The translations under genes and the position numbers were made by a program. This document shows positions 1 to 43,232 of a stretch of DNA of 43,232 nt, piece by piece. The notes below the pieces were generated by a model. The model was not told the DNA's origin, did not search any database, and saw nothing but the letters and a program-made list of their open reading frames with translations. The DNA comes from Desulfonema limicola (GTDB lineage Bacteria > Desulfobacterota > Desulfobacteria > Desulfobacterales > RPRI01). The stretch covers positions 1 to 43,232 of the forward strand of contig DYJH01000006.1 in assembly GCA_020723255.1 (NCBI GenBank), written 5' to 3'. How positions within the stretch are numbered: the first letter of the stretch is position 1; every line of letters starts with the position of its first letter.

Positions 1-725
1 GGGCAGCCGTTTTCATCAACTTTAACGCCTTTTGGGGTATCGGGGCATTTATCAATATTATCAGGCACGCCATCACCATCTGTATCGATGACTTCTTCAA
101 CTTTTGCCTCTTCTTTGGGAGTTTCAATCTCTGTCTTGGGCATTACCTTTTCTTCTATTTTGGGCTTTTCTTTTTCTCCACCGAATAAAAAGGATAAACC
201 TACTGTGCATAATAAATTGTTATAGGATTGGTCCTTTTCAAGAGATCCATAAGGAAGAACATGTCTTACGTCTCCGCGTAATGCAATATCGTCTGTAATA
301 AAGTATTTTAATCCGGCTCCGTAATTAAATAAAAAATCGTTTTCTGCGCTTCCTTTGTCCGGATTTAATGTAATTCCTCCAACACCCGCTGCAAGATATG
401 GAACCAATTTGCCAAAATTTGTTATACTATATACAGCATCCAGTTTATAAAGCAAACCATCCACATCTCCACCAATAGTATCATCGCGTTTGGAATCTAT
501 ATAATTAAATAATCCCTCAACACCCCAGTTTTTATTAATGCTGTAACCAAGATTGATGCCGGCTGTAATTCCATTATCTAATTTCTGGTTTCCCTCAAAA
601 AAGTACCAGCCGATATTTGGTGTTACCGTAATTGCTCCTGCCCTGTCTTCGGCCTGACTTATTGTCATAAATAGTGTTAATAATACGAAAATTGAGATTA
701 CTAATGTTAATAAAGTTTTTTTCAT
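1..725 (-). CDS. OmpA-like outer membrane beta-barrel protein with TSP3-type repeat, partial (C-terminus beyond window)
   Basis: Reverse-strand reading from ATG at 725: [45 protein letters not shown]...[10 protein letters not shown]...[12 protein letters not shown]...[29 protein letters not shown]; signal peptide, OmpA-type barrel, TSP3 DxDGDGxxDxxDxCPDTP. Open at window edge so absent from the ORF track. Confidence 0.85.
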   Translation of the reverse strand, partial: [241 protein letters not shown]

Positions 726-906
726 TAAATCCTCCTTTTTTTGGTATATTAAAATAATATATAATATTTAATTATGAAGCTAAAAATATAAAATAACTTA
801 CTATAATATAACAGCTTTAATTCTATAACATAGAGTTTATAGTATATTGCTTATTTTATTAATGCAAGTACAATATCAATGAATTTGTAAAAAGTTGCCT
901 AAAGCA

Positions 907-2745
907 TTACGACTCTTTAGCTGTAAGCGCTTCATTTATAGATTTTGCAATTTCAAAGGTTATGCCCGGCATAGCGCTTAGTTCTTCCGGTGTAGCTGTC
1001 TTTATTTTTTTAATGCTTCCGAAATGTTTTAAAAGCATTTCTTTTTTCTTTTTGCCGATTCCTTTTATATCATCAAGAGCAGAATGAATAGATTGCTTGC
1101 GGATTTGCTTTCTGTGAAATGATATTGCGAAACGATGAGCTTCATCCCTTATTCTCTGCAGAAACAAAAGAAGATCTCTATCTTTTCCAAAGTTTACAGG
1201 ATTGGATCTTCCATGCTGATATATTTTGTCTTCCGTTTCGCCCTTGCTTTCATCTTTCTTTGCAATTCCGATAAGATCGATTTTACCTGTCAAATCCAAT
1301 TTGCTTAATATATTATACACAATATTAACATGCCCTTTTCCGCCATCAATTATAAGCAAATCAGGGTAAGTAATATCTTTGTTCATCCTGAATCGTCTTG
1401 TAAGAGCTTCATCCATGTATGCGTAGTCATTATGTTCCGTAACTTTTTTTATAGAATATTTTCTGTATGATGACTTTGCCGGTTTGGCGTTTTCAAAAAC
1501 AACCATAGCTGATACAGGATTTTTCCCTGAAATACTTGAGTTGTCGAAGCAATCTATTCTTATAGGCATTCTGTTCATCCCTAGCCGTTTTTGAAGACGG
1601 GCAAGAAGATCGCCTGATGATGTTATTGAATATATTATTTCATTAAGTTCGTTTTCCGCATTATGGATTGCCATTTTTACAAGTTCAAAACGTTCTCCCT
1701 TTTTCGGCTTAAGAATTATGACTTTTTCTCCCTTCAGTTCTGTTAACCATTCTTCTATTAAGTATGCATCTTCCATTTTTGTTGAAACTATTACTTCGTC
1801 AGGGATGATATTTGCTTTTTCATAATATTGCCTTATAAACTCTCCCAGCATTTCAGGGTCGGAAGAGATAGTTGATTTAAAGTCAAAGTGCCTGGTTCCG
1901 TGAAGGTAGCCGCTGCGAACAGCAAGATGTGTTATTACCGAATACTCATTATTTCTGATTACGGCAAATACATCCCTGTCCATAAAATCAGTTGTGACTG
2001 CCACCTGTTTTTCAAGGGTTTGCTGAATGGAAAACAGTTTATCCCGGTAAGCTGCAGCAAGTTCATAATTTAGTTCCTGAGAAGCTTTTTGCATTTTATT
2101 TTTTATTTCTTTAACAAGAGCAGGAGTTTTTCCTTTTAAAAAAAGAATAACTTCCTTCACAGCTTCCTGATACATTGATTGATCTATTTCATTGCAGCAT
2201 GGACCGAAGCACATTCCAATCTGATAATTCAAGCATGGACGAGTTCTTTTTCTAAAAGCGCTTGTTGAGCATTTTCTGAGTTTAAAAGTCTTATTTATGA
2301 GCTTTAACGTCTGGCGAACCGCACCTGCTGAAGAAAATGGCCCGAAATACATCGCATCGTCGTTTCCGGGCTTTCTTATTACCGTAAGTTTGGGATATTT
2401 GCTTTTAATATCAAGCTTGAGCGATGGATAGCGTTTATCATCTTTTAAAATTACATTATACTTGGGTTTATATTTTTTAATAAGGTTTGATTCAAGGATC
2501 AGCGCTTCTTTTTCTGTTCCTGTAATTATTGTTTCAAATGAAGCTATTTTTTTAATTAAAACGCTTGTCTTCAAATCCATCTGCAGATGCCGGCTTGAAT
2601 CGGAAGAAATAAAATATGAAGACAGCCTCTTTTTCAGATTTAATGCCTTTCCTACATAAATTACTTCTCCGCGATCGTCTTTCATCAGATAGACGCCAGT
2701 GTTTGTAATAACGCCTGATAATTTTTCTGTTAATGCATCCGGCAT
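907..2745 (-). CDS. uvrC: UvrABC excinuclease subunit C
   Basis: 612 aa; GIY-YIG start (GVYLMKDDRGEVIYVGKALNLKKRL), CLNYQIGMCFGPC, UVR motif, RNase H-like and HhH C-terminus. Confidence 0.97.
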   Translation of the reverse strand: MPDALTEKLSGVITNTGVYLMKDDRGEVIYVGKALNLKKRLSSYFISSDSSRHLQMDLKTSVLIKKIASFETIITGTEKEALILESNLIKKYKPKYNVILKDDKRYPSLKLDIKSKYPKLTVIRKPGNDDAMYFGPFSSAGAVRQTLKLINKTFKLRKCSTSAFRKRTRPCLNYQIGMCFGPCCNEIDQSMYQEAVKEVILFLKGKTPALVKEIKNKMQKASQELNYELAAAYRDKLFSIQQTLEKQVAVTTDFMDRDVFAVIRNNEYSVITHLAVRSGYLHGTRHFDFKSTISSDPEMLGEFIRQYYEKANIIPDEVIVSTKMEDAYLIEEWLTELKGEKVIILKPKKGERFELVKMAIHNAENELNEIIYSITSSGDLLARLQKRLGMNRMPIRIDCFDNSSISGKNPVSAMVVFENAKPAKSSYRKYSIKKVTEHNDYAYMDEALTRRFRMNKDITYPDLLIIDGGKGHVNIVYNILSKLDLTGKIDLIGIAKKDESKGETEDKIYQHGRSNPVNFGKDRDLLLFLQRIRDEAHRFAISFHRKQIRKQSIHSALDDIKGIGKKKKEMLLKHFGSIKKIKTATPEELSAMPGITFEIAKSINEALTAKES

Positions 2746-2763
2746 GTGAACCTTAAATATCCT

Positions 2764-4764
2764 TCAGAATTCAAAAACCATTTTTTTCTTTATGGCTATG
2801 ATGCTATCCCTCAATTCGGCAGCCTTTTCAAATTCAAGTTCCTGGGCTGCTTTTTTCATTTCTTTTTCAAGAGTTGATATAATTTCATCTACATTATCTA
2901 TAGATTCGTACTTTGCAATTGCTTCTGATATTTTGTATGCAGCGATTACATCTGATTCAGAAGAATATTCAAACAATGGCATAATGGCTTTTTCAATGCT
3001 CGCAGGGGTTATGCCATGTTTTTTATTAAATGACTTTTGGATTTTTCTGCGCCTGTTTGTCTCGTTTATAGCATGCCGCATTGAATTTGTTACGACATCG
3101 CTGTACATTATTATACTGCCGTTTATATTCCTTGCCGCCCGCCCGCAAGTTTGTATGAGCGATCTTGCCGAACGGAGAAAACCTTCTTTGTCGGCATCCA
3201 GCACAGCAACAAGTGAAACTTCGGGGATATCCAGCCCTTCTCTTAATAAATTTATACCGACAAGCACATCGAATATTCCCTTTCTGAGATCTCGGATAAT
3301 TTCCATTCTTTCAAGTGTTCCTATGTCCGAATGAAGATATCTCACTTTTATGCCCAAATCCGAATAATATTCGGTCAAATCTTCAGCCATGCGTTTTGTC
3401 AGAGTAGTTATCAGCACTCTTTCATTCTTACTTGTCCGTGCGAGAATCTCTTCGAAAAGATCGTCCACCTGGTTTTTGGCGCTTTTCACATGAATAGGAG
3501 GATCTAAAAGCCCTGTTGGTCTTGCAATAAGCTCTGCAATTGAGTCTTTCCCCTTTTCAAGCTCAAAATCCGCCGGGGTGGCTGATACATATATGACCTG
3601 AGATATTCTTGATTCAAATTCATCAAATCTGAGAGGCCGGTTATCAAGAGCAGAGGGAAGCCTGAACCCGTAATCAACAAGGGTTTCTTTTCTCGATCTG
3701 TCGCCTTTATACATTCCGTTAAGTTGCGGAACGCTTATATGGCTTTCATCTATGAATAGTAAGTAATCTTTCGGAAAATAATCCAGAAGGGTAGGGGGGG
3801 CTTCTCCGGGAGATCTTCCGGTTAAATGCCTTGAGTAGTTTTCTATTCCGTTGCAGTATCCGATTTCCTGCATCATTTCGACATCAAAATGAGTTCTTTC
3901 TTCTATTCTTTGCGCTTCAATATATTTTTTTTCATTTCTGAAAAACTCTATTCTTTCTTTGAGTTCAAGCAATATGCTCTCAATAGCTCTTTGAAGAGTT
4001 ATTTTCTGGGTAACATAGTGGCTGGCTGGAAATATGGTTATGCTGCTCAGGCTTTTTGTGATCGTTCCTTTCAGCGGGTCAATTTCCGAAATATCTTCAA
4101 CCTCATCGCCGAAAAAATTTATCCTGATTGCTTTATTTTCTTCGTAAGCAGGAAATATTTCCACTCTGTCGCCTCTGACCCTGAAGCTTCCTCTGAAAAA
4201 GTCTATGTCATTTCTTTCATATTGCATTTCTATCAGATTTTTTAAAAATTTGTCCCTGTCGAGTTCCATGTTTTTTTCAGTATAAACTCTCATGGAAAGA
4301 TAATCTTCAGGAGCGCCGAGCCCGAATATGCATGATACACTCGCAACGATTATCACATCTCTTCTGGAAAGAACCGAACGTGTGGCGGAATGCCTTAATT
4401 TATCTATCATATCATTGATGGATGAGTCTTTCTGGATATAGGTATCGCTTGAAGGGATATAGGCTTCAGGCTGGTAGTAGTCATAATAGCTCACAAAATA
4501 TTCCACAGCATTTTCCGGAAACAATAATTTAAACTCACTGTATAATTGAGCAGCCAGAGTTTTATTCGGCGCAATCACAAGAGTGGGTTTGCCGGTGTTT
4601 GCAATAACATTTGCCATCGTAAATGTTTTTCCGGAGCCTGTTACCCCAAGAAGCACCTGATGTTTTTTACCGGATTCTATGCCTGAGCTTAACAGTTTTA
4701 TTGCATCGGGCTGGCCGCCCTTTGGAGTGTAATCTGATATTAATTTAAAGTCATTCATCAACAA
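2764..4764 (-). CDS. uvrB: UvrABC excinuclease subunit B
   Basis: 666 aa; [29 protein letters not shown] beta-hairpin, helicase motifs, C-terminal UVR motif. Confidence 0.98.
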
Positions 4765-4800
4765 TAAAATTTGATATTTGATGTTTGAAATTTGAAATCT

Positions 4801-6231
4801 TTAGGTATTGAACTTCCATATGCTTCCTTCCGGCCTGTCTTCAATTATAATATCCATGCCGGCAAGCCTGACTCTTATCTGGTCAGCCTTTTTCCAGTCT
4901 TTCGCTTTTCTTGCTTCAAACCGTTCTTTTACCATGGCATCGATTAAAGACGAATCAATTCCCTTTTTTCCAATAAATTTGGTTTTTTTCTTGTTAAAAT
5001 ATGTTTCAGATGTTTCGGAAAGAATGCCTACGACATTTCCAATTTTGCGTATGTCCGCATAAATTGAATTAATAGGGGAATGCACTCGCTGCTGCGGATC
5101 ATCAAGCAACCGGTTAATATGGCGAATAGCGTCAAACAGATATCCGATGCCTTTTGCAGTGTTAAAATCATCATCCATAGCCTCGCAAAACATTTTCCAG
5201 TAATTTTCCGGATAATCTGTGATGTCATTGATTAGATTGTCTGCAATTTCTTCTATACGTTTTATTGTCGAGTAAATTTTATCAAGTGCGGATTCGGATT
5301 CATCCATTGCCTTGTCCGTAAAATCTATCGGGCTTCTGTAATGATTGGACAGTAGAAAGAGACGAACTGAATCAGGATGATATGATTTAAGAATATCTTT
5401 AATCAGAAGAAAATTTCCAAGAGATTTCGACATTTTTTCATGGTTTATATTTACAAAACCATTGTGAACCCAGTATTTCGCAAACGGTTTTTCAAAAGCG
5501 CCTTCCGACTGGGCGATTTCATTTTCGTGATGAGGGAAAATAAGATCCTTTCCTCCTCCATGAATATCAAAGGTTTCCCCAAGATAGGCGCTGCTCATTG
5601 CCGAGCATTCAATATGCCAGCCGGGCCTCCCTTTACCCCACGGGCTGTCCCAGCACGGTTCGCCCGGCTTTTGAGATTTCCACAGAGCGAAATCAAAGGG
5701 ATTTTTCTTTCTTTCATCTATATCCACTCTGGCTCCTGCCTCCATATCTTCAAGCTTACGCCCTGAAAGTTTTCCGTAATTTTTAAATTTATCAATAGAA
5801 TAGAATATATCCCCGTTTATCCTGTATGCTATTTCTTTCTCCAGCAATATTTCAATTAATGCTATTATCTTATCGATATGTTCGGTCGCTTTAGGCTCTA
5901 TTGTAGCTCTTTCAATATTTAAGGCGTCCAAGTCTTCGTAAAATTCCCTGATGTATTTTTCCGCAACTTGATAAGAATCTATGCCAAGTTCTTCTGCCCG
6001 TTTTATTATCTTGTCATCCACATCGGTGAAATTTCTTACATAAGTCACATCATAGCCGGTTGCCCTGAAGTATTTTAAAATTACATCAAAAACTATAACT
6101 GATCTTGCATGTCCGATGTGGCTAGAATCGTATACGGTCGGGCCGCATACATACATTGCTACCTTGCCGGGGTTAACAGGTATAAAGGGGACTTTCTTAC
6201 TTTCCATTGTATTATAAATACGAAGGGACAT
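4801..6231 (-). CDS. cysS: Cysteinyl-tRNA synthetase
   Basis: 476 aa; MYVCGPTVYDSSHIGHARS, GRPGWHIECSAMS, KMSKSLGNF. Confidence 0.98.
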   Translation of the reverse strand: MSLRIYNTMESKKVPFIPVNPGKVAMYVCGPTVYDSSHIGHARSVIVFDVILKYFRATGYDVTYVRNFTDVDDKIIKRAEELGIDSYQVAEKYIREFYEDLDALNIERATIEPKATEHIDKIIALIEILLEKEIAYRINGDIFYSIDKFKNYGKLSGRKLEDMEAGARVDIDERKKNPFDFALWKSQKPGEPCWDSPWGKGRPGWHIECSAMSSAYLGETFDIHGGGKDLIFPHHENEIAQSEGAFEKPFAKYWVHNGFVNINHEKMSKSLGNFLLIKDILKSYHPDSVRLFLLSNHYRSPIDFTDKAMDESESALDKIYSTIKRIEEIADNLINDITDYPENYWKMFCEAMDDDFNTAKGIGYLFDAIRHINRLLDDPQQRVHSPINSIYADIRKIGNVVGILSETSETYFNKKKTKFIGKKGIDSSLIDAMVKERFEARKAKDWKKADQIRVRLAGMDIIIEDRPEGSIWKFNT

Positions 6232-6270
6232 TTTTGACTCCTGCTGTTATTTTATATGGATCAGCTACAA

Positions 6271-6738
6271 TCAGTTAATCAACACAATACACATAGCCGC
6301 AATAGCTTCTCCCTTTCCAATGACTCCAAGTCCTTCGGCAGTTGTTGCTTTGACATTGACAAGCTCTTTATCAATACCGGCAGTATGAGCTATATTGGCT
6401 TCCATTTCGGCTTTATAAGGAGACAGTCTTGGATTTTCAGCAAAAACCGTTAAATCAATATTGCCTATTCCATATCCTTTATTTTTCAACATTGCACAGA
6501 TTTTTGCAAGAATTTCCATACTGCATATGTCCTTATATCCGGGATCGGAATCAGGGAAATGCATTCCGATATCTCCAAGACCGGCAGCTCCTAAAATAGC
6601 ATCGCAAACTGCATGAACAACGACATCGGCATCCGAATGACCAAGCAGCCCTTTTTCAAACTGAATTGGTTTTCCGCCGAGAACAAGCTTTCGGTTATGA
6701 ACCAGTTTATGAATATCATATCCAATGCCAATGCGCAT
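6271..6738 (-). CDS. ispF: 2-C-methyl-D-erythritol 2,4-cyclodiphosphate synthase
   Basis: 155 aa; MRIGIGYDIHKL, GHSDADVVVHAVCDAILGAAGLGDIG, ATTAEGLGVIGKGEAIAA. Confidence 0.97.
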   Translation of the reverse strand: MRIGIGYDIHKLVHNRKLVLGGKPIQFEKGLLGHSDADVVVHAVCDAILGAAGLGDIGMHFPDSDPGYKDICSMEILAKICAMLKNKGYGIGNIDLTVFAENPRLSPYKAEMEANIAHTAGIDKELVNVKATTAEGLGVIGKGEAIAAMCIVLIN

Positions 6739-6755
6739 TTAAAGCACTTCCTTTT

Positions 6756-7352
6756 TTAGTGTGAACCGGTCTTTTCGGGTTTGGGATCGGATTCGGAAGG
6801 GCAGCCGTTAATATTAACTTTGACTCTTTCAGGAGTGTCGGGGCATTTGTCAAGGTAATCATAAATGCCATCGCCGTCACTATCTTTATTTGGCGTTTGT
6901 TTTGATTTGCCGAACAAAAAAGATAAACCCAAAGAGCATAACATATCTTTGTGAATATCGTCAAAAGAAACAATTCGTCTTACATCTCCCCGTAATGCAA
7001 TATCATCTTTTATGAAATATTTAAACCCGAGTCCATAATTCAATAAATAATCTGTGGATATATCCCCTTTATCGGGAATTGTTGTAATTCCTCCGATTCC
7101 TGCTGCGATGAAGGGAAGAAGTTTCCCGTATTGCAATATGTTATACAGCGCATCTAAGTTATAACGGTAGGCATCCGAATTTTTATCAATATTATAACGC
7201 ATGGACTCTATCTGTTTAAATGAACCTTCTACAGTCCAGGATTTATTAAGGTCATATGAAATATCATCCTTGTCGCCTGCCATGATCGCTTTTATTAAAC
7301 CGACAAATAAAAATAAGATGGATATAGTTAGTATTAAAGCTGCTCTTTTCAT
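6756..7352 (-). CDS. Truncated OmpA-like barrel protein with a single TSP3 repeat
   Basis: Paralog of 1..725 ([15 protein letters not shown] / [12 protein letters not shown] / LSFLFG / [29 protein letters not shown]) but lacks the N-terminal barrel strands and stops just after the TSP3 repeat. Confidence 0.75.
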
Positions 7353-7420
7353 TCTGCAATTTATATCGCTTTGAAGTTATTAATGCAAATAGAATATTGA
7401 CGGGCTCATATGATGTGAGG

Positions 7421-7465
7421 CCTATTTCCAGGCCGAGCGGGGGTGATCCTCGATCTGGAAATAGG
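7421..7465. other. Stem-loop: 11-bp perfect inverted repeat CCTATTTCCAG/CTGGAAATAGG with nested CGAG/CTCG stem
   Basis: CCTATTTCCAG 7421-7431 and CTGGAAATAGG 7455-7465; nested CGAG 7434-7437 with CTCG 7449-7452; intergenic. Confidence 0.6.
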
Positions 7466-7510
7466 TGTGGGAGAAATTGATTTAATGCTTATCCAATAAC
7501 CTTTTGTTCT

Positions 7511-7852
7511 TTATTGATATGCTACAAAACAAGAGTTATTTTTTTCAGGAATTAATTCGGCAGCTTTATCTCCTGTAATCCAGCACGAAGCTGGACGAAC
7601 ATTCAACGCAGGAAGATTTTTACGAAAAACTTCCAGTCCAAAATTATCGAGCTGTTGTAAACAAGTTGTATGGACGAATAGCTTATCTTTATAAGTTAGC
7701 CCATTTATAGTATTTATTAATTCGTATGCTGAATTTCCATCGAAGTCACCATATAATTTCAGGTGAACATTTTCGCTGTTTCTAAAAATCTGGATTTTAA
7801 AATTCGCTGCCATTTTATATACTCCATTCATAAGTATGCTTAGCTTATTCAA
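7511..7852 (-). CDS. Small STAS-like domain protein (copy 1)
   Basis: MAANFKIQIFRNSENVHLKLYGDFDGNSAYELINTI resembles STAS fold; paralog of 8292..8624; likely true start is the internal MAANFK (~7813). Confidence 0.5.
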   Translation of the reverse strand: MNKLSILMNGVYKMAANFKIQIFRNSENVHLKLYGDFDGNSAYELINTINGLTYKDKLFVHTTCLQQLDNFGLEVFRKNLPALNVRPASCWITGDKAAELIPEKNNSCFVAYQ

Positions 7853-8256
7853 GCGAATCCGGCTCCTTTTTCATATAATACCCAATTCTGCCTGCCCTGC
7901 CGCTGGTAGTGACAATCGCTTAATGGAGCGATAAGATGTATCCGCCAGTCATTTTTCGGGTCAGCTTCAGCCAATTCTTCTGCCCGAGCCACAGTCATGC
8001 AAAGGCAATTGCCTGACGCCGTCATTTCATCATGTATATATATAAACTCATTGTTTTTGGCTAAATATGCACGACCGAACCCGACTTTGATCTCTTCTTC
8101 CATGGGCAGGACTGCATGGTGGTAACTGCTGAAAAAATACAGTTCGTTTCTTTCCTCAATGATTGGAAGGGGTTCATATCCCAAATCTGAATATAACACA
8201 GACTGAGTGCTGTCATATGTTAATGCAAGATTGGCTGCGCTTATATTCATATACAT
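7849..8256 (-). CDS. Conserved-looking hypothetical protein between two STAS-like paralogs
   Basis: 135 aa ORF in the same orientation, overlapping the called downstream ORF by 4 nt; no family recognised. Confidence 0.5.
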   Translation of the reverse strand: MYMNISAANLALTYDSTQSVLYSDLGYEPLPIIEERNELYFFSSYHHAVLPMEEEIKVGFGRAYLAKNNEFIYIHDEMTASGNCLCMTVARAEELAEADPKNDWRIHLIAPLSDCHYQRQGRQNWVLYEKGAGFA

Positions 8257-8291
8257 TTTCCTGGAAAAGGTTAATTTTGGGTTTACAAAAA

Positions 8292-8624
8292 CTAATACCA
8301 GAACATTTCGCTTTCTTGCGGTTCCATCATATTTCCATATTTACCGATAAATCTTATTTCTTGGAAAGAATCGGTAAAAAGATGTTCATCCTTAAAAATA
8401 TTCAGAGCTAAAGGATGTATTAAAAAAAGATTGCTGGTATTTATAAAGACATTTTGAACTTTGTTGCAGTTATCTTTTAATACATCAATCAGCTCTGCAG
8501 CCGAAATACCATCAAATTCACCTATCAGATCAATGTGAAGATCAGATTTCTTTTGCCGGATAATAATTTTGAAATTTGATGCCATGTGTTTAACCTGTTT
8601 TAATGACTGTATAGCGTTTGCCAT
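8292..8624 (-). CDS. Small STAS-like domain protein (copy 2)
   Basis: MASNFKIIIRQKKSDLHIDLIGEFDGISAAELIDVL parallels the 7511..7852 product; likely true start at internal MASNFK (~8585). Confidence 0.5.
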   Translation of the reverse strand: MANAIQSLKQVKHMASNFKIIIRQKKSDLHIDLIGEFDGISAAELIDVLKDNCNKVQNVFINTSNLFLIHPLALNIFKDEHLFTDSFQEIRFIGKYGNMMEPQESEMFWY

Positions 8625-8653
8625 AAATTTGTTTCTTTTATCGCCTTTTTTGA

Positions 8654-8878
8654 TTACAGACTCTGATATGACAGTGAAAAAGTTTCCAGTTCAGAATAAT
8701 TGTTGGAACATGAAATTATATCAATCAAAACAGTCTGTAACTCATTAATTATTTTACAATTATCCGAACAACTGGGTAGTTTTTTCTTTAATCTGCAATC
8801 TCTGCATGGACTTTTGCTTAAATACCCGACGTTGCACTCGAGCTTTTTTAAATTTGAGAGGGTCAATCTGTTGCGCAT
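8654..8878 (-). CDS. Cys-rich miniprotein, possible metal-binding
   Basis: 74 aa with SPCRDCRLKKKLPSCSDNCK (CxxC-x8-CxxxC); collinear with STAS-like genes. Confidence 0.4.
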   Translation of the reverse strand: MRNRLTLSNLKKLECNVGYLSKSPCRDCRLKKKLPSCSDNCKIINELQTVLIDIISCSNNYSELETFSLSYQSL

Positions 8879-9015
8879 GATTTACTCCTTTCCGGTTTAA
8901 ATTCCTGTTCAGCAGCAAAATAATTAGCAGATCTTCTTAGGTAGTTTTTTTGTTTGCGAAAATTTAAATGCTTCTCAAAAATATTTAAAAGCTGAGAGCA
9001 ATAAGAGTATATTTA

Positions 9016-9456
9016 TTACCCAACTTTCACTTCAATAAGTTTAGGTTTTGTTTCTTTGGTTTTTTGAATGTTAATATTAAGCATCCCTTCTTTAAATGAA
9101 GCTTTAATATTTGATTCATCGACATTATCGGGTAAAGTAAAGCTGCGGATAAAGCTTCCGTAGTACCTCTCGATTCTATGGTATTTTTTACCTTTTTCTT
9201 CTTTTTCCTTTTTTCTTTCTCCCTTTATTGTCAAAACTCCGTTATCTACGGTAACAGTAACATCATCCTTATTGACCTCGGGAATTTCAGCCTTGATAGT
9301 AAACTCCTTCTCGGTCTCGGCGATATCTACCCGCGGAGCCCACTCTCCTGTGGCGATGAGCTCCTGGCCTCCGCTGCGTTGATGGCCCAATGCTTTTGTA
9401 TAGCGTTCGAACATGTCCTCGATTTCTCTCCAGGGATTCCATTTCGTTAGTTCCAT
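9016..9456 (-). CDS. Hsp20/alpha-crystallin family small heat shock protein
   Basis: 146 aa; WNPWREIEDMFERY, PRVDIAETEKEFTIKAEIPEV, GVLTIKGERKKEKEE, GSFIRSFTLPDNVD, GMLNINIQK. Confidence 0.95.
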   Translation of the reverse strand: MELTKWNPWREIEDMFERYTKALGHQRSGGQELIATGEWAPRVDIAETEKEFTIKAEIPEVNKDDVTVTVDNGVLTIKGERKKEKEEKGKKYHRIERYYGSFIRSFTLPDNVDESNIKASFKEGMLNINIQKTKETKPKLIEVKVG

Positions 9457-9493
9457 AATTAACCTCCATTGTTGATGTAATTAATATATAGTA

Positions 9494-9612
9494 GTGTCAC
9501 GTCAACCATGAATTGTACCAAGCTGTCATTTCGACCAACGGGAGAAATCTTTATAAATCTCTTATAAGCAAGATCTCTCCTTTTAGTCGAGATGACAATT
9601 GAGACATGACAC
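9494..9612. repeat. MITE-like/dispersed repeat with imperfect terminal inverted repeats
   Basis: GTGTCACGTC..AATTGT at left vs ACAATTGAGACATGACAC at right; GTCATTTCGACC..GAGAAATCT..AGATCTCTCC..GTCGAGATGACA; flanked by ATAGTAGTG on both sides. Confidence 0.55.
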
Positions 9613-9986
9613 GATAGTAGTGACGTTTATGATCTGTTCATTAATTTACTTTAATTATCGGTTTTGTAAATAGGGGGAAAGGCTCATTTTGCTTAGGGGA
9701 ATTTCCCGTTTTCAGTAAATTATGGGGGTGGTAGCGGGTTTTTTGCTCAACAAGGATTCAGAAGCCGCAAAATCACATACTGATGTCTAACCGTCAGAAT
9801 TATTATTATATCATATTGATATAAGGCCATAGTAGATTTTTGCGCATGGTCTGTGAACAAAGGGGGGGAAGAAATATTTCTGGTTTCATACGGACTGCCT
9901 CTTTTTGACTGCCATAGAAATCTTTCGGGATACCTTTTACGGCTATAAGTTGACAGTTGACAGTTTGCGGACGGGTTCTTTCCTCT

Positions 9987-10664
9987 TCAGCCCTTCCAGA
10001 GATCCACATCAATAAGGCCAAGTTTTGCTGCATAACGCACCAGCTCTATAGTGCTGTGAAGATCAAGTTTGCTCATTATGCTGGCCCGGTGGTTCTCTAC
10101 GGTTTTTGGGCTAATAAAAAGTTTTTCGCCTATGGTCTTTGGGTTCATCCCTTCAGCCAGCAGCCGTAGGATCTCCTGTTCCCTGGGAGTCAGTGCTCCA
10201 TAAACAAGGTCTTTTTGTTTTGTATTTTTTACGGGCGTGTCCATTAAACGGTTAACCACTTCATGGGAAAGAGAACTGTCCAGAAAATATTCGCCTTTAG
10301 AGATTATATCAAGGCCTTTGATGAGTCCGCTGGCAGCAGATTCCTTTACCACATATCCTAAAGCGCCTGCCTGAAAAGCTTCGGCGATATAATCGATTTT
10401 GGAATGCATGCTTAGAATCAGGATGAGTATTTCAGGAAGACAAGCGGTTAGTTCGCGTGTAACATCTATACCGTTTATATCCGGCAGGGATATATCCATC
10501 ACAATAATATCGGGTTTTATTTTTTTTGCTTTTTGGATTGCATCCTTGCCTGTTCCGGCTTCATCAACTACTTCATAACCGGATTGTTTGTCAAGAATAG
10601 CTTTGATTCCCTGACGGAAAAGGGGATGGTCGTCAACTATCAAGACTGTTTTTTTCGATGCCAC
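9987..10664 (-). CDS. NarL/LuxR-family response regulator
   Basis: VLIVDDHPLFRQGIKAIL receiver; LTPREQEILRLLAEGMNPKTIGEKLFISPKTVENHRASIMSKL HTH. Confidence 0.95.
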   Translation of the reverse strand: MASKKTVLIVDDHPLFRQGIKAILDKQSGYEVVDEAGTGKDAIQKAKKIKPDIIVMDISLPDINGIDVTRELTACLPEILILILSMHSKIDYIAEAFQAGALGYVVKESAASGLIKGLDIISKGEYFLDSSLSHEVVNRLMDTPVKNTKQKDLVYGALTPREQEILRLLAEGMNPKTIGEKLFISPKTVENHRASIMSKLDLHSTIELVRYAAKLGLIDVDLWKG

Positions 10665-12129
10665 AATTGTTCTCCTTGAGAGGAATCTCTATAATAATTT
10701 TTGTTCCTTTTCCCGGGGCAGACATTACATTTATTTTGCCTTCGAGAAGGCCGACTCTTTCTTCCATGCTGCGAAGCCCTATTCTTTTTTCATTTGTTAA
10801 TCCGGCCAGACGTTTTTCTACATCAAACCCTTTGCCGTTATCTTCTATCCGAAGAATAATATTCGGATAAGAAGCTACAAGCTTGATATCGGCATTGCCT
10901 GCATCGGCATGTTTTCTGATATTGTTTAACCCCTCCTGAACCAAGCGGTAAAGATTTATTTCGATTTCAGGACTAAGTTTAATCACATTCAGGCCGGCAT
11001 CATTATAATCTATTTTTATTTGTGTTTTTTTTGAAAAATCAATACAATACTGATAGATAGTCTGTCCGATTCCGAATTCATCAAGACCTGGAGGACGTAA
11101 ATCGTATGACATGTCCCTTACAGCATTTATTATTCCCTGAAGTATTTTAGATTGTTCAACAAGTCTTTTTTTAATGTCTTCAGTAGGTTGGCCATTATTG
11201 TCAAGAAGTGTTTCGTTTCCTATTTTCAGCATGGAAAGATCCTGGGCTATTTTATCGTGGAGTTCACGGGAAAGCATCTGTCTTTCTGCTTCCTGAGCCT
11301 GAAGCAGTTGCTGTGAAAGCCTGCGGATATTTTCTCGATCCTTTTTACGCCCGGTGATATCCTGAACAAGAACTAAATAACCTGATGAATGATGATCATC
11401 TTTTGAACCTAAAATCCTGATGAACAGATCAATATCAACAGAGCCTGATTTGGTTGTATAATAAATACCTGTTTTTTTAATCAATTCAAAATTATAACTT
11501 AATTCGGTCTGTATGGTTTCACCATTTAACAATGTGCTCTTTATTGCTTCTGTCATATTTGGATCATCAAAAATGCCAATATTTTTTATCTTTTCCAGGT
11601 CAGATATTCCGAATATATTAATAAAAACCTTGTTGAGATTAATAGGGCGTCCTTTGGAATCGTAAAGTCCTATGCCTATGGGTGAATTTTCAAAAACAAT
11701 TCGGAATCGTTCTTCGCTTTTCCTTAAAGACACTTCAAGATTGCGCTCACGGGCAACCTTTTCAATAACCCGTGGAAGAAGACTAAAAAAATCATCAGAC
11801 TTAACCAGATAATCCCACACTCCAAGTTTCATGGCCCGCACGGCAACCATTTCATTTCCATGGCCGGTGATCATGATGACAGGAATTATATTTCCTTCAT
11901 TGTTCAGAATTTCCTGAAGCTCAATGCCGGTCATGTCAGGCAGTTGATAGTCGGTAATTATAATATCAAACTTTTTTTCATAGAATATTTCAAGAAATTC
12001 ACCGGCGGACTTGAAATTATGCAGAGAACTTTGAGGAATTTTTTTGGAAAGAGCACGCTCAATGAGGACATAATGCTCGTCTTCATCTTCAATGATGGCG
12101 ACTTCTAGTGATTTAGAAATATTATCCAT
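10633..12129 (-). CDS. Receiver-PAS-HisKA_3 sensor histidine kinase
   Basis: N-terminal receiver (IIEDEDEHYVLIERAL), PAS (FRIVFENSPIGIGLYD), RQMLSRELHDKIAQDLSMLKI, HATPase (IEDNGKGFDVEKR, GLRSMEERVGLL); called ORF overlaps the downstream response regulator. Confidence 0.93.
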   Translation of the reverse strand: MDNISKSLEVAIIEDEDEHYVLIERALSKKIPQSSLHNFKSAGEFLEIFYEKKFDIIITDYQLPDMTGIELQEILNNEGNIIPVIMITGHGNEMVAVRAMKLGVWDYLVKSDDFFSLLPRVIEKVARERNLEVSLRKSEERFRIVFENSPIGIGLYDSKGRPINLNKVFINIFGISDLEKIKNIGIFDDPNMTEAIKSTLLNGETIQTELSYNFELIKKTGIYYTTKSGSVDIDLFIRILGSKDDHHSSGYLVLVQDITGRKKDRENIRRLSQQLLQAQEAERQMLSRELHDKIAQDLSMLKIGNETLLDNNGQPTEDIKKRLVEQSKILQGIINAVRDMSYDLRPPGLDEFGIGQTIYQYCIDFSKKTQIKIDYNDAGLNVIKLSPEIEINLYRLVQEGLNNIRKHADAGNADIKLVASYPNIILRIEDNGKGFDVEKRLAGLTNEKRIGLRSMEERVGLLEGKINVMSAPGKGTKIIIEIPLKENNCGIEKNSLDS

Positions 12130-12148
12130 TTTAACTTCCTTGTTCCCA

Positions 12149-12245
12149 TACCGTCATGCCTGCCCCGTATCGGGTAAGGGGCAGGCCCGATCCGGCATCC
12201 ATAAGAAATTGAATTTGCTGGATACCGGTTTTCGCCGGTATGACG
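12149..12245. repeat. Intergenic palindromic dispersed repeat (REP/MITE-like)
   Basis: CGTCAT 12152-12157 vs ATGACG 12240-12245; inner hairpins TGCCCC/GGGGCA and ATACCGG/CCGGTAT; encodes the typical junk peptide LDTGFRRYD. Confidence 0.65.
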
Positions 12246-12297
12246 AAAAGCGGTGTTTTCCGACTCCTTACAAGTCCGTTATAACTGTTTTTTTTCG

Positions 12298-12747
12298 TCA
12301 ATCTTCCAGTACAGGCGGCTCGTTGATAAGCAGCCAGTAAGAATTCAACTGAATGATTTTTTCTTCAAACTCTCTGAATCCAACGGGTTTTGTAAGGTAA
12401 CTGTTCGCATAGTGTTTGTAGGAATTGTCTATATCTTCTTCCCGGCCGGAGGTTGTGAGCATGATTACAGGTATTTTTTTCAGTTTGGGATCTTCCTTGA
12501 TTTGTTTTAATACATCAATCCCATCTATGCCCGGAAGTTTGATATCAAGCAATATAAGGCCGACTGTTGGATTTTTTAGTTTATCAGCGAACTTGCCGCG
12601 GTTATAAAGATAGTCCAGCGCTTCTTCACCATCGCCTGTAACTATTATGCGGTTAGCATTGCCGGCTCTGCGGATTGCACGTTTGGTTAATTCGACATGA
12701 GCTTTTTCATCTTCTACAAGAAGTATGCTCAATGGTTCGTATATCAT
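12298..12747 (-). CDS. Single-domain response regulator (Rcp1/CheY-like)
   Basis: ILLVEDEKAHVELTKRAIRRAG...LILLDIKLPGIDGIDVLKQIK...VIMLTTSGREEDI..LTKPV. Confidence 0.93.
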   Translation of the reverse strand: MIYEPLSILLVEDEKAHVELTKRAIRRAGNANRIIVTGDGEEALDYLYNRGKFADKLKNPTVGLILLDIKLPGIDGIDVLKQIKEDPKLKKIPVIMLTTSGREEDIDNSYKHYANSYLTKPVGFREFEEKIIQLNSYWLLINEPPVLED

Positions 12748-12749
12748 TA

Positions 12750-14408
12750 TTAATTACCTCTATTCAATGTAAAGAAAAATGTGCTTCCCTTCCCGGGTTC
12801 TGATGATACCCAGACCTGTCCGTTATGGTGTTCGATAATCCTTGCAACTATCGCAAGTCCTATGCCTGTGCCTTCTCCTGTTTTCTTCGCATCAGGCAGT
12901 CTTTGAAATACCTGAAAAATAATTTTTTGATATCTATGCTGGATGCCTATGCCGTTGTCTTTAACATAAAAGACATCCTGTGTTCCATCTTTTTTGCACC
13001 CGATCTCAATTTGAGGTGATAAATTATCTTTTCCTATATATTTTATCGCATTTGATACAAGGTTTTCAATAACCTGGATCAGCCGCTTCTTTTCACAGTA
13101 AACAAGCGGAAGAGCTTCCCGGATATTTATAGAAATATCTTTAGCTTCAATTTGAGGTTTCAGCATAAGCATAGCCGATTCGACAATTTCTTCAAATGAA
13201 ACTTGTATCTTCTTTTCATTTATCCGGCCTATTCGTGATAATTCAATGAGATCATTTATTAGAAGCCCCATTTTTTTAGTAGCTTCGCTTATATATTGAA
13301 AATAGCTTTGAGCGCTTTTCGGAAGATCGTGTTCAAAATCTTCACGCAATGCTCCGATAAAACCGTCAATTGTTACAATTGGCGTTTTCAGATCATGTGA
13401 TATAGAATAAAGAAAAGACTCCATCTCGGTATTTTTTGCGGCCAGTTTTTCCATCATATCTTTAAGCTGTTTTTCATTTTCACGAAGACTTGCTTCCGTT
13501 TGTTTACGTTTTTCAATTTCTGCAAAAGCATTGTTTCTTGCATCACGGTACATTCCCATGCGGTGAAGAAGAAGATAAAAAACAGCAGAAAGAACAAAGG
13601 ATATTGTAATTGCAAAAAAAAGAAAAGAGTAATTCGAAATGTCTTTGGATTCTGATTCTGTTATCCTGGGTTCAATATACATCTGCCAGGTTTTTCCCGG
13701 AAAGCTGACATTCCGAAGAACGCGGAATTTGTTCTGCCCGGATAACTCTTTGTGTTTATGACCTTTTTCGTTCATATATATCAGATGTCCGTTTTCGTAT
13801 AACTGGATGCAATAATTTTTTACGGTATTTTTTCCAAGACAGATGTCCATGACTTGCTTAACCTGGAATATGCCGTTAAGATAGCCCTGTATTTTGCCGT
13901 TATAAACCAGAGGCCAGAAGGCGCTGAGACAAATCTCTCCCTGCAGCGCTTCATATGATGGTGAGATCATTAATTTAAGAGTTTGCCGGGCCTGTTCGAA
14001 AGTGCTGGTTATCAAGGAATTCATCTGATTAATATTTTTATCTATCAGTTCTGGGTTATTTTCTTTCTGAAAAATCCATTGAAATGTGCCACCGGGATCG
14101 ATCCAGTTGATGCCGTGAATACCGGCATAGTGCCCATAAACAACTCCGGCAAACTTGAAAAAGCGCTCTTTACTGAAATCAGGAGGCGTTCTGTCCACCC
14201 ATCTCTGGGCAAGCAAATCAAGAGAAGCTATTCTGGCATCCATCACACCTTCTATTCGGATTTGTATCTGTTCTGCCGAAGCTTCCGTTTGATGCATAAT
14301 TAAATTACGGTTGTATGTGTTCTGTGTTTGCCACAGGAAAAGACTTATAGCGCAGCAAAAAAGAAACACAGCAACGGATAAAGATTTTTTGTAATTGAGA
14401 ATTTTCAA
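12750..14408 (-). CDS. CHASE-like sensor histidine kinase
   Basis: Two TM segments around a periplasmic CHASE-like region (AGIHGINWIDPGG); ESFLYSISHDLKTPIVTIDGFIGAL, VENLVSNAIKYIG, DNGIGIQ, GEGTGIGLAIV. Confidence 0.92.
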   Translation of the reverse strand: MKILNYKKSLSVAVFLFCCAISLFLWQTQNTYNRNLIMHQTEASAEQIQIRIEGVMDARIASLDLLAQRWVDRTPPDFSKERFFKFAGVVYGHYAGIHGINWIDPGGTFQWIFQKENNPELIDKNINQMNSLITSTFEQARQTLKLMISPSYEALQGEICLSAFWPLVYNGKIQGYLNGIFQVKQVMDICLGKNTVKNYCIQLYENGHLIYMNEKGHKHKELSGQNKFRVLRNVSFPGKTWQMYIEPRITESESKDISNYSFLFFAITISFVLSAVFYLLLHRMGMYRDARNNAFAEIEKRKQTEASLRENEKQLKDMMEKLAAKNTEMESFLYSISHDLKTPIVTIDGFIGALREDFEHDLPKSAQSYFQYISEATKKMGLLINDLIELSRIGRINEKKIQVSFEEIVESAMLMLKPQIEAKDISINIREALPLVYCEKKRLIQVIENLVSNAIKYIGKDNLSPQIEIGCKKDGTQDVFYVKDNGIGIQHRYQKIIFQVFQRLPDAKKTGEGTGIGLAIVARIIEHHNGQVWVSSEPGKGSTFFFTLNRGN

Positions 14409-14494
14409 TATATTAAGTCCTGATTTACCGGAAAAATATGCGCAAATTATTTTTTCGATACAGTATATATTAATAAATATGGTACGATTAATAT

Positions 14495-14794
14495 TTATAT
14501 ATTTAGAAGCGTTGCGCCGTGAATTATTCTTAAAATAAAAACTGAATTTTCTTCAATGCGGTAAATTGTGCGATATTTTTTGTATATTAGATGCCGGTAG
14601 TCTGTGCTAAAAAATTCATTTTCTGGCATTAAAGGGTGACGGTCAGGAAAAATTTCAAGCGAATAAACTTTTTTCTCAAGCTCAAGAGTAAAATTTACAG
14701 CATTATTCACGTTATCATCTTCAATGTAATAAAGTATCTGTTCCAGGTCATTTTGTGCTTGTTGAGATAAATTAACCTGATATTTTTTTGTCAC
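14495..14794 (-). CDS. RelE/ParE family toxin
   Basis: 99 aa; LSQQAQNDLEQILYYIED...IFPDRHPLMP...YRHLIYKKYRTIYRIEENSVFILRIIHGA. Confidence 0.9.
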   Translation of the reverse strand: MTKKYQVNLSQQAQNDLEQILYYIEDDNVNNAVNFTLELEKKVYSLEIFPDRHPLMPENEFFSTDYRHLIYKKYRTIYRIEENSVFILRIIHGATLLNI

Positions 14795-15056
14795 GTTTAA
14801 ATTCCTTGAAGAAAGATCTCACTTCTTTATATTTGTTATTCTTTATGTCTTCCTCTGCTGTGATTAGAAGTTTAAGCAAATTAAATGCATTTGCAATCTT
14901 TTCATATTCCTTTGCTGCCAAAAGCACAGCTTCAGCTTTACCATTCACGGTTAGAATAACCGGACGTTTGGTTTTGTGGATTTGTTCAAGGACTGAACTG
15001 GTATTTCTCTTTAAATCTGTGATTGAACGAATATCCTCGGTTATGCTTAATGCCAT
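14772..15056 (-). CDS. Phd/YefM family antitoxin
   Basis: 94 aa; SITDLKRNTSSVLEQIHKTKRPVILTVNGKAEAVLLAAKEYEKI; overlaps toxin by 23 nt. Confidence 0.9.
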   Translation of the reverse strand: MALSITEDIRSITDLKRNTSSVLEQIHKTKRPVILTVNGKAEAVLLAAKEYEKIANAFNLLKLLITAEEDIKNNKYKEVRSFFKEFKRDKKISG

Positions 15057-15277
15057 TTTATCACCTCATAAATATTTTATAAGCATTTTATATGATGCTT
15101 TTTATATGTAATATTTATTGATGAAAATCAAGATTATTTTATTTACTTAAGCTAACAAGCGAGTTATATCAGATAATCGAATAAAATAAATATTGTTTTA
15201 ACTTAAAACCTGATGTATTAATCCCTACTCAAAAATTCATTATTATAAGGCCAATTATTTTTCGAAAGGGAAAAGGC

Positions 15278-16279
15278 ATGAATACAGAAGAGTGGAATCC
15301 GGGAAAGCTTTTAGGCATATCAGGTGGTTACTGGGCTGCCTGTGCGCTTCATGCCGGGGTAAAGTTGGATATTTTTACTGTTTTAAGCGAACAAACGTTT
15401 AGCGGTCAAAAAATTGCTGAAAAATTGGGTAGTGATGCAAGAGCAGTAATTATGCTTCTTAATGCTCTTTCCGCCATGAATCTATTGATTAAAAAAAACA
15501 CGAGCTATTCCAATTCAGAATTTAGCAATTCTTTTCTTTCTAAAAAATCCCCAAAGTACCTCGGATACATTATCATGCATCACCATCATCTTATGGCATC
15601 CTGGAATGAGCTGGCTAAGGGTGTTAAAACCGGTAAAGCCGTTCGCAGCAGAGCTTCTTACGGCAATTCCGAAGTGCGTGAAAATTTTCTTATGGGGATG
15701 TTTAATCTTGCATCAAACATAGCTCCGCAAATCGTTGGAAAAATCGATCTTTCCGGGAAAAAGCACCTTTTGGATCTGGGCGGCGGTCCTGGTACATATG
15801 CTATTCATTTTTGTTTAGCCAATCCGTTGCTTAAGGCTACCATATACGATCAAAAACCGACCAGACCTTTTGCCGAGCGAACAGTTGCTAAATTTGGCCT
15901 TTCAGACAGGATTGACTTTCAAGCCGGCGATTATGTGAAAAAAGATATTTCAGGAGCTTATGATGTTGCATGGCTGTCACACATTCTGCATGCTGAAGGC
16001 CCTGAAGATACTCAAAAGATTATACAAAAAGCTGTTTCTGTTCTTAAGCCGAAAGGCATGATTCTGGTCCATGAATTTATTTTGAATAATGATATGGACG
16101 GTCCGTTATTTCCGGCTCTTTTCTCTCTTAATATGCTTCTCGGCACCGAAAAAGGCCAGTCCTATTCCGAAAAGCAGCTAAAGGATATGCTTGCTGCGGC
16201 CGGAGTAGTGAAAATCAAACGTATTCCGGTTCAGACACCCAACGATTCGGGAATTATTCAAGGTGTAGTAAAGGGGTAA
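15278..16279 (+). CDS. Acetylserotonin-type O-methyltransferase family 2 protein
   Basis: 333 aa; N-terminal dimerisation domain, HLLDLGGGPGTYAIHFCLANPLLKATIYD, GAYDVAWLSHILHAEG. Confidence 0.88.
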   Translation: MNTEEWNPGKLLGISGGYWAACALHAGVKLDIFTVLSEQTFSGQKIAEKLGSDARAVIMLLNALSAMNLLIKKNTSYSNSEFSNSFLSKKSPKYLGYIIMHHHHLMASWNELAKGVKTGKAVRSRASYGNSEVRENFLMGMFNLASNIAPQIVGKIDLSGKKHLLDLGGGPGTYAIHFCLANPLLKATIYDQKPTRPFAERTVAKFGLSDRIDFQAGDYVKKDISGAYDVAWLSHILHAEGPEDTQKIIQKAVSVLKPKGMILVHEFILNNDMDGPLFPALFSLNMLLGTEKGQSYSEKQLKDMLAAAGVVKIKRIPVQTPNDSGIIQGVVKG

Positions 16280-16326
16280 TATTAAAAAGATAATAAAAAC
16301 AAAAAGCGAATAAATCCGGCTTTGGC

Positions 16327-17736
16327 ATGAAAAAAAATAATAAGCTAATGATTACAGTCCATGACAGTGAACTGAAGTTTATACTTTACGGACGGAAGGA
16401 ATCCAATGGCAAGCTTATCGGCTCCCTGCCGGTTAAAGATGATTATTCGCCGGAAGAATTTTCAAGCATTATTCCCGATGAAGCAAAAAAAATCAAAAAT
16501 CCTTTGCTGGTAATGCCTGACTATGTTTCGGGTAATGAAACATATCCTTTTACCACAGGTAAAAAATCCATTGCATCAGCATTTATAAAACGAAAACTGC
16601 TTGAGTCATTTCCGTCTGCAACCGATGCCGCTGATTTTTATAATTATACATATTTTAAAAGCGGCCAGCAATCCGGCAGTCTTTATGCTTTTTACCTGCA
16701 TGATCCTCTTGCGTTCAATTTGTACAATAATCTTAAAGATGCGGGCATGCGCCCCGAACGGATAACTGTTCCTGCCTTTATCTGGCAGCACAAAATATGC
16801 AAACTGTTTGAGGAAGCGTCTTCAGAAAATATTTGTCTCATTCACGCATTGCCGGAAGAATGCTATCTATATTTTTTTGTTAACGGAAATTATCTTTTTT
16901 CAAGAAGTATTATGCTGCCTGGATCCGAGGAAGCCGGCAGCGAAAAACTAAATATACTTGCCTTTGAAATAAGCCAGTCACTACGTCTTTTTTCACAAAA
17001 AGCGAAATCAGAAGTAAACAGGTTCTTTTTAGTATCTTCTGCAAAGATGAAAGAATCCGATCTTTCTGAAAAAATTGGAAAAAATATTATCAGGCTTGAT
17101 AATGACCGGAAAGAAATTATTGAAGCAACAGAAGAAGATTTCATGCCTGCCCCTTTATCGGTATTTTCCTTATCAGATATTGATCAGAAAACGGCGCCTG
17201 CTATAAGCCACCGTCTTGTTATGACAGAAAAAGCCTGGCATTCCGTTATCCGGACCGGAATTATTACCGGCGCGCTTCTGGTTTTTCTTTTAGGCTTAGA
17301 GACTTTTTATCTGAATTATATATCGGGAGGCTATTCTTCGCCCGGGAAAGCGGCACTTTCAAACGATATGACGACAAGGCGGCAGGTTATCGGGAAATGC
17401 AATGATATCCTTGATCTAATTATTAATGAGAAGCAGCGTCCTGATCCTGCCTCCATACTTGGCGGTATAGCTGTCAGTCTCCCTAAAAGCATTGCTCCGG
17501 AGGAGTTGACATTCAATCTTGAGTCTCCATATCAGGTTGTTATAAACGGCCGGGTAAGAACGGATGATCCCAGTGGCATCAGACCTGATCTTTTGGCAAT
17601 GGTAGAAAGTCTGTCGCGAAATCTTAGACTCAGCAAACCGGCAGCAATAGGGGATATCGTTTTTGATACGAAGCAGGGCGGTGATGATACCGGCTCTGCC
17701 GGTTATAAATTTCACATTATGCTGGACTTGAAATGA
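16327..17736 (+). CDS. Cluster A PilM-PilN/GspL-like pilus assembly protein
   Basis: 469 aa; divergent actin-like N-terminal region, one TM (VIRTGIITGALLVFLLGLETFYLNYI), periplasmic PilN-like tail; first gene of a pilus-like run. Confidence 0.65.
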   Translation: MKKNNKLMITVHDSELKFILYGRKESNGKLIGSLPVKDDYSPEEFSSIIPDEAKKIKNPLLVMPDYVSGNETYPFTTGKKSIASAFIKRKLLESFPSATDAADFYNYTYFKSGQQSGSLYAFYLHDPLAFNLYNNLKDAGMRPERITVPAFIWQHKICKLFEEASSENICLIHALPEECYLYFFVNGNYLFSRSIMLPGSEEAGSEKLNILAFEISQSLRLFSQKAKSEVNRFFLVSSAKMKESDLSEKIGKNIIRLDNDRKEIIEATEEDFMPAPLSVFSLSDIDQKTAPAISHRLVMTEKAWHSVIRTGIITGALLVFLLGLETFYLNYISGGYSSPGKAALSNDMTTRRQVIGKCNDILDLIINEKQRPDPASILGGIAVSLPKSIAPEELTFNLESPYQVVINGRVRTDDPSGIRPDLLAMVESLSRNLRLSKPAAIGDIVFDTKQGGDDTGSAGYKFHIMLDLK

Positions 17737-17737
17737 T

Positions 17738-18241
17738 ATGAGAAATAAATGGATAATCACAGGCGCGTTATGGATTGCAGTTGTTTTTCTGACATTTTAT
17801 AATGCGTCTGAAATTAAACGTTTGAAGCAAGAATCTGAAAAAATTGAAAGCCTGCGCATGGATGAAGAATTCTGGCAGCAGAATTCGAATAATATCAGCT
17901 TTATCTTGGCTGAAGGCAAGCGGCTGTCTCTTGAAGTAGAATCTGTAGATCTGGGTTTTTTGTTAATTGACAACCGCCTTAAGACAATTTCATCTGAGTA
18001 TCATCTCAATAATCTTAAGATTACAAAGCAGCAGGCAACCAATGAAGGCAGTGATATTCCTGTCGAGTTATCTTTTGATGGAAGTTATGAAGATATTTTT
18101 AAATGGCTTCAATCTGTTAAAAATGAGATGCCGTTTTTGAGAGCTAAAAGCCTAAAAATAACAATAGATCCGGTATCAAATATTGCTGTTTTAAACGGGG
18201 CATTTATTTTCAGATACAAGATTACTTCAGCGAATAGTTGA
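17738..18241 (+). CDS. Cluster A PilO/GspM-like inner membrane protein
   Basis: 167 aa; N-terminal TM, coiled coil, alpha/beta tail (PVELSFDGSYEDIFKWLQSVKNEMPFLRAKSLKI). Confidence 0.65.
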   Translation: MRNKWIITGALWIAVVFLTFYNASEIKRLKQESEKIESLRMDEEFWQQNSNNISFILAEGKRLSLEVESVDLGFLLIDNRLKTISSEYHLNNLKITKQQATNEGSDIPVELSFDGSYEDIFKWLQSVKNEMPFLRAKSLKITIDPVSNIAVLNGAFIFRYKITSANS

Positions 18242-18253
18242 ATAGAATTATAT

Positions 18254-18811
18254 ATGATACAGATCGGCACAAGAAGACGATTGATAGTGGATGGCTTTAT
18301 AATAATGGCTATTATTGCTGCCGTTATAAATATTTATCTTCTTATGGATCTTATCGGATCTCCTATAGCACAAAAATCCGAAGCATTTATGGCGGCTGGT
18401 TCCAAATGGCAGCAATACAAAGATATGCAGGATCAAACATTAGAAGATCTGACAAAAAGTGCGGAGGCAATAGCAGCTATTTCTAATATGTGCAAGCCAA
18501 AGGCTGAAAAAGCCAAATCCACGGCAATTGCCCAGGATAATGCTGCTATCGAAGGTCAGAAAACAGACCGCATGCCGCATCTTACCGGAATTCTTCAGGT
18601 TTCAGGAACCGATGGAAGTTCAAGATTTATAGCTCTTATGGAAGGCAAACGGCTGCATAAAAATGAAAAGATTATGAATTTTACTATAAAAAACATAACG
18701 GCAAAGGGAGTGTATTTATCCCAAAACGGGCAGGAAAAATTTATTCCTGCTCCCGAAGTCTATTTTTCCCTTGGTGCGGAACAAGTCTCCGCCGGGGCTG
18801 AATCGAGGTGA
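18254..18811 (+). CDS. Cluster A small pilus-assembly protein (PilP/MshK-like position)
   Basis: 185 aa; N-terminal TM, C-terminal LTGILQVSGTDGSSRFIALMEGKRLHKNEKI...VYLSQNGQEKFI; overlaps secretin start. Confidence 0.55.
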   Translation: MIQIGTRRRLIVDGFIIMAIIAAVINIYLLMDLIGSPIAQKSEAFMAAGSKWQQYKDMQDQTLEDLTKSAEAIAAISNMCKPKAEKAKSTAIAQDNAAIEGQKTDRMPHLTGILQVSGTDGSSRFIALMEGKRLHKNEKIMNFTIKNITAKGVYLSQNGQEKFIPAPEVYFSLGAEQVSAGAESR

Positions 18812-20325
18812 CTATGAAATATATTTCGTCACGATGTATATATTTATTATCTATATGCGTTGTTTTGTTTTTTGCAGGTTGCGCCAACATAAGGGAGGCC
18901 AGGCCTGTTAGTACGCCTGCTCTTGAAAATGTCAATCCTGCTAAAATTATAGAGAAGGAAAAGACTTCACAACTTCCGGGTCCTCCGCCTTTTTCCGAAA
19001 TATACGTTCCTGTTTCTAAAGGTCTTAAAAAAGATATCAAGCTTTTTTCAATGGCTCTCGATCAGGCTAAACTTGGCGAAGCGCTGGCGACTATTGCAAA
19101 TGAGGCGGATATTAATATGTCTGTTGATTCGGATATCGACATCGCAAGACCTGTTACCGTCCGGCTAAAAAATTTAACTATGGAAGAAGCGCTTGACATG
19201 ATAGTTGAAAAAGGGGCCGGATATACGTGGAAGTTAAAAGACGGTGTGTTGAATATATGCCGTTTTAAGGAACATATATATCAATTTGATTATCTTGATA
19301 TGGTAGGAGAAACCAACATCGATGTCGGCGGTGACATGCTGGCCTCGGGTGTTGAAGGCGCTGGAGTGAAGGGCAAATACCAGGTTAAGGCCAAGCGTGA
19401 AGGCAAAAGTTCAGATATCTGGGCAGGCATTGCCGTTGCTCTTGAAGGAATCAAGTCAGCAGATGGTGTTTTAAAAATAGATGCTAATGCAGGAATAATT
19501 TATATGCTCGATACACCTGCCAAGATTGCTGCCATGATAAGCCTGCTCGATTCATTCTCAGAAACCTTGCATCGCCAGGTTTTTATTGAAGCAAAGATAC
19601 TGGAAGTTCATCTATCGGATGACAGCCGTTACGGCCTTGACTGGTCCAAAATGTCTGCCGGCTTTAGGGCAAACGGCGGCGGGGTTATTGATAGAAACCT
19701 GCCGGATATCTTTGATCTCACGGTTAACGGCAGCGGCAGACTCTTTTTATCGACCTCGTCCCAGTTGAGCGGCGTGCTCGATTTTATAAAAACCCAGGGT
19801 GATATTTCAGTAATATCCAACCCCCATATCTCTGTGCTCAATCATCAGTCGGCAGTTCTGACCGTGGGTTATCAGTTTCCATACGGTGATGTTGATAGTG
19901 TAGATAGAGATCAGACCACCGGAGTTGTGACCATTAATTCTAAAATCAAGCGCGCCATTCTTGGCTTACAGCTTGGGCTTACTCCTCAAATATCAAGAGA
20001 CGGCATAATTACTCTTCATATAGTTCCAACAATTACAAAGATACAAGGAACTCAGGAAGTCCAGGTTGCAACGGGAGCAAATACCGTACAGAGTATTTCC
20101 AACCCGATTATCGATCTTCGTGAGCTTGCCACAACGGTAAGAGTAAAAGATGGCAATACAGTTGTTCTGGCGGGTCTAATAAGCCAGATTAAGCAGCTAA
20201 ACGATGCGGGTCTTCCCGGACTCGGTTCTCTTCCATATATTAAAAATTTATTTCGTAACATGAAAAATCTTCAAGATAACCAGGAACTCGTGATTTTTAT
20301 TACGCCTTATATTAAGAAAATCTAA
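18808..20325 (+). CDS. Cluster A secretin (MshL/PilQ/GspD family lipoprotein)
   Basis: 505 aa; lipobox FFAGC, STN domain, secretin core (SVISNPHISVLNHQSAVLTVGYQFPY...LQLGLTPQIS...VVLAGLISQIKQ...LPGLGSLPYIKNLFR...ELVIFITPYI). Confidence 0.93.
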   Translation: MTMKYISSRCIYLLSICVVLFFAGCANIREARPVSTPALENVNPAKIIEKEKTSQLPGPPPFSEIYVPVSKGLKKDIKLFSMALDQAKLGEALATIANEADINMSVDSDIDIARPVTVRLKNLTMEEALDMIVEKGAGYTWKLKDGVLNICRFKEHIYQFDYLDMVGETNIDVGGDMLASGVEGAGVKGKYQVKAKREGKSSDIWAGIAVALEGIKSADGVLKIDANAGIIYMLDTPAKIAAMISLLDSFSETLHRQVFIEAKILEVHLSDDSRYGLDWSKMSAGFRANGGGVIDRNLPDIFDLTVNGSGRLFLSTSSQLSGVLDFIKTQGDISVISNPHISVLNHQSAVLTVGYQFPYGDVDSVDRDQTTGVVTINSKIKRAILGLQLGLTPQISRDGIITLHIVPTITKIQGTQEVQVATGANTVQSISNPIIDLRELATTVRVKDGNTVVLAGLISQIKQLNDAGLPGLGSLPYIKNLFRNMKNLQDNQELVIFITPYIKKI

Positions 20326-20354
20326 AAATTAACAATCAACAAAGGAAGGGAAAA

Positions 20355-20939
20355 ATGCAAAAACTCAGGTTACACGGCAATCAGAAAGGTTTTACATTGG
20401 TTGAAATTGCAATAGTGCTGGTTATTATCGGTTTGCTTATAGGCGGCATTCTGAAGGGTCAGGAAATGATCCAGAACGCCAAGATTAAGCGAGTCCAGAA
20501 ACAGGCTGATGAGATCAGGGCGGCTATGAACAGCTACCAGGATCGTTATGGCGCTCTTCCCGGCGATGATTCTGCTCCTACTGCTCACACTGGAGTTGCC
20601 GGTTTGACGGCAGGCAATAATAACGGGCAGATAAATGGCACAGGTCCTGCTAATGCCGAAGCTCTTTATATGTGCCGGCATTTAGCAGCTGCTAACCTTA
20701 TTTCAGGAACACCAACTATGGCTTCTTGTCCGCAAAATACTTTTGGAGGCGGAGCCTTCGTTCAATGGACAACATATGGAGGCATAACAGCCAACTGGAT
20801 AACTTTCACGCAGATACCCGCTGAAGTTGCAAGGGTCATTGATACGAGCATGGATGACGGTGCGAACGGCACAGGCACGGTGCAGGCAAGCGCTGCTTAT
20901 ATCAATGGCACGACAGTAACTACTTATATCCGTTTATAG
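20355..20939 (+). CDS. Cluster A type IV prepilin 1
   Basis: Class III signal KG|FTLVEIAIVLVIIGLLIGGILKGQEMIQNAK; Cys pair MCRHL..MASCPQ. Confidence 0.93.
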   Translation: MQKLRLHGNQKGFTLVEIAIVLVIIGLLIGGILKGQEMIQNAKIKRVQKQADEIRAAMNSYQDRYGALPGDDSAPTAHTGVAGLTAGNNNGQINGTGPANAEALYMCRHLAAANLISGTPTMASCPQNTFGGGAFVQWTTYGGITANWITFTQIPAEVARVIDTSMDDGANGTGTVQASAAYINGTTVTTYIRL

Positions 20940-20958
20940 TTTTTAAGTACAGTTAAAC

Positions 20959-21006
20959 ATCCGGCGGCTTTGTAAAAAGTATCATATTTTTACAAAGCCG
21001 CCGGAT
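20959..21006. other. 20-bp perfect stem / 8-nt loop hairpin between two prepilin genes (transcriptional attenuator or RNA-processing candidate)
   Basis: ATCCGGCGGCTTTGTAAAAA 20959-20978; loop GTATCATA; TTTTTACAAAGCCGCCGGAT 20987-21006. Confidence 0.75.
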
Positions 21007-21031
21007 ATTCCACAGACTATAAAAGCAGTTT

Positions 21032-21910
21032 ATGACTATTAATAAGGAAAAAGGTTTTACCTTAATAGAGATTGCCATTGTTATGGTAATAATTGGCATT
21101 CTTGTGGGCAGCAGCATTCCGATAATGCGGGTGCTTCATGAACGAAAATTGAGGGAGCAAAACCTTGAATATCTCCAGCAGGCAAAAGAAGCAATAATAA
21201 ACTTTGCGATAATTAACGGGCGGCTGCCTTTGGAGGATATTACTATTCCTGCTATTCCTCCTGTTCCTCCGGATGGTCATGAGGATGCGGGCTCGGCCGG
21301 CAATCCTAACGGAAATTTGCCTTATTTGGATCTCAATCTTCCGGCAACCGATCCTTATGGCCGGGTCCTTAAGTATATAGTTAACGGCGGCCTGACAATC
21401 AACAGACAAACAACCTGTAATACCCTGTTAACAGGTCTTGCCGGCAACCCGCTGGCAGTTGATGCTGGAGGAGCTGTTACTGCATTTCCCGTGGCTGCTG
21501 TTCTTATCAGCAATGGTCCTACAACGCCCTTTAATTTGGTTGTCGGCGCATTTAGCGGAAATAATGCGACAGGAAGTCCCAATTATATAAAGTCGTTTCT
21601 TACAAATAGTTTTGATGATGAGGCAGTATATATCGGAGGGTTTGAACTATATGGAAAAGTTTGCGGTAATTTCACAACCGCTTCAATAAATAATACTTCT
21701 GCCGCACCTGTATATGTGCGAAAGATAGGACCTGGAACTCCCGCCAATGTTGGAATGCTGTCAGCCGGCAGCATAGCAACATATACGTTTACACCAGGAA
21801 CTCAGATCGGTATATATAACAATCTATCCGGTACCCCGCCAACTGTTGGCTCAAACCCAGCCACTCCGGTTATTGCAGCCGGTGAAGGGCTTGTTATAAC
21901 TATTCCTTAG
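21032..21910 (+). CDS. Cluster A type IV prepilin-like protein 2 (large)
   Basis: MTINKEKG|FTLIEIAIVMVIIGILVGSSIPIMRVL; 292 aa. Confidence 0.9.
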   Translation: MTINKEKGFTLIEIAIVMVIIGILVGSSIPIMRVLHERKLREQNLEYLQQAKEAIINFAIINGRLPLEDITIPAIPPVPPDGHEDAGSAGNPNGNLPYLDLNLPATDPYGRVLKYIVNGGLTINRQTTCNTLLTGLAGNPLAVDAGGAVTAFPVAAVLISNGPTTPFNLVVGAFSGNNATGSPNYIKSFLTNSFDDEAVYIGGFELYGKVCGNFTTASINNTSAAPVYVRKIGPGTPANVGMLSAGSIATYTFTPGTQIGIYNNLSGTPPTVGSNPATPVIAAGEGLVITIP

Positions 21911-21914
21911 ATGT

Positions 21915-23123
21915 TTACTTAAATTTACTAATAACATCATACAAAGGCAGCAAAATAGAAACGGCGATAAGGCCGAATACGCCGCCCAGAAAAACTATGG
22001 AAAGCGGTTCCATCAGGTTTATCAAAGTTTGAACAGACCGTTTGACTTCGTTATTAAAATAATTGCCAAGCCTGGTAAAAGCCACATCAAGTGTTCCTGT
22101 GATTTCGCCATTTTTTATAGAACCGAGCAAAAGAGGAGGAAATCCTCCGGCCTTATCGAAGCCATCGGCAATTGTAAGTCCATTCTGAATGTTCTCGTAA
22201 GCTTTCTTCAGCCGTCCTTCAAGAAAAAGGTTTCCAAGAATATTATCTGTTAAAGTTTCGAAGATGCTGTGAAGGTTCATGCCCGCAGAGTACATGGCAG
22301 CAAAATTCTGGCTCAGTCTGGCCATTACGATATTGGTGGCAATATGTCCGAAAACAGGAATCTTCAGCAGGTACTGATGGATCAGAATCTTTCCTTGTTT
22401 TGTTTTCCCGAATGCCAGAAACAAAATCACAAAAACGGCAAGACATATGATGCTGTAAAGCCAGTTTTCTTTCACAAAGGTGCTTATGAAAAGCAAAGCC
22501 CGGGTTACAGCCGGCAGAGGAATGCCCATCTCTTTGAGCATAGCGGCCATTTTGGGCAGCACATAGCCTACCCATACTGCGATTACTCCAAAAAGGGAAA
22601 GAATGATAAACGAAGGATAAATTGTGGCGCGCTTTATGGTGGACCGGATATCTTCTTTCCATTCCAGAAATTCAGCAAGTTTTTTAATACTATTATGTAA
22701 TATGCCGGATAGTTCCCCCATGCGAATGATGCCGATATCAAGCTTTTGAAACACCTTTGGAAAACGACTCATGGCTTCGTGTATTGAGGAGCCTCCCTCT
22801 ATGGACGTCTTCAATTCTGCGATTATTTTGCACAGAACCTTGCTTGGAATAATTTTTTCACTTTCTTCAAGAGCAGAAAGAACGGAAAAGCCCAGCTCCA
22901 GCGTTTGGGAAAGCCGGTAATAGAATTCTATTAATATGCGCGGTTTAACTGTGCCTGAAAGCAGTTTCTCCGCGCCCATGCCTCCTTTTGTCAGGCGGCT
23001 ATCAACCAGCGTGAGTCCGGCTTCGCTTAAACGTTTTTCTAGTTCCTTATCGGTAGCAGCATATACAGCGCCTTTTTTCAACTCTCCTTTGCCGTCAACG
23101 GCTTTGTACTTGAACTCAGGCAT
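21915..23123 (-). CDS. Cluster A PilC/GspF inner membrane platform protein
   Basis: 402 aa; FKYKAVDGKGELKKGAVYAATDKELEKRL, two T2SSF repeats, MEPLSIVFLGGVFGLIAVSILLPLYDVISKF. Confidence 0.95.
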   Translation of the reverse strand: MPEFKYKAVDGKGELKKGAVYAATDKELEKRLSEAGLTLVDSRLTKGGMGAEKLLSGTVKPRILIEFYYRLSQTLELGFSVLSALEESEKIIPSKVLCKIIAELKTSIEGGSSIHEAMSRFPKVFQKLDIGIIRMGELSGILHNSIKKLAEFLEWKEDIRSTIKRATIYPSFIILSLFGVIAVWVGYVLPKMAAMLKEMGIPLPAVTRALLFISTFVKENWLYSIICLAVFVILFLAFGKTKQGKILIHQYLLKIPVFGHIATNIVMARLSQNFAAMYSAGMNLHSIFETLTDNILGNLFLEGRLKKAYENIQNGLTIADGFDKAGGFPPLLLGSIKNGEITGTLDVAFTRLGNYFNNEVKRSVQTLINLMEPLSIVFLGGVFGLIAVSILLPLYDVISKFK

Positions 23124-25563
23124 ATGCCACCACTCTCAGAACTTCTTCCAGAGATGTTATTCCGCATTGAATCTTTCTTAATGCCTGTTTGAGCAGCAGG
23201 CTGGTTCCTGATTTAACAGCAGCGTCTTCTATCGCGCTTTGGGTAGCTCCTGAAAAGATCAGTTCCAGGATCTCACGGTTTATCATAATGATCTCATAAA
23301 CGGCTATCCTGCCGCTGTATCCGGAATTGTTGCAGATATCGCATCCGACGGCTTTTAGCATTTCGGCAGGAGGTTCTAAGCCGTTTTTGATGAAAATTTC
23401 TTTATCTTCCTCTTGCGTAAATCGTACAGCAGCGCAGTGCGGGCACAACTTCCTAAGAAGCCTCTGTGCTGCTATCATTGACAAGGACGATGCCAGCATA
23501 CTTGGATTTACGCCAAGATCGGTCAGCCTGTTTATTGCAGATGCCGCATCATTTGTGTGCAAAGTTGATAAAACAAGATGCCCGGTAATAGAAGCGCGGA
23601 TGGCAAGTTCTGCAGTTTCCTGATCCCTGATTTCACCGACCAGTATAACATCAGGATCCTGACGCATTGCCGAACGAAGCGCACTTGCGAAGGTTAATCC
23701 GGCTTTGGGATTTACCGCAGTCTGTCTGATTGTGGGAATGACGTATTCAATAGGATCTTCTACGGTCATAACATTAATATGAGGGCTGTTTATTGTCATG
23801 AGGGCCGAATACAAAGTTGTGGTTTTGCCTGAACCTGTAGGACCGGTAACAAGTATCAAACCATAGGGACGATGGATGCCCTTTTTGAATCTTGCGTGAT
23901 CCTCCTTCTCAAAACCAAGCCTTTCCAGGTTTCCCACAACTCCGCTGTATATTAAAAGCCTCATAACAACCGTTTCGCCTAGATGAGTGGGAAAAGTGGA
24001 AATACGGATGTTGACATCTTCACCTTTACCGGAAAATTTGAATCGGCCGTCAAGTGGGATGTTAGGATTTGAGATGTCCATATCTCCCATAATTTTAAAG
24101 CGCGTAATCAGGCTCTGCTGAAATTGCTTAGGGAAAAGATATTTCTGATGCAAAACGCCGTCAACACGGTAATAGACTCTCACAAGATTGGTGTCTGCCA
24201 CGATATGTATATCGCTTGCATTAAGAACTCTTCCTTTTTCAATGATAAGATCAGCAAGTTTTATATTCTGACTCTCATTAAATCCGGCCCCCGTGATACT
24301 GGATCTGATTATGTTATCGATTTCTTCGTCTATAATGGCGGCCGTTTTATAATATAACTCAATAGAATTCTGTATCCATTCCTTTGGCGCAATGTAAGAT
24401 TCTACCCGGCAGTTTGTCATTCTGCTCAGGTTGTCATTAACTATTACATCAAAAGGGTTGGATGTGGCTATCTTGATGGTTTGTCCGTCTTTGGCAAACG
24501 GGAATATTTTATGGGCCGTTACAAATTTTTCAGGAATGCTTGCTATGAGATCGAAATCAATTTTTATGCCTGATATATCTACAATTTTGGCGCCGCTTTG
24601 TACCGCAAGGGCCATCTGCATCTGCTCTTCGCTTATCCAGTCGAGGCGAACCAATACACTTCCCAGCATTACCCCGGTTCTTTTTGCTTCCATGAGCGCC
24701 ATCTCAAGCTGGTCGTTTCCGATAAAACCCATCTCAAGCAATATGTCGCCTATCCGCTTTTTTGCCATTGCTTTATCGCCGGGTTGTGCAGGCGAGGCTG
24801 ATATACGGATATTTATGCCGCCGCCTTTACCGGAAAACTTGATGCGGCCTTCAAGAGGAAGATCGGATTTTTCAATATTTATGTTCCCCATGATTTTAAA
24901 ACGTGTGATCAGACCCTGTTGAAAGTGTTTGGGAAAAGTGTATTCCTGAAGTATTTTATTATCTGTGCGGTAATGGATTCTTACCATATTGGTGTCTGAA
25001 ACCATATTTATATCGCCGGCATCAAGCACCCGCCCTTTTTCTATGAGCAGATCGGCCAGTCTTATATTGCTGTTTTCATCAAGCTGTTTACCGGCAGGCA
25101 ATGAACCGGCGATCCTGGCGATTTCTTCATCAATTTTAGACAGGCCTTTATAATGCTGTGTTATAGAGTTTATTATCCACTTGCTTGAAGCAATGTAAAA
25201 CTCTATCCTGCAGCCTGTCATCCGCTCAAGATTGTCCCTAACTATAACATCATAAGGATTTGATGTAGCAACCTTTATAGTTTTTCCATCTTGTGATAAA
25301 GGGAGTATGCAGTGGGTTGCAGCAAAAGATTCGGGAATTCGTGCAATCAGGCTGTAATCAATAACTGCGTTTGATGTGTCCATTATGTTTGCTCCGCTAT
25401 GAACAGACATAGCCGTATGCATTTTTTCTTCAGTTATGAATCCCATGCGGAGTAAAACATTTCCCAGCATTGCTCCGGTTCTTATTGTTTCAGCAAGCGC
25501 CTTTTCGAGCTGGCTCTTCTCTATAAATTTCATTTCCAGTAATATGTCGCCAAATTTTTTCAT
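23116..25563 (-). CDS. Cluster A GspE/MshE ATPase with tandemly duplicated N-terminal region
   Basis: 815 aa; MshEN + N2D-like unit at aa 1-266 and again at ~267-533, followed by a single ATPase core GPTGSGKTTTLYSALM, VEDPIEY, RQDPDVILVGEIRDQETAELAIRAS, CPHC..CDIC. Confidence 0.93.
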   Translation of the reverse strand: MKKFGDILLEMKFIEKSQLEKALAETIRTGAMLGNVLLRMGFITEEKMHTAMSVHSGANIMDTSNAVIDYSLIARIPESFAATHCILPLSQDGKTIKVATSNPYDVIVRDNLERMTGCRIEFYIASSKWIINSITQHYKGLSKIDEEIARIAGSLPAGKQLDENSNIRLADLLIEKGRVLDAGDINMVSDTNMVRIHYRTDNKILQEYTFPKHFQQGLITRFKIMGNINIEKSDLPLEGRIKFSGKGGGINIRISASPAQPGDKAMAKKRIGDILLEMGFIGNDQLEMALMEAKRTGVMLGSVLVRLDWISEEQMQMALAVQSGAKIVDISGIKIDFDLIASIPEKFVTAHKIFPFAKDGQTIKIATSNPFDVIVNDNLSRMTNCRVESYIAPKEWIQNSIELYYKTAAIIDEEIDNIIRSSITGAGFNESQNIKLADLIIEKGRVLNASDIHIVADTNLVRVYYRVDGVLHQKYLFPKQFQQSLITRFKIMGDMDISNPNIPLDGRFKFSGKGEDVNIRISTFPTHLGETVVMRLLIYSGVVGNLERLGFEKEDHARFKKGIHRPYGLILVTGPTGSGKTTTLYSALMTINSPHINVMTVEDPIEYVIPTIRQTAVNPKAGLTFASALRSAMRQDPDVILVGEIRDQETAELAIRASITGHLVLSTLHTNDAASAINRLTDLGVNPSMLASSLSMIAAQRLLRKLCPHCAAVRFTQEEDKEIFIKNGLEPPAEMLKAVGCDICNNSGYSGRIAVYEIIMINREILELIFSGATQSAIEDAAVKSGTSLLLKQALRKIQCGITSLEEVLRVVAYA

Positions 25564-26663
25564 TTGATATTATTCAGTTCCTTTTCAGTAAATGCTGTTA
25601 AAAGCAGCACACGGTCTTCAACGGATTTTTTTTCTTTATCGGACGACCAGCCGTTTTTTTCAAGAAATGTCCGATAATACCGTAGAGCATCTTTGTAATT
25701 TTTCATTTTGTCATAAAGTATTGCCATGTTGAATATGAGTGTGGTGCTTCCCGGATCTTTTTTTTCTGCCATCTCATAGGATTGCTTCGCTTCATCTAAT
25801 CGTCCGAGCCGGCTCAGAGCTGCTGCTTTATGGCAATAGATGTCAAACAAAGGCGCATCTGCAATTTTTTGCGCATCGTCCAGCAGAGAAATTGCTAAAT
25901 CGGGTTTACCTGTTTCTATTCCGGCTATAGCCAGATTGACCATAACAAGCGGGTTGTTTCGTTCATTTTCATATAAGTCATAAAGAATCGGCAAAGCAGA
26001 GGCAAACTCCCGGTTTTCCAGATATGCACAAGAAAGGTTAAACAGCGCATCTCTGTTTTTAGGGTCTTTATCAAGCACCTGCCGGTAAATCATTATAGCT
26101 TCTTTGATTCTGTTCTGCCTGTGATATTGAACTGCTTTTTCATAAAAAGGTTTTATAAGTTCATTTTTTATAGTAGTTTGATGCGGGGAAAATCCGGACG
26201 AAGAGGGCAGGGCGGAAGGCGTTTTTTGTGTTGGTTTTGGCGATAATTCAGGCTTTGATGGCGTATTTGGTTTTTTTTCTGCTTTTTTGAAAGTATCTTT
26301 TGTTTGTGCGGGGAGCTGCGAAGCTGGTTTTCCCGGCAAATTTATTTGGACCTCATTATTTTTTGCCTCTTGCACAGACGAAATACCGGCTGGCTGAAGA
26401 GATCCGGCAGTCAGATGTTCCTGTGTCGCCGTCACAAGATCAGGAGCCTGGGGCAGGGGAGGGCTTATTCTTTTTGGCGAAAGCATGTCGGTTAAATATG
26501 GAAGCGCAAGGCCTATAGCTATTGCAAGACATGCTATTAATCCATAAATTATAAACTTTGTTTTTGGTTGAATTTTACCGGTTTTATTAAACAAAGGTGG
26601 CGGAGTATTTAGACGCTGGTTTTCCTTTTCTTTTTTTCTTAAGGCCGCATTAAGCAGGCTCAT
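25560..26663 (-). CDS. Cluster A TPR protein with N-terminal TM (MshN-like position)
   Basis: TM FIIYGLIACLAIAIGLALPYL, Pro-rich linker, TPRs (KEAIMIYRQVLDKDPKNRDALFNLSCAYLENREFASALPIL). ORF track begins at 26726 (TTG inside a repeat); MSLLNAALRKKEKENQ at 26663 with upstream GGGGGAAAG is the more plausible start. Confidence 0.8.
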   Translation of the reverse strand: MSLLNAALRKKEKENQRLNTPPPLFNKTGKIQPKTKFIIYGLIACLAIAIGLALPYLTDMLSPKRISPPLPQAPDLVTATQEHLTAGSLQPAGISSVQEAKNNEVQINLPGKPASQLPAQTKDTFKKAEKKPNTPSKPELSPKPTQKTPSALPSSSGFSPHQTTIKNELIKPFYEKAVQYHRQNRIKEAIMIYRQVLDKDPKNRDALFNLSCAYLENREFASALPILYDLYENERNNPLVMVNLAIAGIETGKPDLAISLLDDAQKIADAPLFDIYCHKAAALSRLGRLDEAKQSYEMAEKKDPGSTTLIFNMAILYDKMKNYKDALRYYRTFLEKNGWSSDKEKKSVEDRVLLLTAFTEKELNNIK

Positions 26664-26710
26664 CTTTCCCCCATAAACGCTAAGTGATTTTATCAAGTTT
26701 GTTAATAAAA

Positions 26711-26889
26711 ATAGAATATCGAACAAGAAATTTCGAATTATGAAATTTTAGTTCTTACTCTTTGCAGTTTTAATGCTTGTAACAAATATTGATATTAGTT
26801 AATCGTTTTCATCAATTAAAGGTTCAGCTTTTGATTCCGGCTTTATTAAATTTGCTTTCATAATCATTATTCCTTGTTCGATATTCTAT
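26711..26889. repeat. MITE-like element, 17-bp perfect terminal inverted repeats
   Basis: ATAGAATATCGAACAAG 26711-26727 vs CTTGTTCGATATTCTAT 26873-26889 (exact reverse complement). Confidence 0.7.
26799..26867 (-). CDS. Candidate 22-aa small ORF inside the inverted-repeat element
   Basis: MIMKANLIKPESKAEPLIDEND read on the minus strand with upstream AAGGAATA; may be fortuitous. Confidence 0.2.
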   Translation of the reverse strand: MIMKANLIKPESKAEPLIDEND

Positions 26890-26952
26890 ATTCAAATTAC
26901 ATTTATAGCTTTTATGGATCGTTTTCCCCGTAAACTTCAATAGTTGCTTTAT

Positions 26953-28443
26953 TTATCGTAGTACAACTACCGGATATATTTCTGGAATAGATATTTTATT
27001 GGTAGCGTGTTCCGCTCCTTCTCTTGTGACAAAAGCGCCTATCAGCAGCCTGTAACTGCTCTCTCCAACATTCTGTATATAGCCGTCATAACGGTTTGCT
27101 TTAAGGACACCCATAATTCGGTTCATGGCTTCCTGAGACACCCCTTCACCTGCCTGGATGGCCCAGGGCGCTTCAAGAACGATAGCATCTGTGAGTCCAT
27201 GTTCGGTGATGTAATTATGGGCAGCAGCTTTGTTGTCAAAACGCCCTAAAAAATGTCTGTGCCAGATTCCATCCTTACCCAGATCGACTTCTACCCAGTG
27301 AGAATCTATGCCTTTGTTTCTAAACAGCGAAGCTTCTCCAGACACCCGTTCAGAAAAACGATGCGAAGCAAGCAGTATGGTATATGAAGGCTGTATCCGT
27401 TCAGGCTGTAGAAAGCTGCTTTTATGATTCAATGCCGGTTTTGTTTTTGTGTTATTTATTGAAGGTATCAACTTAGGCTTTCCAAATACCCAAAATCCCA
27501 TAGAACCGGCAAAAACAGCAATAGCTAATAGAATAATCGCAAATGCATAGCGATAATATGGTTTATTGATAAAAGATTTTATTTGGGTATATTCAGTAAT
27601 GCCGATTTCCTTAAGCGCTTTGTTAACATGATGTTTATTGATTGTATATTCGTTTGTCAAATAGCAGGCGATAAGAGAATAGTCGCAGATTCTGTTGATA
27701 AGCCGAGGTATGCCCCTTGAGGCCTTATATATAGCGTTTATGGCTGAAATGGTGAAACGGACCTGCCCCTTGTTTCCTGCGATGAAAAGTCTTCTTTCAA
27801 TATAGCCCGATATCTCTTCTTTTTTAAGATAATCCAGATTGCAGCTTATGGCGATTCTCTGGCGCAACTGTCTTAATTCGGGCTTTGAAATAGTGGCAAG
27901 GAGTTCGGGCTGACCGACAAGAACTATCTGAAGCAGCTTTTCCTTGTCTGTTTCCAGGTTTGACAGCAGGCGCAGATCTTCTAGAGCTTCTATCGGCATA
28001 GTCTGGGCGTCATCAATGATTATTACAACCGGTTTTGCGCGGTCGGTTGCAAGAAGAAAAGAATTCAGGCTGTTCATCAGCTCTTTTTTACCGGCGCAGG
28101 CAGAGTATTCTACTCCCAGGTCATCTAATATTGCAGCTATGATTTCAATTCCGGAAAGAGAAGGATTAATTATATAAACTGTTTCTGCATTTCCCTCAAG
28201 CCTGTCCAGAACTGATCTGCAAATGGTGGTCTTGCCGGTTCCAACCTCGCCGGTGAGAAGAACAAATCCTAAGCGGTTTTTGATGCCGTAAATAATTTTT
28301 TCAATTACGCTCTGGTGCGTGCTTGAAAGAAAAAGAAATCCCGGATCAGGAGTTATGGAAAAGGGACCCTCATTGAACTGAAAAAAATTAAGGTATATGC
28401 CTTCAAGAGGTATCTGTGCGCTATCGATTCGTTGATTTGACAT
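26953..28443 (-). CDS. Cluster A ExeA/MshM-like AAA ATPase with C-terminal SPOR-like domain
   Basis: FFQFNEGPFSITPDPGFLFLSSTHQSVIEKIIYGI, TGEVGTGKTTICRSVLDRL, VIIIDDAQTMP, PRLINRICD; TM; SPOR-like tail. Confidence 0.93.
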   Translation of the reverse strand: MSNQRIDSAQIPLEGIYLNFFQFNEGPFSITPDPGFLFLSSTHQSVIEKIIYGIKNRLGFVLLTGEVGTGKTTICRSVLDRLEGNAETVYIINPSLSGIEIIAAILDDLGVEYSACAGKKELMNSLNSFLLATDRAKPVVIIIDDAQTMPIEALEDLRLLSNLETDKEKLLQIVLVGQPELLATISKPELRQLRQRIAISCNLDYLKKEEISGYIERRLFIAGNKGQVRFTISAINAIYKASRGIPRLINRICDYSLIACYLTNEYTINKHHVNKALKEIGITEYTQIKSFINKPYYRYAFAIILLAIAVFAGSMGFWVFGKPKLIPSINNTKTKPALNHKSSFLQPERIQPSYTILLASHRFSERVSGEASLFRNKGIDSHWVEVDLGKDGIWHRHFLGRFDNKAAAHNYITEHGLTDAIVLEAPWAIQAGEGVSQEAMNRIMGVLKANRYDGYIQNVGESSYRLLIGAFVTREGAEHATNKISIPEIYPVVVLR

Positions 28444-28693
28444 CGTAATCGTGAACCTATTGTTATTGAGAACCAGAAGAATTTTATGTATTTTTTACTA
28501 TGATACAATAATTGAAAGCCGGAGCAAAGTCAATTGATAACTAAGTTTTTGTTTTTTTATATTCAAGAAGCTGTTGTAAGATTTTGAAAAGTATGATAAG
28601 GACGAGTTCTATGATATGAAGGCTTTGATATGCATGAGCAAATATTTTTTGCAGCGCCTTTAATTGAATAGTTAAAGCAACGGGAGTCCGGTT

Positions 28694-30637
28694 TTGGTAA
28701 GAAAGAATGAGATAACCTCCACCGAAAAACTGCTCGACCTTATCCGCGGGAAAGCGGAGGCGCTGTCGCCGGACAGAGCGGATCAAAACCCGGCGAAGAC
28801 CGCACAAAATAATTCTTCTCCTAAACCCGTTAAGATAACCTCCGGCAAGAAAGCTAATGTGAATAAGCCGGCAGTCGTGGGGATCGACATCGGGTATGAT
28901 TCCCTGCGTCTTGTCAAGACCGTTAACGGCGCCGATAGCGTACCGGAACTCGTGGATCAAAGGCGCATTGCCATTCCTTCTTCTCTTGAACGCGGCTCCG
29001 CTGGATTCGTAAACTTCCTGCGCGAAGGACTTGATGATTTTTGCGGGCCTAATAAAAAATTTAAGCTTTGGGCGATAATGTCGGCAGCACATGTAAGTGT
29101 GCATCACATCACCATTCCCAAGGTTCCCAGAAAGCAATTGGAAAATGTTGTCTTATGGAATGTGAAGAAGGAAATGCCCTTCGATGAGAAAGAATATATT
29201 CTCGATTTCGATGTCCTTGGCGAGGTAACCGAACAGGGCGTCGCCAAATCGGCGATCATATACTACACTGCGCCAAAGCAGGAAATCGAGGAAACAAGAA
29301 AGCTTTTTACCCGCGCCGGCCGGCCTTTGACCGGTTTGTCCATCGTGCCTTTTGCAGTGCAGAATATCTTGCGCACCCGTTGGCTTTCCGGTGCCGATGG
29401 GACTATAACAAGTTTGTTTATCGGCAACGAATTTTCCCGGATCGATATCTATGCTAAGGGTAATCTTGTCATGACCCGTGGTATCAAGGCTGGCATCAGC
29501 AGCATGACGGAGGTGCTCATAGAAGGCATTACTAAAAAAGGTCCCTTTGGTTCCGGCGAAGTTCCTCCGGACAAAAGTAAAGCGCGGGAGATATTGAACA
29601 GTTTGAGCGCCGGCTTGCCGTCTTTGCCGGCAGCGGTCCGATATGGCCTCGAAGAAGAGGAGATATTGAAGATGCTCATGCCCGTGATGGAACGCCTGGT
29701 TAGGCAGGTGGAGCGGACATTCGAGCATTACACGATTAACCTGGGCAATGAGCGTGTGGAGAAGATCTACGTTTCCGGGTCGATTAACCTGAGCAAGCGG
29801 CTCGCTGAATACGTTGGCGGGCAACTCGGCATCGCAAGCGAGATATTCGATCCCTTGAATGCGCAGTCGGCCTGTTTCGATGACAAGGGCAGCCAGTTTA
29901 CCTGCATTGCTGAGAGAATCGCTTTTGTGCCGGCGCTGGGCATGGCTCTTTCCGACAACAGCCATACGCCGAATTTTCTCCTTACCTTTAAGGACAAGGA
30001 AAGAGAGGCCAACGTCAAGCGGATCAACATGACTATTTTCGGCGTTTTTCTGGCGTCTGTGTCCCTTCTCGGCGGTGTGTTTTTTTACCAATGGCATGCC
30101 ATAGCTCAGAAGAACAAGGTTCTGTTTGAACTGGAAAGAAAATTGGCGCAATACAGCCCGCCGGTGAGCCGGGATCTTGTCATGAATGTTTTGAAGTCGG
30201 TCAGGGGTGAAGTGAGCACCGCGAAAAGCTATAGGAAGCGGTATGAGGGGCTGGCGATAATTTCCGAATTGGCTAATCTGGCGGCGCCGGACATCCGTCT
30301 TGTCAGCGTGAAAGTCGGGCTTGGAGGTTTGCCGGAAAGACCGAAGGAGGAGGTCAAAGCGGGGGCCGCAGATATAGATAAAGATGAGGCGGAGAAGACG
30401 CAGGCAAAGCAGGATGAAATGAAAGAAACGCCAAAAAAAGAGTCAAATACGGTTGAGATCGAGGGCGTCGTTGTGGGCGAGAAGAAGGCGCTTCAAACGG
30501 GCCTGGCGGATTATGTCATGAAGCTGAGCAAGTCGCCCCTTTTCCGGGAGATTAAAGTTCAGAGGACAACGGCGGAGAATTTACGGCGGATAGCCTTGCT
30601 GCGATTCGCAATTACGATAAAATTGGCGGAGAACTGA
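28694..30637 (+). CDS. Cluster B PilM-PilN fusion protein (TTG start)
   Basis: 647 aa; AVVGIDIGYDSLRLVKTV actin-like PilM/GspL core, TM IFGVFLASVSLLGGVFFYQW, PilN-like tail; upstream CAACGGGAG. Confidence 0.88.
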   Translation: MVRKNEITSTEKLLDLIRGKAEALSPDRADQNPAKTAQNNSSPKPVKITSGKKANVNKPAVVGIDIGYDSLRLVKTVNGADSVPELVDQRRIAIPSSLERGSAGFVNFLREGLDDFCGPNKKFKLWAIMSAAHVSVHHITIPKVPRKQLENVVLWNVKKEMPFDEKEYILDFDVLGEVTEQGVAKSAIIYYTAPKQEIEETRKLFTRAGRPLTGLSIVPFAVQNILRTRWLSGADGTITSLFIGNEFSRIDIYAKGNLVMTRGIKAGISSMTEVLIEGITKKGPFGSGEVPPDKSKAREILNSLSAGLPSLPAAVRYGLEEEEILKMLMPVMERLVRQVERTFEHYTINLGNERVEKIYVSGSINLSKRLAEYVGGQLGIASEIFDPLNAQSACFDDKGSQFTCIAERIAFVPALGMALSDNSHTPNFLLTFKDKEREANVKRINMTIFGVFLASVSLLGGVFFYQWHAIAQKNKVLFELERKLAQYSPPVSRDLVMNVLKSVRGEVSTAKSYRKRYEGLAIISELANLAAPDIRLVSVKVGLGGLPERPKEEVKAGAADIDKDEAEKTQAKQDEMKETPKKESNTVEIEGVVVGEKKALQTGLADYVMKLSKSPLFREIKVQRTTAENLRRIALLRFAITIKLAEN

Positions 30638-30638
30638 A

Positions 30639-31184
30639 GTGGATACTTTCATAAGAGGAAATTTGGACGCAAAATTGCCGCAACAGAGCCTGATTTATTT
30701 GATAGTGTGCCTCTCCGGGGTATTGGTTTTTATCTTGCTGGGGATTATACCTGCACAAAGGCGCCTGGCCGGGCTGGAGCGCAAGATAGGAGAGGAGAGA
30801 TTGCGTCTGGAAGAGCAGAGTACGCTGCTCCCCGTTTATGACATTTTGAAGCAAAGGATTCACAGGAGGGAGTGGATTCTGCCGTTTCCTCAAAAAGCAG
30901 AATTGCCGCAGGAACAGTTGGATCAATTGGGTGAGAAGGTGAACGAAATCGCCAATCAGGCTGGGGTGGCAATCGTTTCATATTTTCCTGTCGTGAATTC
31001 ACTCGCCTCCGGTTCACAATCACTGGCGGCAGAGGCGGCGCTTAAGGGGGATTTCTTCTCCTTTCGAAAATTCCTGACCGGTTTGGGAGGGATTGCCTGC
31101 GTCACACATATAGAAGAGATACTGATGGAGCAGCATCCGGACGGTCTTGAAATGAAACTGAAGTTTTGGATTGCGCTCTCTTAA
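30639..31184 (+). CDS. Cluster B PilO/GspM-like protein
   Basis: 181 aa; N-terminal TM LIVCLSGVLVFILLGIIPAQRRL, coiled coil, start 2 nt after upstream stop. Confidence 0.75.
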   Translation: MDTFIRGNLDAKLPQQSLIYLIVCLSGVLVFILLGIIPAQRRLAGLERKIGEERLRLEEQSTLLPVYDILKQRIHRREWILPFPQKAELPQEQLDQLGEKVNEIANQAGVAIVSYFPVVNSLASGSQSLAAEAALKGDFFSFRKFLTGLGGIACVTHIEEILMEQHPDGLEMKLKFWIALS

Positions 31185-31194
31185 GGCATTAACG

Positions 31195-31707
31195 ATGAAG
31201 AAAATTGAAAAAAGGGAAAAGATTATCCTGGGTGTGATGGCGGTCATCATCCTGTATGGCCTTTTCACTTTTCTCCCTTGGGGTGCGGGCGGCAAATCTT
31301 CATTACCGGCGGCCGGACTTTCGCCGGCAGAATTGAAGGCATTATCCGGAGATCTGGCTGTCGCCATGAGCAAAGCGGTTCTTTCTCACCGTGAATCCTA
31401 TGCCATTAACCGTGCGGAAGCGGGGTGGCAGCGCGATCCATTTTATGCGACAAAGGCATACATGGAACTGTTGAAGTCGAAAGAGGCGGTCAGGACCATT
31501 CCTGACGCTGCGAAAAATATTACATTTAATTACACGGGTTACCTGGAGTGCGGCAACCGGCGCATAGCTATCATTAACGGGGTGGAATATGCCGCCGGTG
31601 AGGCGCTTGAAGTGAAGGGATACGTTCTCCGGACCGTTACGCCGGCGAAGGCGACTATAGAAAAGATTGACGACAGGGTAATGATTAAAGTTCCGATGGA
31701 GGAATAA
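31195..31707 (+). CDS. Cluster B PilP/GspC-like protein
   Basis: MKKIEKREKIILGVMAVIILYGLF TM; WQRDPFY..; FNYTGYLECGNRRIAIINGVEYAAGEALEVKGYVLRTVTPAKATIEK HR-like domain. ORF track starts at 31171. Confidence 0.75.
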   Translation: MKKIEKREKIILGVMAVIILYGLFTFLPWGAGGKSSLPAAGLSPAELKALSGDLAVAMSKAVLSHRESYAINRAEAGWQRDPFYATKAYMELLKSKEAVRTIPDAAKNITFNYTGYLECGNRRIAIINGVEYAAGEALEVKGYVLRTVTPAKATIEKIDDRVMIKVPMEE

Positions 31708-31721
31708 TAACCGATAGTCGG

Positions 31722-33431
31722 GTGGGGGGGGGTAAATTGCGTAAAATCAGGCAAGTTAGGCAGCTTTGCAAGGCTTTATTTCTTTCCCTGCTGTTTCTTT
31801 CGGGATGTGCCGGCAAAGAAGCAGTAAAAGCAGTAAAAAAGGATGCTTTTTTCGAGAAGTGGCATATGGCAGCCAAGGAATCACTCGGTCATTCGCCGGC
31901 ACCACGCGGCAGGGTGACGGTTCTTTCTGAAACCAAGACTTCCGAGGGAGCTCCGGCCACGCCGGAGAAAGGGGTTGCGCCGGCCGGCAACCTTCCTAAA
32001 AACCTCGTTACCATGGAGATGCGCCAGGCTGACGTCAAGTCGGTCATACGAGCCCTGGCCCGTTCGGCAGGTGTCAATATCCTGCTCAAGAACGACATCA
32101 AAGGGGAAATAAACGCCAATTTTACCAATGTACCATGGGAACAGGCTTTTAACAGCATCCTGCAGGCGCAGGGTTTGTCCTATGTTCAGGAAGGCGACAT
32201 TATCAGGGTGGTGTCGCTCGAAGACATGGAACAGTCTGCCAAGATGGCCGCCGTGCGTGAAAAGCAGAAGGTGCAGTCCATCGAGGAAAAGATTATGGAA
32301 CCCCTGGCAACGATGGTGGTGAATGTGGACTATGCGGATCCGGATGCGCTACGCGATAATCTCCTTGATTTTCTCACCAAGAACAAGGATGGCAAGATTG
32401 CCCGCGGTTCCATTAAGGTCGATAAGCACAGCAACTCACTGATTATCCAGGCAATTCATGAAGATCTCGACCGGATGATCCCGATTATCGAGAAACTCGA
32501 TAAACCCACACATCAGATCAACATCAAGGCCAATATAGTGGAGACCACAAAAGACATGGCCCGTAATCTAGGCATCCAGTGGGGCGGCATGTACAGAGTC
32601 CAGGCAGCCAATCAGTCTCTGTATTTTACTCCGGGGGGCTCTGGCGGCTCGGCAACATTGCCGCAGGGACCTTTTTCGGGCGCTTATAACCCAACCTCAG
32701 GATCAGGAGGAACAACAGTTGGAATATCGGGAACGGGAACGGGCGGCACCGGTGGGACGAACAACAGCGGTGTGGGCATGGGTATAAGCGGCCAGGGTTT
32801 CGGCGTCAATTTCCCCGCAGATGGTCTGGGGACCGCCGCTTCGTCCTCGCTCGGCTTGATCTTCGGGACAATCGGCGGCAATGTCCTGGAGGCTCAGCTA
32901 AGCGCTTTGCAGAATGACAATAAGCTCAATATCTTATCGAGTCCCTCCATCACCACGCTGGACAATCAAATGGCTTACACGGAAAACGGCGAAAAGGTTC
33001 CCTATGTAACGTTAAGCACTTCCGGGATCGGATCGGGCACAACCCAGACCGTGAGTTTTGAAAATGCCGTTCTCAGGCTGGAGATTACCCCCCACGTTAT
33101 TGACGAGAAAAACCTGAAGATGAAGATTATAGTCAAAAAGGATGAGGTGGACCCAAGCCGCAACGTGTTAGGCAATCCCTTTATCATCAAGAAGCAGACA
33201 GAAACGACCCTGATTGTCCGGGATGGGGAGACCATCGTGATTTCGGGATTAAGCAAGAAGACGACCATAGGCAACTCTTCCGGCGTCCCCATGCTCAAAG
33301 ACCTGCCGGTCTTAGGGTGGTTGTTTAAGAACATAAGTAACGATGATAAACTGGAAGAGGTATTGATTTTCATTACGCCTAAAATCCTGCCGCCCCAGGT
33401 TGCCGAGTTGGCGCCGGAAGTGAAGGGATGA
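31722..33431 (+). CDS. Cluster B secretin (PilQ/MshL/GspD family lipoprotein)
   Basis: lipobox LFLSGC; STN domain; NDNKLNILSSPSITTLDNQMAYTENGEKVPYVT, LRLEITPHVIDEKNLKMKIIVKKDEVD, IVISGLSKKT, LPVLGWLFKN, EVLIFITPKIL; Gly/Thr-rich insertion. Start uncertain (GTG 31722 or TTG 31737). Confidence 0.93.
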   Translation: MGGGKLRKIRQVRQLCKALFLSLLFLSGCAGKEAVKAVKKDAFFEKWHMAAKESLGHSPAPRGRVTVLSETKTSEGAPATPEKGVAPAGNLPKNLVTMEMRQADVKSVIRALARSAGVNILLKNDIKGEINANFTNVPWEQAFNSILQAQGLSYVQEGDIIRVVSLEDMEQSAKMAAVREKQKVQSIEEKIMEPLATMVVNVDYADPDALRDNLLDFLTKNKDGKIARGSIKVDKHSNSLIIQAIHEDLDRMIPIIEKLDKPTHQINIKANIVETTKDMARNLGIQWGGMYRVQAANQSLYFTPGGSGGSATLPQGPFSGAYNPTSGSGGTTVGISGTGTGGTGGTNNSGVGMGISGQGFGVNFPADGLGTAASSSLGLIFGTIGGNVLEAQLSALQNDNKLNILSSPSITTLDNQMAYTENGEKVPYVTLSTSGIGSGTTQTVSFENAVLRLEITPHVIDEKNLKMKIIVKKDEVDPSRNVLGNPFIIKKQTETTLIVRDGETIVISGLSKKTTIGNSSGVPMLKDLPVLGWLFKNISNDDKLEEVLIFITPKILPPQVAELAPEVKG

Positions 33432-33441
33432 TAAGAGTTAT

Positions 33442-35007
33442 ATGATGGACTACTTTGAGATACTTAATTTGCAAAGAGAGCCTTTTTCCAATTCCCCGGA
33501 ACCGGAACTCTTTTTCCTGTCAGGTCAGCATTGGCCCTGCCTGCAGAAACTGGAGCTGGCGGTTCGCCTGCGCCGGGGTCTGAACGTTGTTATGGGTGAA
33601 GTCGGCACAGGCAAGACAACACTTTGCCGTCAACTGATCCTCAATTTTTCCAGCACTGAAGAAGACCGGAAACTCATTGAAACTCACCTCATTCTTGATC
33701 CTTCCTTCAGCAGCTCGAAGGAATTTTTATCGGTTGCGGCGCTGCTTTTTGGGATAGCGGGAGATGCTGAGGAAAAAACAGAATGGCAGCAAAAAGAAGA
33801 CATCAAAAATTACCTTTTCACACGGGGTGTCCACGAAGGAAAGACAGTGGCGCTTATCATCGATGAAGGCCAGAAACTGCCGGTATATTGCCTCGAAATC
33901 CTGCGTGAATTCCTGAATTATGAGACTAACGAGCATAAACTTTTACAAATTATTATCTTTGCGCAAAAGGAATTCGCTTATTCCTTGCAGCAGTGCCCGA
34001 ACCTTGCCGACCGGGTGAATCAATATTATCTCCTCAAGCCCCTGAACTTCCGCAACTGCATTAAATTGATCAGGCACCGGCTGGCGAAGGCCAGCGCGAA
34101 TCCTGCCGTTGTGCCGCCGCTTTTCACCCGGCCTGGTCTATGGGCGATCTACCGTGGAACGGACGGTTATCCGCGTAAGATCATAAACGTTTGCCATCAG
34201 GCGATGCTTGCGATGATCATCCAAAACCGCAGACGCGCCGGTTATTTTCTGGTCCGTTCTTGTGCGGGCAGAGCGGCCGTTCCGGAAGAGCTGCCGCGGA
34301 TGCGCTGGGCTTTCGGGCTGCTGTGTGCGGTCTTAATAGCGGCGGGCTTTTTTTTAAGTGCTGGGATTTATGAGAACCACTATTCGCAATTGGAGAAAAT
34401 AAGTGTTGAGTTGACGCCGCAGAAAACGGCACGCACCGTCCTTCCGGTGGTTGCCGAACCGAAGGTTCAGCCGCACGTAAAGCGCGATAATCAGGAAGCG
34501 GCGTCCATGCTGGCAAAAATATTCCCATCTGCGCCCTTGCCGGTAAAACCGGCTCTGTTGGGCAGTTTGACAGTCATAGACAACGATTGCATTATTCGCA
34601 TCATGGGACGCATTTACGATAATTATTCGTTTCATTTGCTTGATGCTGTGAGGAAAGCGAATCCACAGATAAGGAACATCGATTTCGTCAAGAAGGGCGA
34701 TGTTCTCAACATGCCCGTGTGTGCAAGCGTTTCCGGTCATTTACCTCAGGGCAGTTGCTGGGTGCAGGTTGGTCTGACCGGAAACCTTGACGAGGCTTAT
34801 AGGTTTCTGACGAAAAATCGCGGCAAGATCGCTCTGATATTGCTTCACTGCTGGGATAAGCGCAAGGGCATGACCTTTCCGGTGATTTTGAAAAAAGGTT
34901 TTCCCGACGAAGCTGCGGCAGCATGGGCAATAAAATCCCTGCCGGCGGCTTTTTCCTCGCAGGCGCGGGTGATCAATAAGTGGGATGAGGATACAGAGTT
35001 TTTATGA
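33442..35007 (+). CDS. Cluster B ExeA/MshM-like AAA ATPase with LysM/SPOR-like C-terminus
   Basis: MDYFEILNLQREPFSNSPEPELFFLSGQHWPCLQKLELAV, GEVGTGKTTLCRQLI, VALIIDEGQKLP, PRKIINVCHQAM; TM; LysM-like and SPOR-like tail. Confidence 0.92.
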   Translation: MMDYFEILNLQREPFSNSPEPELFFLSGQHWPCLQKLELAVRLRRGLNVVMGEVGTGKTTLCRQLILNFSSTEEDRKLIETHLILDPSFSSSKEFLSVAALLFGIAGDAEEKTEWQQKEDIKNYLFTRGVHEGKTVALIIDEGQKLPVYCLEILREFLNYETNEHKLLQIIIFAQKEFAYSLQQCPNLADRVNQYYLLKPLNFRNCIKLIRHRLAKASANPAVVPPLFTRPGLWAIYRGTDGYPRKIINVCHQAMLAMIIQNRRRAGYFLVRSCAGRAAVPEELPRMRWAFGLLCAVLIAAGFFLSAGIYENHYSQLEKISVELTPQKTARTVLPVVAEPKVQPHVKRDNQEAASMLAKIFPSAPLPVKPALLGSLTVIDNDCIIRIMGRIYDNYSFHLLDAVRKANPQIRNIDFVKKGDVLNMPVCASVSGHLPQGSCWVQVGLTGNLDEAYRFLTKNRGKIALILLHCWDKRKGMTFPVILKKGFPDEAAAAWAIKSLPAAFSSQARVINKWDEDTEFL

Positions 35008-35028
35008 AAATTATTCGAATATCGAGCA

Positions 35029-36774
35029 ATGAATGCCGAAGGAAGAGAAGGATTTCTGAGAATCCCAATGCAGATAAGAAAACGAATAGGTGAGATGCTG
35101 ATGGAAAGCGGCCTGCTTTCGGAAGAGCAGTTGAAGCAGGCCCTGGCGGAACATAAAAAGGCGGGCTTGAAGATTGGCCAATATCTTGTTCGGAGTGGCA
35201 TCATTGCTGAAAACCATATCATAGATATTCTGAGCCGGCAGTTAAAGATCGAGAAGTATTACCCCGATAAATATCCGATCGATATGGAATTGTCACGCCT
35301 GATTACGGTGGATATCGCCCAGAAATATCAATTGGCGCCCCTCAGGAAGAGAGGTCGTTTGCTGACGATTGCCATGACCGATCCCCTCGACATTAAAGCC
35401 CTTGACTCCATTGAGGTGATGACCAATACCGAAGTGGAACCGGTGGTCTGTACGGAACGGGAGCTCAACCAGTTGATCAACAGCATCTACGGCATGCAGT
35501 CCCAGATCGGGGAAGTCCTGGAAAGCATGGAGATTGAGTCCCAGCCGGAGGAAAAAGGCATGGACCAGGAGGGGGTCGAGGATGTCCATGTTGCCTCCCT
35601 GCAGGATATGGCCGATAAAGCCCCGGTAGTGCGGCTGGTCAACTCCATCTTCGCGCAGGCAGTCCGAGAGGGGGCCAGCGACGTGCATATCAGCCCCCAG
35701 CAGGACAACATCCAGGTTCGCTTTCGCATTGACGGCAAGTTGCACGAAGTGCCTTCTCCGCCGAAAACGCTTTTACTGCCGATTATCGCCCGCTTGAAGA
35801 TCCTCTCCAATATGGACATTACGGTATCGAGGTTGCCACAGGACGGCCGTTTGACGATGCGCGCTGGAAATAAAGAGATCAATGTCCGTATCTCCACCAT
35901 GCCGACCATTTATGGTGAGAATATTGTACTCCGGCTGCTCGATACGAGTACAGGCGTTTACTCACTGGACCGTCTCGGGATGGTGGAAACAGACCGGGAT
36001 AAGATAGGGACAATGATTATGAAGCCTTATGGCATGATCCTGAGTACCGGACCGACAGGCAGCGGCAAGAGCACCAGCCTTTACGCGATCCTGAAAGAGG
36101 TAAACAGGCCAGATATCAATATCATCACCCTGGAAGATCCGGTGGAGTACCGGATTAACGATATCCGCCAGGTGCAACTTAACCGCAAGGCCGGCATGAC
36201 ATTCGCGAGCGGGCTGCGCTCCATACTGCGGCAAGACCCGGAAGTGATCATGGTAGGGGAAATCAGGGACAAAGAGACGGCGGCCATTGCCGTGCAGGCG
36301 GCTCAAACGGGACACCGTGTTTTAAGCACCCTGCATACAAACGACGCTGTCGGAGCCGTGACGCGCTTTATTGATATGGGCATTGAGCCCTTCCTCGTTT
36401 CCTCGGTTCTTCTGGTATCTTTTGCCCAGCGTCTTGTGCGTACTAATTGCTCCTATTGCTCGGAGCCTTACAAGCCTCCCGAAAAGGCATTGATCGCATG
36501 GGGCCTGGACAAGGCAGAAAACGCCAATTTCCGGAAGGGGAAAGGCTGCTATCAGTGTATGAACACTGGCTATAAAGGCCGGACAGGTATCTTCGAAGTG
36601 CTTGTTAACGACGAACATATTCAGAATATGATCATGAGGAAGAAATCGGCCCAGGAGATAGCGCGGGAAGCAGTGGCCGCAGGCAAATTAAGAACTTTGA
36701 AGGAGGATGCCGCCCACAAGGTTTTGCGGGGGATTACCACCCTGGAAGAAGCCGCTTCCGCAGTCCTGGTATGA
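35029..36774 (+). CDS. Cluster B GspE/PilB ATPase
   Basis: MshEN (GEMLMESGLLSEEQLKQALAEHKKAGLKIGQYLV), GASDVHISPQQDNIQVRFRIDG, GPTGSGKSTSLYAIL, LEDPVEY, RQDPEVIMVGEIRDKETA, CSYC/CYQC. Start possibly 35068 because the called start falls inside a dispersed repeat. Confidence 0.96.
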   Translation: MNAEGREGFLRIPMQIRKRIGEMLMESGLLSEEQLKQALAEHKKAGLKIGQYLVRSGIIAENHIIDILSRQLKIEKYYPDKYPIDMELSRLITVDIAQKYQLAPLRKRGRLLTIAMTDPLDIKALDSIEVMTNTEVEPVVCTERELNQLINSIYGMQSQIGEVLESMEIESQPEEKGMDQEGVEDVHVASLQDMADKAPVVRLVNSIFAQAVREGASDVHISPQQDNIQVRFRIDGKLHEVPSPPKTLLLPIIARLKILSNMDITVSRLPQDGRLTMRAGNKEINVRISTMPTIYGENIVLRLLDTSTGVYSLDRLGMVETDRDKIGTMIMKPYGMILSTGPTGSGKSTSLYAILKEVNRPDINIITLEDPVEYRINDIRQVQLNRKAGMTFASGLRSILRQDPEVIMVGEIRDKETAAIAVQAAQTGHRVLSTLHTNDAVGAVTRFIDMGIEPFLVSSVLLVSFAQRLVRTNCSYCSEPYKPPEKALIAWGLDKAENANFRKGKGCYQCMNTGYKGRTGIFEVLVNDEHIQNMIMRKKSAQEIAREAVAAGKLRTLKEDAAHKVLRGITTLEEAASAVLV

Positions 36775-36837
36775 CAGGATTCCCCATGGGTCATGGGCAA
36801 AAGAGATAACTTATTATTAATCCGGATAAAAGTAATT

Positions 36838-36930
36838 TGAATATCGAATACTGAATAAGGAATAATGAATGTCGAAGGAAGAGAAAAGGTAAGAATTAAA
36901 AAAAAATTCATTATTCGAAATTCATTATTC
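36838..36930. repeat. Dispersed-repeat copy inside cluster B operon (GAATATCGAATACTGAATAAGGAATAATGAAT... ATTCATTATTC x2)
   Basis: GAATAATGAAT 36860-36870 with inverted copies ATTCATTATTC at 36906-36916 and 36920-36930; resembles sequence at 35015-35050 and 26711-26889. Confidence 0.55.
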
Positions 36931-36969
36931 AATTTTTTATTAACAAGCCTGATAAAGTAAGGATATTTA

Positions 36970-38176
36970 ATGGCGACATTTTCCTATGAGTGCATAAGTG
37001 ACACCGGCGCTGTCATATCCGGAACTATCGAAGCCGATACCGCGGCAATGGCAGAATATCTGTTGATCGGCAAAGGCTATATCCCCATCAAGATTGCCAC
37101 AGACAAAACAAAGGAATCTTTCCTGAATCGATTTAACGAAAGGTTTGGAAAGCTTGACCCGCGAGAACTTATCCTTTTTACGAAACAATTCCGCTCCATG
37201 CTTCATGCGGGTGTGCCTATTCTCCGGCTATTGCAGGTTTTGGAAGCGCAGACGGAGAACAAGGTCTTGAAACTCGTTGTAGTGCGCATGGTGCGGGATA
37301 TCAAAGAGGGTTCCACCCTGTACGAAGCCATGGAAAAACATCCGTCGGTTTTCTCCCCGTTGTACCGCAGCATGGTGCGGGCAGGCGAAATGAGCGGCGC
37401 TCTGCCGGAGGTGCTTAGACGGCTCGTTTACATAATCGAGCATGAAACGAAGATCAGATCAGACATCAGGTCTGCACTTCAGTACCCCAAGATGGTGGTG
37501 TTCGCTCTGGGCGGGGCTTTTTTCGTTCTGCTGACCTTTGTCATCCCGAAGTTTGTAACCATATTTGACAAGGCTGGTATCGCGCTTCCCTTGCCAACAA
37601 AGATTGCCATGCACATGTACCAGTTGCTTGTGAACTATTGGTATCTGATTATCGCTGCAGTAGCCGGCCTCATCTTCGGTTTGCGGGCATATTTCAAGAC
37701 CGGCGCAGGCCGGTTGGTCAAAGACGCCTTTCTGCTCAGAATGCCGATTTTAGGACCTCTCTTCCAGAAGGCGGCCATGTCGCGTTTTGCCAGCATTTTT
37801 GCCATCCTTCATTCCAGCGGGGTGCCGGTAATGACTTCTATGAGCATCCTCTCCGAAGTCATTGGCAATGCTTCAATTTCCAGGGATTTTGAACGCGTGC
37901 GCCAGCAGATGGAAGGAGGGCAGGGCATTGCGGGGCAGCTCCAGGCACTTTACGCCCATGGTTGTCGATATGATTGCGATTGGCGAGGAGACAGGCAACA
38001 TAGAAGAGATGCTGAGGGAAATCACGGCCCATTATGATGATGAAGTGGCTTATGCAGTTAAGGGTTTGTCGGACGCCGTCGGTCCGATTCTGATTGTGGC
38101 TCTGGCCGCGGTCGTCGGCTTTTTTGCCCTGGCGATTTTTATGCCCATGTGGGATTTAACAAAGTTAGTAAGATAG
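36970..38176 (+). pseudogene. Cluster B PilC/GspF with apparent frameshift near 37930-37950
   Basis: ORF 36970..38037 is GspF to MEGGQGIAG, then loses homology (ALYAHGCRYDCDWRGDRQ); the next frame (ORF 37862..38176) supplies RHFTPMVVDMIAIGEETGNIEEMLREITAHYDDEV...FMPMWDLTKLVR. Confidence 0.85.
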
Positions 38177-38266
38177 TATTCACAATAAGTGATGAAAAAA
38201 TTGTTGTGAGACATTATTATCGGTGATAAATAATACTAGAACAAAAAAAATGAAAAGGAGAAAAAA

Positions 38267-38635
38267 ATGAAAAAAAATGTTTTAAGGAATGAAGGAGGTT
38301 TTACACTGATTGAAATCATCGCAGTTTTGGTCATACTTGGCATCCTGGCCTCCGTGGCCGTGCCTAAGTATTTGGATATGCAAACACAGGCAAGACAGAA
38401 TGCCGTACAAGGCGCCGTAGCTGCGCTGCAATCGACCGCTACTCTGGAGTATGCAAAGAATCTGCTTACAACCCCGTCGACAACGACCTATACGCCCACT
38501 TCACCGGTTGTAGTTGGTGATTTTAGCGGCACCATAGCAAATGCTGCCGGGGTGGTAACTGTCACAGTGACTGGTGGACCGACGTGGTGGGCCAGTTCCA
38601 TCACAGGCAACTCAAAATCTTTTTCAATCTATTGA
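38267..38635 (+). CDS. Cluster B short type IV prepilin
   Basis: LRNEGG|FTLIEIIAVLVILGILASVAVPKYLDMQTQARQNAVQGAV; Thr/Ser/Pro-rich stretch TTPSTTTYTPTSP. Confidence 0.95.
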   Translation: MKKNVLRNEGGFTLIEIIAVLVILGILASVAVPKYLDMQTQARQNAVQGAVAALQSTATLEYAKNLLTTPSTTTYTPTSPVVVGDFSGTIANAAGVVTVTVTGGPTWWASSITGNSKSFSIY

Positions 38636-38667
38636 TTTATGCCGAGTTATCGGTACAATTTGTGATG

Positions 38668-38708
38668 CATAGAGATAGCTGATCATAACCTGATCAGCTA
38701 TCTCTATG
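38668..38708. other. 18-bp perfect stem / 5-nt loop hairpin downstream of the prepilin
   Basis: CATAGAGATAGCTGATCA 38668-38685; TAACC; TGATCAGCTATCTCTATG 38691-38708; overlaps called start of next ORF. Confidence 0.75.
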
Positions 38709-40757
38709 TTAGCTTCCTTTATGGATATGAAACATTGCCCCTGGTCCGGCCTCTTAACTTACGTCCTGATTGTGTGCGCCATTATCGGTTTGACGATCTT
38801 TGCTTACAAAGGTCTTGGCGGACACCAATTTCTCAATTTTGACGATGACGTTTACGTAGCCACAAATAATCATGTGAAAAACGGCTTCACATGGGAGGGA
38901 CTGAAGTGGGCTTTTACCTTCACTGATGTTTCCTACTGGCAGCCCCTGGCGTTATTGTCCCACATGCTGGATTGCCAGCTTTTTGGCGTGAAACCGGGGC
39001 CCCATCTACTGATGAATCTGATGTTCCACATAGTTAACTCTCTTCTTCTGTTTCTGATTCTTAGGAAAATGACGGGCGCTGAAATCAAGGCCGCCCTGGT
39101 GGCCTTATTATTTGCCCTTCATCCCCTGAACTGCGATTCCATTGCCTGGCTGGCAGAAAGAAAAACCGTTTTGAGTGCCCTGTTTTTTCTGGCGGCGATC
39201 CATACTTACATTTCTTATGCGCAAGGAAAAAGAAATTGGCTCTTTGCCGTTACATTGGGTCTTTATGCCTTAGGTCTGATGAGTAAACCCGCCATTCTTA
39301 CCTTTCCTTTTCTCCTTTTGGTATTGGATTACTGGCCGCTGGGCAGGTTGCGGCATTACGATCCTTATGCTTCCGAGAGTAAAACAGTGTCAAGAGGTCA
39401 TTGGGAAAGATTGGTTGCTTTGTGTAAATCAAACAATGTTTCACTTATCCTGGAGAAAGCGCCTTTTCTTGTTCTATCCCTGCTTTCGGCATCCCTGACC
39501 ATGGCTTCGGTCATGGATGCTCACATGGTGGTCGGTAACCGGCTTATCCCGCTTTCTCTGCGGATTTATAATCTCTTTGTTTCCATTGTGCATTACTTGC
39601 GCAATATCTTCTGGCCGGTCGAATTATCCATTTTCTATCCTTTCCCGAAAACGATTGTCCTGTCAGAGCTGTTTCTGGCGCTGCTGATTGAAGCTTCGGC
39701 AAGCTTTCTGGCTTTTAAAATGAGGAAGGAAAGGCCTTGGCTTTTAGCGGGATGGTGCTGGTTTCTCATCGCCTTGGCGCCAGCCTGCGGCCTGGTACAG
39801 GCGGGTCTATGGCCCGCAATTGCCAACCGTTTCATGTACCTGCCCCTGATGGGGATTTTAGTGATGCTGGTCTGGGAAGGCGACGAACGATTAAAGGGAG
39901 CTTATTCGCGAGTTTTAAAGGTCATTTTATGCAGTGCCTTGCTGATTTTCCTTCTCTCTTTGACCCATCTCCAGAATATCTATTATTCCAATAGTTTTTC
40001 CTTATTTAACCGCTGTCTGAGCGTGGTCGGCAAAAATGAACTGGCGCTCAATAATTTAGGCCAGTCACTGGCTACTTTAGGCCGGGTAAACGAGGCCATG
40101 CAGAATTTTGCTGAGAACATCAAACTTAATCCGATGCAGGCTACATCTTACAGTAATTACGGTACCTGTTTAGTCGCCAAGGGCGATGATCTTCAAGCCA
40201 TCCCCTATTTCCAAAAGGCGATTGCCCTTAATCCCAGGCTGATTGTTCCCTACATACATCTTGGCCTCATACAGAACCGGCGAGGGTATAAAAACGAAGC
40301 GGTAAAGATCATGGAGAAAGCACTGCAAATCGACCAAAATAATTTGGAGGCGCACAATAATTTGGGCGCCATCCTTGCCGAGCAGGGCAAATTTTCTGCA
40401 GCGGCGTCGCATTTCTTATTTGTTTTGAAAGCAGACCCCGCGCATGTACAGGCGAGGCTCAATCTGGCTAGCGCCTATGAAGAGACGGGTCTGTATGCTG
40501 AAGCCATGGTCGAGTACGAAACCCTCGATAAATCATTGACCCGCAACAAGGGCTATGTGCACTATCGAATTGCCCGCCTGTATGCACAAAAGGGTATGTT
40601 CAGGGAATGTGTCAATTACCTATCGGCGGCCCGGAAAGAAAATTTGAAGGTGGGGGAATATATTAAAACAGATAAGAAATTCGACGGTTTTCGAGCATCA
40701 GCGTTTTCTGCGCCATTTCTGGAAGATCAAAAAAAGAGACTTTCCGGGGTTGAATAG
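38706..40757 (+). CDS. Multi-TM GT-C/PMT-like protein with C-terminal TPR repeats (candidate glycosyltransferase)
   Basis: 683 aa; LNFDDDVYVATNNHVKNGFTWEGLKWAFTF, HPLNCDSIAWLAERKTVLSALFFLAAIHTYI, many TMs, then TPRs (NNLGQSLATLGRVNEAMQNFAENIKLNPMQATSYSNYG). Alternative start ATG 38721. Confidence 0.85.
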   Translation: MLASFMDMKHCPWSGLLTYVLIVCAIIGLTIFAYKGLGGHQFLNFDDDVYVATNNHVKNGFTWEGLKWAFTFTDVSYWQPLALLSHMLDCQLFGVKPGPHLLMNLMFHIVNSLLLFLILRKMTGAEIKAALVALLFALHPLNCDSIAWLAERKTVLSALFFLAAIHTYISYAQGKRNWLFAVTLGLYALGLMSKPAILTFPFLLLVLDYWPLGRLRHYDPYASESKTVSRGHWERLVALCKSNNVSLILEKAPFLVLSLLSASLTMASVMDAHMVVGNRLIPLSLRIYNLFVSIVHYLRNIFWPVELSIFYPFPKTIVLSELFLALLIEASASFLAFKMRKERPWLLAGWCWFLIALAPACGLVQAGLWPAIANRFMYLPLMGILVMLVWEGDERLKGAYSRVLKVILCSALLIFLLSLTHLQNIYYSNSFSLFNRCLSVVGKNELALNNLGQSLATLGRVNEAMQNFAENIKLNPMQATSYSNYGTCLVAKGDDLQAIPYFQKAIALNPRLIVPYIHLGLIQNRRGYKNEAVKIMEKALQIDQNNLEAHNNLGAILAEQGKFSAAASHFLFVLKADPAHVQARLNLASAYEETGLYAEAMVEYETLDKSLTRNKGYVHYRIARLYAQKGMFRECVNYLSAARKENLKVGEYIKTDKKFDGFRASAFSAPFLEDQKKRLSGVE

Positions 40758-41180
40758 CGTTGCGGCTTTTGCAGGTATGTTCTAAATAATCCGGTTAATC
40801 TGATTGATCCATGGGGGCTGTGTTCGGAATATAATAATCTATCATTGGGCGAGAGAATAGGAGCGCAAGTACAGGGGCAGTTGGAATATAGTGGACTTAA
40901 ACCTAATACAGGCAAATTGATAACGGTTCAAACACCTAATTTTACCCAAGGCCAACTGGAGGCAATTTCTAAGATTGGTATAGGTAGTGCTCTTATAACT
41001 GGCGGAACAATGTATCTTCCAGAGGGCGCACCAGCAATTGCCTTAGGAATTCCTATTCTATCTGAGGGTTTAACACTTGGTGCGGTTGAATTTATTTTTA
41101 AGTGTGATACAAGTAATATCCCATCCGAATGGGAAGTGTTTGGAAAAGCGGTAAATGGAATTTATAAGAACAGACGGTAA
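40758..41180 (+). pseudogene. Orphan Rhs C-terminal tip: end of Rhs core fused to a putative membrane-active toxin domain
   Basis: In-frame reading before the called ORF (40845..41180) gives RCGFCRYVLNNPVNLIDPWGLCSEYNNLSLGERIGAQVQGQ...; YVLNNPVNLIDPWGL is an Rhs core-terminal motif; the rest of the core is missing. Confidence 0.75.
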
Positions 41181-41188
41181 ATAAACAA

Positions 41189-41398
41189 ATGCATAAAATA
41201 ATAAATTTAATAGAAGCAGGTTTTGGCCTAATAACAGCAGGTTGGATGCTTTTATATTACTTAGGCAAGCTTAATTATAAAGGTGAAAAAGAGGAGAGAA
41301 GGCGAAAAAAGGTTGAAAAATATGGTGTTTTATCAGTTATAGTTATATTAGTTTTAATTATTAGTAGTATATCTTTAATCATATTAACGATAGTCTAA
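41189..41398 (+). CDS. Small two-TM protein, candidate immunity partner of the Rhs tip
   Basis: 69 aa; two hydrophobic segments (FGLITAGWMLLYYLG; VLSVIVILVLIISSISLIILTIV) immediately downstream. Confidence 0.5.
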   Translation: MHKIINLIEAGFGLITAGWMLLYYLGKLNYKGEKEERRRKKVEKYGVLSVIVILVLIISSISLIILTIV

Positions 41399-41538
41399 TG
41401 GAAAAATGCTAAGCAGCTTAAGGTTTTTTCTTTAATCGCTTTTCTGTTTTTTGGGAGGGCGGAGGAAGAATGATAAAATCAGATGCCGCTAACCTTATTG
41501 TTTACGCTCTGCCTGGCGTGAGCCGTTGCTTCTGATTG

Positions 41539-41606
41539 CATAATCTGAATTATCTCGACGCCTTGCAGTACTTTTTGCAGTGTTGGATAATTAAGTTCAG
41601 ATTATG
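41539..41606. repeat. Long intergenic imperfect hairpin (CATAATCTGAATTATC / GATAATTAAGTTCAGATTATG)
   Basis: CATAATCTGAA 41539-41549 pairs with TTCAGATTATG 41596-41606; TTATC 41550-41554 with GATAA 41586-41590. Confidence 0.6.
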
Positions 41607-41666
41607 TAAGAAGATGCAGGGGCCCTGACAAGGGGGTTAAGATGACAGCGGCTACCTTGATGTTTA

Positions 41667-42056
41667 TCATTCCAGAACTTCAACAAATTGGGAATTTCTG
41701 ATAACAGGATCATTGGTAATAAGCGGCAATCCAAGATATCTGGCGGTAGCGGCAATAAGATGGTCGTGCAGTTCCGGAATATCATCAATCTCGGCAGCGG
41801 TTTTAAGAATATCAAAACTAAGCGGCTCAAATTGATAGTTCTGGCTTTTGAAAAGCTCTTCTGTTTGAAGCAGGCTAACATTAATTCTATTTTTTTCAAA
41901 CAAGTAAAGCATCTCCATCAAGACAATTGCCGGAATGATGATAATGCTTTCTCCTCTATCTGCGGACTGATAAGCCCGATGAGATCTTTCATTGATTGTT
42001 TTTTTACCCATCATAATTTTTACAAGAGCCTGAGTATCGGTTACAAAGCTATCCAT
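41667..42056 (-). CDS. PIN-domain toxin (VapC-like)
   Basis: MDSFVTDTQALVKIMMGKK...IIIPAIVLMEMLYLFEK...IPELHDHLIAATARYLGLPLITNDPVIR; ORF track starts at 42077, MDSFVTD at ~42056 is likelier. Confidence 0.88.
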   Translation of the reverse strand: MDSFVTDTQALVKIMMGKKTINERSHRAYQSADRGESIIIIPAIVLMEMLYLFEKNRINVSLLQTEELFKSQNYQFEPLSFDILKTAAEIDDIPELHDHLIAATARYLGLPLITNDPVIRNSQFVEVLE

Positions 42057-42300
42057 TATAAAACTCCTGATCAACATGCTTCCATGTCTGCTGCTTAAAC
42101 TCTTTCAATTTGGAAAGGTCGATATCATGCCCTTTTAGAATTCCTTCAAGTTTGACCAACTTTTTTTCCCCAAGCTTTTTTTTATGCCTCATAAAATCAA
42201 TAAAATTGGCAATATCGCCTAAATCTTGCTCGGAAAAGCCAATCAGCTTGTTGTAAATCTCATGTTTGGTTATAGCTGCCTTATTCATTTTATTCTCCAT
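42049..42300 (-). CDS. Putative antitoxin of the PIN toxin
   Basis: 83 aa, directly upstream of the PIN gene in the same orientation; no confident family assignment. Confidence 0.55.
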   Translation of the reverse strand: MENKMNKAAITKHEIYNKLIGFSEQDLGDIANFIDFMRHKKKLGEKKLVKLEGILKGHDIDLSKLKEFKQQTWKHVDQEFYNG

Positions 42301-42303
42301 CGC

Positions 42304-42693
42304 TTATATTTCTTTTTGAACAGCCAGGTTTTGAAATTTGTTTTTCATGATAAAGGTGTCCAGAATTTCTAAAATTGTTCCTTTATCCTTGTCGCTGAGT
42401 CTGTCAATATCTTCAAGCCTTCTTAAAAGCTCTTTGTCTTTGATATTTACTTTGGCCGGTTTGCCCTGGGCCTCGGAGGCCAAATAATCAAGAGAAACAT
42501 CAAATACATCCGCAAGCTTCATTAGGACTTCGGTAGAGGGAATATTACGTCCTCTTTCATAAGCCGAAACCTGTTTCTGGTGAATCCTCATTTTGCTTCC
42601 GAGCTGCGCTTGTGACCAGTTTTTTTCCTGCCTAAGTTGTTTGATTTTTTCTTTAATAGCCATGCTAAATTCCCTTTCATTATAAAATATCAT
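42304..42693 (-). CDS. XRE-family HTH transcriptional regulator
   Basis: KIKQLRQEKNWSQAQLGSKMRIHQKQVSAYERGRNIPSTEVLMKLADVFDVSLDYLA. Confidence 0.95.
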   Translation of the reverse strand: MIFYNEREFSMAIKEKIKQLRQEKNWSQAQLGSKMRIHQKQVSAYERGRNIPSTEVLMKLADVFDVSLDYLASEAQGKPAKVNIKDKELLRRLEDIDRLSDKDKGTILEILDTFIMKNKFQNLAVQKEI

Positions 42694-42840
42694 GCTATTG
42701 GGTATATTACACTATTTGTGTTTAACTTTTCCAGAAAAAAAACCATATTGCACTTGATATAAAGAAATGATCAGGGTATTAATTATCCCCAATAGCATTA
42801 CACTTGTTTAAGGATTTTGGCAGAAAAAAGGCCATCAACT
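42692..42840. promoter_or_regulatory. Candidate XRE operator region: 11-bp inverted repeat plus imperfect direct repeat
   Basis: ATGCTATTGGG 42692-42702 vs CCCAATAGCAT 42788-42798; ATTACACT..TGTTTAA..TTTT..CAGAAAAAA..CCAT at 42706- and 42797-. Confidence 0.4.
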
Positions 42841-43055
42841 TAAAACTCGGCAGGCTGTTACAGAATTAAATAGTCCAAAATTCCCTCATGGCCTGAATAT
42901 ATAAAATTTCAGAAACCTTTCCTGTCTTTCCCTCTCACCGGCACTTGAAATATTATTAAGGCTGAAAGATTCGATATGGCAAATGGTTTTACACGCTAAA
43001 AACCTGGCGCTACAGAAAATGTCGCTTTTTTATGGCATAACTGGCGGCCTGGGTC

Positions 43056-43232
43056 TTATGCCAGGCATGTATTAAGGCTAACGGCATGTTTGTCGCAACA
43101 GGTCGCTATCTTTTTTATATTATGTGCAATACACATCAGGCCAAATTCTCCTTTTACCTTTGCGATACCTCGTACTAAAAATTGCCTGAAGGCCAGATTG
43201 AACTTTATATTTCCAAAAACCGGCTCAACCGT
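43056..43232 (-). mobile_element. C-terminal end of an IS1182/IS5-like transposase (runs off the window)
   Basis: Minus strand: TVEPVFGNIKFNLAFRQFLVRGIAKVKGEFGLMCIAHNIKKIATCCDKHAVSLNTCLA*; VEPVFGNIK and LxCxAHNxKK are typical of this transposase C-terminus; not in the ORF track because it is open at the edge. Confidence 0.88.

Follow-up and report, generated by a model that had tools for sequence, protein, structure and literature searches.

Immediately behind the stop codon of a GT-C/TPR-type gene, the window (the whole stretch of 43,232 nucleotides that was analysed) carries what looks like the end of an Rhs protein, followed by a small membrane-protein gene. The question is whether these two frames are a toxin tip and its immunity gene that have left an Rhs locus, and in what way such a tip might act. 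The sequence-only reading had proposed an orphan Rhs tip with a membrane-acting toxin/immunity pair; as a whole, it was partly supported.

Layout of the locus

The GT-C/TPR-type gene (38706..40757, + strand; 683 aa; Pfam TPR families, NF047558 at residues 618–664) lies outside the cassette. Past its TAG (40755–40757) the same frame remains open for 140 codons (RCGFCRYVLNNPVNLIDPWGL and the tip) up to a TAA at 41178–41180; the alternative frames across the tip region contain 10 and 17 stops, and the tip frame was kept open in 0 of 2000 base shuffles. The Rhs core-end remnant YVLNNPVNLIDPWGL (40776..40820, +; last 15 codons, motif PxxxxDPxGL; assigned by the match to contig L021, described below, and by DNA conservation) begins 18 bases 3′ of the TAG, with PVNLIDPWGL at 40791–40820 in frame ahead of the tip. 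The tip was found to comprise 119 aa after DPWGL and to end at 41180; the sequence-only reading had recognized the core end correctly and had put the tip at about 115 or 118 aa. It consists of a variable linker (40821..40913, +), in which CSEYNNLSLGERIGAQVQGQLEYSGLK is common to a tip on contig C105 of the same MAG, and of a putative membrane-acting toxin domain of 88 aa with the stop codon (40914..41180, +; assigned by identity to the L021 Rhs tip). The putative two-TM immunity gene (41189..41398, +; 69 aa; assigned by identity to the L021 partner, a two-helix model and further relatives) follows 8 bp further on. No in-frame ATG precedes the tip, and the sole candidate start is a weak TTG at 40845. 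GC content: 41% (tip), 27% (partner), 47% (TPR gene). No Rfam or tRNA features were found in the window.

Two neighbouring regions were also noted. A T2SSF/PilC-type gene (36970–38176) is apparently frameshifted, with T2SSF domain 1 in the ORF 36970–38037 and the C-terminal T2SSF domain in the ORF 37862–38176 in a different frame; it is either a pseudogene or an assembly error. On the other side (41667–42693, − strand) a PIN-domain protein, an 83-aa protein and an RstR-type HTH repressor stand in a row; this trio adjoining the cassette is probably a VapC-like toxin-antitoxin unit.

A homologous pair on an Rhs protein

The NCBIfam Rhs core model matched the window only over its last 16 positions (E 0.031), which is too weak alone, so outside evidence was required. 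A set of 390 genomes (order/class level) was searched, and the best tip match (E 1.6e-24) was the C-terminus of a 1523-aa open frame in genome G251, on contig L021 (JABMQM010000516.1, 5711 bp, Desulfobacteraceae MAG; sequences identical). This frame is rich in YD repeats, contains NHL-type repeats as well, and is cut at its 5′ end by the contig end; it terminates in LYGYVLNNPVNLIDPSGL and the tip and is followed by a gene for a 73-aa protein. Window against L021: core end, 14 of 15 residues identical; tip, 55–58% identical; partner, 57% identity over all 69 residues (E 2e-24); alignment scores 236 (tip) and 187 (partner), where shuffled sequences reached at most 51 and 58. Since an Rhs frame of L021 ends in this tip and is followed by a homologous partner gene, the window tip was taken as an Rhs C-terminus and the 69-aa gene as its conserved partner. 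The proposal of an Rhs core end and tip in frame behind the TPR stop was thus confirmed by the frame, the shuffles and the L021 match; the search for a tip homologue on any Rhs protein, on which it had been made to depend, returned this YD-repeat protein.

The codon positions 1/2/3 match at 0.72/0.73/0.38 in the tip and 0.59/0.77/0.48 in the partner; pairwise dN is 0.37 and 0.39, respectively, with dS of about 2, near saturation. The comparison of these two sequences indicates past purifying selection on tip and partner over their shared history, not necessarily since detachment.

The partner

The 69-aa protein shows hydropathy maxima of 1.67 and 3.19 and gave a two-helix model (pLDDT 79); it is predicted to be an integral membrane protein, and the two-TM membrane-immunity anatomy ascribed to it on first reading was borne out. 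Its assignment to the tip is supported by the pair being kept together in L021. A profile of the two partners retrieved three further strong relatives in the 390 genomes (G259, G003, G007), none of them with a window-type tip; a common signature is found around LNYxGxxExxRR. The G259 copy sits behind a different Rhs tip that has its own small membrane-protein gene. The G003 copy is interrupted by an in-frame TAA and the G007 copy is cut by foreign sequence, and both decayed copies stand behind a sigma-54-type regulator, no tip being nearby. Relatives of the partner therefore persist without the toxin, a pattern as for orphan immunity genes; for such persistence compare PMC10539506 and PMC12744356.

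The tip

By the Kyte-Doolittle scale a single tip segment (LGIPILSEGLTLGAVEFIF) exceeds 1.4, and the hydrophobic region lies around PEGAPxIAxGIP; of the long hydrophobic stretches reported earlier there remains one segment in a moderately hydrophobic tip. The AlphaFold2 model (pLDDT 33) has no confident fold and was too poor for a fold search. The tip family had no match in Pfam, NCBIfam, PHROGs, PADLOC or PDB, no enzyme family signature was found in these family and structure database searches, and no relatives were found in phages, plasmids or viral contigs. A single-sequence scan of the genome contigs gave no tip relative and a search with the two-row tip alignment gave L021 only, so that two members (window, L021) were found in all. 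Profile matches in G111, G575, G647 and G729 (E 0.003–0.007) were chance-like and none was in Rhs context; a match in G131 (29%) was mostly the common core end joined to a different, GIY-YIG-like tip.

Rhs fragments in the same MAG

The sequence-only reading had stated that no Rhs core is nearby. This holds within the window, but genome-wide four truncated Rhs core+tip modules form an array on contig C105 (L009, 1–8754), each core end having a different tip, followed by small genes. Some of these small genes are related in tandem (three similar ones at 3147–4914), and the first C105 tip has a HELGH peptidase-like motif. The C105 core fragments are of another core-end type than that of the window. 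The third module starts 22 bp 3′ of the stop of the preceding gene, to be compared with 18 bp past the TAG in the window, and its tip matches the window linker in 19 of 27 residues (70%; 77% DNA identity over 83 bp). The similar linkers make it probable that the two tips come from a single exchanging pool.

A full-length Rhs protein elsewhere in the same genome was also looked for: neither one nor any RHS repeat above cut-off was found in the fragmented, 87%-complete MAG, only the truncated C105 fragments. With a MAG of this completeness and fragmentation, a main rhs gene may just have escaped the assembly. No rhs gene lies within the window, so the cassette is not downstream of a main rhs gene. 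Such a position is typical of described orphan arrays and not essential to an orphan module.

Other orphans in the order

The core end was searched for at the DNA level (degenerate 35-bp pattern, up to 2 mismatches, reversed pattern as control): 15 matches in 13 of the 390 genomes; 0 for the reversed control. Most matches lie within longer Rhs frames; one array of G052 holds several minimal orphans like that of the window and G094 holds one, with Rhs homology beginning no more than a few codons from YVLN. This suggests, from the aligned borders, that Rhs orphans are cut at a preferred core-end point, with the bias that the search pattern itself demanded that stretch. Two G052 orphans directly follow hairpin terminators of the preceding module.

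The G052 array (L062, contig C44) holds six Rhs tip/immunity cassettes, several with the core end only; most are followed by small hydrophobic genes, and several are separated by similar GGCAGTAGC hairpin terminators. Integron attC sites were considered for these inter-cassette repeats and rejected, as they fold as hairpin terminators (GGCAGTAGC...GCTACTGCC-T run). In G094 (L063, contig C87) two tyrosine-recombinase-like genes (3045–4858) adjoin a small Rhs tip array.

To the right of the window cassette lies a dispersed intergenic repeat (41424..41665, unstranded; ~240 bp) that serves as the right-side marker of the cassette; it has conserved ends and an internal inverted repeat (TTGCATAATCTGAATTATC ... 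GGATAATTAAGTTCAGATTATGTAA) and no match in Rfam. Copies or parts of it were found on the MAG's own contig C214 and in G003, G007 and G052 (83–92% in C214, G007 and G003); it is dispersed in the genome, and an Rhs-specific role was rejected.

It is conceivable, at rather long odds, that the Rhs tip/immunity units of this order move as compact cassettes with a near-fixed left border (~45–55 bp of core end), abutting a preceding gene or terminator and settling outside Rhs loci. If true, tips would here disperse as cassettes, by a route unlike the enterobacterial displacement model with its core fragments of variable length. That several orphans are cut at similar points in any case offers a handle on how tips detach and spread.

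Interpretation and alternatives

The window pair is explained best, and with good confidence, as an orphan (displaced) Rhs C-terminal toxin/immunity cassette: a core remnant of ~45 bp, an intact tip and a conserved partner that stand alone behind an unrelated gene. The explanation draws on the L021 Rhs frame with its tip and homologous partner; on tip-less partner homologues, behind another tip in G259 and decayed in G003 and G007; on the truncated C105 modules, one of them 22 bp past a stop and with a common linker; on the G052 and G094 orphans, whose core ends are cut at almost the same place; on the dN/dS pattern and low GC of tip and partner; and on published precedents for orphan rhs-CT modules and two-TM immunity proteins. 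That tip and partner are an orphan toxin/immunity pair, of putative activity, is very probable from their homology. Membrane action of the putative tip is somewhat favoured, by analogy; it was proposed from the hydrophobic region around PEGAPxIAxGIP, the lack of an enzyme family and the two-helix membrane partner. Counting against the explanation are the lack of a full-length Rhs recipient in the MAG and, for the tip, the low pLDDT, the lack of a database family, the one clearly hydrophobic segment and the finding of only two family members.

Recombination at or close to the conserved boundary between core and tip would have taken the cassette out of its Rhs locus. Having no core and no ATG, only the weak TTG, the tip would be silent here, a spare that recombination could return to a would-be full-length rhs gene carrying a YVLNNPVNLIDP core. 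After delivery on a full-length Rhs protein, it might insert into the target inner membrane and cause depolarisation; the two-helix 69-aa protein would block it at that membrane and, if made, would guard against Rhs attackers bearing a matching tip.

That the tip is a dead remnant and the 69-aa gene alone matters, as an orphan immunity gene kept against Rhs attackers, is rather unlikely as the full explanation and compatible with the orphan cassette as a partial role. The start-less tip and the persistence of tip-less immunity relatives in G259, G003 and G007 agree with it, but the tip frame runs unbroken for 140 codons, the toxin domain is conserved, and the tip-less G003 and G007 copies are themselves decayed. 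Also unlikely is that the hydrophobic region is a pre-toxin or translocation segment only, the tip acting otherwise (for example via the conserved C-terminal DTSNIPSxWEVFG) or being the stump of a longer toxin: only ~25–30 residues remain after that region, both family members end at nearly the same point with the partner gene directly next, and the partner is a predicted integral membrane protein. In favour of this alternative are the modest hydrophobicity of the window tip and the unrelated G131 tip, where, as read from its sequence, a hydrophobic stretch precedes a GIY-YIG nuclease-like region.

A chimeric assembly, in which a cassette from an Rhs locus was falsely joined to the TPR gene, is improbable. 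Rhs core ends are repetitive and assemblies break at them, and N gaps occur in C105 and at the end of contig C142; however, there is no N at the junction, the end of the TPR gene has no similarity to Rhs cores through which the two might have been misjoined, the downstream flank is a repeat dispersed at the genus level and present elsewhere in the same MAG, and the abrupt left borders are similar in other orphans. Readthrough of the stop codon to a TPR-tip fusion protein, also raised on first reading, was unsupported and is scarcely credible: tip and TPR gene share a reading frame, but such placement is a one-in-three event, the end-of-group domain NF047558 (618–664 of 683 residues) gives a native-looking C-terminus and stop, and no such fusion was seen in the relatives of the TPR gene (27–46% in the genus, none closer). 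The orphan cassette is therefore retained as the preferred explanation.

Comparison with known systems

The CDI ionophore immunity proteins (CdiI) are two-helix hairpins of 72–100 residues (PMC11630599), and the 69-aa protein of the window is likewise small and two-helical. The CDI ionophores differ from the window Rhs tip in being delivered by CdiA with a VENN motif, and their toxin is a five-helix bundle, whereas the model of the window tip (pLDDT 33) has no confident fold. In Pseudomonas aeruginosa the pore-forming, depolarising Rhs tip Tse5 is paired with the two-TM immunity protein Tsi5 (PMC9637101). The window similarly combines a short Rhs tip without enzyme signature and a small two-TM partner, and depolarisation was proposed for it on this analogy; the tip is of 119 aa as against 149 aa in Tse5, and no match to any PDB chain was found.

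The closest likeness is to the orphan rhs-CT/rhsI modules of Enterobacteriaceae (PMC2935791, PMC3150448, PMC3967940): the PxxxxDPxGL motif, a start-less detached tip, an immunity gene directly downstream, the occurrence of the tip elsewhere as part of a longer Rhs protein, and low GC. As a rule such modules have no translation start of their own, and recombination can make them active again (PMC3967940, PMC3150448). In Salmonella LT2 the start-less orphan tip regains activity by recombining with the main rhs gene (PMC3967940), and the toxin/immunity pairs encoded by orphan modules in Dickeya and E. coli are functional (PMC3150448). The Salmonella orphan has 522 bp in common with the main rhs gene, whereas the window retains ~15 core codons; unlike the enterobacterial modules, the window cassette stands alone in a T2SS/pilus-type neighbourhood, no main rhs gene having been found. 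The pair thus adds a putative, undescribed toxin/immunity family of the well-known orphan rhs-CT/rhsI kind; it shows that, among uncultured relatives of Desulfobacteraceae, orphan Rhs tips and immunity genes are spreading.
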